NCBI GenBank assembly: GCA_030145385.1
Contig: JAQYVU010000028.1
Coordinates: forward strand, 1-48,361
Source of the DNA: Desulfococcaceae bacterium
Lineage (GTDB): Bacteria > Desulfobacterota > Desulfobacteria > Desulfobacterales > Desulfosalsimonadaceae
Length of the DNA stretch: 48,361 bases
Direction: 5' to 3'
Shown here: one piece after another, positions 1 to 48,361 of the stretch
Layout: each line of letters begins with the position of its first letter
How positions within the stretch are numbered: position 1 is the first letter of the stretch
Notes under the pieces: model-generated
Seen by the model: the letters and a program-made list of their open reading frames with translations, nothing else
The model's database searches: none
What the model was told of the DNA's origin: nothing
Made by a program: the position numbers and the translations under genes

Positions 1-113
1 CGAAAGTCTTTCATCAAAAGACGGATTAAGATTATGATGATGATTAGGATTATGAAAATTGAGTATTGGTATCATCAATTTAGTAGACCATGCCCTTTGG
101 GCTTAACCCAATG

Positions 114-149
114 CCTGGCCCTCTGGGTCAGGATTTTTATTTTTATTTA
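114..149 (+). terminator. Rho-independent terminator of an upstream gene
   Basis: An 8-bp stem (CCTGGCCC with GGGTCAGG, one G-T wobble) closes on a TCT loop and is followed by a T-rich run (134-149). It reads on the plus strand, so it probably ends a transcript that starts left of the window. A second small hairpin, GCCC-TTT-GGGC at 92-102, lies just before it. Confidence 0.7.
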
Positions 150-197
150 AGGATGTTGATCTATTTTAAGTTTCAAAATTTAAAACACTACGGGAAT

Positions 198-289
198 GCC
201 GATCTCACCGAATCTGCTGCGTCAAATGCGCTACCGCATAAACGACTATAGCGGCAACGCATTTTCCTCGCATATCCGGCAACCTCGGC
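198..289. repeat. Imperfect palindromic intergenic repeat
   Basis: The left arm (198-230, starting GCCGATCTCACCG, ending CAAATGCG) pairs imperfectly with the right arm (258-289, starting CGCATTTTCC, ending CCTCGGC). The arms share GCCGA at the outer end and AATGCG at the inner end. It sits in the leader just before the RND adaptor start. No coding potential or target duplication was seen. Together with the terminator at 114-149 this accounts for most of bases 1-316; the rest is AT-rich with no gene. Confidence 0.55.
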
Positions 290-316
290 AATCGCTCAAC
301 TTAGGATAAATTAAAA

Positions 317-1429
317 ATGAAAAAAAATGTTAAGCGCACCATAACTGTTTTAATTCTCATTGCCTTGATCATAGCGGCAATTTTACTGGTTCGCCACCGG
401 AAATCGGAACTGGCGAACCTGGAACTGCCTTTGATTCGTCCCATTCCCGTTCATATCAAAACGGCAGTCAGCGGCAGCCTCCCGCTGACCGAGCATTATC
501 TGGGAACCATTGAGCCTGTGGCCGAAGCGGTGCTTTCCGCCCAGACAACCGGATATCTCATATCCATCAATAAAGATGTAGGCGACCGGCTTAATGCCGG
601 AGAATCGGTGGCTGAAATTGATGATCGATTGCCGGGCAGCCAGAAAAGTGCTTTGCAAGCGGAACTGGCCGGAGCGCGAGAAGAACTTGAAGTCAAAAAA
701 ACGATGCGGAACCGGCGTAAAGCACTGCTTAAAAATAAAGTGATTCCCAGAGAATCATTTGATGAAGCCAATCTGGCGTATGAACTGGCCTTTTCACATG
801 TGCAGCGATTGAAACAGGAATTTGAAGCCGCAGATGTTTCGCTGTCATTTACCAGCATCCGGTCTCTTTTTGACGGAGTGATTACCGGGCGCATGAAAGA
901 TCCCGGTGACATGGTCATGTCCGGGACACCCGTATTAAAGATTGAAGACACTCAACAGGGGTATAAAGTCCTTGTTCATGTGTCCCAGGAAACCGCCACC
1001 CGAATATCACCGGACACACCGCTCCAGTTGGTTCAAGGCGTCAATTCCATAAATGCAACTGTTTACCGGATTCATCCGGCCATTACTATCGGGAATCTGG
1101 CAACTTTGGAAATTCGCGTTTCTGAACGGCCGTTCGGGCTGCCGAGTCACGGCACGGTCGGCGTGGATCTGATCGTCGAAGTGCCCCAGGGCCTTGTTGT
1201 GTCTTCAGACTGTATTCTGGAGCAGGAAACCGGGGCCTTGGTATTTGTGGTCCAAGACGATCAATCGGTTCAGCCGGTGTCAGTGAACATACTTGGATAT
1301 CATGAAGAACAGACGGTTGTTGAAGGTCACCTGACGTCTGGATCTTCTCTGGCAGCCGGTCCTGAATCCATGCTTCTGCAGTTAAGCCGTCATGGGCGTG
1401 TTGTGCCGATTACCGGAGAGGAGAAATGA
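317..1429 (+). CDS. RND efflux periplasmic adaptor (membrane fusion protein)
   Basis: Periplasmic adaptor that would link an inner-membrane RND pump to an outer-membrane channel. The 370-residue protein has one N-terminal membrane anchor (about residues 8-25), then a barrel-sandwich/lipoyl half (YLGTIEPVAEAVLSAQTTGY, with GDRLNAGE following), a Glu/Lys-rich helical hairpin (about 105-170), the second lipoyl half (FDGVITGRMKDPGDMV) and a C-terminal beta-barrel. The order is typical of the HlyD/AcrA family. The ribosome site before ATG is weak (TAGGAT). It overlaps the pump gene by 4 bases (ATGA), so the two are translationally coupled. No outer-membrane channel gene is in view. Substrate unknown. 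Confidence 0.9.
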   Translation: MKKNVKRTITVLILIALIIAAILLVRHRKSELANLELPLIRPIPVHIKTAVSGSLPLTEHYLGTIEPVAEAVLSAQTTGYLISINKDVGDRLNAGESVAEIDDRLPGSQKSALQAELAGAREELEVKKTMRNRRKALLKNKVIPRESFDEANLAYELAFSHVQRLKQEFEAADVSLSFTSIRSLFDGVITGRMKDPGDMVMSGTPVLKIEDTQQGYKVLVHVSQETATRISPDTPLQLVQGVNSINATVYRIHPAITIGNLATLEIRVSERPFGLPSHGTVGVDLIVEVPQGLVVSSDCILEQETGALVFVVQDDQSVQPVSVNILGYHEEQTVVEGHLTSGSSLAAGPESMLLQLSRHGRVVPITGEEK

Positions 1430-4400
1430 ACTGGATATCCGCCTATCTTAAACAACCCCAGGCGATCACCGCGTTAATCCTGCTGGGCGTGGCATTTGGT
1501 TTTATCGGTTTTAAAACCCTGCCCTTAAATCTTTTTCCTGATGCCAATTACCCTCAGGTATCGATCCTGTTGACCTGGCCGGGCGCATCAGCTGAGGATA
1601 TGGCAGATAAAATTTCCCGGCAGGTGGAAAAAGAAATGGCCACGCTGGACAAATCCCGGTCCATCAAATCCACTGTTCGAGATGAAACCGCTGCTGTAAA
1701 AGTGGAATTTGATTATGCCAAAAGTCTGGATGCGGCAGTCTCGGATGTGAATGCCGCCTTAAACCGAATCATGCCGAATTTGCCGGCACAAATGCTGGCG
1801 CCAAGAATTTTTAGGATCAGCGATGCCACAGCACAAGTAGTGACCCTGGCTGTTTTTCCAAAACCGGAATCGTTTTTGACGCTGTCTAAGGTCCGGCAAT
1901 TATGCGACAATGAAATCCAGGAAGCGTTTCTCCGGGTCCCGGACATTGCGGATGTTGAGGTATTCGGCGGGTACGTGCCGGAGATCAGTGTCAATATTGA
2001 CCAGGACCAACTGGCCCGATTCGGATTCCCGGTCGACAATGTCATCGCCGCCATAACCGCCCAAAACCGGAATATTCCCAGCGGGCTGCTGATCCGCAAA
2101 ACCGATGAACTGATGATCAAAATCCAGGGGGAGCGTTCTCAACGGCATGAACTGGCTGAAATTGTTGTCGGGCAAAGCAAGGGAAATGCCGTCTTTCTGA
2201 AAGATATTGCCGACATTACCACCACCCATGAGCAGCGGCGTTCATTTTTTCATGGAAACGGTAAGCCGGCCATTGGTATTAATATTCTTCGCACGGAAGG
2301 CGGGCATGTCACAACCACGCTCAGTGCTTTAAACAAAATCCTGCCGGATGTGCGGGCCGCATTTCCGGAACTGGTGTTTGAAGTGGCCGACACCCAGGGC
2401 GAACTGATCCAGACATCCGTATCCAATCTGGTGACATCTCTTCGCGATTCCGTTATTTTAACGGTTGCCGTTATCTTTTTGCTGATTGCCCGTATGCGAA
2501 CAACGCTTTTGGCCGCCATATCCATTCCGTTTACCTTTCTGCTGACATTTGCCGGCATGAAGCTCATCAATTATGAACTTAACATCGTTACCATGACTGC
2601 CATTATCCTTGCTGTCGGCCTGCTGGTGGATGATGCCATTGTGGTGATTGAAAACATCGACCGGCATGCTGCCCCGGGAGACAAATCCCTTTTTCAAGCA
2701 TCGGTTGACGGCACAAAAGAAATCTTTTTATCTGATTTTGCCGGTACCATCACAACCCTGACGGTTCTGGTGCCGATTATGTTTGTGGGCGGATATGCCC
2801 AGCAAATTCTTCGGCCGTTGACCGTGGTGCTGTCTCTGGCCCTTTTGTCGTCATTTCTGGTCTCTGTTACGGTGATTCCGTTGCTGGCACCAAAGTTTAT
2901 GAAACCCGGCCGTCAGGCAAACCGGATCGAAACCATGCTCCAGCGGGTGTATGAATTCTGGATCACGCCGCTGCAGCAATTTTTTATCCAAAGCTTTCGT
3001 CTTGCAAGTTCGAAACGGGGCCTGATGATTTTACCGATTATGGTCGGCCTTCTGCTGATCAGCCTGAGACAGATGCCGCTGGCCGGGCGGGATCTGATGC
3101 CGGCCATGGATACCGGCATTATTAAGATTGAATTTGAAACATGGCCGAACAGCACTGTTGAAGCAACCGAAAGGGTGCTGGAAGACATGGAGCGTTTCAT
3201 TCAACAGGTCCCGGGTTTTGTGCGTATGACCGCAATCATAGGGGCTGAACCGGATGTCATCAGTTTTGGTGCGGACCGCACTTCCCAGGAAGGACTGATC
3301 ACGGTCCATTTTCATAACCGGTTTGAGCGGGATGAATCTATTTGGGAAATCGAAGCAGGGCTGCGCAAGGCATTCCGGGATGTGACCGGGCTGAAGCGGT
3401 TTAATGTCTATGATTACGGTGCCACGCCCTTGTCCTCGATTGCAGCACCCATTGATGTCATGATTTCCGGCCCGGACCCGCAAATTCTAAATCAGCTTGC
3501 TGATGAGGTGGCCACCCGGCTTTATCAGGTCAGGGGACTGACATCCATATCCCGTTCATGGGACTGGTCGAAAAAAGAAATTGCCATCGATCTTGACGAA
3601 ACAAAACTGGCCCGTTTCGGCATTTCTTCTGATGACGTTTCCGAGACATTGATGACGGCAACAACCGGAAAAATCGCATCACATTTCAGTATTGCCGGTG
3701 AAGACGGTTACGGCGTTCGGCTTCGTTTTGATCAGAATGAGATGAATACAGTTGCCGACTTGGCGGTGCTGCAGATTCCGGGACCGGCAGGCACCGTGCC
3801 GCTCAAAGAGATCGCTCAAATCCGGCCCGCCTGGCGCCAGTCAAAGATTACCCGCCAGAACCTGTTGCCGGTTGTAAACATCCGGGGATATCGTGCGAAA
3901 ACCGCCATCACCCACCTTCAGGATCAGGTCTCTGCCGTGTTGTCTGACTTGAAACTGCCTGGTGGTTATACGATAAGCCAGGAGGGAGAAATTCGGCAAA
4001 TGTCCGAAACTTTCGGCAATCTCGGCAGCGCCGTTGCGCTGGCGATTATTTTTCTGTATTTTTCTCTGGTGATTACGTTTAAGTCATATCTGCATCCCGT
4101 GATTATCATGAGCGCCATTCCTTTGGCCTTTATCGGTGTGCCCTGGGGCATGCTGCTTTTGGAACGGCATTTATGCATGCCCGCCGCCATGGGCATGATC
4201 CTGCTGGCCGGCATTGTGGTGAACAACTCCATCCTGCTGGTTGATTTCATTGAAACCGCGCGTGCCAATGGCGCAGACATTCATACGGCCATTGAAGAAG
4301 CGATTCGCCGGCGGACGCGACCGATTTTGATGACAGCCATGAGTACCATTGCCGGAATGCTGCCGATTGCCGCAGAAATGGCTGTGGGGTTGGAAAGGTT

Positions 4401-4518
4401 GTCACCCCTGGCGGTTGTTGCCATTGCGGGCCTTATGGTTTCTACTTTTCTTACCCTGGCCTATGTGCCAATGCTTTATTTGGCAGTCGATCGAATCAAA
4501 GTAAGCGTAAAGCAATGA
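1426..4518 (+). CDS. RND family efflux transporter permease (AcrB/MexB-like)
   Basis: Proton-driven inner-membrane pump of the RND superfamily. At 1030 residues it has full family length and the duplicated layout: TM1 (about 14-32), a large periplasmic loop, TM2-6 (about 335-490), TM7 (about 535-555), a second periplasmic loop and TM8-12 (about 860-1020). The proton-relay region in TM4 is visible as VGLLVDDAIVVIENIDRH, matching the family's GLxVDDAIVVVEN. The start overlaps the adaptor stop (ATGA), so they form a two-gene operon. The HAE-type motif favours organic compounds over metals, but the substrate cannot be read from sequence. Confidence 0.93.
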   Translation: MNWISAYLKQPQAITALILLGVAFGFIGFKTLPLNLFPDANYPQVSILLTWPGASAEDMADKISRQVEKEMATLDKSRSIKSTVRDETAAVKVEFDYAKSLDAAVSDVNAALNRIMPNLPAQMLAPRIFRISDATAQVVTLAVFPKPESFLTLSKVRQLCDNEIQEAFLRVPDIADVEVFGGYVPEISVNIDQDQLARFGFPVDNVIAAITAQNRNIPSGLLIRKTDELMIKIQGERSQRHELAEIVVGQSKGNAVFLKDIADITTTHEQRRSFFHGNGKPAIGINILRTEGGHVTTTLSALNKILPDVRAAFPELVFEVADTQGELIQTSVSNLVTSLRDSVILTVAVIFLLIARMRTTLLAAISIPFTFLLTFAGMKLINYELNIVTMTAIILAVGLLVDDAIVVIENIDRHAAPGDKSLFQASVDGTKEIFLSDFAGTITTLTVLVPIMFVGGYAQQILRPLTVVLSLALLSSFLVSVTVIPLLAPKFMKPGRQANRIETMLQRVYEFWITPLQQFFIQSFRLASSKRGLMILPIMVGLLLISLRQMPLAGRDLMPAMDTGIIKIEFETWPNSTVEATERVLEDMERFIQQVPGFVRMTAIIGAEPDVISFGADRTSQEGLITVHFHNRFERDESIWEIEAGLRKAFRDVTGLKRFNVYDYGATPLSSIAAPIDVMISGPDPQILNQLADEVATRLYQVRGLTSISRSWDWSKKEIAIDLDETKLARFGISSDDVSETLMTATTGKIASHFSIAGEDGYGVRLRFDQNEMNTVADLAVLQIPGPAGTVPLKEIAQIRPAWRQSKITRQNLLPVVNIRGYRAKTAITHLQDQVSAVLSDLKLPGGYTISQEGEIRQMSETFGNLGSAVALAIIFLYFSLVITFKSYLHPVIIMSAIPLAFIGVPWGMLLLERHLCMPAAMGMILLAGIVVNNSILLVDFIETARANGADIHTAIEEAIRRRTRPILMTAMSTIAGMLPIAAEMAVGLERLSPLAVVAIAGLMVSTFLTLAYVPMLYLAVDRIKVSVKQ

Positions 4519-4749
4519 TGGATCCAATGGCTGGTATTTCAAACGATTAATAATGTCTATTGAATGAATAGTGATTGCCATCAAAATCTTTGCCTCCAGT
4601 GCATCTTGCAATAACAATTAGACACTTCAAAAGAAATTTGCCAGACACAATATATAACAATTCCACTCATCCTGCTTTTTTTAACATCAGGAAAAATTCA
4701 GCCATCTGTTTGGGGCTTGTAAGCGATACCGATTAACCTAAAGACTTCA
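4519..4749. other. Intergenic stretch without gene
   Basis: Lies between the converging RND pump and alaS genes; with the terminator that follows, the gap is about 355 bases. AT-rich, no supported open frame, RNA or repeat seen apart from the terminator at its right end. Confidence 0.6.
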
Positions 4750-4785
4750 AAAAAAAACCCACCGTCCAAAGACGGTGGGTTTTCT
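4750..4785 (-). terminator. Bidirectional rho-independent terminator (alaS / RND operon)
   Basis: A perfect hairpin: AAAACCCACCGTC (4754-4766), loop CAAA, GACGGTGGGTTTT (4771-4783). On the minus strand it ends in an unbroken run of about ten T, so it should stop alaS transcripts. The shorter T run on the plus strand could also stop the RND operon. Confidence 0.9.
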
Positions 4786-4874
4786 AATCCCACTGACGAC
4801 TAATGGGACATGTGATTAAATCTTCGGCAATGACTATGTCATTCCCTTCAATCTTCAGCCTTCTACTTAAACCC

Positions 4875-7505
4875 CTACCCTGCCGCCACCAACTCAAACA
4901 CCTTTTTCATGGCCGCATCCAGGTTTTCCGGTTTAGATCCCCCGGCCTGGGCCATGTCCGGCCGTCCGCCGCCGCCGCCGCCCACTTCGGCAGCCACCGC
5001 TTTAATAATATTTCCCGCATGAAACTGACCCACCAGGTCTTTGGTGACAATGGCAATCAACAATGCTTTTCCTGCATTTTCCGCACCCAGCACCACAACA
5101 CCGGACTTGATTTTATCCCGGAATTTGTCAGCCAGGTCTCGCAAAGCCGCCGGTGTTTCCACCACAACCTTTTTCGCCACCACGTTGATGCCATTAATGG
5201 ACTGAACATCATCCTCGATGTTTTCCGCAGATTTAGCGGCAATTTGTGATTTTAATTTCTCCAGCTCTTTTTCAAGGACTTTCTGGCCGGATAGCAATGC
5301 TTCCACCCGGGAAAACAAATTATCCGGCCGCTCCCTGAGCACGTTGGCTGTGTCATTTAAAACCTTTGAGACGGTCTGAATGTGGCTGATTGCGGATTTT
5401 CCGGTCAGAGCTTCGATTCTCCGCACTCCTGACGCGACACTGGATTCACTGACGATTTTAAACAACCCGATGTTGCCGGTTAATTCCGTATGGGTGCCGC
5501 CGCATAATTCCTTGCTGAATGTATCTAACGAAATCACCCGCACCACATCCCCGTATTTTTCTTCAAACAGCGCCATGGCGCCGCTCTTAAACGCCTCATC
5601 CGCGGACATTTCATTGATGGATACAGAGATGTTGTCTTGAATCCGGTCATTGACCAGGGCCTCAATTTCATTGAGCGTCTCAAGATCCACCTGCGAAAAA
5701 TGCGTAAAATCAAACCGCAGCCTTTCCGGTCCCACATGGGATCCGGCCTGGCGAACATGATCCCCCAGCACCTCCCGCAATGCGGCATGCAGCAAGTGGG
5801 TTGCCGTGTGATTGACCTCTGTGGCATTTCGCTTTTCCCTGTCCACGGTCAATGTCACGGAATCTCCTGTCCGAACGGTTCCGGACACAACCTTGCCTTT
5901 GTGTATGATCAGACCGGTAGGATCTTTGACGGTCTTTTCAATTTCCACAATCAGATTTTCTGAACTGATCCGGCCGGCATCACCGATCTGCCCGCCGGAT
6001 TCCGCATAAAAAGGCGTTTGCCGGGTAATAATTTCAACTGCCACACCGGCTTCGGCAACGTCAACAGCGTTTCCGTCATCCACAATCAGTAAAATCTCAG
6101 AATCGCAGTTCCGCCGGTCATAGCCCACAAACTCAGGCATTTTCTCGACACTGGCTGTAAAATTTTTATACGCGTCACTGACACTGGAAAATGAAACCTT
6201 TGAACGGGATTTTTCCCTTTGATCCGACATGGCCTGATCGTAACCGTCCATGTCCAGATCCAGCATGCTGTCTCGCACCACATCTTTGACAATATCCACC
6301 GGAAAGCCGAACGTGTCATAGAGCTTGAAAATGACATCACCGGGTATGACGGTATCGCCGGTTTCTTTCATTTTATTGATCGTTTCATTTAAGAGCTTGA
6401 GTCCGTTATCTAAGGTTTCTGAAAACCGCAGCTCTTCATTTTTGATCACATTGATAATAAACGCCCTGTCATCGGTAAGTTCCGGATAACCTGACTGCAT
6501 GACTTCAAAAACCGTTGCCACGGTTTCATGCAAAAAAGGATCGTTCAGGGAAATATTTCGTCCATAGCGTATCGCCCGGCGAAGGATTCTGCGCAGCACA
6601 TACCCGCGTCCCTCATTTGACGGCAGAACGCCATCGCCTACCATAAAAGCGCCTGCCCGGCTGTGATCAGCAATGACTTTCATGGCGACATCGGTGGACG
6701 GATCATCGCCCAGTTTTCGGCCGGAAAGAGATTCAATCTTTCTCATAATCGGCATAAACAGGTCCGTATCATAATTTGTCGGCACGTTCTGGGTCACTGC
6801 GGCAATTCGTTCCAGTCCCATTCCGGTGTCAATACTCGGCCGCGGCAGGGGTGTCAATTTCCCCTGTTCATCGCGGTTAAACTGCATGAACACAAGATTC
6901 CAAATCTCAAGATAGCGGTCACAATCACAGCCTGGCGCGCAATCGTCACTGTCACAGGCGTATTGCTCGCCCCGGTCAATCAGAATTTCCGAACAGGGAC
7001 CGCAGGGACCGGTATCGCCCATGGACCAGAAATTATCTTTTTCACCGAGCCGGACGATTCTATCCGCCGACACGCCGATCTGATTGTGCCATATGTCATA
7101 GGCTTCATCATCATCTAAAAATACCGAAATCCATAATTTCTCCGCAGGGAGATGATACTCATTCACCAGAAGATCCCAGGCAAACCGGATGGCGTCTTCT
7201 TTAAAATAGTCACCAAAAGAAAAATTTCCCAACATTTCAAAGAACGTATGATGCCGGGCCGTGTAACCGACATTTTCCAGGTCATTATGTTTTCCGCCGG
7301 CCCGGATACACTTCTGGGAAGTCACCGCCTTGGTATAATCCCGTTTTTCCTCTCCGAGAAATGTCCGCTTAAACTGCACCATACCCGCATTTGTAAACAA
7401 AAGCGTGGGGTCGTCCTGCGGTACCACGGAAGAACTCCGGACCAGCTGGTGATTCTGGCGTTTAAAATAATCAAAAAATATCTTTCGTATTTCGTCTCCT
7501 GTCAT
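4875..7505 (-). CDS. alaS: Alanine--tRNA ligase
   Basis: Class II aminoacyl-tRNA synthetase that charges tRNA-Ala in the cytoplasm. Full family length (about 876 residues). The N-terminal catalytic core shows DPTLLFTNAGMVQFK and YTARHHTFFEMLGNFSFGDY. The editing domain carries the zinc-binding HTATHLLHAAL and CGGTHTE motifs, and the C-terminal DHHA1-like part ends in a Gly-rich stretch (GGGGGGRPDMAQAGG). I chose ATG at 7505; a TTG one codon upstream would add one Met. It begins 15 bases after the recA stop on the same strand, the common recA-alaS order. Confidence 0.98.
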   Translation of the reverse strand: MTGDEIRKIFFDYFKRQNHQLVRSSSVVPQDDPTLLFTNAGMVQFKRTFLGEEKRDYTKAVTSQKCIRAGGKHNDLENVGYTARHHTFFEMLGNFSFGDYFKEDAIRFAWDLLVNEYHLPAEKLWISVFLDDDEAYDIWHNQIGVSADRIVRLGEKDNFWSMGDTGPCGPCSEILIDRGEQYACDSDDCAPGCDCDRYLEIWNLVFMQFNRDEQGKLTPLPRPSIDTGMGLERIAAVTQNVPTNYDTDLFMPIMRKIESLSGRKLGDDPSTDVAMKVIADHSRAGAFMVGDGVLPSNEGRGYVLRRILRRAIRYGRNISLNDPFLHETVATVFEVMQSGYPELTDDRAFIINVIKNEELRFSETLDNGLKLLNETINKMKETGDTVIPGDVIFKLYDTFGFPVDIVKDVVRDSMLDLDMDGYDQAMSDQREKSRSKVSFSSVSDAYKNFTASVEKMPEFVGYDRRNCDSEILLIVDDGNAVDVAEAGVAVEIITRQTPFYAESGGQIGDAGRISSENLIVEIEKTVKDPTGLIIHKGKVVSGTVRTGDSVTLTVDREKRNATEVNHTATHLLHAALREVLGDHVRQAGSHVGPERLRFDFTHFSQVDLETLNEIEALVNDRIQDNISVSINEMSADEAFKSGAMALFEEKYGDVVRVISLDTFSKELCGGTHTELTGNIGLFKIVSESSVASGVRRIEALTGKSAISHIQTVSKVLNDTANVLRERPDNLFSRVEALLSGQKVLEKELEKLKSQIAAKSAENIEDDVQSINGINVVAKKVVVETPAALRDLADKFRDKIKSGVVVLGAENAGKALLIAIVTKDLVGQFHAGNIIKAVAAEVGGGGGGRPDMAQAGGSKPENLDAAMKKVFELVAAG

Positions 7506-7520
7506 CAATCCCCCGTTTAT

Positions 7521-8582
<1,062 letters not shown>

Positions 8583-8621
8583 ACGGCCTCCTTGTGTCTT
8601 AAACCAAATTATTACAACAGT

Positions 8622-8746
8622 GATGGCTTCGCAAAAAGTCCAAATTCTGTGTTGCATTGCAATCTTTGTCACTGCGGAATAGACTATCTATGCCTCATTC
8701 CGAAGAATTTATGCGCCTTGAATTTGGAGCTTTTTTCTTTGCCATC
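8622..8746. repeat. Palindromic intergenic repeat upstream of recA
   Basis: The left arm (8622-8646, GATGGCTTCGCAAAAAGTCC...) is an imperfect inverse of the right arm (8720-8746, ...CTTTGCCATC), sharing GATGGC and CCAAATTC ends. A nested inner pair, CGGAAT (8675-8680) and ATTCCG (8697-8702), makes it a long cruciform. It fills most of the 8583-8870 gap. No open frame inside. It resembles the miniature palindromes common in deltaproteobacterial genomes (inference). Confidence 0.7.
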
Positions 8747-8870
8747 CGAATCTGACTTTTTTTAGAAAATCATCAGCACCTGTTCTTAAAATAGACCGCT
8801 GATGTTCAGGTTATTTCCGATAACTTTTAATAAATTTCAATAATATATTTCAGCAAAAGCAAAAAACTCA

Positions 8871-9476
8871 TTACCCGAGCCGAATGCTTGACAGGTTCGT
8901 ATATATTGGACCTGACGGCTTCAGATCACTTTGATACACATGAACGGCATCGACTAAAAATTCATCTGACGCCATATCTGCATATGTTTTCATCATATCA
9001 ATCAATGCTTCCGGATCCGGGTGTCCTTTAAACCGACCGAGTGTCAAATGCCCCGTAAACCGTCGTTCGTCTTTGACAAACCCTAAAGAATTCAAACCGG
9101 TATCAATTGCTTTATGCAGTTTTTCAAGCAAATCCAATTGTCCGGATATTCCGGTCCATAGAACCCTTGCCCGCCGGATGCCCGGGAAAAACCCGACGCC
9201 TCTGACACAAAGAGAGATTGAAGCAAAGCCATTGACTGAATCTTCAATCACCCGACAGACCGGGCCGACATCATCCGGATGAATATCGCCTAAAAATTTA
9301 AGCGTTAAATGAATATTCTCCGGCCGGGTCCACTTAATCCTTAATCCATGTTTCTTCAGGTCCTGCTGTGTCTCGGACAACATTCTTATAACATGATCCG
9401 GCAATTTAACAGCAATAAAAGTACGGATTTTCGCGTGGCCTGAGTTTTTCCCGCCAGACGGCGCTTTATTGCTCAT
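8871..9476 (-). CDS. thpR: RNA 2',3'-cyclic phosphodiesterase (LigT/2H family)
   Basis: Member of the 2H phosphoesterase family that opens 2',3'-cyclic phosphate ends of RNA in vitro; cellular role uncertain. 201 residues, normal length. Both catalytic H-x-T motifs are present: HLTLKFLGD (about residues 56-64) and HLTLGRFKG (about 144-152). It lies 18 bases downstream of pgpA on the same strand, so they are likely co-transcribed. Family known, physiological substrate inferred. Confidence 0.93.
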   Translation of the reverse strand: MSNKAPSGGKNSGHAKIRTFIAVKLPDHVIRMLSETQQDLKKHGLRIKWTRPENIHLTLKFLGDIHPDDVGPVCRVIEDSVNGFASISLCVRGVGFFPGIRRARVLWTGISGQLDLLEKLHKAIDTGLNSLGFVKDERRFTGHLTLGRFKGHPDPEALIDMMKTYADMASDEFLVDAVHVYQSDLKPSGPIYTNLSSIRLG

Positions 9477-9494
9477 CGAGAAACCTTATTATGT

Positions 9495-9956
9495 TTATTT
9501 CATCACCAGCAGGACAATCTGCAGCACCATATTGCTCATGATTCCGGCGGCCACATCATCAATCACCACGCCCAGGCCTCCGGTAAAACGTTTTTCCAGA
9601 TAATTGACAGGAAAAGGTTTTAAAATATCAAAAAACCGAAAAACAATAAAGCCAATAATCGCCAAATAAATATTGAAGGGGACAGCGAAAAACGTTACCC
9701 CCATGCCGGCGATTTCATCGATGACAATACATCCCGGATCCTTGGCTTTGAGCGATTTTTCTCCTTGCCCGGCAACCCATACGGAAAACAGGATAAATAC
9801 GATCATAAAAGAAAAAGACGCCGGCAACGGCAAAGATGACATGAAATAGAATAAAGGGATGCCGAGGACGGAACCGAACGTTCCCGGCGCAAAAGGAATA
9901 AAACCGACATAACCGCCGGTGGCAAGACCGACAAATAATTTTGAACTGTTTTTCAT
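9495..9956 (-). CDS. pgpA: Phosphatidylglycerophosphatase A
   Basis: Inner-membrane enzyme that removes the phosphate from phosphatidylglycerophosphate to make phosphatidylglycerol. 153 residues, the family's usual size, with four hydrophobic segments. Diagnostic stretches are GFIPFAPGTFGSVLGIPLFY near the start and the acidic motifs IVIDEIAGM and VVIDDVAAG. thpR follows immediately. The cinA gene that often sits near pgpA and recA is absent here. Confidence 0.95.
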   Translation of the reverse strand: MKNSSKLFVGLATGGYVGFIPFAPGTFGSVLGIPLFYFMSSLPLPASFSFMIVFILFSVWVAGQGEKSLKAKDPGCIVIDEIAGMGVTFFAVPFNIYLAIIGFIVFRFFDILKPFPVNYLEKRFTGGLGVVIDDVAAGIMSNMVLQIVLLVMK

Positions 9957-10015
9957 GCACCGTTATTTATAATCTGATGCACATTCTGTCAAGGTATTGT
10001 TGGTGGCACAACCGG

Positions 10016-11176
10016 TTATTTGATCAAATTTTCAGCATGTTGACTGATTTTTTCATAAACTGTTCGAATGGGAATATTTTTTTTATGGGCAATGGCCCGG
10101 CAAACCTCATACTCCGGCACAATCCGGAACCGGCCGTCCGGTGTGGTGACTTTCTTGGCTGCGACCGGACCGTAATCGGTTTTGATTGTGACAGCTTCTC
10201 TGTCCAGCAGACGTCTTTCCACATCAAAATAACGGACTCCCAGCGTTGTGGTTTCCGACAGAATCCGGCGAATAACAGATTCCTTTGCATTTTGATGACA
10301 TAAGACCTGAAGCAACGTCCCCGGACGGTTTTTTTTCATAAAAGCAGGCACCAGGTACACATCCAATGCCCCGTCCTCAAACAAGCGTTCCATTAAAAAA
10401 CCAAATACTTCCGGGTTCATATCATCAATCGATGTTTCAATCATGGTTACGGTATCAGACCGTGATATTGATTTTCCTAAAAAAATCCGCAAAAGGTTCG
10501 GGATCTTTTCAAGATCACGGGTCCCGCTCCCATAACCGATTTTCGAAACCAGCATGTCCGGCATCTTGCCAAAGGTTTCCGCCAGGGTGGAAATGATGAC
10601 TGCCCCGGTGGGAGTTACCAGTTCAAAAGGGATTTCAGTTCCATACACCGGGATATTTTTTAATATCTCAATGGTTGCCGGGGCGGGAACCGGCAGTTTA
10701 CCGTGGGAACAGTTGATAAAACCGTTTCCAAGAGGAATTTTTGATGCAGAAATCTTCTTAAGCCCTAAATAATCCGCACAAAGAGCGGTCCCCACAATAT
10801 CGACGATTGCATCAACGCCGCCAACCTCATGGAAATGGACATGTTCTTTGGGGCACCCGTGAATTTTGGATTCCGCATCCGCCAGTTTTTCAAACATTTT
10901 AAGGCTTAAATCTTTGACAGCGCTGTTAAGGGAACTGCGCTCAATCATATCACGGATGGCCGCATAATCACGTGCCGCATGACTCTTGACAATCACGTCG
11001 ATCTTTTTAGCCGCAATTCCCATTTTTGATATTGCAGTGACGGCAAGATCAAAATCGGTTAAAAGGTCCGTCTTCAGGGCATCTTCCAACCATTTCACCG
11101 GCACGCCCAGATCAACAAAAGCACCGAGGGTCATGTCCCCGCTGATTCCCGAGAAGCAGTCAAAATGAGCGATCAT
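10016..11176 (-). CDS. larC: LarC-like nickel-pincer cofactor (nickel insertion) protein
   Basis: LarC (formerly DUF111) inserts nickel into the pincer nucleotide cofactor of lactate racemase-type enzymes. 386 residues, typical length. The family start HFDCFSGISGDMTLGAF is present, as is HVHFHEVGGVDAIVDIVG, which holds the His/Glu cluster. It overlaps the upstream M20 peptidase gene by 4 bases. larA, larB and larE are not in the window, so the client enzyme must be elsewhere or this LarC serves another member of the LarA family (inference). Confidence 0.93.
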   Translation of the reverse strand: MIAHFDCFSGISGDMTLGAFVDLGVPVKWLEDALKTDLLTDFDLAVTAISKMGIAAKKIDVIVKSHAARDYAAIRDMIERSSLNSAVKDLSLKMFEKLADAESKIHGCPKEHVHFHEVGGVDAIVDIVGTALCADYLGLKKISASKIPLGNGFINCSHGKLPVPAPATIEILKNIPVYGTEIPFELVTPTGAVIISTLAETFGKMPDMLVSKIGYGSGTRDLEKIPNLLRIFLGKSISRSDTVTMIETSIDDMNPEVFGFLMERLFEDGALDVYLVPAFMKKNRPGTLLQVLCHQNAKESVIRRILSETTTLGVRYFDVERRLLDREAVTIKTDYGPVAAKKVTTPDGRFRIVPEYEVCRAIAHKKNIPIRTVYEKISQHAENLIK

Positions 11177-12324
11177 GATGTATAAGTGCCGTTAGAATGA
11201 ATAGCAATAATCTCAAGCAGCAGCCTGACGGTCTTTTCCATATCGGCTATCCGGATGGATTCTCGGACACTGTGAATGTCTTTCATCCCCGTGCCGATCA
11301 CACCGGTGATAATGCCTTTTTTAAAAAAAACATTGGCATCCGATCCGCCGCCGGTTTTTTTCGTTATCACCTGTCTTCCCAGATTTCCAGCCGCCTGCTT
11401 TGCCAATACGACTACCGGGTGGTCATCCGGAACAAAAGTTCTGCAAAATTCGTTTTCAATATCAATATCCAGCCGGGGCAGAGAACCCGATACATTTTCT
11501 TTTCTGTAATCTTCGACAACATTTTCAAAGGCGGCGACAATTTTGCGGGTCACATTTTCCAGTTTGGCCTCATCATGACTTCTGGCCTCACCTTTAATCC
11601 GCACCAGGTTCGGCACAATATTGGTAGCGCCGCGAGCTTCAATTAACCCGATATTGCAGGTGGTTTCCGAGTCAATCCGGCCAAGCTCAAGTCCTGCGAT
11701 TGCCCGACTGGCCAGCCAAATGGCATTGATCCCATTTTCCGGCTCCGCCCCCGCGTGCGCATCCTTGCCGTGAACGGCAATTTCAAACCGGTTTGCAGCA
11801 GGCGCCCGGGTGATAATACATTCAGTGTCTGCGGTATCGACGGCATAACCGTATTTTGCGGAAAGCAGATTAAAATCAAGATTTTTTGCCCCCAGCAAAC
11901 CGATCTCTTCACAGATGGTGATCACGATTTCCAACGGTCCATGGGGAAGATTGTTTTCATAAAGGATTTGCAATGTTTCAATAATAATCGCAATCGCACT
12001 TTTATCATCCGCCCCCAGAACGGTTGTGCCGTCACTGGTAAATACCCCGTCTTTAAATTGCGGTTTTACTCCGATACCCGGTTCCACAGTATCCATATGA
12101 GCATTTAACATGAGTGGGGGGACATCCCGGTTGCCCTTGATTTTGACAATGAGATTGCCCGTATCACTTCCGGCCTTATCACCGGCGCTGTCGATTAATA
12201 TTTCCCGGGCCATGGGTTCCAGCATTTTTCGAATTTCAGTAGAAATGCGGGCTTCCTGTCTTGAAACGCTGTCAATGGAAGCAAGGGATTTAAATGTTTC
12301 CGCCAGCCGATCACGATTAATCAT
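11173..12324 (-). CDS. M20 family metallopeptidase (PepT-like)
   Basis: Di-zinc exopeptidase of the M20 family, closest in pattern to PepT-like proteins. 383 residues. Visible metal and catalytic motifs: NAHMDTVEPG (His and Asp), GADDKSAIA (bridging Asp), ITICEEIGLLGAK (catalytic Glu-Glu), YAVDTAD, and a late GTGMKDIHSVRE with the final His. A lid domain lies between residues about 180 and 290. The stop overlaps larC's start (ATGA), so the two are co-translated; no functional link is known to me. Natural substrate unknown. Confidence 0.9.
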   Translation of the reverse strand: MINRDRLAETFKSLASIDSVSRQEARISTEIRKMLEPMAREILIDSAGDKAGSDTGNLIVKIKGNRDVPPLMLNAHMDTVEPGIGVKPQFKDGVFTSDGTTVLGADDKSAIAIIIETLQILYENNLPHGPLEIVITICEEIGLLGAKNLDFNLLSAKYGYAVDTADTECIITRAPAANRFEIAVHGKDAHAGAEPENGINAIWLASRAIAGLELGRIDSETTCNIGLIEARGATNIVPNLVRIKGEARSHDEAKLENVTRKIVAAFENVVEDYRKENVSGSLPRLDIDIENEFCRTFVPDDHPVVVLAKQAAGNLGRQVITKKTGGGSDANVFFKKGIITGVIGTGMKDIHSVRESIRIADMEKTVRLLLEIIAIHSNGTYTS

Positions 12325-12407
12325 ATGCTATTACTGCTCTTCTTCTAAAAATTTATTGACATAAACAAGGAGTTATTATTAGTTGAAACAATCACGGTAA
12401 AAAAAAT

Positions 12408-12505
12408 GGAAGTGCGCAGCTCACTGGTGGGGCTCCCGGACTTCAAATCCGGTGTGAGGCGTTAAAACCGTCTCGGGTGGGTTCGATTCCCATGCACTTC
12501 CGCCA
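12408..12505 (+). tRNA. selC: tRNA-Sec (anticodon TCA), CCA encoded
   Basis: A 95-base tRNA followed by an encoded CCA. It has the features that mark selenocysteine tRNA: an 8-bp acceptor stem (GGAAGTGC, 12408-12415, with GCACTTCC, 12494-12501), a long variable arm (GAGGCG...CGTCTC), and anticodon TCA (12443-12445) in the loop CTTCAAA. It would read UGA as selenocysteine with SelA, SelB and SelD, none of which are in this window. No neighbour on the same strand is close enough to suggest an operon. Confidence 0.97.
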
Positions 12506-12655
12506 TTCTTTTAATTTAATAATTTCTGTTTAATAATTTTAGTCGTTTATACTCTATTTTATCGTTTTTTCTGCTACAAAACAACTACACCATTTATACA
12601 AAGAAATTTTAATGCAGATAGTGCCTGCTTTTAAATGGATATAAATCAGGGTGCT

Positions 12656-13003
12656 TTATCTTTTCCATTCCCATCTAACAATTTCCTCATAAACCGCTTT
12701 TGGTATCTTAACAACCGTAACCAAAACCTTTGTTTGTCCCTGCTTGAGAAACCCGTTTAAAGTTGCATTTTCCAGTTCAAAGCCATTGATATCTACTGCG
12801 ACAACATTTAACATTACATCATCCGGCTCTCCATTATTTTTGACAAACACTTTAACGGTCAGGGAATAATTTTTACTGCCTTTTTCCATGATTAATGTAT
12901 CGATTTTTAGTACCGAAATATTGTCTGCAGCAATTGCATTTGACATCAGCATCATGTTAAGCGAAAAAAAGAATATAAATATGAGCCTGATTTTATTTTT
13001 CAT
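12656..13003 (-). CDS. Small secreted protein of unknown function
   Basis: I do not recognise a family. The 115-residue product has a Sec signal peptide (about residues 1-25, ending SNAIAA) and then a beta-rich stretch (VLKIDTLIMEKG, YSLTVKVFVKNN) suggestive of an immunoglobulin-like fold. No cysteines in the mature part. ATG at 13003 was chosen because GAGGGT lies 8 bases before it; an ATG four codons upstream lacks a site. It stands alone, with AT-rich flanks on both sides; nothing else is visible in 13016-13300. Confidence 0.7.
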   Translation of the reverse strand: MKNKIRLIFIFFFSLNMMLMSNAIAADNISVLKIDTLIMEKGSKNYSLTVKVFVKNNGEPDDVMLNVVAVDINGFELENATLNGFLKQGQTKVLVTVVKIPKAVYEEIVRWEWKR

Positions 13004-13314
13004 GGTTACCCTCATCGAACTTTATGTTAGTATATTTAAATCGGATTCTATTTAAAGTATGGAAAAAACCTGTTTAATAATATGATATTTATTCAATTTT
13101 TCAAAGATTTAGCCATGCTATTGAGACGGTTTTATTATTGTAAAATATATAATATATATTTTTTATAGTCTGGCAACAAGTATATTTATATCAATTCACA
13201 AAGATTTTCCAATTCAGACCTCATTCACCGGCCAGACATTGACCGAAAATTTGATCACCAACAGTTTTTCCATAAAGATTAAATCATGAACAGATTTCAA
13301 TAAAGGTGATACTC

Positions 13315-14433
13315 GTGCCGCAACCCATAACCATCATCGGTGGAAATATTGCCGGACTTTCAGCCGCTTATTATCTGGCCCGAAAAGGATGCCCGGTCAC
13401 GATTTATGAAAGCAGAATATGGGACAAACCCTGCGGCGGGGCAATCAGCATTGAGTATGCGAATTATCTGATAAATGAATTGGGCATTGACATCCATTCA
13501 ATGAACCGATTCATCCCGACTGTTCGTTTTTGCTTTACAAATAATCACACGGTTGAAACAGACGGCCTGTTTGCCATTGTTTCAAGATTCGACCTGCAGC
13601 AGCAGCTGATTCGAAGACTTGAAAGAGAAAGCAACATCAATATCATCTTTAAACACATTACCCTTAAAACCAGCGGCTCGCTCTCTTCTCAAACCGTTTT
13701 AGCCACCGGTTTTTCCGGATTCACACGCCAGATCATCGGAAAAGAATGGCATCAACGGGAATATGCCCTGGCATTAAAATATACGGGCCTTTGTCGGGCA
13801 GTACCCCAAAATCCCGGCCACCTGATGTTTTTTGACAGCCGCTTGAAGGGCTACGGGTGGGTCTTTTGCGGCAATAACAGCCTTTTTAACGTCGGTATCG
13901 GCGGACTGATTGAAAAAAAGATTATTTACCAAAAATTTGACGAATTTATCAAACTGGTTAATGACAGGTTTGGATATGACATCCGGCCGAATTCATCCCC
14001 GGATGCCTGGAAAATCCCCATTATGCTGAACAACTGGGAGACACCGGTATCATTTTACAAAAACGGAATCGAATTTATCGGCGCCGGTGATGTGCTGGGT
14101 CTGGCACACCCGGTCATTGCCGCAGGCATTGAACCGGCCTGGCAGTCCGGGTGGCTGCTGGGCGAAAGCTATGACCGGACGACCCATTCAATAAATATCG
14201 CGAAATACCGGCATCTGCTGAAAAAAAATCTGCAGCTCACCAGCCGGAAACCGTTTGATATTATAATTTCCAATATGCTTCGCATGAAATGTTTCCCTTT
14301 CAAAGATCATATGTCTTATGCTTTGATGAAGCTGTTTCACAAAAAGATTACCGGCCAGATCAAAAAATATCCCTGGTTTGCCATGGTTCATGACGGGAAT
14401 AAAAAAACAGGCTTTAAAACCGGCGCGTTTTGA
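13315..14433 (+). CDS. FAD-dependent oxidoreductase (geranylgeranyl reductase-like)
   Basis: Flavoprotein of the geranylgeranyl reductase/PHBH fold. The N-terminal dinucleotide-binding motif is ITIIGGNIAGLSAAYYLARK, followed by an acidic strand end (TIYES) and the CGGA motif seen in this family. A later GAGDVLGLAHPVIAAGIEPA segment is the second FAD-binding motif. About 372 residues. I prefer GTG at 13315, which has AAAGGTGA about 5 bases before it; a GTG at 13306 in frame is possible. It is 49 bases ahead of the adenine deaminase-like gene and may share its transcript. Substrate (isoprenoid or other) not determinable. Confidence 0.85.
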   Translation: MPQPITIIGGNIAGLSAAYYLARKGCPVTIYESRIWDKPCGGAISIEYANYLINELGIDIHSMNRFIPTVRFCFTNNHTVETDGLFAIVSRFDLQQQLIRRLERESNINIIFKHITLKTSGSLSSQTVLATGFSGFTRQIIGKEWHQREYALALKYTGLCRAVPQNPGHLMFFDSRLKGYGWVFCGNNSLFNVGIGGLIEKKIIYQKFDEFIKLVNDRFGYDIRPNSSPDAWKIPIMLNNWETPVSFYKNGIEFIGAGDVLGLAHPVIAAGIEPAWQSGWLLGESYDRTTHSINIAKYRHLLKKNLQLTSRKPFDIIISNMLRMKCFPFKDHMSYALMKLFHKKITGQIKKYPWFAMVHDGNKKTGFKTGAF

Positions 14434-14482
14434 GCATCTTACAAAAACCAGCGATTATCAAAAATCCGGGAAAAGAGTGATA

Positions 14483-16234
14483 ATGTATACTGAAACCACC
14501 AAATCATTAATGAACGTTGCACAGGGATCTGAAGCCGCGGACCTGGTGATTACCGGGGGACGGATATTCAACGTATTTACCGGTGAACTGCTCGACGGGT
14601 TCACTGTAGCCGTCAAACATGGAAAAATCGCCTATGTCGGCTGCGATCCCGAAACCGGGATCGGGGATCAGACAAAAATAATTTATGCGGACGGCAAAAC
14701 ACTGATACCCGGATTGATCGACGGCCATACCCATATTGCCTGGATGTTTACAGCGGAAAATTTTCTACAGCATGCCATGCGCAGCGGTACCACCACCATT
14801 ATTACGGAAATATTCGAGCCCTACCCTGTTTGCGGGAATCCAGGAGTACTTGAACTGCTGGCGTCTTTAAAGGATCAGCCGATAAAAATTTTCACGGTTG
14901 CGCCGGCCATGGTTTCAATCAGCCGCCGGACCCGGGGTATTTATCCAAAAAACCTGCGCCAACTCCTCTCACGCAGTGATGTGCTGGGCATCGGAGAATC
15001 TTACTGGCAGGGGATTCTGCAGGAACCCGATGTTTATCTTCCGGAATATCAAGCGGCCCTGGCCGTAAGAAAAACCATCGAAGGGCATTCTGCAGGCGCC
15101 AGCGAAAAAAAGTTAAACGCGTACACTGCGGCCGGCGTGTCATCCTGCCATGAGCCCATCCGGGCAGATGAAGCATTGGATCGATTGAGGCTCGGCCTTC
15201 ATGTAATGGTCAGGGAAGGAAGTGTCCGAAGAGAACTCAAGGAAATATCAAAAATAAAAGATGCCGGGGTGGATTTAAGACGTTTGACGCTGGTCTCTGA
15301 CGGTCTTTCCCCATCAGGAATTATTGAAAACGGGTATATGGAATATATCGTTCAAAAAGCAATCGATTATGGATTTAAACCCGAAGATGCCATCCGGATG
15401 GCAACCCTAAACATTGCCGAACATTTTTCATTAGACGGCCAGGTCGGCGCCATTGCACCGGGAAGATACGCGGATATCCTGATCATCCCGGACCTTAAGA
15501 CCATTGCTCCGGAAATGGTTATCAGCAACGGAAAAATCATTGCCCGGAACGGAAAACAACTGGTTGAACCGCGCCCCCATGCATTCTCCCTGAAAGCCCG
15601 AAAAAGCGTAACTCTGCCGAAAAAACTTGCGCCGTCTGATTTTTTAATAAAGACGGAAAGCCAAAATTCCTGTCAGGCCGTTCGCATCATCGAGATGATC
15701 ACCGACCTGGTCACTCGTGAAGAAAAAATTGAACTCCCGGTGACCAACGGCTGTATTGATGCGGATGTTAAAAACAATATTCTCAAAATTTCCGCCATTG
15801 ACCGGGCAATAACCCCCGGCGATATGTTTACCGGCTTTATTAAAGGATTCGGCCTGAAATCAGGAGCCTTTGCGCTCAGCGCCACATGGGATGCCGCGGA
15901 CATTATCGTGGTCGGGACCAATGAGGCGGATATGGCAACAGCCGTCAACCGCATTCATGAACTCCAGGGAGGGGCAGTGGTGGCTGACAAAGGAAAAATT
16001 ACAGAAGAACTGCCGTTTCCGATATTCGGCGTGATATCTGACCAGCCGATTGAAAAACTCGCCGCCCGGACAAAGGCCATCCAACAGGCTTTATCGGATT
16101 CCGGTGTGCCCCACCCGGATCCTTTGCTGTCAATTGCCACGCTCACCAGTGCCGCCATTCCGTTTTTCAAAATATGCGAGGAAGGGTATGTCCGGTTTAA
16201 AGACGGTGCAACGATGGGAGTGTTTGCCGATTAG
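14483..16234 (+). CDS. Adenine deaminase-like amidohydrolase
   Basis: Metal-dependent hydrolase related to adenine deaminase (adenine to hypoxanthine). 583 residues. It has the N-terminal amidohydrolase barrel with PGLIDGHTHI, then GHSAG..LNAYTAAGVSSCHE, LVSDGLSPSG and MATLNIAEHFSLDGQVGAIA, which match the family in order. The usual H-I-E-S-S and D-P-H-E metal segments are replaced (HIAWMFTAENF and TEIFEPYPV), so activity on adenine is uncertain. The frame is open upstream for 35 codons into the previous gene, but ATG at 14483 has a better context (AAAAGAG before it) and starts family similarity. Converges with the EEP nuclease gene. Confidence 0.82.
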   Translation: MYTETTKSLMNVAQGSEAADLVITGGRIFNVFTGELLDGFTVAVKHGKIAYVGCDPETGIGDQTKIIYADGKTLIPGLIDGHTHIAWMFTAENFLQHAMRSGTTTIITEIFEPYPVCGNPGVLELLASLKDQPIKIFTVAPAMVSISRRTRGIYPKNLRQLLSRSDVLGIGESYWQGILQEPDVYLPEYQAALAVRKTIEGHSAGASEKKLNAYTAAGVSSCHEPIRADEALDRLRLGLHVMVREGSVRRELKEISKIKDAGVDLRRLTLVSDGLSPSGIIENGYMEYIVQKAIDYGFKPEDAIRMATLNIAEHFSLDGQVGAIAPGRYADILIIPDLKTIAPEMVISNGKIIARNGKQLVEPRPHAFSLKARKSVTLPKKLAPSDFLIKTESQNSCQAVRIIEMITDLVTREEKIELPVTNGCIDADVKNNILKISAIDRAITPGDMFTGFIKGFGLKSGAFALSATWDAADIIVVGTNEADMATAVNRIHELQGGAVVADKGKITEELPFPIFGVISDQPIEKLAARTKAIQQALSDSGVPHPDPLLSIATLTSAAIPFFKICEEGYVRFKDGATMGVFAD

Positions 16235-16269
16235 CCCGATTTTCTCAAAAAGATATCGAGCGGTGTGCA

Positions 16270-17034
16270 TCATAGCTCAATGTCTGCCAGATACGGAAAA
16301 TGATCCGACGGATAGCGGCCATCAAATTCATCATGGATTATCCGGGCATCTTTTACATTAAAAGACGGATCGGCCAGAATCCAGTCCATGCGCGACAACT
16401 GGGGGACTCCGCTAAATCCATGATGGGTGTAGCTTTTTTCACACTCACTGCCCTGAATCCTCTCCCAGGTATCACAAAGACTGGTTTGCGGCAACGTCAG
16501 CACCGCATGGGCACGGGAAACGGGATCCTCATTAAAATCCCCCGTCAGAATGATGGGGTTTTTCTGTTGATTCACCCATTTTGAAATAATTTTTGCCTGG
16601 TGCCCCCGGGCTTCAACGCCCATGTTGTCCAGATGGGTGACGGCAGCAATAATTCTTTGATTTGATTTTTCAAGCCGGATCTGAGCAAAGCTGAGCATCC
16701 TCGGAAACGCACTGTCCCAATCCTTGCTTAAATGGACATCCGGTGTTTTGGACAACCAGAAATCCTTTCCCGCTTCTATGGTGCACTCTTTTTTTCTAAA
16801 AAAAAGAGTGGGGCACTGAATCGTTTTATCCGGGGTTCTGCCCGTCGTAACAATCTCATATTCCGGCAATTGGTCGCGCAGATACGTCAACTGGGTCCAT
16901 TTGCCTTCCTGGGTTCCGAGTATGACCGGCTGATAACGGTCAATAATTTTAACAACCATTTCACGACGATTCACCCAGGCGTTTTCTCCATCACGATCAT
17001 TTTCAAAACGCAAATTAAATGTCATTACCTTCAT
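16270..17034 (-). CDS. Endonuclease/exonuclease/phosphatase family protein
   Basis: Metal-dependent phosphodiesterase fold (EEP superfamily). 254 residues. Conserved motifs in order: MTFNLRFEN, ILGTQEGKW (metal-binding Glu), VTHLDNMG, ILTGDFNEDP (catalytic Asp-Asn) and YPSDHFPYLADI (Ser-Asp-His). No signal peptide, so cytoplasmic. Could act on DNA, phosphoinositides or another phosphodiester; sequence does not tell. Stands alone and converges with the deaminase-like gene 35 bases away. Confidence 0.9.
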   Translation of the reverse strand: MKVMTFNLRFENDRDGENAWVNRREMVVKIIDRYQPVILGTQEGKWTQLTYLRDQLPEYEIVTTGRTPDKTIQCPTLFFRKKECTIEAGKDFWLSKTPDVHLSKDWDSAFPRMLSFAQIRLEKSNQRIIAAVTHLDNMGVEARGHQAKIISKWVNQQKNPIILTGDFNEDPVSRAHAVLTLPQTSLCDTWERIQGSECEKSYTHHGFSGVPQLSRMDWILADPSFNVKDARIIHDEFDGRYPSDHFPYLADIEL

Positions 17035-17170
17035 GAAGCCTGCTAACTCCTGCTGGAAAATTGATGATAAATATGATAATCAGTAATCTAAAAATTTATC
17101 ATATTTCACAGGGCGAATCAACCGCCGCAATTTCAAAGCACAGATCAAAACGATACTCGCAGGAACAGGC

Positions 17171-17407
17171 ATGACGGATCGGCAAAGAATCATCGCTTCA
17201 AAATCCACCGGGCTCCATGATGTAAAGCTCAAAGACCGGGTCAGCTGTGCGCCGTTTGAACAGTTGCTGAACATCAGAATCATTGAAGCAGAAAACGCCA
17301 AAGCAACCCTGGCTATGCCATTTTATCATGAGAATAAAAGACCGGTACGGGGGTTTCATTCAACGTTTAAAATCGCCAGACACCGTCAGATAAAACACAA
17401 TTTATGA
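17171..17407 (+). pseudogene. Truncated hotdog-fold (PaaI-like) thioesterase remnant
   Basis: The 78-residue frame starts like a PaaI-family thioesterase (PFEQLLNIRIIEAENAKATL, then AMPF), but the family needs a further HGG active-site segment and about 60 more residues. After MPFYHENKRP the sequence turns into unrelated basic residues and stops. It has a fair ribosome site (AGGAACAGGC). I read it as a decayed 5' fragment; a small unrelated protein cannot be excluded. Confidence 0.45.
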
Positions 17408-17426
17408 TTTCTGAAAGCGCTTCGCC

Positions 17427-18179
17427 ATGCCGGTTAAAAACAAATTCAAGGAACTGATCTCAAAGTTATCAGCAATTAAAGTATATTATTCAATAATTAC
17501 CCGGTTTCTCATTTCGTTAAATGAAAAGTTCACACAACATCCGGCGGTTATTTTTTTTCAAAACCTGCCGATCCCCATACGCTTTTTCTCCCGCAAAAAC
17601 CCTGTTATTAATTATTTTTATAAATTAATCAGTACGCTTGTTGAAGCAGTCCTTCTGGTTGCCGCCACCGGGACACTGTGTTTTCTTATTTATTATACTA
17701 TGGGCATGTTTTGGTATTTATATCTGGGCACACCAATGGGGGATAAATTTATATCCCTGCATCCTGATCGGGCCCAAACCATTATTGCTCTTTCAGAACT
17801 TGACCTGATGTATTTTTGCGCTGAGGTGACGCTGTCATCATTTGTGATTTGCTTTGCGTTAAGTTCCATATGCCGGTTTATGCACATCAGCCACTATCTG
17901 TATCTTTCACAAGGATTATTCGGGAAACTGGTATACTGGGGCATCCCGCTCACCGTTGCGGTTTCATATTATATCAAAAAAGAATACGGTTTTTCCGACT
18001 GGGAAGTCACCGCCTGTATTGTCATGATTCCGACGTACCTGATGCTTATCAGTTGTTTTAAATATTCCCAAAAATTGATTCCGGAAATCGGAGATGTGCT
18101 CAAAATATCAGTACCATGGATCAAACATTCATATCAGCTGATTTATGTGAAAATCACTGATCTGACCCGGGAGTTATGA
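17427..18179 (+). CDS. Multi-pass membrane protein of unknown function
   Basis: Not recognised. 250 residues with a basic, amphipathic N-terminus (1-65) and at least four predicted membrane helices: about 68-95 (LVEAVLLVAATGTLCFLIYY), 121-147, 165-183 and 193-213. A soluble C-terminal tail follows. The ribosome site before ATG is poor. A Cys-rich small protein follows 23 bases later and may be co-transcribed. Confidence 0.7.
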   Translation: MPVKNKFKELISKLSAIKVYYSIITRFLISLNEKFTQHPAVIFFQNLPIPIRFFSRKNPVINYFYKLISTLVEAVLLVAATGTLCFLIYYTMGMFWYLYLGTPMGDKFISLHPDRAQTIIALSELDLMYFCAEVTLSSFVICFALSSICRFMHISHYLYLSQGLFGKLVYWGIPLTVAVSYYIKKEYGFSDWEVTACIVMIPTYLMLISCFKYSQKLIPEIGDVLKISVPWIKHSYQLIYVKITDLTREL

Positions 18180-18202
18180 TCCAATAAACAGGAGGACCAA
18201 CA

Positions 18203-18406
18203 ATGGAATGCAAAAAAGAAGAAAATCTCAGGGCCTGCAACTGCAGCTATGATCCGTGCGCCCGAAAAGGAATTTGCTGCGAATGCATCAGTTATCATTT
18301 AAAAAGCCGCCAGCTCCCGGCCTGCTGTTTTTCCAAAAATGCGGAGGCAACCTATGACCGGTCTTTTGAACATTTTGCCAGACTGGTGCAGGATAACAAA
18401 ATTTAA
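18203..18406 (+). CDS. Small cysteine-rich protein (DUF6485-like)
   Basis: 67-residue cytoplasmic protein with eight cysteines in a tight pattern: CNCSYDPCARKGICCEC, then LPACCF. This matches, from memory, the DUF6485 family of short Cys-rich proteins in anaerobes. The cysteines suggest a metal (zinc or iron-sulfur) site; function unknown. Strong ribosome site (AGGAGGACCAAC before ATG). Confidence 0.8.
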   Translation: MECKKEENLRACNCSYDPCARKGICCECISYHLKSRQLPACCFSKNAEATYDRSFEHFARLVQDNKI

Positions 18407-18693
18407 TCACAACCGAATGAGAAGTCTGTCTTTTCAGACGCATCATTCCTGAAGTTACTTATATCATAATTGCTGGAGAAAACTGCTGTGAGAACGATGG
18501 CGCACTTGAAAAACCCCATCAACACAATATTGCTGCAGGTGCCTGATCAGTGTTTTCAAGCGATGATTTGAATGTCCGACACAAGCAACATGGGCTTCCT
18601 GAACTCCATATGATACCGGTTGACAAAGCGGCTGGATTCTGATTGTGAGATTAATGAAAGGTAACTATATCATTTAATATATGGAGCACATTG
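18407..18693. other. bioB leader region
   Basis: 287 bases without a gene. Holds a small hairpin (GTCTG-TCTTTT-CAGAC) soon after the Cys-rich gene, a weak inverted pair CTTGAAAAAC / GTTTTCAAG, and a possible -35 box TTGACA at 18620-18625 whose -10 (TTGTGA after 17 bases) is poor. I saw no clear BirA operator. Confidence 0.4.
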
Positions 18694-19686
18694 ATGTTTA
18701 ATAAAACAGTTTTCTCAATAACTGATAAGATCCTCGATGATAAAGCATATTCTGTTTCCGAACAAGAGGCTCTCCTCCTGGCGGATCTGGCCGAAGAGGA
18801 CATCATTGATTTTCTTGCCTGTGCGAACAGGATTACATCGGCATTTCTGCCAAAAAAAATTTTCACCTGCACCATCATCAATGCCAAGTCCGGGCACTGT
18901 TCCCAGGATTGTGCTTTTTGCGCCCAGTCCGCCCATCACGAGACTGATATAAAGACCTATCCGCTGCTGGGTAAAACGGAAATGGTGAAAAATGCCCTGG
19001 AAATGGAAAAAACAGGCGCCACCAATTTCTCCATGGTCACCAGCGGCGAACGGCTGACCGACGCTGAAATCGAAACCATATGCAGCGCAACGACTGAAAT
19101 AAAAACCAAAACCGGTCTCACCGTCTGCGGATCGCTGGGGATGCTGACAAATCGCCAGGCCCAGGCACTGAAACAAAGCGGAATGACCAATTATCATCAT
19201 AACCTTGAAACAGCCGAAAGCTTTTTTGACCGGATTTGCACGACCCACACCTATGCGGAAGATATTGAAACATTGAAAGCCGCGACATCTTCCGGGCTCC
19301 TGGCATGTTCCGGCTGTATTCTCGGACTCGGGGAATCCTGGGCCCAGCGGGTCGAACTGGCCTTTACTTTAAAGGAGCTGAAAGTAAAAAGGATACCGAT
19401 TAATTTTTTAAACCCCATTCCCGGAACCCGGCTCGAACACCAGCCGCCCCTGGCTCCCATGGATGCATTAAAATCAATCGCTCTCATTCGATTCATCAAC
19501 CCGCAAACCGATATTACCATCTGCGGCGGCCGCGAACACACACTAAAGGATTATCAGTCCTGGATATTTATGGCCGGCGCTAACGGGGTCATGATCGGCA
19601 ATTATCTCACCACCCGGGGCAGAGATATGCAAATGGACCTGGAAATGATCGACACATGGCAGCGCTTGCGCGACCAAATCCGTTAA
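18694..19686 (+). CDS. bioB: Biotin synthase
   Basis: Radical SAM enzyme that inserts sulfur into dethiobiotin to make biotin. 330 residues. The radical SAM cluster motif is SGHCSQDCAFCAQS (CxxxCxxC). Other family marks: GERLTDAEIE, YHHNLETAESFFDRICTTHT, CSGCILGLGES (the [2Fe-2S] ligand region), PINFLNPIPGT and GGREHTLKDYQ, in the usual order. I chose ATG at 18694, with GGAG 7 bases upstream, over TTG one codon earlier. No other bio genes are in the window. A strong terminator follows. Confidence 0.96.
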   Translation: MFNKTVFSITDKILDDKAYSVSEQEALLLADLAEEDIIDFLACANRITSAFLPKKIFTCTIINAKSGHCSQDCAFCAQSAHHETDIKTYPLLGKTEMVKNALEMEKTGATNFSMVTSGERLTDAEIETICSATTEIKTKTGLTVCGSLGMLTNRQAQALKQSGMTNYHHNLETAESFFDRICTTHTYAEDIETLKAATSSGLLACSGCILGLGESWAQRVELAFTLKELKVKRIPINFLNPIPGTRLEHQPPLAPMDALKSIALIRFINPQTDITICGGREHTLKDYQSWIFMAGANGVMIGNYLTTRGRDMQMDLEMIDTWQRLRDQIR

Positions 19687-19786
19687 ACGGTATTCATAAA
19701 ACGCAATATTTCGGATCCGGACAAACCGGTGATAGCGCGAACCGGGTTAGTTTAAAACTATAATTCAAAAAACGCCATTGACGCCG

Positions 19787-19822
19787 CTCAGGTTTTTCGA
19801 ACCTAAAAACCTGAGGTTTTTC
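19787..19822 (+). terminator. Rho-independent terminator after bioB
   Basis: Perfect 11-bp stem CTCAGGTTTTT (19787-19797) with AAAAACCTGAG (19805-19815), loop CGAACCT, then GTTTTTCT. It separates bioB from the riboswitch-controlled gene. Confidence 0.9.
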
Positions 19823-19824
19823 TA

Positions 19825-19852
19825 TTGACTTTAGTTTTTTTTAGTGTACACT
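19825..19852 (+). promoter_or_regulatory. Sigma-70-type promoter of the riboswitch transcript
   Basis: TTGACT (19825-19830) and TACACT (19847-19852) are separated by 16 bases. Transcription would start about 19859, just ahead of the GEMM aptamer. Placement right after the bioB terminator supports it. Confidence 0.65.
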
Positions 19853-19879
19853 GTTTACAACTAAAATATAAGTTTGATT

Positions 19880-19953
19880 TCTGAATAAAGCCAAATCCGT
19901 TGCGAAACGGAGACGGAAAGCCACGGATCTCATGAAGACAGCCGGGTTGCCTA
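19880..19953 (+). promoter_or_regulatory. GEMM-I (cyclic di-GMP-type) riboswitch aptamer
   Basis: Conserved GEMM-I pieces appear in order: GCCAAAT, a stem capped by GCGA (CCGTTGCGAAACGG), GACGGAAAGCCACGGATCT (consensus GACGCAAAGCCACGGGTCT), a short linker, and AGCCGGGTTGCC (tetraloop-receptor side). This is the cyclic di-GMP class; some deltaproteobacterial members sense 3',3'-cGAMP, and my by-eye alignment (a G at the position equivalent to G20 of the Vibrio Vc2 aptamer) leans to c-di-GMP without settling it. The 3' part overlaps the terminator at 19941, giving a transcriptional switch. Confidence 0.9.
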
Positions 19954-19976
19954 AGAAAAAGGTACCCGGCTTTTTT
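19941..19976 (+). terminator. Expression-platform terminator of the GEMM riboswitch
   Basis: GCCGGGTTGCC (19941-19951) pairs with GGTACCCGGC (19961-19970), loop TAAGAAAAA, then TTTTTT. The 5' arm is also the conserved 3' part of the aptamer, so ligand binding and terminator formation should exclude each other. That predicts an ON switch: ligand lets transcription through (inference). Confidence 0.85.
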
Positions 19977-20017
19977 ATGTCCAAACACTAAAAACAATTA
20001 TCTATGGGGGGAGAACA

Positions 20018-20458
20018 ATGAAAAAAGTATTCATGATTTTAGCAGTACTATGTTTATGCATTGCTTTCGCGTCCGGCCCGGCTTTCGGGGCATCCTATTT
20101 AAAAGGCATGAAATACGGAATATTCAATATCCTGGGAATTCAGGCGGACCATACCTATCATTGCGCGGGCAGCAGCTGCTGGTCATGGACCGGCGGTGAA
20201 TCCGGGGGATCATACATATCTTACTCTGGGGGATATGGCGACTATGGTGATGCCAAATGCACATCATCGAACTGGGGTTGCCGCTTTGTTTATGCGGTCC
20301 AGGGAGTTTGTCATCAGGAAGCCAACCGCGGGCTTTATACATCCGGAAAAACGATTGCCAGAGGCGGTGTCGGCGGATATTGGCTGACAGGTCCGGTATT
20401 CGGGACCTATGGCGGCGGATGGACCGTCTGCAAGACCGCCTGCTGGTTGTGGTGGTAG
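20018..20458 (+). CDS. Secreted Cys/His-motif protein under riboswitch control
   Basis: 146 residues with a clear Sec signal peptide (1-25, ending GPAFGA). The mature part is rich in Gly, Tyr and Trp and carries six cysteines. Two blocks stand out: ADHTYHCAGSSCWSW and GVCHQEANRGLYTSGKTIAR, followed by FGTYGGGW. The invariant-looking Cys-His of GVCHQ with the early His suggests a papain/NlpC-like cysteine hydrolase or a disulfide-rich surface protein; I cannot confirm either and do not assign a function. Strong ribosome site (GGGGGGAG). Preceded by the GEMM riboswitch and followed by a strong terminator, so mainly a single-gene transcript. Confidence 0.85.
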   Translation: MKKVFMILAVLCLCIAFASGPAFGASYLKGMKYGIFNILGIQADHTYHCAGSSCWSWTGGESGGSYISYSGGYGDYGDAKCTSSNWGCRFVYAVQGVCHQEANRGLYTSGKTIARGGVGGYWLTGPVFGTYGGGWTVCKTACWLWW

Positions 20459-20493
20459 TTCATCATACGTAACATAAGCGCTTATTGAAAAAA

Positions 20494-20543
20494 CCTTCCT
20501 TTGTATGAACAGATTGCAAACTATACAAAGGAAGGCTTTTTTT
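20494..20543 (+). terminator. Strong rho-independent terminator
   Basis: 13-bp perfect stem CCTTCCTTTGTAT (20494-20506) with ATACAAAGGAAGG (20523-20535), 16-base loop, then CTTTTTTT. It ends the riboswitch gene's message; the downstream lipoprotein gene would need read-through or its own promoter. Confidence 0.92.
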
Positions 20544-20578
20544 ATATCAACCTGTCCCCAAACATTTTCAGGAGAACG

Positions 20579-21019
20579 ATGAAGCCCTGTCATCTAAAGC
20601 CGTTTATTCTTTTATCACTTATTTCCCTTATGGTTTTCGGTTGCAACAATCCCGATTCAGCGAATTCCAAAAAGATTGAAAAAAACGTCCCCCGGCTCGT
20701 GGGCACCTGGCAGCAAGCAACTATCGGTGAAGAAATAGTCACCGGAATTGTAGTCAAAATAATCTTTTCCGAACATACGCTGACGATGGATGCTCCGGGA
20801 TGCATGATCATTGGTGACTATACCACCGACAACAACACGCTCACCTATATGGTCACTGCAGTCCAAGGCGAAAGGTGCTCAAAACAACAAATGATCGGGC
20901 AAAGCGATATCATAAATTATGCTGTTACGGATGCGCAGTTAACTATGACCCCGCTTTCAGCCGGAAAAGAAAGCCAGGTTGTATATACACGGATTGATGA
21001 TAACGAATCACACCACTAG
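20579..21019 (+). CDS. Putative lipoprotein of unknown function
   Basis: 146 residues. A lipoprotein signal is visible: KPFILLSLISLMVFGC, with the modified Cys at about residue 22. The rest looks like a small beta-barrel/lipocalin-type fold (LVGTWQQA..., repeated short strands, VVYTRID near the end), similar in style to other LxGTW-starting lipoproteins; no firm family. ATG at 20579 has AGGAGAACG just before it. First of four genes that run on the same strand with short gaps. Confidence 0.75.
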   Translation: MKPCHLKPFILLSLISLMVFGCNNPDSANSKKIEKNVPRLVGTWQQATIGEEIVTGIVVKIIFSEHTLTMDAPGCMIIGDYTTDNNTLTYMVTAVQGERCSKQQMIGQSDIINYAVTDAQLTMTPLSAGKESQVVYTRIDDNESHH

Positions 21020-21082
21020 ATTTTCAACCGATATTTCAATTACAAATTCAATTTTTTCGCAGGTATTTTAAGGATAAAAAAA

Positions 21083-22372
21083 ATGAACAAGCGAAACAGA
21101 ATCATTTTAGTCGCCTTATTTTTCTTTTCCATGTGCACCCTGGCGCTTGGCTTATATTTATTCCCAGACAAAGAACCGATGGTTGTTGAGCGAAACGATA
21201 AAGCCCTGAAGCAAATCTTTCCCCCTCAGCCAGACAACGACCGTTCAGATGACGAGCTGAAAGAGGAACCACCAGAGAGCATAGCTCCTGCTGCTATTAA
21301 TCCGGCTCAGGCGACACAGACAGATACGGCGGCAGTGGAAACAAACCCTTATGTTTCATATCCTGAATCGTTATTTGAACTTTTGGGGATTGATATGAGC
21401 GAACTTGTTATAGAGCGTGACGCATTTAAAAACACTATTATTCATGTCAGCTGGATGGATCACATTAATGAAATTCTTAAAAATCTTGATCCTGAAAAAA
21501 AAGAGGCAATCATCAAAAATCATACGTCTCTTCTGTATATAAAAGATAAGCTCAATGAAGCATACCTGACCGGCAAAATTGATCACGAGACGTTTAAAAA
21601 AGCCCTCGCCGATTTAATGAAATGGCACCAGAAAACGTATGAATCCCTTTTAATCGAGGCGGAATACGAAGCACTTTTTGAAATCGAACCTGAGGCCGTT
21701 GATGACACAATTGACGCATTGATTGATCAAACCCCGGAGTACAGCTTTATTCTCAACCAGAATTTACTGATTGACGAGGTCAAGGAACAGATCCAGGGAT
21801 ATAAACTGGAAGAAGTCAATTCTCATTTTAAACGAATGGTGCTCGACAGAGGTGGCATTGGCAAACAGATCAATGCCGGAAAGATGACGCTTGAGCAGGC
21901 CAGAACGGCGTTAAGCCAAAGCGAGCAGGCCTTCATTGCCAAATGCAAAGAGATATTAACCGAAAGTGAAATCAATACGATTTTCGGATCTGTTACTGCA
22001 TTGGAAACCGGTGCTACACAAACAGAAGCACCGACGGTTTTGGGTAATTCTGATGAGATAGAACTCGGTTTTAAAATTGAAAATCCGGAAACCAGCATAG
22101 ATAGCATCAAAGAAAAATTTGATAAAAATAAAATTGAGGATATCAAGTTTTTTTACCAGCAAAGGGCAACGGAAAGAGAGGAACTCATCACCCGACTGGA
22201 CTCCGGTGAAATTACATCCGAAGCGCTCGAAAACATTTCAAGGGAAATGGATGCGGCATTTGAAGAAAACTGCCGGGACACCCTGACAAATGAGGAGTTT
22301 CAAATGATCTTCGGAAATCCCGACATCAAAACAGAATTCAGTGATACCGCCCCGGAGATCTCAAAGGAATGA
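21083..22372 (+). CDS. Membrane-anchored repeat protein, paralog 1
   Basis: Not recognised. 429 residues: an N-terminal signal/anchor helix (7-26), a Pro/Glu/Thr-rich linker (30-92), then three related helical modules. Module A (about 97-201) has VSWMDHINEIL and NHTSLLYIKDKL and ends EYEALFEI. Module B1 (about 219-302) ends LTESEINTIFG. Module B2 (about 327-412) starts ELGFKIENPETSID and ends LTNEEFQMIFG. The next gene repeats the A and B2 modules, so the pair arose by duplication. Very charged, probably periplasmic. Likely operon with the lipoprotein before it and the genes after it. Confidence 0.8.
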   Translation: MNKRNRIILVALFFFSMCTLALGLYLFPDKEPMVVERNDKALKQIFPPQPDNDRSDDELKEEPPESIAPAAINPAQATQTDTAAVETNPYVSYPESLFELLGIDMSELVIERDAFKNTIIHVSWMDHINEILKNLDPEKKEAIIKNHTSLLYIKDKLNEAYLTGKIDHETFKKALADLMKWHQKTYESLLIEAEYEALFEIEPEAVDDTIDALIDQTPEYSFILNQNLLIDEVKEQIQGYKLEEVNSHFKRMVLDRGGIGKQINAGKMTLEQARTALSQSEQAFIAKCKEILTESEINTIFGSVTALETGATQTEAPTVLGNSDEIELGFKIENPETSIDSIKEKFDKNKIEDIKFFYQQRATEREELITRLDSGEITSEALENISREMDAAFEENCRDTLTNEEFQMIFGNPDIKTEFSDTAPEISKE

Positions 22373-22409
22373 ATCGGTCAGGCAGCAACAAACGGAAATG
22401 AGGCCGGAG

Positions 22410-23270
22410 ATGAATCATAAAAGCCTATTCGCAGCCTGCATATCCCTCTGGCTGCTGATATTCCCAGTCGGAATAGGTGTTGCTATCACAGCGAACATAT
22501 CAGATGGCTCCCCAACGATACCCCAACAATCCCTCACTCAAAATAACGGACCAGCATCGGATGCCCGGCCGGGCATTGATACCGGCACTTCAAAAGAATC
22601 CGCTTTTTTTTATCCTGACCCGCTCCTTCAAAAACTAAAGATAAATTCATATGATATTATTAATAATCAATCGAGATTTAGAAACGACCCTATTCATATT
22701 GAGTGGATGGATCATGTTCACTCCGCACTCCCGGACATTTGCAGTCAAAAAGAAGAAACGATTATCAAAACGCATACATCACTTCTTTTCGTAAAAAGCA
22801 GATTGGACAAAGACTATTTCAGCGGTAAAATCAGTAAACAGGAATTTGCAAACCAGCTTACCGGACTGATGAAATGGTTTCAGGAAGCCAACCGGTCTGT
22901 TTTAAGCATTAAAGAATACAATGCCCTGTTCGGAATATCAGATCAGGATGAGGCTCCGGCACAGGCTTTGGATGGCGAACTCGGCTTTCCGATCAGGAAT
23001 CCGAATACAACCATCGATAAAGTCAAAGAAGCGTTTGATGATCAAGAGATCATTTCTCTCACACGTTTCTACCAAGAGCAGGCACGGGAATTTCATGACA
23101 TCAAAAATATTTATGATACTGAAAACATTCATGGGGTTGAAAAAGAGCAAATCAAAAAGGATATGGAGAGAATAGAAAGAGAATTACAGACCGCCTTTAT
23201 GAACTACTGCCGTGACAGATTATCGGATGAGAAATTTAAACTGCTTTTCGGCAGCCAGATAAACGAGTAA
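22410..23270 (+). CDS. Secreted repeat protein, paralog 2
   Basis: 286 residues, not recognised. N-terminal signal peptide or anchor (about 5-25), a Ser/Thr/Pro linker, module A (IHIEWMDHVHSAL, HTSLLFVKSRL, EYNALFGI) and one B module (ELGFPIRNPNTTIDKVKEAF ending LSDEKFKLLFG). It is a shorter paralog of the preceding gene, lacking module B1. I chose ATG at 22410, where GAGG lies 6 bases upstream; ATGs at 22398 and 22341 are alternatives, the latter inside the previous gene. A DUF1573 gene follows 58 bases on. Confidence 0.78.
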   Translation: MNHKSLFAACISLWLLIFPVGIGVAITANISDGSPTIPQQSLTQNNGPASDARPGIDTGTSKESAFFYPDPLLQKLKINSYDIINNQSRFRNDPIHIEWMDHVHSALPDICSQKEETIIKTHTSLLFVKSRLDKDYFSGKISKQEFANQLTGLMKWFQEANRSVLSIKEYNALFGISDQDEAPAQALDGELGFPIRNPNTTIDKVKEAFDDQEIISLTRFYQEQAREFHDIKNIYDTENIHGVEKEQIKKDMERIERELQTAFMNYCRDRLSDEKFKLLFGSQINE

Positions 23271-23328
23271 CCCGCTTTCCCCGGTTCAAAACCGATCACA
23301 AAACGATCACAACGGAGCAGACTAAACG

Positions 23329-24042
23329 ATGAAATTAAAAACAGCTCTTCACATTATTGCCTTAATGTGTTTCTGGATCATTATTCCCAATAATGACATC
23401 GGTGCGACCGAGCCGAATCCGTCTCCTGCGGCGGTAATTGAAAAAACCACATTTGAGTTTTCTCCGGTTATTGCAGGAAGCGAAGTGACGCATCGATTCG
23501 GCATACACAATAAAGGGGACACGCCTTTAAACATTCCCGGCGTATATGCCGGTTGAGGCTGCTTAGCGGTCTCATACTCGAGACAAATCCCTCCCGGCGG
23601 GACGGGTGAAATAACATTAAAGGTTAAAACCGATGGTGAGGCAGGCAAAAAAATCAGTCAAAAAGCAACCGTATACACAGATGACCCTGACAATGCGATA
23701 TTTGAGCTGATACTGACCGGAGAAGTACTTTCTCCGGCAGATATCGACCCGAAGACCGCCCGGTTGATCGGTTCTGCAGGTTCACCGATCCGTGCCGAAA
23801 TCAAAATCACCCCCCCTGCCCCCAATCCCTTTGACATCGTAGATGCGAAAGCGGCCGACGGTGAAAACATCAACTTCTATCTGGAAAAAAAATCCGAATC
23901 CGATATCCATTATTTTATCCTTTATATTTCAAACAAAAAAAAGGAGCCCAGCCGGTATTCGGATAAAATCATTTTAACCACCACCAGCAGCATCAGTCCG
24001 GAGCTGATAGTCCGGGTGTACGGGATTATAAGGAAAAATTGA
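23329..24042 (+). CDS. DUF1573 family protein, probable selenoprotein (UGA-Gly-Cys)
   Basis: Read through a TGA at 23554-23556 (codon 76), the frame gives one 237-residue exported protein: signal peptide (about 1-27), a DUF1573 immunoglobulin-like domain (about 40-125) and a second beta-rich domain to the end. The family motif is usually S-C-G-C-T before a PGxxG strand turn. Here it reads AGUGCLAVSY, then QIPPGGTGEITLKV and TVYTDDPDNAIFELILTGEV. So UGA stands exactly where the first Cys of CGC belongs, and the Cys at 78 is kept. A tRNA-Sec gene is in the window. A conventional reading would give a 75-residue fragment. Sec incorporation is inferred, not shown. Ribosome site GGAG. Confidence 0.8.
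23557..23606 (+). promoter_or_regulatory. Candidate bacterial SECIS region
   Basis: Two hairpins follow the UGA. The first is GTCTC (23569-23573)/GAGAC (23580-23584) with a 6-base loop starting 18 bases after UGA: good distance, but no G at the loop start. The second is CCCTCCC (23589-23595) with GGGACGGG (23599-23606) around a GGC loop 40 bases after UGA: good stem and G, slightly far. Neither is an ideal textbook match. Confidence 0.4.
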
Positions 24043-24271
24043 GGCATGTGACATACCAACACTCTCAAAAACCAAATTATTGCCCGGCAGGGAATCCTGC
24101 ATATAGCAAGGCAGAACCCTTAAACCATATGCATCAAATCGACATATCAATATGAATAAAGCAATGAAAGCGTTAACCCAAACGGTACAGGCCGCACTTT
24201 GTGCGTTGCAATAAAAAGAGCAGCCGGATCAATTAAACAGCAATATATTTAGAAACTCTATTTACAAAATT
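24043..24271. promoter_or_regulatory. Intergenic region with a PhaR-box-like site
   Basis: Mostly featureless. At 24199-24215 it holds TTGTGCGTTGCAATAAA, a TGC-N3-GCA dyad nearly identical to one in the phaR-phasin divergent region (24921-24937). It lies downstream of phaR's stop. Confidence 0.4.
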
Positions 24272-24778
24272 TCATTTTTCGGACTTTTTTTCACTGTCGG
24301 TTTCACTGTCGGTTTCACTGTCCGGCTTTGGGGGGCTAAAAAACTGTTTGAAAAATGACTGCAGGGGATTCTCAGCCGCGAAAGGCGATTGTGTCCCGCC
24401 GGCAATCGTTGATCCCATTTCCAACCATTTATTAAACTGTTCATCGGCAACGTTTTTGTAAGTTAAATAGCTCTTGATCATCTTCTCTAGGTATTTGCCG
24501 AAAAAATCCGACAGCACAGTATCACCGTATCGAATCACAAGATGCAGCAGAGGCACCGGAAGCAATGTATTTTTCTTTTTGGCCTCTTCCATGACGATTT
24601 GTGTCAGGGTAAACGCCGTCACATCTTCCCCGCTGTCAACATCCGTTACTTCAACCCACCGCCCCTGTTTTACCATTTCAGCCACTTCACTTAAAGTAAC
24701 GTACACACTCTTTTCCGTATCATAAAGCCGACGGTTGGAGTATTTCTTAAGATATATTTTATTGGATGTATCCGACAT
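24272..24778 (-). CDS. phaR: PHA synthesis repressor PhaR
   Basis: DNA-binding regulator that senses PHA granules and represses phasin genes. 168 residues. The N-terminal PHB/PHA accumulation regulator domain is clear: IYLKKYSNRRLYDTEKSVYV, then LSEVAEMVKQGRWVEVTD and AFTLTQIVMEEAKKK. The C-terminus is a Ser/Glu/Asp repeat (SETDSETDSE) unlike the rest, of low complexity. I chose ATG at 24778, with GGAG 6-7 bases before it, over ATG at 24790. It is transcribed away from the phasin-like gene, a common arrangement for self-controlled PhaR. Confidence 0.93.
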   Translation of the reverse strand: MSDTSNKIYLKKYSNRRLYDTEKSVYVTLSEVAEMVKQGRWVEVTDVDSGEDVTAFTLTQIVMEEAKKKNTLLPVPLLHLVIRYGDTVLSDFFGKYLEKMIKSYLTYKNVADEQFNKWLEMGSTIAGGTQSPFAAENPLQSFFKQFFSPPKPDSETDSETDSEKKSEK

Positions 24779-24920
24779 GAGCCACTCCATTTCAATAAAT
24801 GCTATAATGCAAAATTAATTTCAAATATCAAATTTTAAAATTCTGATAACAACGTATATAAATACTTAATTTTTATTATCTTAATCAAATTACACAAAAA
24901 ATAGCAAGAAAATATTTTTT

Positions 24921-24937
24921 TTGTGCAACGCAATAAA
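24921..24937. promoter_or_regulatory. phaR box: Probable PhaR operator (TGC-N3-GCA dyad)
   Basis: TTGTGCAACGCAATAAA has a TGC-AAC-GCA core flanked by A/T arms. PhaR proteins in other bacteria are known to bind TGC-N3-GCA-type dyads. It sits just upstream of the -35 box of the phasin promoter, and a second copy lies at 24199-24215. Confidence 0.55.
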
Positions 24938-24943
24938 AGATTC

Positions 24944-24971
24944 TTGACAGTTTTTATTTCTGTTTTATTAT
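24944..24971 (+). promoter_or_regulatory. Sigma-70 promoter of the phasin-like gene
   Basis: TTGACA (24944-24949) and TATTAT (24966-24971) with a 16-base spacer, about 125 bases before the first phasin-like start. The remaining 24791-25094 sequence is very AT-rich and holds no gene. Confidence 0.75.
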
Positions 24972-25094
24972 CTTTATAAAAGGCTTGTGATTAAAAATCA
25001 GAACGATTTGTAAACAAAAAAAACATCCGCGTAATTTACAATAAACTATTTATTAATAAAAAATCTGAAAATATGATATAAATGGAGGCCTGAA

Positions 25095-25358
25095 ATGACT
25101 GCTAAAGAAATCATCAAAGAGACAATTATTGATACCGGAAAAACAGCTTATAACCTCAGCTTCGATGTTTTAAACGCTGTTCAGGACCAGGGCGAAAAGA
25201 CACTTAATGCCGTTCTTGACCGGACGACCTGGATTAACGGAGACAACAGAAAAGCCGTCGACACATGGATTGAATCGGTAAAAAACAGTCAGAACAATGT
25301 AAAGACAGTGCTTGATGAAAATTTCAAAACATTTGAACGTTTGCTGGGCGGATTATAA
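25095..25358 (+). CDS. Phasin-like PHA granule protein 1
   Basis: 87-residue, amphipathic all-helical protein in the PHA locus. Segments such as YNLSFDVLNAVQDQGEKTLN and WIESVKNSQNNVKTVLDENF resemble small phasins that coat polymer granules. No cysteine, no signal peptide. Strong ribosome site (GGAGG). It shares a layout with the next gene (QGEK...L.....W...), so both look like paralogs. The family is assigned from context and composition. Confidence 0.7.
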   Translation: MTAKEIIKETIIDTGKTAYNLSFDVLNAVQDQGEKTLNAVLDRTTWINGDNRKAVDTWIESVKNSQNNVKTVLDENFKTFERLLGGL

Positions 25359-25467
25359 CATACGAATTGTAAAATTTGGAACTCAGTAAAGCATAGAGTG
25401 TTACGAATCCCTATGTCAATTTTGATAAAAATGATTTTTCATACACCTTATAAATAAGGAGACAGTC

Positions 25468-25728
25468 ATGGACAACAAGCAGATACTTGGCCAGATGATT
25501 AAGTTTAACAAAACTATTTTTGACAATGCATTTAAAGCAATGCAAATGGCCCAGGAGCAGGGAGAAAAAATGATAAATTCCCTGATTGCTCAGGCTTCAT
25601 GGCTGCCTGACGACGGAAAAAAAACGATCACTGACTGGGTTAAATCCTACCAGAAAGGGTGTAGCGATTTTAAGGAAAATGTAGATCAGCAATACCGAAA
25701 AGTGGAAGATTTTTTTACAAAATCATGA
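25468..25728 (+). CDS. Phasin-like PHA granule protein 2
   Basis: 86-residue helical paralog of the preceding protein: FDNAFKAMQMAQEQGEKMIN, then ASWLPDDGKKTITDWVKSYQ and a coiled C-terminus. Strong AAGGAGACAG before ATG. Between it and phaE lies a hairpin TACCATG (25784-25790)/CATGGTA (25815-25821) enclosing GGGT-AAAA-ACCC, perhaps an mRNA processing or attenuation site (inference). Confidence 0.7.
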   Translation: MDNKQILGQMIKFNKTIFDNAFKAMQMAQEQGEKMINSLIAQASWLPDDGKKTITDWVKSYQKGCSDFKENVDQQYRKVEDFFTKS

Positions 25729-25869
25729 GCTGTTATTTACGACTCAAATCCTGCTGTCTCATATTTTAAAGACGACCAGATAATACCATGCGGGGTAAAA
25801 ACCCAGCCACCCTTCATGGTAGACTTCAGACAAATATTCAAGCAATCTTATCGGTGAATGGAGATTCTA

Positions 25870-26103
25870 ATGACTGAATCAACAGATGCATCGACCGCTC
25901 CAGCTCCCCTGTTCGATACATGGATGAAATCCGTTAACGATCTCTGGGCAAGCATGGCCACTCCGTTTCCGCTGTCGGGTAAGACTGATGATACAAAAGA
26001 ATCCGGAAAAGAAAAAACCAGGGATGCCGATTTCCTGAAAACCGGCAACCGATCGCTGATACAGGTGATTTCATGGAAAAAGCAGGCCTTCCGGTTGATC
26101 TGA
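25870..26103 (+). CDS. Short PhaE-like protein (class III PHA synthase partner)
   Basis: 77 residues, far shorter than typical PhaE (about 350). The start LFDTWMKSVNDLWASMATPF resembles the N-terminal helix of PhaE/PhaR synthase subunits. The rest is charged and then ends in the overlap with phaC. GGAG lies 7 bases before ATG at 25870; an ATG at 25858 lacks one. It overlaps phaC by 31 bases in another frame. It is either a minimal partner or the 5' relic of a full phaE. Confidence 0.5.
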   Translation: MTESTDASTAPAPLFDTWMKSVNDLWASMATPFPLSGKTDDTKESGKEKTRDADFLKTGNRSLIQVISWKKQAFRLI

Positions 26104-27260
26104 TTATATCTAAAATAGCTGATAATGCGGCAAAAACTCCATCCCGCACACAAAAAGCTTCTGAAATACTGATAGGACCTCTTGAAACAGAGATTGCCCA
26201 GACTCCCTATGATGTCGTCTTTGAAGAAGATCGCGTAAAGTTAAAATATTATCAGCCTGCGAAGCGTCCAAACGGGCACTTAAAAACCCCGCGGCTGATG
26301 AGTTATGCACTGATCAACCGGGAGAGAATGCGGGATCTGCAACCCGGAAGAAGTGTGGCGAAAAACTTTTTAGATAACGGCATTGACCTGTATATGGCTG
26401 ACTGGGGCTACCCCACGGGAAAAGACAAGTTCCTTACCATAGACGATCATGTAAACGGCTACACTGACGATATGGTGGATGTCATCCGCAAACGCCACGA
26501 TGTCGGGACAATCAATATCATGGGCATCTGCATGGGCGGCACCATGAGCGTTATTTACGCATCATTTCACCCTGAAAAAGTCAAAAAACTGGTCGCCACC
26601 GTAACCCCGTCAAATTTTAACACGGACAAGGGACTGCTCCATGTATGGACGAAACAAGTGGATGCCGACGAACTGGTGGATGCCTGAGGAAACATTTCCG
26701 GAGATTTCATGAATTTCGGATTCCTGCTTTTAAATCCGGCGCGCCTGATGCTTGATAAATATGTCGGATTCATGGAGCATGTGGATAACAAGGAATTTGT
26801 TGAAAACTTCATGCGCATGAAAAAATGGATTTTCGACAGCCCGGATATTCCCGGTGAAACATTTCGACAGTTTATCCAGTACTGTTACCAGAAAAACCTG
26901 TTGATCCGGAGCAAGATGAAAGTCGGCGACCGCCTCGTGAATTTAAAAAATATCACCATGCCGCGGCTGAACATATATGGGAGATTTGATCATCTGGTCC
27001 CGCCGGAAGCATGCGACCAGTTGACCGGCCGGGTCGGAAGCAAAGATACCGAAAACGCCTGTCTTGAAACCGGGCATATTGGCATTTATGTGAGCTCAAA
27101 AATCCAAAAGGAATTTGTCCCCAAAATCGTCGAGTGTTTAAAAAAACGGGATCTTGCAACCAGTGAGCCTGAACAAGGGGAAGGATTTTTATCATGGCAA
27201 ATGAGATGCTCTATTTTAAAAGCATTTGTAACGTCAGCCGGGCCTTTGCCAGCAACTTGA
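26073..27260 (+). pseudogene. phaC: Class III PHA synthase subunit PhaC, split by in-frame TGA
   Basis: Polymerises (R)-3-hydroxyacyl-CoA. The frame is open as 26073-26687 and again, same frame, as 26709-27260. Counting the TGA (26685-26687) as one residue (205), the joined protein is 395 residues. Its catalytic triad is Cys153 (GICMGG), Asp306 (GRFDHLVPP) and His335 (TGHIG), each exactly four positions beyond the Allochromatium vinosum residues 149, 302 and 331. So no base is missing; a single codon became TGA, where relatives usually have a hydrophobic residue before GNIPG/GNISG. It could be a nonsense mutation (TGG to TGA is one step), a sequence error, or recoding. AGGTGA precedes ATG, within phaE. 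Confidence 0.85.
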
Positions 27261-27406
27261 AAAAATTTGAAAGACGATATGTGGAGTCATCGCTCCTGGT
27301 TCTGATGATGCATTCACTGACTGCGTTATTCAGGAATCGCTGGAGCGAACTACAGCTTCATCCTGAAAGCCTTGTCAGTAAATGCATCATCAAGATACAA
27401 AGCTAA
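27194..27406 (+). CDS. Small protein of unknown function, overlaps phaC end
   Basis: 70 residues, not recognised, no signal peptide: starts MANEMLYFKSICNVSRAFAS and has an amphipathic middle. It overlaps the last 67 bases of phaC in another frame. A good ribosome site (AAGGGGAAGG, about 8 bases before ATG) and its place directly between phaC and phaJ argue for a real gene; lack of known relatives argues against. Confidence 0.45.
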   Translation: MANEMLYFKSICNVSRAFASNLKKFERRYVESSLLVLMMHSLTALFRNRWSELQLHPESLVSKCIIKIQS

Positions 27407-27430
27407 AGCAATAATTACAATGAGGTAACT

Positions 27431-27853
27431 ATGAACAGTAAAACCATTGAAGAAATGAAAGTCGGCGATACCGCCCAATTTGCCAAAACCGTTTCAGAGA
27501 GCGACATCTATCAGTATGCCGGAATTACCGGCGATTTTAACCCGGCCCATATCAATGAAGACTATGCGTCTAAAACCTTTTTTAAAACCCGGATCGCACA
27601 CGGCATGCTGTCTGCCGGATTTATCTCGAATGTACTCGGCAACCAGCTGCCCGGCCCTGGCGCGGTCTACATCCGCCAGAACCTGAGCTTCCTGGCACCG
27701 GTCCGCATCGGCGACACCATCACAGCGGTTGCCGAAGTAATTGATGTGAATACGGTTAAAAACCGGATCACCTTAAAAACCAGTTGTCATAATCAAGAGG
27801 GAACAGTCGTTATTGACGGAGAAGCGGTTCTAAGCCCAGCCAAAAAGCGTTAA
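27431..27853 (+). CDS. phaJ: (R)-specific enoyl-CoA hydratase, MaoC-like
   Basis: Hotdog-fold hydratase that turns trans-2-enoyl-CoA into (R)-3-hydroxyacyl-CoA, feeding beta-oxidation intermediates to PHA synthase. 140 residues. The hydratase-2 motif is intact: YAGITGDFNPAHINEDYASK with catalytic Asp and His, followed by RIAHGMLSAGFISNVLG. AATGAGGTAACT before ATG. Last gene of the PHA cluster. Confidence 0.93.
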   Translation: MNSKTIEEMKVGDTAQFAKTVSESDIYQYAGITGDFNPAHINEDYASKTFFKTRIAHGMLSAGFISNVLGNQLPGPGAVYIRQNLSFLAPVRIGDTITAVAEVIDVNTVKNRITLKTSCHNQEGTVVIDGEAVLSPAKKR

Positions 27854-27943
27854 CAGATCATCCTTTGACTACAAATTAATAAATTCGGGCCGATAAATAC
27901 ATTATTTTATCATGATCCGGAACCTTGTTTAACAAGACCGATA

Positions 27944-27977
27944 GATATTTATCTTGACTCTAAGCGAGATAAATATC
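27944..27977. promoter_or_regulatory. 11-bp inverted repeat, candidate operator
   Basis: GATATTTATCT (27944-27954) and AGATAAATATC (27967-27977) are perfect inverse copies around a 12-base centre, 71 bases before the cNMP-binding regulator gene. A TTGACT box overlaps the left arm (27954-27959). It may be the regulator's own operator or an mRNA hairpin (inference). Confidence 0.5.
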
Positions 27978-28047
27978 AAAATTTTAAATTTTCAATTCAA
28001 TAGCTCTGAACATTTTCTAAAAATGCGATTATTACTTTTCGGTTAAA

Positions 28048-29133
28048 ATGGACTTTAAAGAATCCAGCTTCGAAATCATCAAAAATCACAATTGCCCGCT
28101 TTACCAGAACGGCGACGAATTTACAGTCGTCGGCCGATCAATTTCCCTGATAGGTAAACCCACCTGCCTGACCTTGATGAGCGATGTAACGGCAGCTTTG
28201 GTAAAAAGCCAGGGCACCCGGACAATAAAAAACCCCGTAAATACTGAGCATGTTTTCAACTGCAGCGGTTATCAAACCGGCTGCCCGGGAACAATCCGGC
28301 TCAAATATCACCAGACGATAAAATCAGCGAATGCCCCTATACCTCAAATAGACAGTGAACTGTCAGCCATTTCTGATGAATTAAATAATTTTTCAATCTT
28401 CAAGACGTTAAGCGATCAGGAAGTCAAAGAAATTGTTTCCTATTTTAAAATACAGAACTTAAAAAAAGGACAAATTATTTTAAGAAAGGGCGATCGCGGT
28501 GAAAAACTGTTTATCATCCTGTCCGGCGAAATTGAAATAATCGGTGACTACGGGATTGCGATCGCAAAACTGGGACGCGGAGAAATATTCGGTGAAATGA
28601 GTCTTCTGACCGGAAACCCGGTGAGCACCAAAGTGAAAGTCGTTGAAGACACCAAAACCATGTGTATGTCCGGAAACTATTTCAGAATGATCCTCAACCG
28701 CTTTTCTCCGCTTCAGATGTATTTTACGCGACTTTTGGTTCGCCGGCTTGCCAAATCAAATATTGAACGTTCAAAACAAATTTCATCCGGGATATCCGGA
28801 AACCTGTCCGAAATCACTACCACAGAACTTTTGCAGGCTTTGAACATGACCCAGAAAACAGGCATTTTAAACCTGAATTCACCAAAAGGAGATTCCCGAA
28901 TTTCATTAAGGGATGGCAATATCGTACATGCAGAATTCAAGGAAATAACCGGCGTAGAGGCTTTTTTTGAAATTGTGAAACAAAAACGCGGGAATTTCAA
29001 ATTTAAACCCGGCCTGCCCCCAAAAGAAATGAATGCCAAAAAAATTGCAGATTTTATGTACCTCATAATGGAAGCAATGAACCGCATTGACGAGGAAGCA
29101 TGCCCGTCTGACGATTCTGAGATAGACCTTTAA
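28048..29133 (+). CDS. Cyclic-nucleotide-binding/DUF4388 protein with Cys-containing N-domain
   Basis: 361 residues in three parts. The N-terminal 85 residues hold four cysteines (16, 40, 72, 79; ends CSGYQTGCPG) and no family I can name. Residues about 115-235 form a CRP-type cNMP-binding domain (QIILRKGDRGEKLFIILSGE, GEIFGEMSLLTGNPVSTKV). Residues about 245-345 form a DUF4388 (PATAN-type) domain (TTTELLQALNMTQKTGILNL, ISLRDGNIVHAEF). There is no C-terminal helix-turn-helix, so it probably acts by protein contacts rather than DNA binding. The Cys domain could be a metal or redox sensor (inference). Confidence 0.85.
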   Translation: MDFKESSFEIIKNHNCPLYQNGDEFTVVGRSISLIGKPTCLTLMSDVTAALVKSQGTRTIKNPVNTEHVFNCSGYQTGCPGTIRLKYHQTIKSANAPIPQIDSELSAISDELNNFSIFKTLSDQEVKEIVSYFKIQNLKKGQIILRKGDRGEKLFIILSGEIEIIGDYGIAIAKLGRGEIFGEMSLLTGNPVSTKVKVVEDTKTMCMSGNYFRMILNRFSPLQMYFTRLLVRRLAKSNIERSKQISSGISGNLSEITTTELLQALNMTQKTGILNLNSPKGDSRISLRDGNIVHAEFKEITGVEAFFEIVKQKRGNFKFKPGLPPKEMNAKKIADFMYLIMEAMNRIDEEACPSDDSEIDL

Positions 29134-29508
29134 GCGCAATAAAGAATTCTATTTTTTTCAGCCAAAAAACGGCTTTCCGTTGTCTTGCCCCCTCTTTTTC
29201 CTTAAATCATATCACCACCCTGAAACAGACCCTTTCTAAGTTTATACATAAACTTTTTATACAAACACTGTACCCTCCCCCCTGATCCGGCCAACTTTAT
29301 TTTACCAATACTCCAGCCGCTTATTATTTTTTGAATAAAAACGATCCGGTTCAAGACGCTGAAACCAATAGGTACTAATTATATCATGATTTAATTAATA
29401 CTTTTATGATTAAAAATATCTTGAATTATTTAAATCTAAAATGTAATATATTTATTAATTTTCAATGTTATTTATAGTACCCATTAACTGTTTCTTAAAG
29501 GGGGAAAA
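29134..29508. other. AT-rich intergenic stretch
   Basis: 375 bases without a gene. A weak hairpin (GCC-AAAAAAC-GGC, near 29161) follows the upstream gene. The last 130 bases are strongly AT-rich. No clear promoter pair or RNA recognised. Confidence 0.5.
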
Positions 29509-29781
29509 ATGAATTTTGAATTAAACAAAGAATATAAATTTATTGTGTCCCGAATTCCGGTTTATGAAACCAGTGATGGGGCAAAGACTCGAAAAACAAT
29601 TAAACGAATCAAGATTGTCGCTTTTCCCTTAAAAGGCGAAGCAGTGATCGAGCTTATCGGGGTTGCGAGGCTTTACCAGGGATTACAACTACCGGTCAGG
29701 GGGCGACTTTTTATAAGCAGCGGAACACCGCGCTATATGCTGACGGACAATAAAAAATATGATGTAATGAAAGTTTTATAA
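29509..29781 (+). CDS. Small protein of unknown function
   Basis: 90 residues, no signal peptide or cysteine, many basic residues. Beta-rich pattern (YKFIVSRIPVYET, GEAVIELIGVARLYQG, GRLFISSGTPRYMLTDNKKY). Not recognised. Very strong ribosome site (AAAGGGGGAAAA). It is 37 bases before the recombinase gene and could be co-transcribed. Confidence 0.65.
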   Translation: MNFELNKEYKFIVSRIPVYETSDGAKTRKTIKRIKIVAFPLKGEAVIELIGVARLYQGLQLPVRGRLFISSGTPRYMLTDNKKYDVMKVL

Positions 29782-29818
29782 AATTCCCGGAACAGGCAAT
29801 ACCTTAAAATCGGAAAGC

Positions 29819-30517
29819 ATGATAAAATTTACAGACAAACAAAAACAGTACTTCAAGCTGAAACACAGACCGCCGTTGACCCTGGGCTACATTCGCGTCA
29901 GTCCTGAAATCCGGGATACTGAAAAGTTCTCACAAACGGCAAATCGCTTTGAACATGATGAGGAAAGTGAAATTTTTGCTGTTTTGACCGAAACCGTCAG
30001 CGGCATGACTGGCTGGAAAAACCGCAAACAGCTTAAATGGCTGGCCGACGGACTAATGAGCGGCGACCGCCTGGTCGTTTACGGGTTCAGCCAGTTGGGA
30101 CGGAGTACATCCGATGTTATCACCCTTCTGTCGGGCTTTCATCATCGAGGGGTAAAAATCCAGGACATAAAAAACGGCTGGCTCATAGATAACCGTGTTT
30201 CAATAAAAACGTTGAAAATGCTTCAGGAAATTTCAGCTCAGGTCGATCATGAAGTGATTTCAATGAGGGTCACAGAGGGGTTGGCAGCACGCCGGGCCAA
30301 AGGCCTGCCGATCGGACGCAAAAAAGGAGCAGTGGCCAAATCAAAACTTGATGCACACAAAAACGAGATTATCTCATTATTAAAAGCCGGATCCACCAAG
30401 GCGTATATTATCAAAAAATTCGAAACATCAAAAACAAACCTGTATCACTGGCTGAAACGAAATGACCTGGAAAACACAACCCCAGAGTATAACGCCGGCA
30501 ATACACCTGAACAATAA
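29819..30517 (+). CDS. Serine recombinase (resolvase/invertase family)
   Basis: 232 residues: a resolvase catalytic domain followed by a helix-turn-helix tail (AYIIKKFETSKTNLYHWLKR). The nucleophile region is LGYIRVSPE (Arg26, Ser28). The second motif reads GFSQLGRSTSDV: family members usually have R-L-G-R, but the first Arg is Gln92, only Arg95 is kept. The E-helix region DHEVISMRVTEGLAARRAKG and the RKKG linker are normal. Closest in style to Mpi-type DNA invertases. No inversion sites were found nearby, so its target is unknown; the Gln raises doubt about full activity. Confidence 0.85.
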   Translation: MIKFTDKQKQYFKLKHRPPLTLGYIRVSPEIRDTEKFSQTANRFEHDEESEIFAVLTETVSGMTGWKNRKQLKWLADGLMSGDRLVVYGFSQLGRSTSDVITLLSGFHHRGVKIQDIKNGWLIDNRVSIKTLKMLQEISAQVDHEVISMRVTEGLAARRAKGLPIGRKKGAVAKSKLDAHKNEIISLLKAGSTKAYIIKKFETSKTNLYHWLKRNDLENTTPEYNAGNTPEQ

Positions 30518-30611
30518 GTCTTACTCATTATCACCTAAATACCGTAAAATCCGGCAAGGCTATTCATCATTTTTACAAAATTCTCATTCTGGGATTTCAA
30601 AAAATTTATTC

Positions 30612-30640
30612 TTGACATTTTATTGAAACACGGATACTTT
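30612..30640 (+). promoter_or_regulatory. Sigma-70 promoter of the acyl-CoA operon
   Basis: TTGACA (30612-30617), 17-base spacer, TACTTT (30635-30640). Perfect -35 and spacing. It lies about 155 bases before the first acyl-CoA dehydrogenase gene. Confidence 0.8.
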
Positions 30641-30663
30641 TCCATCAAACGCTGGAAGCGTAT

Positions 30664-30675
30664 TTTGGTACCAAA
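30664..30675. promoter_or_regulatory. Perfect palindrome, candidate operator
   Basis: TTTGGTACCAAA is a 12-bp perfect palindrome about 15-20 bases after the predicted transcription start. Its place suits a repressor (TetR or FadR type) acting on the operon; the regulator is not identified. Confidence 0.5.
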
Positions 30676-30795
30676 TGATGGGGTTGTGGATCGGTATTGA
30701 AAAAAATTCTGATCCTGGCGGCGCCTCGCACAAAGAGCCTTGGCACACCCAACCGGAGCCGCCCGCCCTCTTAATCATTCAGGAGACAGTTTCAT

Positions 30796-31974
30796 ATGGA
30801 TTTTAAACTCAACAAGTCACAAAAGGAAATTCAAAAAGCCGCATGGGAATTTGCCAGGGGAGAATTTGACAAGGAAATCATTATTGAACTGTCAAAAGAA
30901 CAGAACATCCCTGACAATATCGTTAAAAAATCAGGCGATCTCGGCTTTATCGGCATACATTATTCAGAAGATGTTGACGGCGGCGGCATGGGGTTATTCG
31001 AACATGTTCTTGTGTGTGAAACTTTCTGCCGAAAGGATTCTACACTGGGGACGGCTCTTATGTTTTCCGGGTATGCAGCAGAATGCATTCTCAGAAACGG
31101 TGAAAAAAGTCTAAAAGAAAAATTCCTGCCGCAGATAGTGGATGGTCAGCTCACATCCACCGGGGCCTTCTTGGAACCGAAGCAGGGATATGATCTCACA
31201 AAAGTTTCAACAACAGCCGTTACGGACGGTGATGACTGGGTGATTAACGGCAAAAAAATACTGGTTCCATGCGGCAATACCGCTGGCGTTTATGTGGTCC
31301 TGTGCCAAACAGAAGCACAGACAGAAGCACGGACAGATGCGGTTTCGGATTCTTCTATCCGGGGGATGTCCCTGATACTTGTAGAAGCCGGGTGTGAAGG
31401 AATATCAATCGATAATGTCAGCCAGAAACTGGGCGGCCGCATGATGCCGTTTGCCGACATTACGTTTGAAAATGTGCGTGTTCCCAAATCAAATCTGATC
31501 GGTAAACAGGGAAGCGGCTATGGCCTGACGCAGAATTTTTTCATGGAAAACAGGATACAGATCGCCGGGCAGGCTTTGGGAACCGCCCAGGGAGCTTTTG
31601 ACCGGGCTCTGGATTATGTCAGACAAAGAGAGCAATTCGGAAAAAAACTGGCCCAGTTTCAGATTACCCGTCACAAACTGGCGGATATGGCATCAAAAAT
31701 CGAAGCTGCCCGTTACATGACATATCATGCGGCCTGGTGCTATGATAACAACAAAATTGAGCCACCGCTTGCGTCCATGGCTAAAATGACCGCTGCCCGG
31801 ACTGCCATGGAAGTCGCAGACGAGGCGATCCAGTTACTGGGCGGTTATGGATACATGACCGAATATGAAGTGGAACACTTTTTCAGGGATGCCAAGCAGG
31901 CAGAAATTTTCCAGGGACCGCCGGGCATACAAAAGGATATTATTGCAGACGGTATTATCGGTAAACTGAAATAG
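30796..31974 (+). CDS. Acyl-CoA dehydrogenase
   Basis: FAD enzyme that forms an alpha-beta double bond in an acyl-CoA. 392 residues with the three-domain family layout, ALGTAQGAFDRALDYVRQRE and QLLGGYGYMTEYEVEHFFRD near the end. The C-terminal catalytic-base motif, usually Y-E-G-T, reads IFQGPPGIQ with Gln373 in place of Glu; the alternative Glu position in helix G also differs (MENRIQIA). Either it uses another base or a different chemistry. An extra Gln/Thr/Glu-rich loop (about 173-188) is present. AGGAGACAG before ATG. First gene of the operon. Confidence 0.92.
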   Translation: MDFKLNKSQKEIQKAAWEFARGEFDKEIIIELSKEQNIPDNIVKKSGDLGFIGIHYSEDVDGGGMGLFEHVLVCETFCRKDSTLGTALMFSGYAAECILRNGEKSLKEKFLPQIVDGQLTSTGAFLEPKQGYDLTKVSTTAVTDGDDWVINGKKILVPCGNTAGVYVVLCQTEAQTEARTDAVSDSSIRGMSLILVEAGCEGISIDNVSQKLGGRMMPFADITFENVRVPKSNLIGKQGSGYGLTQNFFMENRIQIAGQALGTAQGAFDRALDYVRQREQFGKKLAQFQITRHKLADMASKIEAARYMTYHAAWCYDNNKIEPPLASMAKMTAARTAMEVADEAIQLLGGYGYMTEYEVEHFFRDAKQAEIFQGPPGIQKDIIADGIIGKLK

Positions 31975-32000
31975 CCCAAATCATTGACGGAGTAAATACA

Positions 32001-33146
32001 ATGGATATTTTACAATATACGGATAAACATCATGCGTTCAGACAACGTTTGAGAACCTTTCTGGCAAAAGAAGTCACTCCCAATGTGGATCAATGGGAAA
32101 AAGACCATATCGTTCCCAAAGAGGCCTGGCAAAAAATGGGCCGTGAAGGATTTCTCTGCACATGGGCGTCCGAAGAATATGGCGGAATGGGCGGTGATTT
32201 TCTGTATTCCGTGATTGCCACCGAAGAGATGGCGAAAACCAATCATACCGGCCTGGCAGCCATGCTCCACAGTGATATTATTGTCCCCTATATCAATTCA
32301 TTTGGTTCAGATGCGCAGAAAAAGAAATTCCTCCCCGGATGCATTTCCGGCGATATCATTACTGCTGTTGCCATGACCGAACCGGACGCCGGCAGTGATC
32401 TTGCGGGCATGCAGGCAACCGCGGAAACAGACGAAGATAAAATCGTCATCAACGGCTCCAAAACATTTATTTCAAACGGCATCAACGCGGATCTTGTCAT
32501 TGTTGCCGCAAAAAATCCTGCCGAAGAAAACCCTTATCAAAGCATGTCTCTTTACCTGGTTGAAGACGGCACCCCGGGTTTCAAACGAGGACGTCAGCTC
32601 GATAAAATGGGATTTCACAGCCAGGATACCGCTGAGCTGTTCTTTTCCAACTGCCGGATTCCCAAAGAAAATATCCTGGGCCAGCAGGGCATGGGGTTCA
32701 TGATGCTGATGGAAAAACTTCAGCAGGAACGGCTGATGTGCGCCATCGGTGGCCAGGCGGCAGCCGAATTAATGCTGGAATGGACGATTGATTACTGTAA
32801 GACCCATACCGATGCTGCCGGAAAACCAATATCAAAATCCCAGGCCGTTCAATTTGCCATCGTGGAAATGATGACCGAGATTAAGGTGAGCAGAGCATTT
32901 TTAGACAAACTCATAGCCGAGCATGCGGCCGGGGAAAATGTCGTGGTTGAAACATCCATGGCCAAATACTGGATTACCGATCTGGATAATAAAATTGCTT
33001 CCCGGTGCCTTGACCTTTTCGGTGATTTCGGTTTAACCGAAGACTGTCCTATTGCCCGAGGATTAAGAGACGTGCGGGTCATGTCAATCTTTGCCGGAAC
33101 CAATGAAATCATGAAGGGTATTGCAGCAAAATTCATGGGCCTATAA
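32001..33146 (+). CDS. Acyl-CoA dehydrogenase (long-chain/isovaleryl-type base)
   Basis: 381 residues. Typical motifs: CTWASEEYGGMGGDF, AMTEPDAGSDLAGMQ, INGSKTFISNGINADLV. The C-terminal motif reads IFAGTNEIMKG, lacking Glu, but the alternative base of the LCAD/IVD type is present in LMEKLQQERLMCAI. So this one should be active on longer or branched acyl-CoAs (inference). 26 bases after the first dehydrogenase; both probably work on the same or successive substrates with an electron-transfer flavoprotein encoded elsewhere. Confidence 0.94.
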   Translation: MDILQYTDKHHAFRQRLRTFLAKEVTPNVDQWEKDHIVPKEAWQKMGREGFLCTWASEEYGGMGGDFLYSVIATEEMAKTNHTGLAAMLHSDIIVPYINSFGSDAQKKKFLPGCISGDIITAVAMTEPDAGSDLAGMQATAETDEDKIVINGSKTFISNGINADLVIVAAKNPAEENPYQSMSLYLVEDGTPGFKRGRQLDKMGFHSQDTAELFFSNCRIPKENILGQQGMGFMMLMEKLQQERLMCAIGGQAAAELMLEWTIDYCKTHTDAAGKPISKSQAVQFAIVEMMTEIKVSRAFLDKLIAEHAAGENVVVETSMAKYWITDLDNKIASRCLDLFGDFGLTEDCPIARGLRDVRVMSIFAGTNEIMKGIAAKFMGL

Positions 33147-33287
33147 AAAAGATGTTGAAAACTATTGCGCTTGACCATGCTGCGTTAAAATTTGACTCAA
33201 AGTGCTCATTTATAGGAATAAACTCCGCTTTTTCGTCAAATTTTGCCTTGCCTGGTCTTCACTCATGACGTTTTCAATCATCTTTTT
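33145..33287. repeat. Palindromic repeat inside the acyl-CoA operon
   Basis: Left arm AAAAAAGATGTTGAAAAC (33145-33162), right arm GTTTTCAATCATCTTTTT (33270-33287), imperfect inverse copies. An inner pair AAATTTGAC/GTCAAATTT flanks the centre. It begins at the stop codon of the second dehydrogenase and fills the gap to the SDR gene. It may affect mRNA stability within the operon. Confidence 0.7.
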
Positions 33288-33321
33288 ACGTTTCAATTAA
33301 CCTTCGTAACAAAGGACTTCT

Positions 33322-34320
33322 ATGATGAAAAAAGCATTAGTGACCGGCGCTGCCGGTTTCATCGGATCCCATGTGGTTGTTCAGCTGCTTGAGAAAAACG
33401 TTGAGGTGCGTGCTTTTGTCAAGCCCAAGGAAAATACGGCAAATATCAAGGGCCTTGATATTGAAATTATGGAAGGGGATATCTTAAACAAACGGAAAGT
33501 GGCTGAAGCAATCAAAGGGGTGGATACGATTTTTCACCTGGCAGCCATTTATGCCATATGGATGGAAGACTGGAAATGGATCTATGAAGTCAATCTTGCG
33601 GGCAGCCGGAATGTTTTATGGTCCGCCCTAAAAGCCGACCACATCGACCGGGTGGTTTACACCAGTTCCATTGCCGCCATCGGCACGACCCCGGGCAAAA
33701 AGCCGAGCAATGAAGACACCCCGTTCAACCAGTACGATCTGGGCAGCCATTATGTGCTGACCAAATATCTCTCCCAGCAGGAGGCTCTCGGCTTTGCGCA
33801 GAACGGGCTTGACCTGGTGGTGGTAAACCCGGCTTTCCCTTTCGGCGTCAATGATATCGGCCCCACCCCGACAGGGAAAATGATCATTGATATTTTATCC
33901 GGTATCAACCGCACGTCATTTAAAGGCGGAATCAATATCGTGGATGTTCAGGATGTGGCAAAAGGACATATTTTAGCCGCTGAAAAAGGCAAAACAGGCG
34001 AAAAATACATCCTGGGTAATCGGAATGTCACCATCGCAGAATTCATGAAAATGGTTTACAACGCAGACGGCAGAAAAAGTTCTTTTATTCCGATGGTTCC
34101 GAAACATGTTTTAAAAAGCGGTACATTTGCCTTGTCTTTATGGTCTGACTACGTCAGCAAAAAACCGCCGTTATCGACACCGGTAGAAGTCAATTACGCA
34201 TCCAATCACCTGTATGTGGATAACACCAAGGCAAAACAAGCACTGGGGTTAAAATTCAAACCTGTTGAAAATTCTTTAAAAGAATCGATCGCCTGGTTTA
34301 GAAAGAATAATATGGCATAA
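33322..34320 (+). CDS. NAD(P)-dependent epimerase/dehydratase-type SDR
   Basis: Extended short-chain dehydrogenase. 332 residues. Cofactor motif ALVTGAAGFIGSHVVVQLLE, catalytic Ser-Tyr-Lys in VVYTSSIAAIG and HYVLTKYLSQQEA. Resembles dihydroflavonol-4-reductase-like and hopanoid-associated epimerase-like members. In this operon it may reduce or oxidise a hydroxyacyl or side-chain group (inference). Start could be the second ATG at 33325; AAAGGA precedes both. Confidence 0.9.
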   Translation: MMKKALVTGAAGFIGSHVVVQLLEKNVEVRAFVKPKENTANIKGLDIEIMEGDILNKRKVAEAIKGVDTIFHLAAIYAIWMEDWKWIYEVNLAGSRNVLWSALKADHIDRVVYTSSIAAIGTTPGKKPSNEDTPFNQYDLGSHYVLTKYLSQQEALGFAQNGLDLVVVNPAFPFGVNDIGPTPTGKMIIDILSGINRTSFKGGINIVDVQDVAKGHILAAEKGKTGEKYILGNRNVTIAEFMKMVYNADGRKSSFIPMVPKHVLKSGTFALSLWSDYVSKKPPLSTPVEVNYASNHLYVDNTKAKQALGLKFKPVENSLKESIAWFRKNNMA

Positions 34321-34333
34321 AAAGGGATTTGAC

Positions 34334-35122
34334 ATGTCTGAAAAAACAGTTCTGATCAGCAGAAACAACAAGATATGCACATTGACGTTAAACCGGCCAA
34401 AGGTGATGAACGCTTTAAACCAGGATGTAAGTCATGAACTCATGGACGCCTTTGAACAAATCGGTTCAGATGATGCTATTCAAGTAATCATCCTGCAGGG
34501 GTCGGGCGGAAACTTCAGTACGGGTGCTGATTTTTCTCTCTTTGATAAAAACCATTCCGTAACTGAATGGTTAGAAGGCATGCGGTTTCTCAGTCGCCTG
34601 GTCTGCAAAATCAGGGAGGTTCCTCAGCCGGTCATTGCCAAACTGAATGGGGCGGCATACGGGGGTGGATCGAACCTGGCGCTGGCCGCGGACTTTGTTA
34701 TTGCGGCACACGATGCCCGGTTCTGTGAGAACTTCGTTCATATCGGAACTATTTTAGATACCGGCGGGACCTATTTTCTTCCCCGCCTTGTCGGCCTTGT
34801 CAAGGCAAGGGAAATAGCATTATTGGGAGAAGAGATAACCGGAAAAGCCGCTGCAGCAATGGGGCTGATTTATAAATCGGTTTTAAGCGATGAACTCGAC
34901 AACGAAGTCATGACACTTGCTGAAAAACTGGCCCAAAAACCCTTAACAGCAATGGCGCTGATCAAACAGGGGCTTGAAACCAGCTATGACAACTCCTTAA
35001 AAGAAATCATGGACTGGGAGGCGGCACATCAGGCCATCATGCTCCAGTCACCGGAGCATAAAGCCATTGTCCAAATGTTTTTGGATGTCAAAAAACAGCG
35101 CAAAGAAAAAGAGAAAAAATAA
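34334..35122 (+). CDS. Enoyl-CoA hydratase/isomerase family protein
   Basis: Crotonase-fold enzyme, 262 residues. Oxyanion-hole stretches are GSGGNFSTGADFSLF and AKLNGAAYGGGSNLALAADF; the active-site helix reads FVHIGTILDTGGTYFLPRLVG. The usual first catalytic Glu (PE before the helix) is not obvious, so hydratase versus isomerase or thioesterase activity is open. The C-terminus is Lys/Glu-rich. It starts 13 bases after the SDR gene and ends the operon. Confidence 0.9.
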   Translation: MSEKTVLISRNNKICTLTLNRPKVMNALNQDVSHELMDAFEQIGSDDAIQVIILQGSGGNFSTGADFSLFDKNHSVTEWLEGMRFLSRLVCKIREVPQPVIAKLNGAAYGGGSNLALAADFVIAAHDARFCENFVHIGTILDTGGTYFLPRLVGLVKAREIALLGEEITGKAAAAMGLIYKSVLSDELDNEVMTLAEKLAQKPLTAMALIKQGLETSYDNSLKEIMDWEAAHQAIMLQSPEHKAIVQMFLDVKKQRKEKEKK

Positions 35123-35202
35123 ACTGCTTTTAAACGGCATAGTGCCGGAGAAATACCCTGGTGCGGATTCCCGCCGGCACACCCGATTTCCGGACGGACA
35201 CT

Positions 35203-35314
35203 AGTTATTTACCAATGTTATTAACTTAAAAGTCCTTTAATCCCCTTCTCCCTGCATGGGAGAAGGTCGGGATGAGGGTGAAATGCCTTAAGTTAATGAC
35301 ATTGAGTTATTTAC
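35203..35314. mobile_element. MITE with 17-bp inverted repeats and 10-bp target duplication
   Basis: The 92-bp element (35213-35304) has near-perfect terminal repeats: CAATGTTATTAACTTAA and TTAAGTTAATGACATTG (one mismatch as inverse copies). It is flanked by a perfect 10-bp direct repeat, AGTTATTTAC (35203-35212 and 35305-35314). The inside has a 9-bp hairpin CCTTCTCCC-TGCAT-GGGAGAAGG (35244-35266). It carries no gene, so it must be mobilised in trans. It overlaps the 3' end of the dehalogenase-like gene and supplies its present stop codon. Confidence 0.88.
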
Positions 35315-36214
35315 TGAAAACACCACCTTTCGGATGGCCGCTGCAATCTCATCCGGCGCTTCTTCCTGAATAAAATGACCAGCCGTCGTCCGGGTGACAC
35401 CGGCATCAGGAAGCAGCGCGTGAACCCTTTTGAACACCCGCCCGAGAACAGGGTCCTTATCACCCCAGACAATTTCAGAAGGTCCCTTAAATGATTCTGC
35501 AAATGCCTGACATTTTCGCAAAGGTGCAACCGACGGATGCGTCATGGCGTTGGGCACCATCCGTGCCAGTGCGAGGGGGGCAACGTTATCCCTGAATTTT
35601 CTCAATGGATACTGGTAGGCCCTTGCCGTATTGCCGCTGATGCTGGCCGGATTGCCCTGGGTCCGGTGGAGCATGTTCTGGGGAAAGCCGAACCAGCGGA
35701 AAACAATATTGCTGACAACGGGCATCTGGCTGAATTTATGAAACAGAGTCGGTTTAAAACCCTGTTTTGGCGGCGCAATAGCGGTGTTTAAAATCACCAG
35801 CCCTTTTAACAGGTGCGGCCGGTCTGCCAGCGCCCGAAGTCCGATAGGCCCGCCCCAGTCCTGACCAACAAAAATCAATCCTTCCACGTCCAACTGATCG
35901 ATCAAAGACCCGAGCCAGCGCGCATGGTTCTCAAGCGTGTGTTCATTGATTGACCGGGGTCTGCTCGAAAATCCGAGCCCGATTAAATCAGGTGCAATGC
36001 AGCGGACCTCCGCATCCGCGAGCCGGTCCATGATCCGGCGATATAATATCCCCCATGTGGGATTGCCGTGCAGCATCAACACCGGAAAGCCCTGCCCGGA
36101 CTCCATTACATGCATGTTCTGGGAATCATCCACATTAACGGAATACCGGATATTGTTTTTCGGCAGCATTTTACTGATCCAAAGAGGCATATCCGGAGGC
36201 AGCATAAGGGTCAT
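35288..36214 (-). CDS. Haloalkane dehalogenase-like alpha/beta hydrolase
   Basis: 308 residues. Oxyanion region LMLHGNPTWGILYRR; nucleophile Asp119 in VGQDWGGPIGL with the halide-binding Trp120 next to it; base His280 in TTAGHFIQEE. This Asp/Trp pair is the haloalkane dehalogenase signature, although the natural substrate may differ. The last five residues (SMSLT) are encoded by a MITE: without it the frame would read V-N-N-stop (TAG). It faces the acyl-CoA operon and is a separate transcription unit. Confidence 0.9.
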   Translation of the reverse strand: MTLMLPPDMPLWISKMLPKNNIRYSVNVDDSQNMHVMESGQGFPVLMLHGNPTWGILYRRIMDRLADAEVRCIAPDLIGLGFSSRPRSINEHTLENHARWLGSLIDQLDVEGLIFVGQDWGGPIGLRALADRPHLLKGLVILNTAIAPPKQGFKPTLFHKFSQMPVVSNIVFRWFGFPQNMLHRTQGNPASISGNTARAYQYPLRKFRDNVAPLALARMVPNAMTHPSVAPLRKCQAFAESFKGPSEIVWGDKDPVLGRVFKRVHALLPDAGVTRTTAGHFIQEEAPDEIAAAIRKVVFSVNNSMSLT

Positions 36215-36303
36215 GGATTTTCCTTTCTTTCTGAAATTGATTTAATTATTGTACAAGGGGTTTTCTATGCTTTCGAAGATTGATATGATACAACAATATG
36301 AAT

Positions 36304-36336
36304 AAAAATTTAAGAAAAATTTAAGAAAAATTTAAA
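36304..36336. repeat. Three tandem copies of an 11-bp unit
   Basis: AAAAATTTAAG occurs twice exactly and once ending in A, just before the ribosome site of the DUF2868 gene. AT-rich, could act as an upstream promoter element or be a variable repeat. Confidence 0.7.
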
Positions 36337-36356
36337 ACTGTTAAAGGAGAAAATCA

Positions 36357-37940
36357 TTGCAGTCAAAATGGCAGGTAAAAGATCTGATTGACCTGGAATA
36401 TTTTCTACACCAGGCATCTGCTGAACTTTCAAAAGCCGATTTACCAGATGAGCTATCATCAGACCGCAGACTCTACCTGTCCTATGAGAAATCTCACGAA
36501 CCGCAGTTTTCCCGCCGGAATCTGATTAAGTACTGGCTGGATGAAAAACGAAAAACAGAAAAAAAGGCATTTGCCGAAACCCATCGGCTGCCGGGACAGG
36601 GATTAGCAGAAACCGTCAGCCTCCTGCGAAGCCTTATCATCATCTCTTCCCTGTTTTCCGGTGCGGCGCTTGCCTGGTCACTCCTGTCATACGGCGGCAG
36701 GGCTCCCATTAATATATTTACCTGCATCTGGGTGCTGATTGTTCCCCAGTTTATTCTGCTTATATTTCTGGGCATATCCATGGTCCTTTCCCGATTAGGG
36801 TTAACCAAATCTTTTAAAGGAATCTACCCGCTGATTTCCTCACTCATCCAACGTCTGACCATGCGCACAAAACTTGCCGGTAAAAATTCCTTACCAGCCG
36901 TTCAACGAAACCGACTATATGCCATGGCCGGGTTAATCGGCCGGCAGAAAACACTTTACGGGTTTGTTTTCTTCTGGCCGGTATTTATCCTGGCCCAGGT
37001 CTTCGGTGTCTGTTTTAATTTGGGGCTCCTATGTGCCGCGTTCCTTAAACTGGCAATCACCGATCTTGCCTTTGGCTGGCAATCCACCCTGCATCCGGAC
37101 CCGGAAACGGTTTACCGCATAGTTGATGCTTTTTCCCTGCCCTGGTCCTGGTTTTCATCCGCTCACCCCACCATCGCACAAATTGAGGGAAGCCGGATGA
37201 TCTTAAAGGACGGCATGATTCATCTGGCCACGCCGGACCTGATTTCGTGGTGGCCGTTTTTATGCTTTTCCATTCTTTTTTACGGACTGCTCCCGCGCCT
37301 GATACTCCTGGCAACAGGACTCTGGCAGCAGAACCGAGCCCTTGGCCGCGTCAGTTTTGCAACCAGTGCCTGCGACCAACTGATTCAGCGGATGCGGACG
37401 CCCCAGGTACGGAGTGCCGGGCGGGCATATGCGTCCTCGCATGCTCATAAAATACCCCCCCGGCAGCCGGATAAAGCTGTCATCCCGGCTGAAATCAAAA
37501 CCGCCATCGCTTCAGATCCGGCGATTGTTTTTGTTCCTGAAGACATTGACGGGCAATTCAATAATGAGGATTTAAATGAACGCATCGCCCATATCCTGGG
37601 CCTGAAAGTTATCAACCGGATCCGGATTGAACTGGATCCGGCAAAGGACATGGCCGCGCTTGAAACCATGCTTTCCAGGACCCCCGCCGCCCCGGGGTCG
37701 TCCCGCATTGTTATACTCATGGAAGCCTGGCAGCCGCCCATCCGGGAAACCATATCATGGCTGAGGAGCCTGCGAAATACAGTTGAAAAAGATACCGGCC
37801 TGATCGTTGCCTTGATCGGAAAACCTGTAAACCGCCAGATTTTTACATCTGCTGACAATACGGACCGGGTAATATGGGAACAGGCGGTCAACGGGCTGGG
37901 AGATCCGTTTATACGTGTCGAAAATCTGGGAGGCTGTTAA
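36357..37940 (+). CDS. DUF2868 family membrane protein
   Basis: 527 residues. Cytosolic N-terminus (1-85), then hydrophobic segments about 88-112, 117-147, 200-230 and 295-325 and a cytosolic C-terminal domain (370-527). Family assignment rests on overall pattern and the partner gene. It starts at TTG (36357) with AAAGGAG 7 bases before; no nearer ATG fits. The stop TAATG overlaps the next start by one base, so the two proteins are made together. Function unknown. Confidence 0.82.
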   Translation: MQSKWQVKDLIDLEYFLHQASAELSKADLPDELSSDRRLYLSYEKSHEPQFSRRNLIKYWLDEKRKTEKKAFAETHRLPGQGLAETVSLLRSLIIISSLFSGAALAWSLLSYGGRAPINIFTCIWVLIVPQFILLIFLGISMVLSRLGLTKSFKGIYPLISSLIQRLTMRTKLAGKNSLPAVQRNRLYAMAGLIGRQKTLYGFVFFWPVFILAQVFGVCFNLGLLCAAFLKLAITDLAFGWQSTLHPDPETVYRIVDAFSLPWSWFSSAHPTIAQIEGSRMILKDGMIHLATPDLISWWPFLCFSILFYGLLPRLILLATGLWQQNRALGRVSFATSACDQLIQRMRTPQVRSAGRAYASSHAHKIPPRQPDKAVIPAEIKTAIASDPAIVFVPEDIDGQFNNEDLNERIAHILGLKVINRIRIELDPAKDMAALETMLSRTPAAPGSSRIVILMEAWQPPIRETISWLRSLRNTVEKDTGLIVALIGKPVNRQIFTSADNTDRVIWEQAVNGLGDPFIRVENLGGC

Positions 37941-39370
37941 TGGATAATACTGTCATTCCAACCTTTGCCATCCTCGGGCATCCCAATGAGGGAAAATCTT
38001 CTGTTGTCTCCACCCTGGCCGAAGATGACAGTGTGCGCATCAGCCCGGTTCCGGGCGAAACCCGCAGATGCCGTGAATATCCGGTCTTTGTGGACAAAAA
38101 AGAGATCATCCGTTTTATCGACACCCCGGGCTTTCAGCAGCCCCGGCAGTCCCTTAAATGGCTGGCCGGCTATTCCGGACCGGACCGGGAGATGCTTTCC
38201 GATTTTATTACCGCACACCGGTCAGACCCGGACTTTGCCGATGAATGTGAACTATTTTTTCCCCTGGCAGACGGTGCCGGGATCATTTTTGTCGTGGACG
38301 GCTCACGTCCTGTGCGGCGAATTGATAAAATGGAAATGGAAATCCTGCGTCTGACCGGTCTGCCAAGAATGGCTGTTATCAACACCAAGGAAAAGAACCG
38401 GGCGGAATTTATCGAAGACTGGAAGTCCGAGGCCCGTAAACATTTTAACACCATCCGCCTGTTCGATGCCCACCGGGCCACCTACGCGGAACGGATTAAT
38501 CTTTTAGAAAGCCTCAAGAACATTGACCAGGAGTGGCAGCCCCAGCTGGAAGATGTCATTTCCGCTTTCAAACAGGACTGGCAGCACCGCATTGATGATA
38601 CGGTCAGCATCATGATGGATCTACTCTTAAACACGTGCGGACATACGGTGAAAAAAACCTGCCAGGATGAATCCCAGGTTCCGGTAATCAAAAAACAACT
38701 TCAGGAGCAATACAAAAAAGATATTGACCGATTTGAAAAATCGGCACATAAAAATATCCGCAAACGATTCAAACATAATATTTTTAATTATGAATTGCCG
38801 CCGCATTCAATTATCCATGAAGACCTGTTTTCAAAAAAATCATGGCGGGTGTTAGGGCTCAAACAATGGCAGCTGGCAGCCGCAGGGGCCGCAGGCGGCA
38901 GCGCAATCGGCGTAAAAATTGACATAGCGCTGGCGGGCCTTAGCTTTGGGGTCTTTACCGCCATCGGCGGCCTGTTGGGCGGCGGATCAGCCGCATTCGG
39001 CGCAAAACAGGCTACCGGGGCGAAAGTCAAAGGACTGCCTCTGGGGCGCATGAAAATCAAGGTGGGACCGATAAAAAATGAACAAATTCTTTATATTTTG
39101 ATCGACCGGGCCCTGATCTATTTTTCCCATGTCATCAACTGGGCTCACAGCCGCCGGGACCAGCCGGAGTCGCTTGGATTAAGATCAGATCCTCAAAAAA
39201 AAGGCTTTTCCTCGCATTGGAATGCATCTGTGAAAAAACTTTTCAGCCATTTTTTTAAAGCTGCTCAAAAAGGCGACTGGGTAAAAGTTACAGCTGAAAA
39301 ACAGCAGTTAACGGATTTTCTTGTCAGCGCACTCAAAGACATCTCAAAATTAAAGCAGCCGATTGAATAA
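37940..39370 (+). CDS. DUF3482 GTPase-like protein
   Basis: 476 residues. An N-terminal Era-like GTPase domain: P-loop GHPNEGKSS, switch II DTPGFQQP, then VINTKEKNR near the NTKxD position (the Asp is missing, so guanine choice may be relaxed). A Gly/Ala-rich membrane-active segment (AAAGAAGGSAIGVKIDIALA, then GGLLGGGSAAFGAKQ) lies at about 313-355. The pair DUF2868-DUF3482 occurs together in other bacteria and probably forms a membrane complex (known co-occurrence; role inferred). GGGAGG precedes ATG. Confidence 0.85.
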   Translation: MDNTVIPTFAILGHPNEGKSSVVSTLAEDDSVRISPVPGETRRCREYPVFVDKKEIIRFIDTPGFQQPRQSLKWLAGYSGPDREMLSDFITAHRSDPDFADECELFFPLADGAGIIFVVDGSRPVRRIDKMEMEILRLTGLPRMAVINTKEKNRAEFIEDWKSEARKHFNTIRLFDAHRATYAERINLLESLKNIDQEWQPQLEDVISAFKQDWQHRIDDTVSIMMDLLLNTCGHTVKKTCQDESQVPVIKKQLQEQYKKDIDRFEKSAHKNIRKRFKHNIFNYELPPHSIIHEDLFSKKSWRVLGLKQWQLAAAGAAGGSAIGVKIDIALAGLSFGVFTAIGGLLGGGSAAFGAKQATGAKVKGLPLGRMKIKVGPIKNEQILYILIDRALIYFSHVINWAHSRRDQPESLGLRSDPQKKGFSSHWNASVKKLFSHFFKAAQKGDWVKVTAEKQQLTDFLVSALKDISKLKQPIE

Positions 39371-39372
39371 TG

Positions 39373-40338
39373 CTACACTGTAATTTTCCAGCACCGGTGG
39401 ATTGTTTTCTTTTTGCTGATATAGTCTTCCGGAATTGTAAGAGACGTAATTTCCCTCACATCCTTAATCTCCAGCGCCTCCATCCTTGGTTGAAAGTCCT
39501 GATGGTTTGTAGAAAAAAAGATCAATGCCCCGGGTCTCATTAATTCCAGGACCCCGGAAAGCAGTTTCGGATGATCCCGTAATATGTCAAAATCAACTTT
39601 CCGGTTTCGGGTAGTGGAATAAGACGGCGGGTCCACCACCGCCAGATCATACATTTGGTTTTCTTTTTTCGCCTGTTTCAGAAAATCGAATGTATGGGCC
39701 TGAATCAGAGTATTTTCCTGCACAGGAATTCCGTTTAAGTCCATGTTTTCCCGAACCCAGGTGATGGCGGTTTCAGACCGGTCCACGGAGGTGGTGGTCC
39801 GGGCCCCGCCCTTTGCCGCATAGCAGGAAAAAGACCCCGTATAACAGTAAAGATTCAAAAAATCTTTTCCTTCAGCGATCTCCCGGATCATCTGCCGGGT
39901 ATTTCGATGATCTGAAAAAAGCCCGGTATCAATATAATCATAGGGGTTGACATAAAACTTCAAATCCCTTTCACGCATAATAATCTTTTTGTTGGTGGTA
40001 TCAATCCGTTCGTAGCGCATCCCATCCTGCTTGCCCGCACGCCGCTCTTTCAAATGCACATTTTCCTGCGGCACATCAAGAATCTCAGCAACCGCCGCAC
40101 CCATCATGGGCAGCCACTCAGGAACGGACTGCTTGCGTGTGTATTCGGCAATCACCAGGTGACCGGCATACCAGTCCACTGCCGCGCGTATTTCCGGGAT
40201 ATCCCAGTCATAAAGCCGGAACACCTCGATGTCCTGACGGGCAAACCGCTTCTTTAAGTGTTTATATGTCTTTTTTACTTTATTGGCCAGCATATGGGAC
40301 TGGTTTTCAAATTTTGCCGCAAGTTTCGAATCAAGCAT
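39373..40338 (-). CDS. Class I SAM-dependent rRNA methyltransferase, RlmK-like
   Basis: 321 residues. Closely follows the C-terminal half of RlmL (RlmK, m7G2069 of 23S rRNA): EVFRLYDWDIPEIRAAVDWY, FYVNPYDYIDTGLFSDHR, SAM motif FLNLYCYTGSFSCYAAKGGA, SVDRS, catalytic-type VVDPPSYS. A free-standing RlmK module without the RlmL half. Its stop lies two bases from the convergent GTPase gene. Confidence 0.9.
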   Translation of the reverse strand: MLDSKLAAKFENQSHMLANKVKKTYKHLKKRFARQDIEVFRLYDWDIPEIRAAVDWYAGHLVIAEYTRKQSVPEWLPMMGAAVAEILDVPQENVHLKERRAGKQDGMRYERIDTTNKKIIMRERDLKFYVNPYDYIDTGLFSDHRNTRQMIREIAEGKDFLNLYCYTGSFSCYAAKGGARTTTSVDRSETAITWVRENMDLNGIPVQENTLIQAHTFDFLKQAKKENQMYDLAVVDPPSYSTTRNRKVDFDILRDHPKLLSGVLELMRPGALIFFSTNHQDFQPRMEALEIKDVREITSLTIPEDYISKKKTIHRCWKITV

Positions 40339-40757
40339 TGATATGTAACACCCCTGATATAATTTCGTATTGACTTTTATCTAAATTAAACTCAACCCAG
40401 ATTTTATTATCGAAATACTGTCATATTTGATTCTGATATCAAGAAAATTCGTATTCACTCAGCAGGGCTTTCCTCCCCTTTTCATCGAAAATGAATAAAT
40501 TTTCATCGGAAATGAATAAAATGGATAAAGCAGATATCATTTTTTACCCTAAAGTTCTAAAACTTTAGTTTGAAACCAGGTAAGAGCAAACAAAACTTTT
40601 CTTGTTAAAAACCATCCTAACGGCCAATTGTTTTTCAACTGAAATCATATAATAGTCTACAATGACATATATTTATTTTCAAAACTGTGTGTTGATATTT
40701 CAAAACTGATCGACATTCCACATGGTAAATCTAATCCCAAATTTAAGGAGTACGATT
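40339..40757. other. Intergenic stretch with two 21-bp direct repeats
   Basis: 419 bases without a gene. At 40479-40499 and 40500-40520 the unit TTTTCATCGAAAATGAATAA is repeated head to tail with one change (GAA to GGAA). No terminator or clear promoter pair found; AT-rich at the right end. Confidence 0.5.
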
Positions 40758-41699
40758 ATGAAACGACTGGCATCAATTTTTGTAATGCTCTTTACCTGTT
40801 CCTTGCTTTTAGCTGCCAGCGCTGTTGCGGCAGACAACGTCCTGAACCTGACGAATATCCAAACTGACAAAATATTTAAAACACAGACGATTTCGGATCT
40901 TGAAGCCAAAAAAATCCAGGAAAAATCAAAAAAATTTCTGGATAAGCGGGAAATCAGTATTGTAACCCTGAGCGGAAAAATCAACCATTTCGGTTATGAC
41001 ATTACTCAGGTTCCTCCGCGACCGATAAACTATCACGCCACAGTGGCAGGGGTTTCCGTATGGATTGCCGAGTATCCGTTTACCCGGTACCTGAATTTCC
41101 AGTCCGATAACACCGGCTGGTGGACGATAACGATCATCAAGTTCAAAAATCATGACCTGAATTTTTCCTTTGTTTATGAAAAACAGGGTTGGGTCACCAC
41201 GAAAAGCAACGTGATCAACGTGACAGATGAAGACAACCTTGATATCGCCATCCAGTTTATTGATCCATTATATTATTACGGATTTCTGAGGGGTGCAGTT
41301 GAAGCAATGATCGGGACTCCGATTGTCAACGCCATGGTGGTGACCGTCGGCAAATCCTGGGGCAGCATGCATAGCGACCTCCTGCCCCATGGTGATCCCG
41401 GGGCAACGGTTTCAAGCATACCGGTCCTGACGTATCCGGAAACCGTCGGCCCGATATATTTCAACGAATATGTCCAGCCGGACCCTTCTTATCCGTATAC
41501 CTCTGTTGACGGCGGCGTAACCTGGATCAATGTGCCGTTAAACTCCTATTGTGTGACCGCGCACAAGGACGAAGTCAATTATGAAACCGTAAAATTCCGT
41601 GTTACCCGCCAGGATGTAAAAACCGGCGTTGAACTGTATATCGCATCCCCGCCGGATTCCGTTCAGGGAGACAATGATTCCGATCCCGGTGAATGGTAA
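40758..41699 (+). CDS. Exported protein of unknown function
   Basis: 313 residues. Signal peptide MKRLASIFVMLFTCSLLLAA ending SAVAA. The mature part looks like two carboxypeptidase-regulatory-type beta modules: TVAGVSVWIAEYPFTRYLNF with WWTITIIKF, and GTPIVNAMVVTVGKSWG. Few cysteines (one in the mature part). No firm family. ATG at 40758 has AAGGAGTACG before it; an ATG 12 codons upstream has none. Stands alone with its own terminator. Confidence 0.8.
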   Translation: MKRLASIFVMLFTCSLLLAASAVAADNVLNLTNIQTDKIFKTQTISDLEAKKIQEKSKKFLDKREISIVTLSGKINHFGYDITQVPPRPINYHATVAGVSVWIAEYPFTRYLNFQSDNTGWWTITIIKFKNHDLNFSFVYEKQGWVTTKSNVINVTDEDNLDIAIQFIDPLYYYGFLRGAVEAMIGTPIVNAMVVTVGKSWGSMHSDLLPHGDPGATVSSIPVLTYPETVGPIYFNEYVQPDPSYPYTSVDGGVTWINVPLNSYCVTAHKDEVNYETVKFRVTRQDVKTGVELYIASPPDSVQGDNDSDPGEW

Positions 41700-41730
41700 A
41701 AAACACCTTTTAATTTAATCAATTTTCAGA

Positions 41731-41774
41731 CTGCCGGAAGGTTTTACGGTTTTAAACCTTCCGGCAGTTTCTTT
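41731..41774 (+). terminator. Rho-independent terminator
   Basis: CTGCCGGAAGGTTT (41731-41744) pairs perfectly with AAACCTTCCGGCAG (41754-41767), then TTTCTTT. Ends the exported-protein gene. The rest of the gap to 42023 holds nothing I can identify. Confidence 0.92.
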
Positions 41775-42023
41775 GTAACTGTCTTTCTTCGATTATCCTG
41801 CATGATACATCAAATATTTACTCTTTCTTTGCACCCGCACATAATTTCTTGATATTTTTTGCCTGATTTTTTAATCTGGATTCATTCAGATCTGAAACAC
41901 CCCTGATTTTCTTTTATACTTTCAAGTGCCAAATCCCCAATTCCAACTGTCAGATTTATCATCATTGTTGATTGTTTGTTTTAAACAAATGAATCCGGTC
42001 CAATCATATATCAGGAAAAGATT

Positions 42024-42575
42024 ATGAAACCGCTGCATTTCATTTTTTTACCGGTCCTTTTTTTTACATTTATAACTTTTGCCAACATGGAAAAGGAGGC
42101 ATGTCAAACCATGGAATTAATATCACCAAACTTTGAAAACCAGGCAGAGATCCCTAAAAAACATACCTGTGACGGGGGCGACATTTCCCCGGCACTCCAC
42201 TGGTCGAATGTCCCGGATGGCACCAGAAGTTTTGCGCTGATCGTGGATGACCCGGATGCGCCGGATCCTGCCAATCCCAAAATGACCTGGGTGCACTGGG
42301 TGATTTACAACATCCCGGTCTCAAACTCCTCATTGCCGGAAGGCGATTCGGGTAATGGCCTTCCGGAAGGCACGTTAAACGGAATCAATGACTGGAAACG
42401 GACCGGGTACGGCGGCCCCTGCCCGCCCATCGGAACACACCGATACTTTCACAAGCTGTATGCCTTAGATGTTGTTCTGCAGGACCTTAAAAACCCAACT
42501 AAAAAAGACCTGGAACGATCAATGGACGGGCATGTGCTGGGAAAAACCGAGCTGGTGGGTTTATATCATCGATGA
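42024..42575 (+). CDS. YbhB/YbcL family (PEBP-like) protein
   Basis: 183 residues with an N-terminal signal-like helix (1-20, ends FANMEK). PEBP-fold motifs: FENQAEIPKKHTCDGGDISP, VDDPDAPDP, WVHWVIYNIP, GYGGPCPPIGTHRYFHKLYA. Probably exported; bacterial members have no firm role. An ATG at about residue 22 or 30 would give the cytosolic version found in many relatives, so the leader is a choice. Overlaps the next gene by 4 bases (ATGA). Confidence 0.92.
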   Translation: MKPLHFIFLPVLFFTFITFANMEKEACQTMELISPNFENQAEIPKKHTCDGGDISPALHWSNVPDGTRSFALIVDDPDAPDPANPKMTWVHWVIYNIPVSNSSLPEGDSGNGLPEGTLNGINDWKRTGYGGPCPPIGTHRYFHKLYALDVVLQDLKNPTKKDLERSMDGHVLGKTELVGLYHR

Positions 42576-43096
42576 AAAAAAATATTTTTTTAACCGGTGC
42601 CCCCTCTTCCGGAAAAACCACGGTGATTAAAAAGGTTATCGCTCGCCTGCCGTGTCCGGCCAATGGATTTTATACCCAAGAGGAAAAAAAAGATGACCGA
42701 AGAATCGGTTTTCTGATGAAAACACTCGATGGCAGGCAGGGCTGGCTGGCGCATCAGGACATAACATCTGACTTTCATATCCGCCGCTACGGGGTGAGCA
42801 TCGAAAACATTGAAACCCTGGCCGTGCCTTCCATTGCGCCTGTTGGCAACCAAATCATTATTTTAGACGAAATCGGTAAAATGGAGTGCTTTTCGTTAAA
42901 ATTCCGAACCGCCGCCATCTCCGCCCTGGATTCGGATAATATTGTCATCGGCACCATCACCCTGGGCCGTGATGACTTTATTTTAAGCATAAAAGTCCGA
43001 AAAGACATTGAAATCCACGAAGTCACACCGAAAAGCAGAAATACCCTGCCGGATTTTATACTTCAGGTGATCTCAAACCTCGGGTTGAACGGATGA
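42572..43096 (+). CDS. THEP1-like nucleoside-triphosphatase
   Basis: 174 residues. P-loop LTGAPSSGKTTVIKK, Walker B IIILDEIGKMECFS, and a GFYTQEE segment, in the order of the THEP1 (DUF265) family. Hydrolyses NTPs in characterised relatives; cellular role unknown. Translationally coupled to the PEBP-like gene. The 255 bases after it contain no gene. Confidence 0.92.
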   Translation: MKKNIFLTGAPSSGKTTVIKKVIARLPCPANGFYTQEEKKDDRRIGFLMKTLDGRQGWLAHQDITSDFHIRRYGVSIENIETLAVPSIAPVGNQIIILDEIGKMECFSLKFRTAAISALDSDNIVIGTITLGRDDFILSIKVRKDIEIHEVTPKSRNTLPDFILQVISNLGLNG

Positions 43097-43351
43097 AGCC
43101 GCTATGATTCAGAAAGTTTGTTAACCGTATTGCTCATAAACGTAACTGTTTTAAAACAAAATGCAGCATGCATTATTTGCCGATGCGGCGTTTCAGTGTT
43201 CAGGTTTGAGTATCCGTCCAATTCCTGACACCCGAAACCTGACACCTGTTTCTAAAGCAGTCATCAAAGGTTCCACCCCTTATCTGCTCTCTTCAAACAT
43301 ACCAAAGAAGCTATTGACCCAAATAACTGTTTCCCATATACAAAATCCATT

Positions 43352-43582
43352 ATGGAAATCACACAGCAAATAAAAAATGCCCTGCTCGATGTGGAGCGGG
43401 TGTACGATAAAACAATTGCCGATGCCTTTGAAATCGGGATTAAAAACAACTGGCTTAAAGTGACCATTGAAGACGATGTCCTGATATGGGAAGGGATCGG
43501 GCCGGGGGCGATGATATTTGATGAGATTGAAAAGGGATCCAACAAGATAGTAATGAAAAAAACGATCTCGAATTTCTCATGA
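43352..43582 (+). CDS. Small protein of unknown function
   Basis: 76 residues, not recognised, no cysteine or signal peptide: helix (1-25) then beta-rich (WLKVTIEDDVLIWEGIGPGA). Weak ribosome site. Its stop overlaps the ferredoxin-like gene start (ATGA), which supports a real, coupled gene. Confidence 0.55.
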   Translation: MEITQQIKNALLDVERVYDKTIADAFEIGIKNNWLKVTIEDDVLIWEGIGPGAMIFDEIEKGSNKIVMKKTISNFS

Positions 43583-44418
43583 AAAAAAACAGTATCCGCA
43601 TTTGGCGGCGTACAATACAAACAGGGGTGGCTGTTTTTTTTATTATGCTTCCCATACTGAACGCCAAAGGGTTCAGTTTTATCTGGGGGAATTTTTTAAA
43701 CATCCATGTCGGCAGTTTGACATTTTCAGATCCTCTTGCTGTATTACAGATGATCGTTAAGAACCGGTACCTTCCGGTCGGGCTCCTGATCAGCGCCGGC
43801 ACGGTGCTGGCCATTGCATTTTGTCTGGGGACTGTTTTCTGTTCCTGGATTTGTCCCTTTGGATTGTTGTCGGAACTGGTCAATCGTCTCGCATGCCGGG
43901 TCTGGCCGCAAAAATCCTGTCTTTGTAAAATTCCCCAAAACGGGTTTGCGGTTAAAGCGGTTATTTTTTGTGCAGGATTTTTGATCGTCAGCTTTTTTTG
44001 CAGCTCACCGGCTTTAAACCGCATATCCCTGCCGTATCAGTATTCGAATGTTTTTCAGTATGTTTTTATTCAAAAATATCTGGCCCCCGCAACCTGGCTT
44101 ATCGGGGCCATTTTGCTGGCGGAATTTTTACTTCGTACCCGGTTGTGGTGCCGCTGGATTTGCCCGCAATCCGTTCTTCTGACGGCTGCCGGGCGGTTCA
44201 ACCCCTTTCGGCTTAAAGTCGTTTTTGAAAAAGAGAAATGTGTTGGAAGCAGGGGGCCATGTCCATGCCAAAAAACCTGTTCCCTTGATCTGGACCCCAG
44301 GCGTTTAAATAGCAGAATTGAAGCCCAGTGTACCAATTGCGGCGATTGTGTAGATGCCTGCAGAAAAACGGGCGGAGCGCTTAGTTTGGGGTTTGGCCAA
44401 CATAAAAAGGGGCAGTGA
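43579..44418 (+). CDS. NapH/MauN-like membrane 4Fe-4S protein
   Basis: 279 residues. Four membrane helices with two CxxxCP motifs (CSWICPFG and CRWICPQS), typical of the NapH/MauN/NosR group, then two cytosolic cluster-binding regions: CVGSRGPCPCQKTC and CTNCGDCVDACRK. Likely passes electrons from the quinone pool or a ferredoxin to a partner not present in the window. Coupled to the small gene before it. Confidence 0.9.
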   Translation: MKKNSIRIWRRTIQTGVAVFFIMLPILNAKGFSFIWGNFLNIHVGSLTFSDPLAVLQMIVKNRYLPVGLLISAGTVLAIAFCLGTVFCSWICPFGLLSELVNRLACRVWPQKSCLCKIPQNGFAVKAVIFCAGFLIVSFFCSSPALNRISLPYQYSNVFQYVFIQKYLAPATWLIGAILLAEFLLRTRLWCRWICPQSVLLTAAGRFNPFRLKVVFEKEKCVGSRGPCPCQKTCSLDLDPRRLNSRIEAQCTNCGDCVDACRKTGGALSLGFGQHKKGQ

Positions 44419-44579
44419 GAGGAAAACAAGTCCTGTCCTGAATTGTTCGTTGATACAGGAAGAGCCGTAAAATCAGGAGTATTTATTTTTTTGACAAAGC
44501 AGGTATGCCCCCCGAGTCAAAATTGCAGGCCAATTTAGTGTTTTTCATTATTTATTTAAGAATAATGTTCAGGACTTGT

Positions 44580-45851
44580 TTAACCGGATTGACTGATCCG
44601 GGAAATCTTCTCTTGATAGGTTGTCAGCAGATCCTCTTCAAATTGTTCATTCGAGTCATAACTCCGCCCGAAAACCGGCTGCCATAAATCGATATGTTCC
44701 ATACACATATAAAAGAAAACAGCGTCTTTCCAGGAATCAGGGAAAGCCTGATAAACAGTGGAAAAAAGCTCTTTTTTGATGTCAAAGGGGTAGCTCAGTT
44801 TTCCGGCACAATCTTCCATCGGCATTTGTAAAATGGAACTGTCGGGCATCCGCTCCCGGACTCTCTTCAGAACCGGTTTGATAAAGGTCAGCGTCCCAAG
44901 TGAAACCATGACCACTTCTTCCGGTTGAAAACTATCTGCCAGCCTGGAAACCAGAGCCCGATAATCCTCCTGCCACCCCTGGTACCAAACGATGGGGTGA
45001 AGATGAAAGCCCACCGGAATGCCTTGATCTGCCAGTTTTCGCGCGCTTTCCAACCGTTTATCCAGGCTGGCCGTTCCCTTCTCCTCATGCTGAATCACCG
45101 TGGGACTGTTGAGGGACCAGGTAAAAACCATATTGGCAGGGACCCTGTTTTTCAGAAAATAATCTATCCGGCCGCTTTTGGATTTCATCTCAAGGATCAC
45201 ATTCGGATGCCATGAGGCAAACCGGCAAAGAGAGTCCAGGAGTCCAAACCGGTTTCCCCACATCAAAGAATCAGAAGATTGCCCGGTTCCAATGTGATAA
45301 CTTTTTGCAGGATCCAGTTCCAGGGATTCCAGGTGTGATAGCAGATTCCGGATGAAACGGACCTGATTCCCATGGTAAAAAGATTGAATGGAACAATAAC
45401 TGCAATCAAAACCGCATTGCTGTACAGCATCCAGGGTTTTCAGGTTACAACAGCGGGTTTTTTCAGAGGCAACCGGACATTGCCCCATAATGGTTCCCTG
45501 GAGCTGCACCTCCACCATCTGATCTTCCGGGAATTTCTGTTCACCGGCGGAGAACCGGCTTTCTTCCGAATACCTCTTCTGCCCGTTTTTCAGCGTTTCA
45601 TACCCTTCCCGAAACTGTTGAAAAACCTTTCCCGTTGCCTGTTTCCCCCTTGCCTGCCCCACCGCTTCCGGGTGGTAAAATTGCTCCAATGATCCGGCCT
45701 TCCAGCAGATCAGGTCCGCGCTGTATTCAACCATCATCTTCAGCTGCTGAAAGGAAAAAGCATGGGTTTCCGACATGGAGAGCAGCCACTGCTGCTGATC
45801 AGCAGGAAGCTTATGAAAAAGTGTGATTTGTGAAAGTTTATTTGATGTCAT
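44580..45851 (-). CDS. SplB-like radical SAM protein
   Basis: 423 residues. Radical SAM motif CGFDCSYCSIQS (CxxxCxxC), preceded by CCNLKTLDAVQQ. Resembles spore photoproduct lyase-like proteins, which repair DNA or act on other substrates; the canonical spore lyase role is unlikely in this kind of organism. Later stretches include FHLHPIVWYQGW. Ends about 160 bases from the ferredoxin gene, convergent with it. Confidence 0.85.
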   Translation of the reverse strand: MTSNKLSQITLFHKLPADQQQWLLSMSETHAFSFQQLKMMVEYSADLICWKAGSLEQFYHPEAVGQARGKQATGKVFQQFREGYETLKNGQKRYSEESRFSAGEQKFPEDQMVEVQLQGTIMGQCPVASEKTRCCNLKTLDAVQQCGFDCSYCSIQSFYHGNQVRFIRNLLSHLESLELDPAKSYHIGTGQSSDSLMWGNRFGLLDSLCRFASWHPNVILEMKSKSGRIDYFLKNRVPANMVFTWSLNSPTVIQHEEKGTASLDKRLESARKLADQGIPVGFHLHPIVWYQGWQEDYRALVSRLADSFQPEEVVMVSLGTLTFIKPVLKRVRERMPDSSILQMPMEDCAGKLSYPFDIKKELFSTVYQAFPDSWKDAVFFYMCMEHIDLWQPVFGRSYDSNEQFEEDLLTTYQEKISRISQSG

Positions 45852-45940
45852 TGCGTTTCTATATCGTACAAAACAGAATCAGTCCAGTACCCGGAGTCAG
45901 CGATCCTGCAAATTTTCTACATGGTACCTATCGTCCCTGT

Positions 45941-46031
45941 CATAAAAGCCTGTTCGGATCCCGATGGGGGCGAGCCAAAGCAGCAATCCATAGCACAGTC
46001 CCGGATTTCTATCAAGATCCAGGCTTTTAAT
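45941..46031. repeat. Inverted-repeat element
   Basis: ATAAAAGCCTGTTCGGATCC (from 45941) and the mirror segment GATCCAGGCTTTTA (ending about 46030) are imperfect inverse copies sharing TAAAAGCCTG and GGATC. About 90 bases in all, no target duplication seen. Confidence 0.5.
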
Positions 46032-46154
46032 GGGTGCCCCCAGGTTCCCTGCCATTTAAAATAATAAAATATGCCCGTCCGCCAGCCCCGTGCGGTTACC
46101 CTGAAGTCTGTTAACTTGACAATTCCCTTTGAAGGGCCTAAAAAAGGCATCAAT

Positions 46155-46197
46155 AATTATTTTTTGATAATAAAAAAATTGTTTTTTGATAATAAAA
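46155..46197. repeat. Two 21-bp direct repeats
   Basis: AATTATTTTTTGATAATAAA(A) at 46155-46175 and AATTGTTTTTTGATAATAAA(A) at 46177-46197, one mismatch, 22-base period. Confidence 0.75.
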
Positions 46198-46281
46198 ATC
46201 TGAAAACGGTTATTGGAATTTCAAATAAAGGTTTTGGTTAACCAGTGGTTGAACGAAAAGTCTCAAAATTGCTCCTTTTCT

Positions 46282-46366
46282 GTCATTGCGAGGGAGGTAC
46301 GACCGAAGCAATCTCCTTACCGACAGGGGATTACTTTGTTGTTCGTTCCTCACTCCGCGTAATGAC
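46282..46366. repeat. GTCATTGCGAGG-type palindromic repeat
   Basis: Left arm GTCATTGCGAGGGAGGTACG..., right arm ending ...CACTCCGCGTAATGAC. This matches a known kind of dispersed palindrome (GTCATTGCGAGG ... GAAGCAATCTC) that I recall from several proteobacterial genomes. Confidence 0.7.
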
Positions 46367-46550
46367 AACCTTGATTTAGAGGTTTTCGTTCAGGCACTAA
46401 ATAGTTTCCATTCAGAAACAGAATCATTTGTTCAGGTTCAAGGACGACGAATTCACCATTTATGGATGGGCACTGGCGATCAAAGCGGATTCAAATTTTA
46501 GTACCCGTTCACGGGGTCGAAATTATCAATTTTTCGTAAACTGTTGTTCT

Positions 46551-46659
46551 GTAAGCGTTTACAGGGTACCGCAGATGCGAGGCGCCGGGCACGAAGACGT
46601 ACTCGTCGTACTTCAAGTGCCCGGGAACAAAGCAGGTGCAGTGCCCTGTGAACGCTTAC
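46551..46659. repeat. Long palindromic hairpin upstream of the acyl-CoA synthetase
   Basis: GTAAGCGTTTACAGGGTACC (from 46551) mirrors GTGCCCTGTGAACGCTTAC (ending 46659); inner arms GCCGGGCAC/GTGCCCGG and a GAAGACG...CGTACTTC centre extend the fold almost without a break. It ends 36 bases before the synthetase ATG, so it may form in that gene's mRNA leader. Confidence 0.8.
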
Positions 46660-46695
46660 GAATTTTAAACTGGAGGCACATTAAAGTATTTAGAT

Positions 46696-48060
46696 ATGGA
46701 CTTAACACATATAATCGAACCGAAAACGATTGCTTTGTTCGGTATTTCAAAAAGCAATCCGAACAATCCCGCCAATATTATTTATCATAAAAATATCCAT
46801 CGTCACTGTACGAAAATTTTTGGAATCAATCCCTCTGGCGGTGAATATCACGGCTCACCAATTTATCGATCAGTAGCCGATATTCCGGAGCCTATAGACT
46901 GTGCCGTGTTTGCCATCAAGGCGGAATATGTTCCTCAGGCCATGCATGACTGTATCCGTGCCGGTGTCAAAGGCGGTCTGGTTATTTCAGGCGGTTTTGC
47001 AGAAGCCGGCAACCATGCCCTGCAGGATGAAATTGCTGACATCTCCCGTCAGCACGATTTCCCGATTATCGGACCCAATGGCCTGGGCGTCTATTCAGTA
47101 CCGGAAATCAATACCTTTTTCTTTCCTGATGAACGATTTGTGAAACCGCTTAAAGGCGCGATTGGGCTGGCAAGCCAGAGCGGCGGAATCCTGGTTGACT
47201 TAATGATCCGGTTTACCCATGAACAGATCGGCATCTCACGCGCCTTGAGCATCGGGAATAAAGCGGTGGTGGATGAAGTAGAGGCGCTGCGGTTTTTTCG
47301 TGATGACGAACGCACATCGGTGATCGGTATATATTTCGAAGGGCTGGATGAAGGACGGGGCCGGGTTTTGATCGAAGAAATTAAAAAAACGTCTAAACCG
47401 GTCGTGTTGTTCAAAACAGGAAAAACACCTGCCAGCCAGAAGGCGATTTCATCTCATACGGCTTCAATGGCCGGGGATTACAAAGTTTTTAATGAAGTGA
47501 TCAAACAAACCGAAGCATTGGAAGTGCAGAGCGAACCCAGATTTTTAACCGCCTGTGAAGCCCTGGTATGTTTTGGAAAACGGAAAATCGATACAACGGC
47601 GATTATTACAATGAGCGGCGGCCACGGGGTTATTGCTTCTGATTTTTGCTATCAGCAGGGCATTCACGTCCCTTCCTTTCAGGAAACAGATGGCCAAAAA
47701 TTAAAATCCGGTGTTTCCAAAAATATTCAGAACATTGCTTCGTTTATGAATCCCATCGATCTTACCGGCAGTGCGGTTGATGATGATTATCTTGCTTGTA
47801 CCCGTTTTGCCTTAGAGCGTGATGATATCGACAGTGTTTTGCTTCTTTTTCTGCCGTTTATCCCTGCCATCACATCCGCTTTGCCGCCGCAACTGGGATA
47901 CCTTCAAAAATTATACGACAAACCGATTGTTTGCTACGTCCCTTATTTGCCGAAATTCGGCATTTTTATTGAAGGTTTTGAGATGCACGGCATCCCGGCA
48001 ACCCATTCCATTGATCAGGCAGTGTTTATGCTGACAGCCATCAAAAGGAGGCATATATGA
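46696..48060 (+). CDS. ADP-forming acyl-CoA synthetase, alpha subunit
   Basis: CoA-binding/ligase subunit that makes ATP from acyl-CoA, ADP and phosphate. 454 residues. CoA-binding fold at the start (TIALFGISKSNPNNPA), IIGPNGLGVYS, and the phospho-histidine motif SSHTASMAGDY at about residue 255. GGAGG lies 20 bases before ATG, further than usual, so a leader structure or another start is possible. Overlaps the beta subunit by 4 bases (ATGA). Confidence 0.9.
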   Translation: MDLTHIIEPKTIALFGISKSNPNNPANIIYHKNIHRHCTKIFGINPSGGEYHGSPIYRSVADIPEPIDCAVFAIKAEYVPQAMHDCIRAGVKGGLVISGGFAEAGNHALQDEIADISRQHDFPIIGPNGLGVYSVPEINTFFFPDERFVKPLKGAIGLASQSGGILVDLMIRFTHEQIGISRALSIGNKAVVDEVEALRFFRDDERTSVIGIYFEGLDEGRGRVLIEEIKKTSKPVVLFKTGKTPASQKAISSHTASMAGDYKVFNEVIKQTEALEVQSEPRFLTACEALVCFGKRKIDTTAIITMSGGHGVIASDFCYQQGIHVPSFQETDGQKLKSGVSKNIQNIASFMNPIDLTGSAVDDDYLACTRFALERDDIDSVLLLFLPFIPAITSALPPQLGYLQKLYDKPIVCYVPYLPKFGIFIEGFEMHGIPATHSIDQAVFMLTAIKRRHI

Positions 48061-48361
48061 ACCAGGCCGCAATGCATATCCCGGAAATGATCCGGCGATC
48101 AAAACCGTTTGGCTGGATTCTTGAGCCTGAGGCAAAAAAGCTCTTACAATCATATTCCATTCCCACCACCAACTTCGTGTGGATCAAAGAGAGGGAAAGC
48201 ATTACCAAGGCAATGGCGGCACTCACCTATCCGGTGGTATGCAAAGTTGTGTCACCGCTGATTCTTCACAAAACCGAAGTAGATGGTGTCATTGTCGGGA
48301 TATCCGATGAAACTTCCGTTTTTGAGGCATTTGACCGTTTCTCCGTTTTAGATCAGTTTCA
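48057..48361 (+). CDS. ADP-forming acyl-CoA synthetase, beta subunit (cut by window end)
   Basis: The ATP-grasp partner of the preceding subunit. Only the first 101 codons are present and the frame stays open to the last base. Family marks: LEPEAKKLLQSYSIPTTNFV, AALTYPVVCKVVSP and LHKTEVDGVIVGI. AAAAGGAGG before ATG. Coupled to the alpha gene. Confidence 0.88.
   Translation, partial: MNQAAMHIPEMIRRSKPFGWILEPEAKKLLQSYSIPTTNFVWIKERESITKAMAALTYPVVCKVVSPLILHKTEVDGVIVGISDETSVFEAFDRFSVLDQF

Follow-up and report, generated by a model that had tools for sequence, protein, structure and literature searches.

Selenocysteine (Sec) has been recorded before in proteins with the DUF1573 domain. NCBIfam holds the entry NF041425 as 'OS_HP2 family (seleno)protein', DUF1573 / PF07610 is tabulated as a selenoprotein with the motif UGC in PMC9312934 and PMC13188914, and a table of PMC2398784 lists OS_HP2 / pfam07610 / UxC with two marine sequences, without the word DUF1573. 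For the DUF1573 selenoprotein, PMC13188914 cites Zhang and Gladyshev 2007 (Olavius symbiont). The available portions of PMC9312934, PMC13188914 and PMC2398784 give no function for DUF1573 selenoproteins; in the available portion of PMC10434189, a Bacteroides DUF1573 gene appears in the table of an iron-dependent stimulon.

We analyzed a stretch of 48,361 nucleotides from Desulfococcaceae bacterium, referred to as the window, which carries a DUF1573 gene interrupted by an in-frame TGA. The first-pass annotation had described the product as possibly undescribed and had not placed DUF1573 among the known selenoprotein families; this part of the claim fails, because NF041425 and the three published tables already cover DUF1573/pfam07610. 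The window gene adds a member to the listed OS_HP2/DUF1573 selenoprotein family and does not establish a new one. What is new is evidence for selection on a hairpin after the UGA, together with a conserved gene neighborhood. The family is common among the relatives of the source organism, and its two gene settings, one with a HAD hydrolase and one around the window copy, provide the first testable leads on an Ig-fold Sec-Gly-Cys protein; this gene setting merits follow-up. The features relevant to Sec insertion are the following.

23329 to 24042, + strand: DUF1573 / OS_HP2 gene, very probably for a selenoprotein; 237 residues plus a TGA stop, with an N-terminal hydrophobic, signal-like helix and then two beta-rich (Ig-like) domains
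23554 to 23556, + strand: in-frame TGA, read as Sec76, the first position of U-G-C, from the translation and site typing in homologs
23560 to 23562, + strand: codon of Cys78, the presumed partner of Sec76, from the translation and alignment
23569 to 23584 (arms 23569 to 23573 and 23580 to 23584), + strand: SECIS-like hairpin GUCUC-AUACUC-GAGAC, bases 13 to 28 after the UGA; in UGA homologs, matching changes on the two arms preserve the stem
12408 to 12505, + strand: tRNA-Sec gene (anticodon tca) found by ARAGORN and Rfam, one of which gives the end as 12501; it lies 11 kb upstream and belongs to the Sec machinery, not to the DUF1573 operon

The TGA at codon 76 is the sole interruption of the frame, and no sign of a sequence error was found at this codon. 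The gene also ends with a TGA as its own stop codon, so the reading of UGA76 is site-specific. Family similarity extends over both sides of the interruption, as first noted from the letters alone: the read-through translation matches PF07610 at residues 37–133 with 61.6 bits (gathering cut-off 26.1) and NF041425 at residues 38–133 with 116 bits (curated cut-off 100). NF041425 specifies Sec (UGA) or Cys at the first position of UGC/CGC, and the window protein has UGA there. Likewise, the placement of the UGA on the first Cys of a C-G-C motif was confirmed in an alignment of 36 sequences (34 with UGA and 2 with Cys), in which Sec/Cys76, G77, and C78 are invariant columns. We assign a probability of roughly 0.92 to the reading that the gene belongs to the OS_HP2 / DUF1573 family and inserts Sec at codon 76. 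Judged from these and the following comparisons, it is very probably a genuine selenoprotein gene with a predicted secreted product.

The window copy shares with OS_HP2 (NF041425) the domain, the UGC motif, and a score above the curated cut-off. It differs from other members in lying outside the HAD/polA setting, beside two genes that we term q429 and q309, and its product is 27–42% identical to the aligned OS_HP2 members, except for one ortholog (L050) with 65% identity. Cys-type PF07610 proteins, such as those of loci L116–L129 from Verrucomicrobia, Lentisphaerae, Melioribacteraceae, Tannerellaceae, and others, have the same domain, whereas they carry Cys instead of Sec at the first motif position and show no significant hairpin pressure after this codon. 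Within L116–L129, L117 is an exception with UGA.

NF041425 matches are present in 130 of 146 genomes of the genus, family, and order (over the cut-off in 119) and in 119 of 297 genomes sampled across the phylum (over the cut-off in 35); single-TGA matches extend beyond the order, to other genomes of the phylum. With 13 matches, G067, a genome of the order, has the highest number in the genus, family, and order listing. Of the three DUF1573 genes in the source genome, the window copy and one at contig C39:36433 have one TGA each; the third is free of TGA and has the motif C-A-C. In a scan of named genomes, a single-protein query returned no relative and an alignment query returned 80 loci, 67 of them, judged by their titles, from Desulfobacterota or 'Deltaproteobacteria', including Olavius Delta 1 (L051) and the ortholog L050.

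We typed the motif at 124 sites, after dropping 15 stretches whose alignment was gapped at this position, and found 94 UGC, 22 CGC, 3 CAC, 2 CKC, 1 UGT, 1 CRC, and 1 NEI. After removal of duplicates, 113 distinct sites remained (85 UGC, 21 CGC, 2 CAC, 2 CKC, 1 UGT, 1 CRC, and 1 NEI); the loci had been selected for being the best matches, so that these shares do not represent population frequencies. The Cys/UGA exchange for which the first-pass annotation had proposed to align homologs at codon 76 is thus seen, with 85 UGC against 21 CGC among the distinct sites. Homologs with a residue other than Cys, which it had named as evidence against its reading, are confined to a single case: Sec or Cys is found at 123 of the 124 typed sites, and the exception, NEI, comes from a Tannerellaceae protein (L127), in which it lies in an additional domain. 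None of the 124 sites has TAA or TAG at the motif codon. L117, from Syntrophobacteraceae (motif codon after position 5273), keeps the UGA and has Thr in place of the second Cys (U-G-T).

On a tree of 97 rows, the Cys label (8 rows) requires 4 changes, at least 3 of which are forced by well-supported branches; the count compares the Cys rows with the other labelled rows and excludes 34 unlabelled ones. We read the pattern as repeated swapping of Sec and Cys. Behind the UGA, NG86 estimates between the window gene and five orthologs (L135, L139, L148, L149, and L163) gave dN of 0.15–0.27 and dS of 0.88–1.35, and for a sixth ortholog, L147, NG86 gave no dS. By this measure, the part of the gene downstream of the UGA changes in the manner of coding sequence. 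The view that a random stop is unlikely at this codon gains weight from the recurrence of UGA-G-C at 85 of 113 distinct related sites and from dN well under dS downstream.

The region after the UGA was compared with synonymous-codon shuffles. For 85 UGC genes, the mean z of the hairpin energy was -1.82, with p<0.05 in 41 of them and none above 0; for 21 CGC genes, the mean z was -0.38, with p<0.05 in none, and the two groups differ with a Mann-Whitney p of 1.5e-7. Because many of the 21 CGC genes are from other phyla, the contrast was repeated with nine CGC genes of the same broad lineage (seven from the original set and two added), which gave a mean z of -0.27 and 0/9 at p<0.05, versus -1.81 and 42/85 for the UGC genes (p 8e-5).

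Pairing in the stem was evaluated in an alignment of 76 UGA genes without length change, from which nine of the 85 had been omitted before counting (L078 and eight with a one-codon insertion: L001, L098, L103, L104, L105, L106, L109, and L110). Across the five stem pairs, 89.2% of cells are paired, compared with 81.5 in shuffled sequences, and 32 cells show double changes, compared with 8.9; neither value, nor the covariation score, was reached by any of 500 shuffles, while for the other two of the five measures 48 and 50 of the 500 shuffles attained the observed value. Slid registers of the stem pair in 29.5–53.7% of cells. Four of the genes with a one-codon insertion (L001, L103, L105, and L106) also have the hairpin, shifted by a few bases. 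In L089, L030, and L099, which read ...R-E... behind the motif, the stem register is shifted, which would fit a stem that formed anew once Gln had changed to Glu.

Taken alone, the window copy is unremarkable: it has the 5-bp stem with a z of -0.90 (p 0.21 against synonymous shuffles), and in the minimum-energy fold of its 47 nt the UGA region adopts another pairing. On the 76-row alignment, RNAalifold gave no consensus structure, probably because of the mixed registers. According to the available portion of PMC9312934, some known selenoprotein genes fail the bSECISearch consensus model. The shuffling and pairing results indicate that, taken as a group, the UGA genes are under selection to keep a stem-loop behind this codon, and that the Cys genes are not.

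Most of the Sec machinery was located. The tRNA-Sec gene in the window, seen in the first pass, was recovered by both ARAGORN and Rfam, selA is present in the source genome with 610.7 bits, and selD is split over two contigs, the end of C68 (L167) and the start of C112 (L168), whose ends share 144 bases. The selD gene has an in-frame TGA of its own. The proposed check for selA and selB was borne out for selA; selB was not found in the source assembly (209 contigs, 97% complete) with TIGR00475, PF09107, or a SelB protein of the genus as query. The best match to a SelB query covers residues 3–365 of 631 at 33% identity and lacks the C-terminal part, and a weakly matching fragment at a contig end is presumably the start of EF-Tu. 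Counting the source genome, 9 of 11 genomes of the genus carry selB over the cut-off; the two others are the source genome and G006, which has pieces of the gene. We read the missing selB as a probable assembly gap.

Two readings without Sec were considered. If the gene were a pseudogene or contained a sequencing error, the TGA would be a real stop or an assembly mistake, and both the draft state of the assembly, with its 209 contigs, and the failure to find selB could be held in favor of this. Against it stand the same TGA at 85 of 113 distinct sites, with no TAA or TAG among the 124 typed, dN well below dS behind it, and the energy contrast and covariation of the hairpin in UGA genes, and we reject this explanation as extremely improbable on the strength of the recurrent TGA, the selection behind it, and the hairpin. 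A reading of UGA as another amino acid, for example Trp or Cys through a code change or a suppressor, found no support and is just as improbable: the event is site-specific in a gene that itself stops at TGA, tRNA-Sec, selA, and selD exist, and a hairpin is favored behind the codon in UGA genes only. General reassignment of UGA was rejected on these three grounds. Insertion of Sec, which the first-pass annotation had called probable, is the reading upheld by the Cys/UGA exchange, the hairpin, most of the Sec machinery, and the selection behind the UGA.

A structure model built with 36 sequences (pLDDT 92.8, pTM 0.74) consists of an N-terminal helix followed by beta strands, and places residues 75–78 between the strands formed by residues 71–74 and 79–83. 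The first Foldseek matches are chains of the ciliary central apparatus, with PDB 2qsv from Porphyromonas at rank 15; the query TM values are low, at 0.31–0.47 over the first 30 rows. A match to the HYDIN/VesB Ig family PF22544 agrees with these Ig-type matches, and 2qsv also appeared in a PDB sequence search (E 0.022). Matches to troponin I in the same type of search (E 0.0077–0.055) were taken as chance. The window protein thus resembles HYDIN/CFA65/VesB-like Ig domains (PF22544) and 2qsv in its Ig-like fold, although the Foldseek TM is low. To our knowledge, these Ig domains are not defined by a U/C-G-C site. Thioredoxin-fold selenoproteins (UxxC, CxxU) likewise place Sec near Cys; the window protein differs from them in being all-beta and in its U-x-C instead of U-x-x-C spacing. 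A thioredoxin-like fold was rejected, given the all-beta model after the N-terminal helix and the U-x-C motif.

In a set of 74 UGC proteins shorter than 300 aa, 67 contain no Cys or Sec besides the motif beyond residue 30, and the N-terminus counts as hydrophobic in 69 according to a crude measure. Sec76 and Cys78 therefore most likely form a pair in a putatively exported Ig-like protein, and the U-G-T motif of L117 indicates that such a Sec-Cys pair is not universal. We consider a redox role of the window protein an even bet. The U-G-C motif could instead be a metal- or cofactor-binding site together with the near-invariant His55: H55 is invariant in the 36 aligned rows, and a His-x-aromatic element lies 15–26 residues ahead of the motif in 85 of 89 UGC and 6 of 7 CGC proteins. 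Structural metal sites seldom contain Sec, which counts against this alternative, and we regard it as unlikely, though not negligible.

In our preferred account, SelB and Sec-tRNA would use the hairpin after the UGA as a SECIS element to insert Sec76, and the N-terminal signal would export the protein. A reversible selenenylsulfide could then join Sec76 to Cys78, both of which are placed in a loop that connects two strands of the first Ig-like domain. The protein may act as a thiol/selenol redox protein of the envelope, or as a redox-regulated adaptor, on a putative partner. The DUF1573 gene is linked to a HAD hydrolase gene in many relatives; the window copy is part of a second block, related to the envelope, that also holds q429 and q309. 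The conserved neighborhood hints at a cell-envelope role. Upstream of the DUF1573 gene, this block contains the following features.

19881 to 19955, + strand: c-di-GMP-I-GGC riboswitch aptamer (RF03167, 64.5 bits, gathering 59)
20018 to 20458, + strand: q146, which follows the riboswitch directly; a small protein rich in Cys whose N-terminus is signal-like
20486 to 20544, + strand: terminator-like strong hairpin with a U-run, after q146 and before the likely q172 start
20501 to 21019, + strand: q172, lipoprotein-like, likely start 20579, with a Lipocalin_4 match below the cut-off
21083 to 22372, + strand: q429, probably exported, paralog of q309 (31% identity over 251 aa)
22341 to 23270, + strand: q309, probably exported, directly upstream of the DUF1573 gene, with a hydrophobic stretch after the likely start at 22398 or 22410; paralog of q429

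Neither q309 nor q429 scored above the cut-off of any Pfam or NCBIfam family, and q146 did not exceed that of any Pfam family. Homologs of q146 occur in six related loci with 58–95% identity. In the tree, the window copy belongs to a separate group of nine rows, supported at 100/99, with q309 and/or q429 homologs upstream; the two genes are conserved beside this Sec-DUF1573 clade.

The window copy could be tied to the riboswitch block, with a part in attachment, biofilm, or export, instead of being a general redox protein. In the window and in four of eight relatives searched (L135, L139, L147, and L159), q429/q309 and the Sec gene are preceded by the c-di-GMP-I riboswitch and q146; three of the other relatives (L148, L149, and L050) begin too late to show the riboswitch region. 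The nine rows with q309/q429 upstream are set apart from the rest of the tree by one branch. The strong hairpin between q146 and q172 makes riboswitch control of the Sec gene uncertain, and the riboswitch may control q146 alone. This hairpin is missing from a terminator scan, whose loop limit it exceeds; the scan gave no more sites than shuffles. Moreover, at L161 q146 is present and no riboswitch exceeds the gathering score, and no q172 match was found in L159. Overall, we view a tie to the riboswitch block as possible and rather doubtful. Still less probable is the more specific proposal that the window copy founds a sub-clade that, with the exported paralogs q429/q309, would form a c-di-GMP-responsive envelope or secretion module, the selenoprotein serving a surface-attached lifestyle. 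In Oleidesulfovibrio alaskensis G20, the only c-di-GMP-I riboswitch precedes norR, and the available portion of PMC11124144 does not link it to DUF1573.

Outside this block, the family is often found beside a HAD hydrolase gene, which lies downstream on the same strand in 35 of the 80 loci, some of them shortened by contig ends. In 25 of these 35, the first possible HAD start either overlaps the DUF1573 stop or lies no more than 9 nt from it. An upstream PriA cluster and a downstream PolA cluster, each identified through one member, occur in 17 loci each. The C39 copy of the source genome has a HAD gene and a PolA-like frame behind it, and by tblastn a HAD gene lies downstream in 46 of the 97 tree rows. 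In seven Desulfamplus-type loci (L089, L094, L095, L096, L099, L100, and L101), type II secretion genes (G, E, F, and an N_methyl protein) follow the DUF1573 gene instead of HAD.
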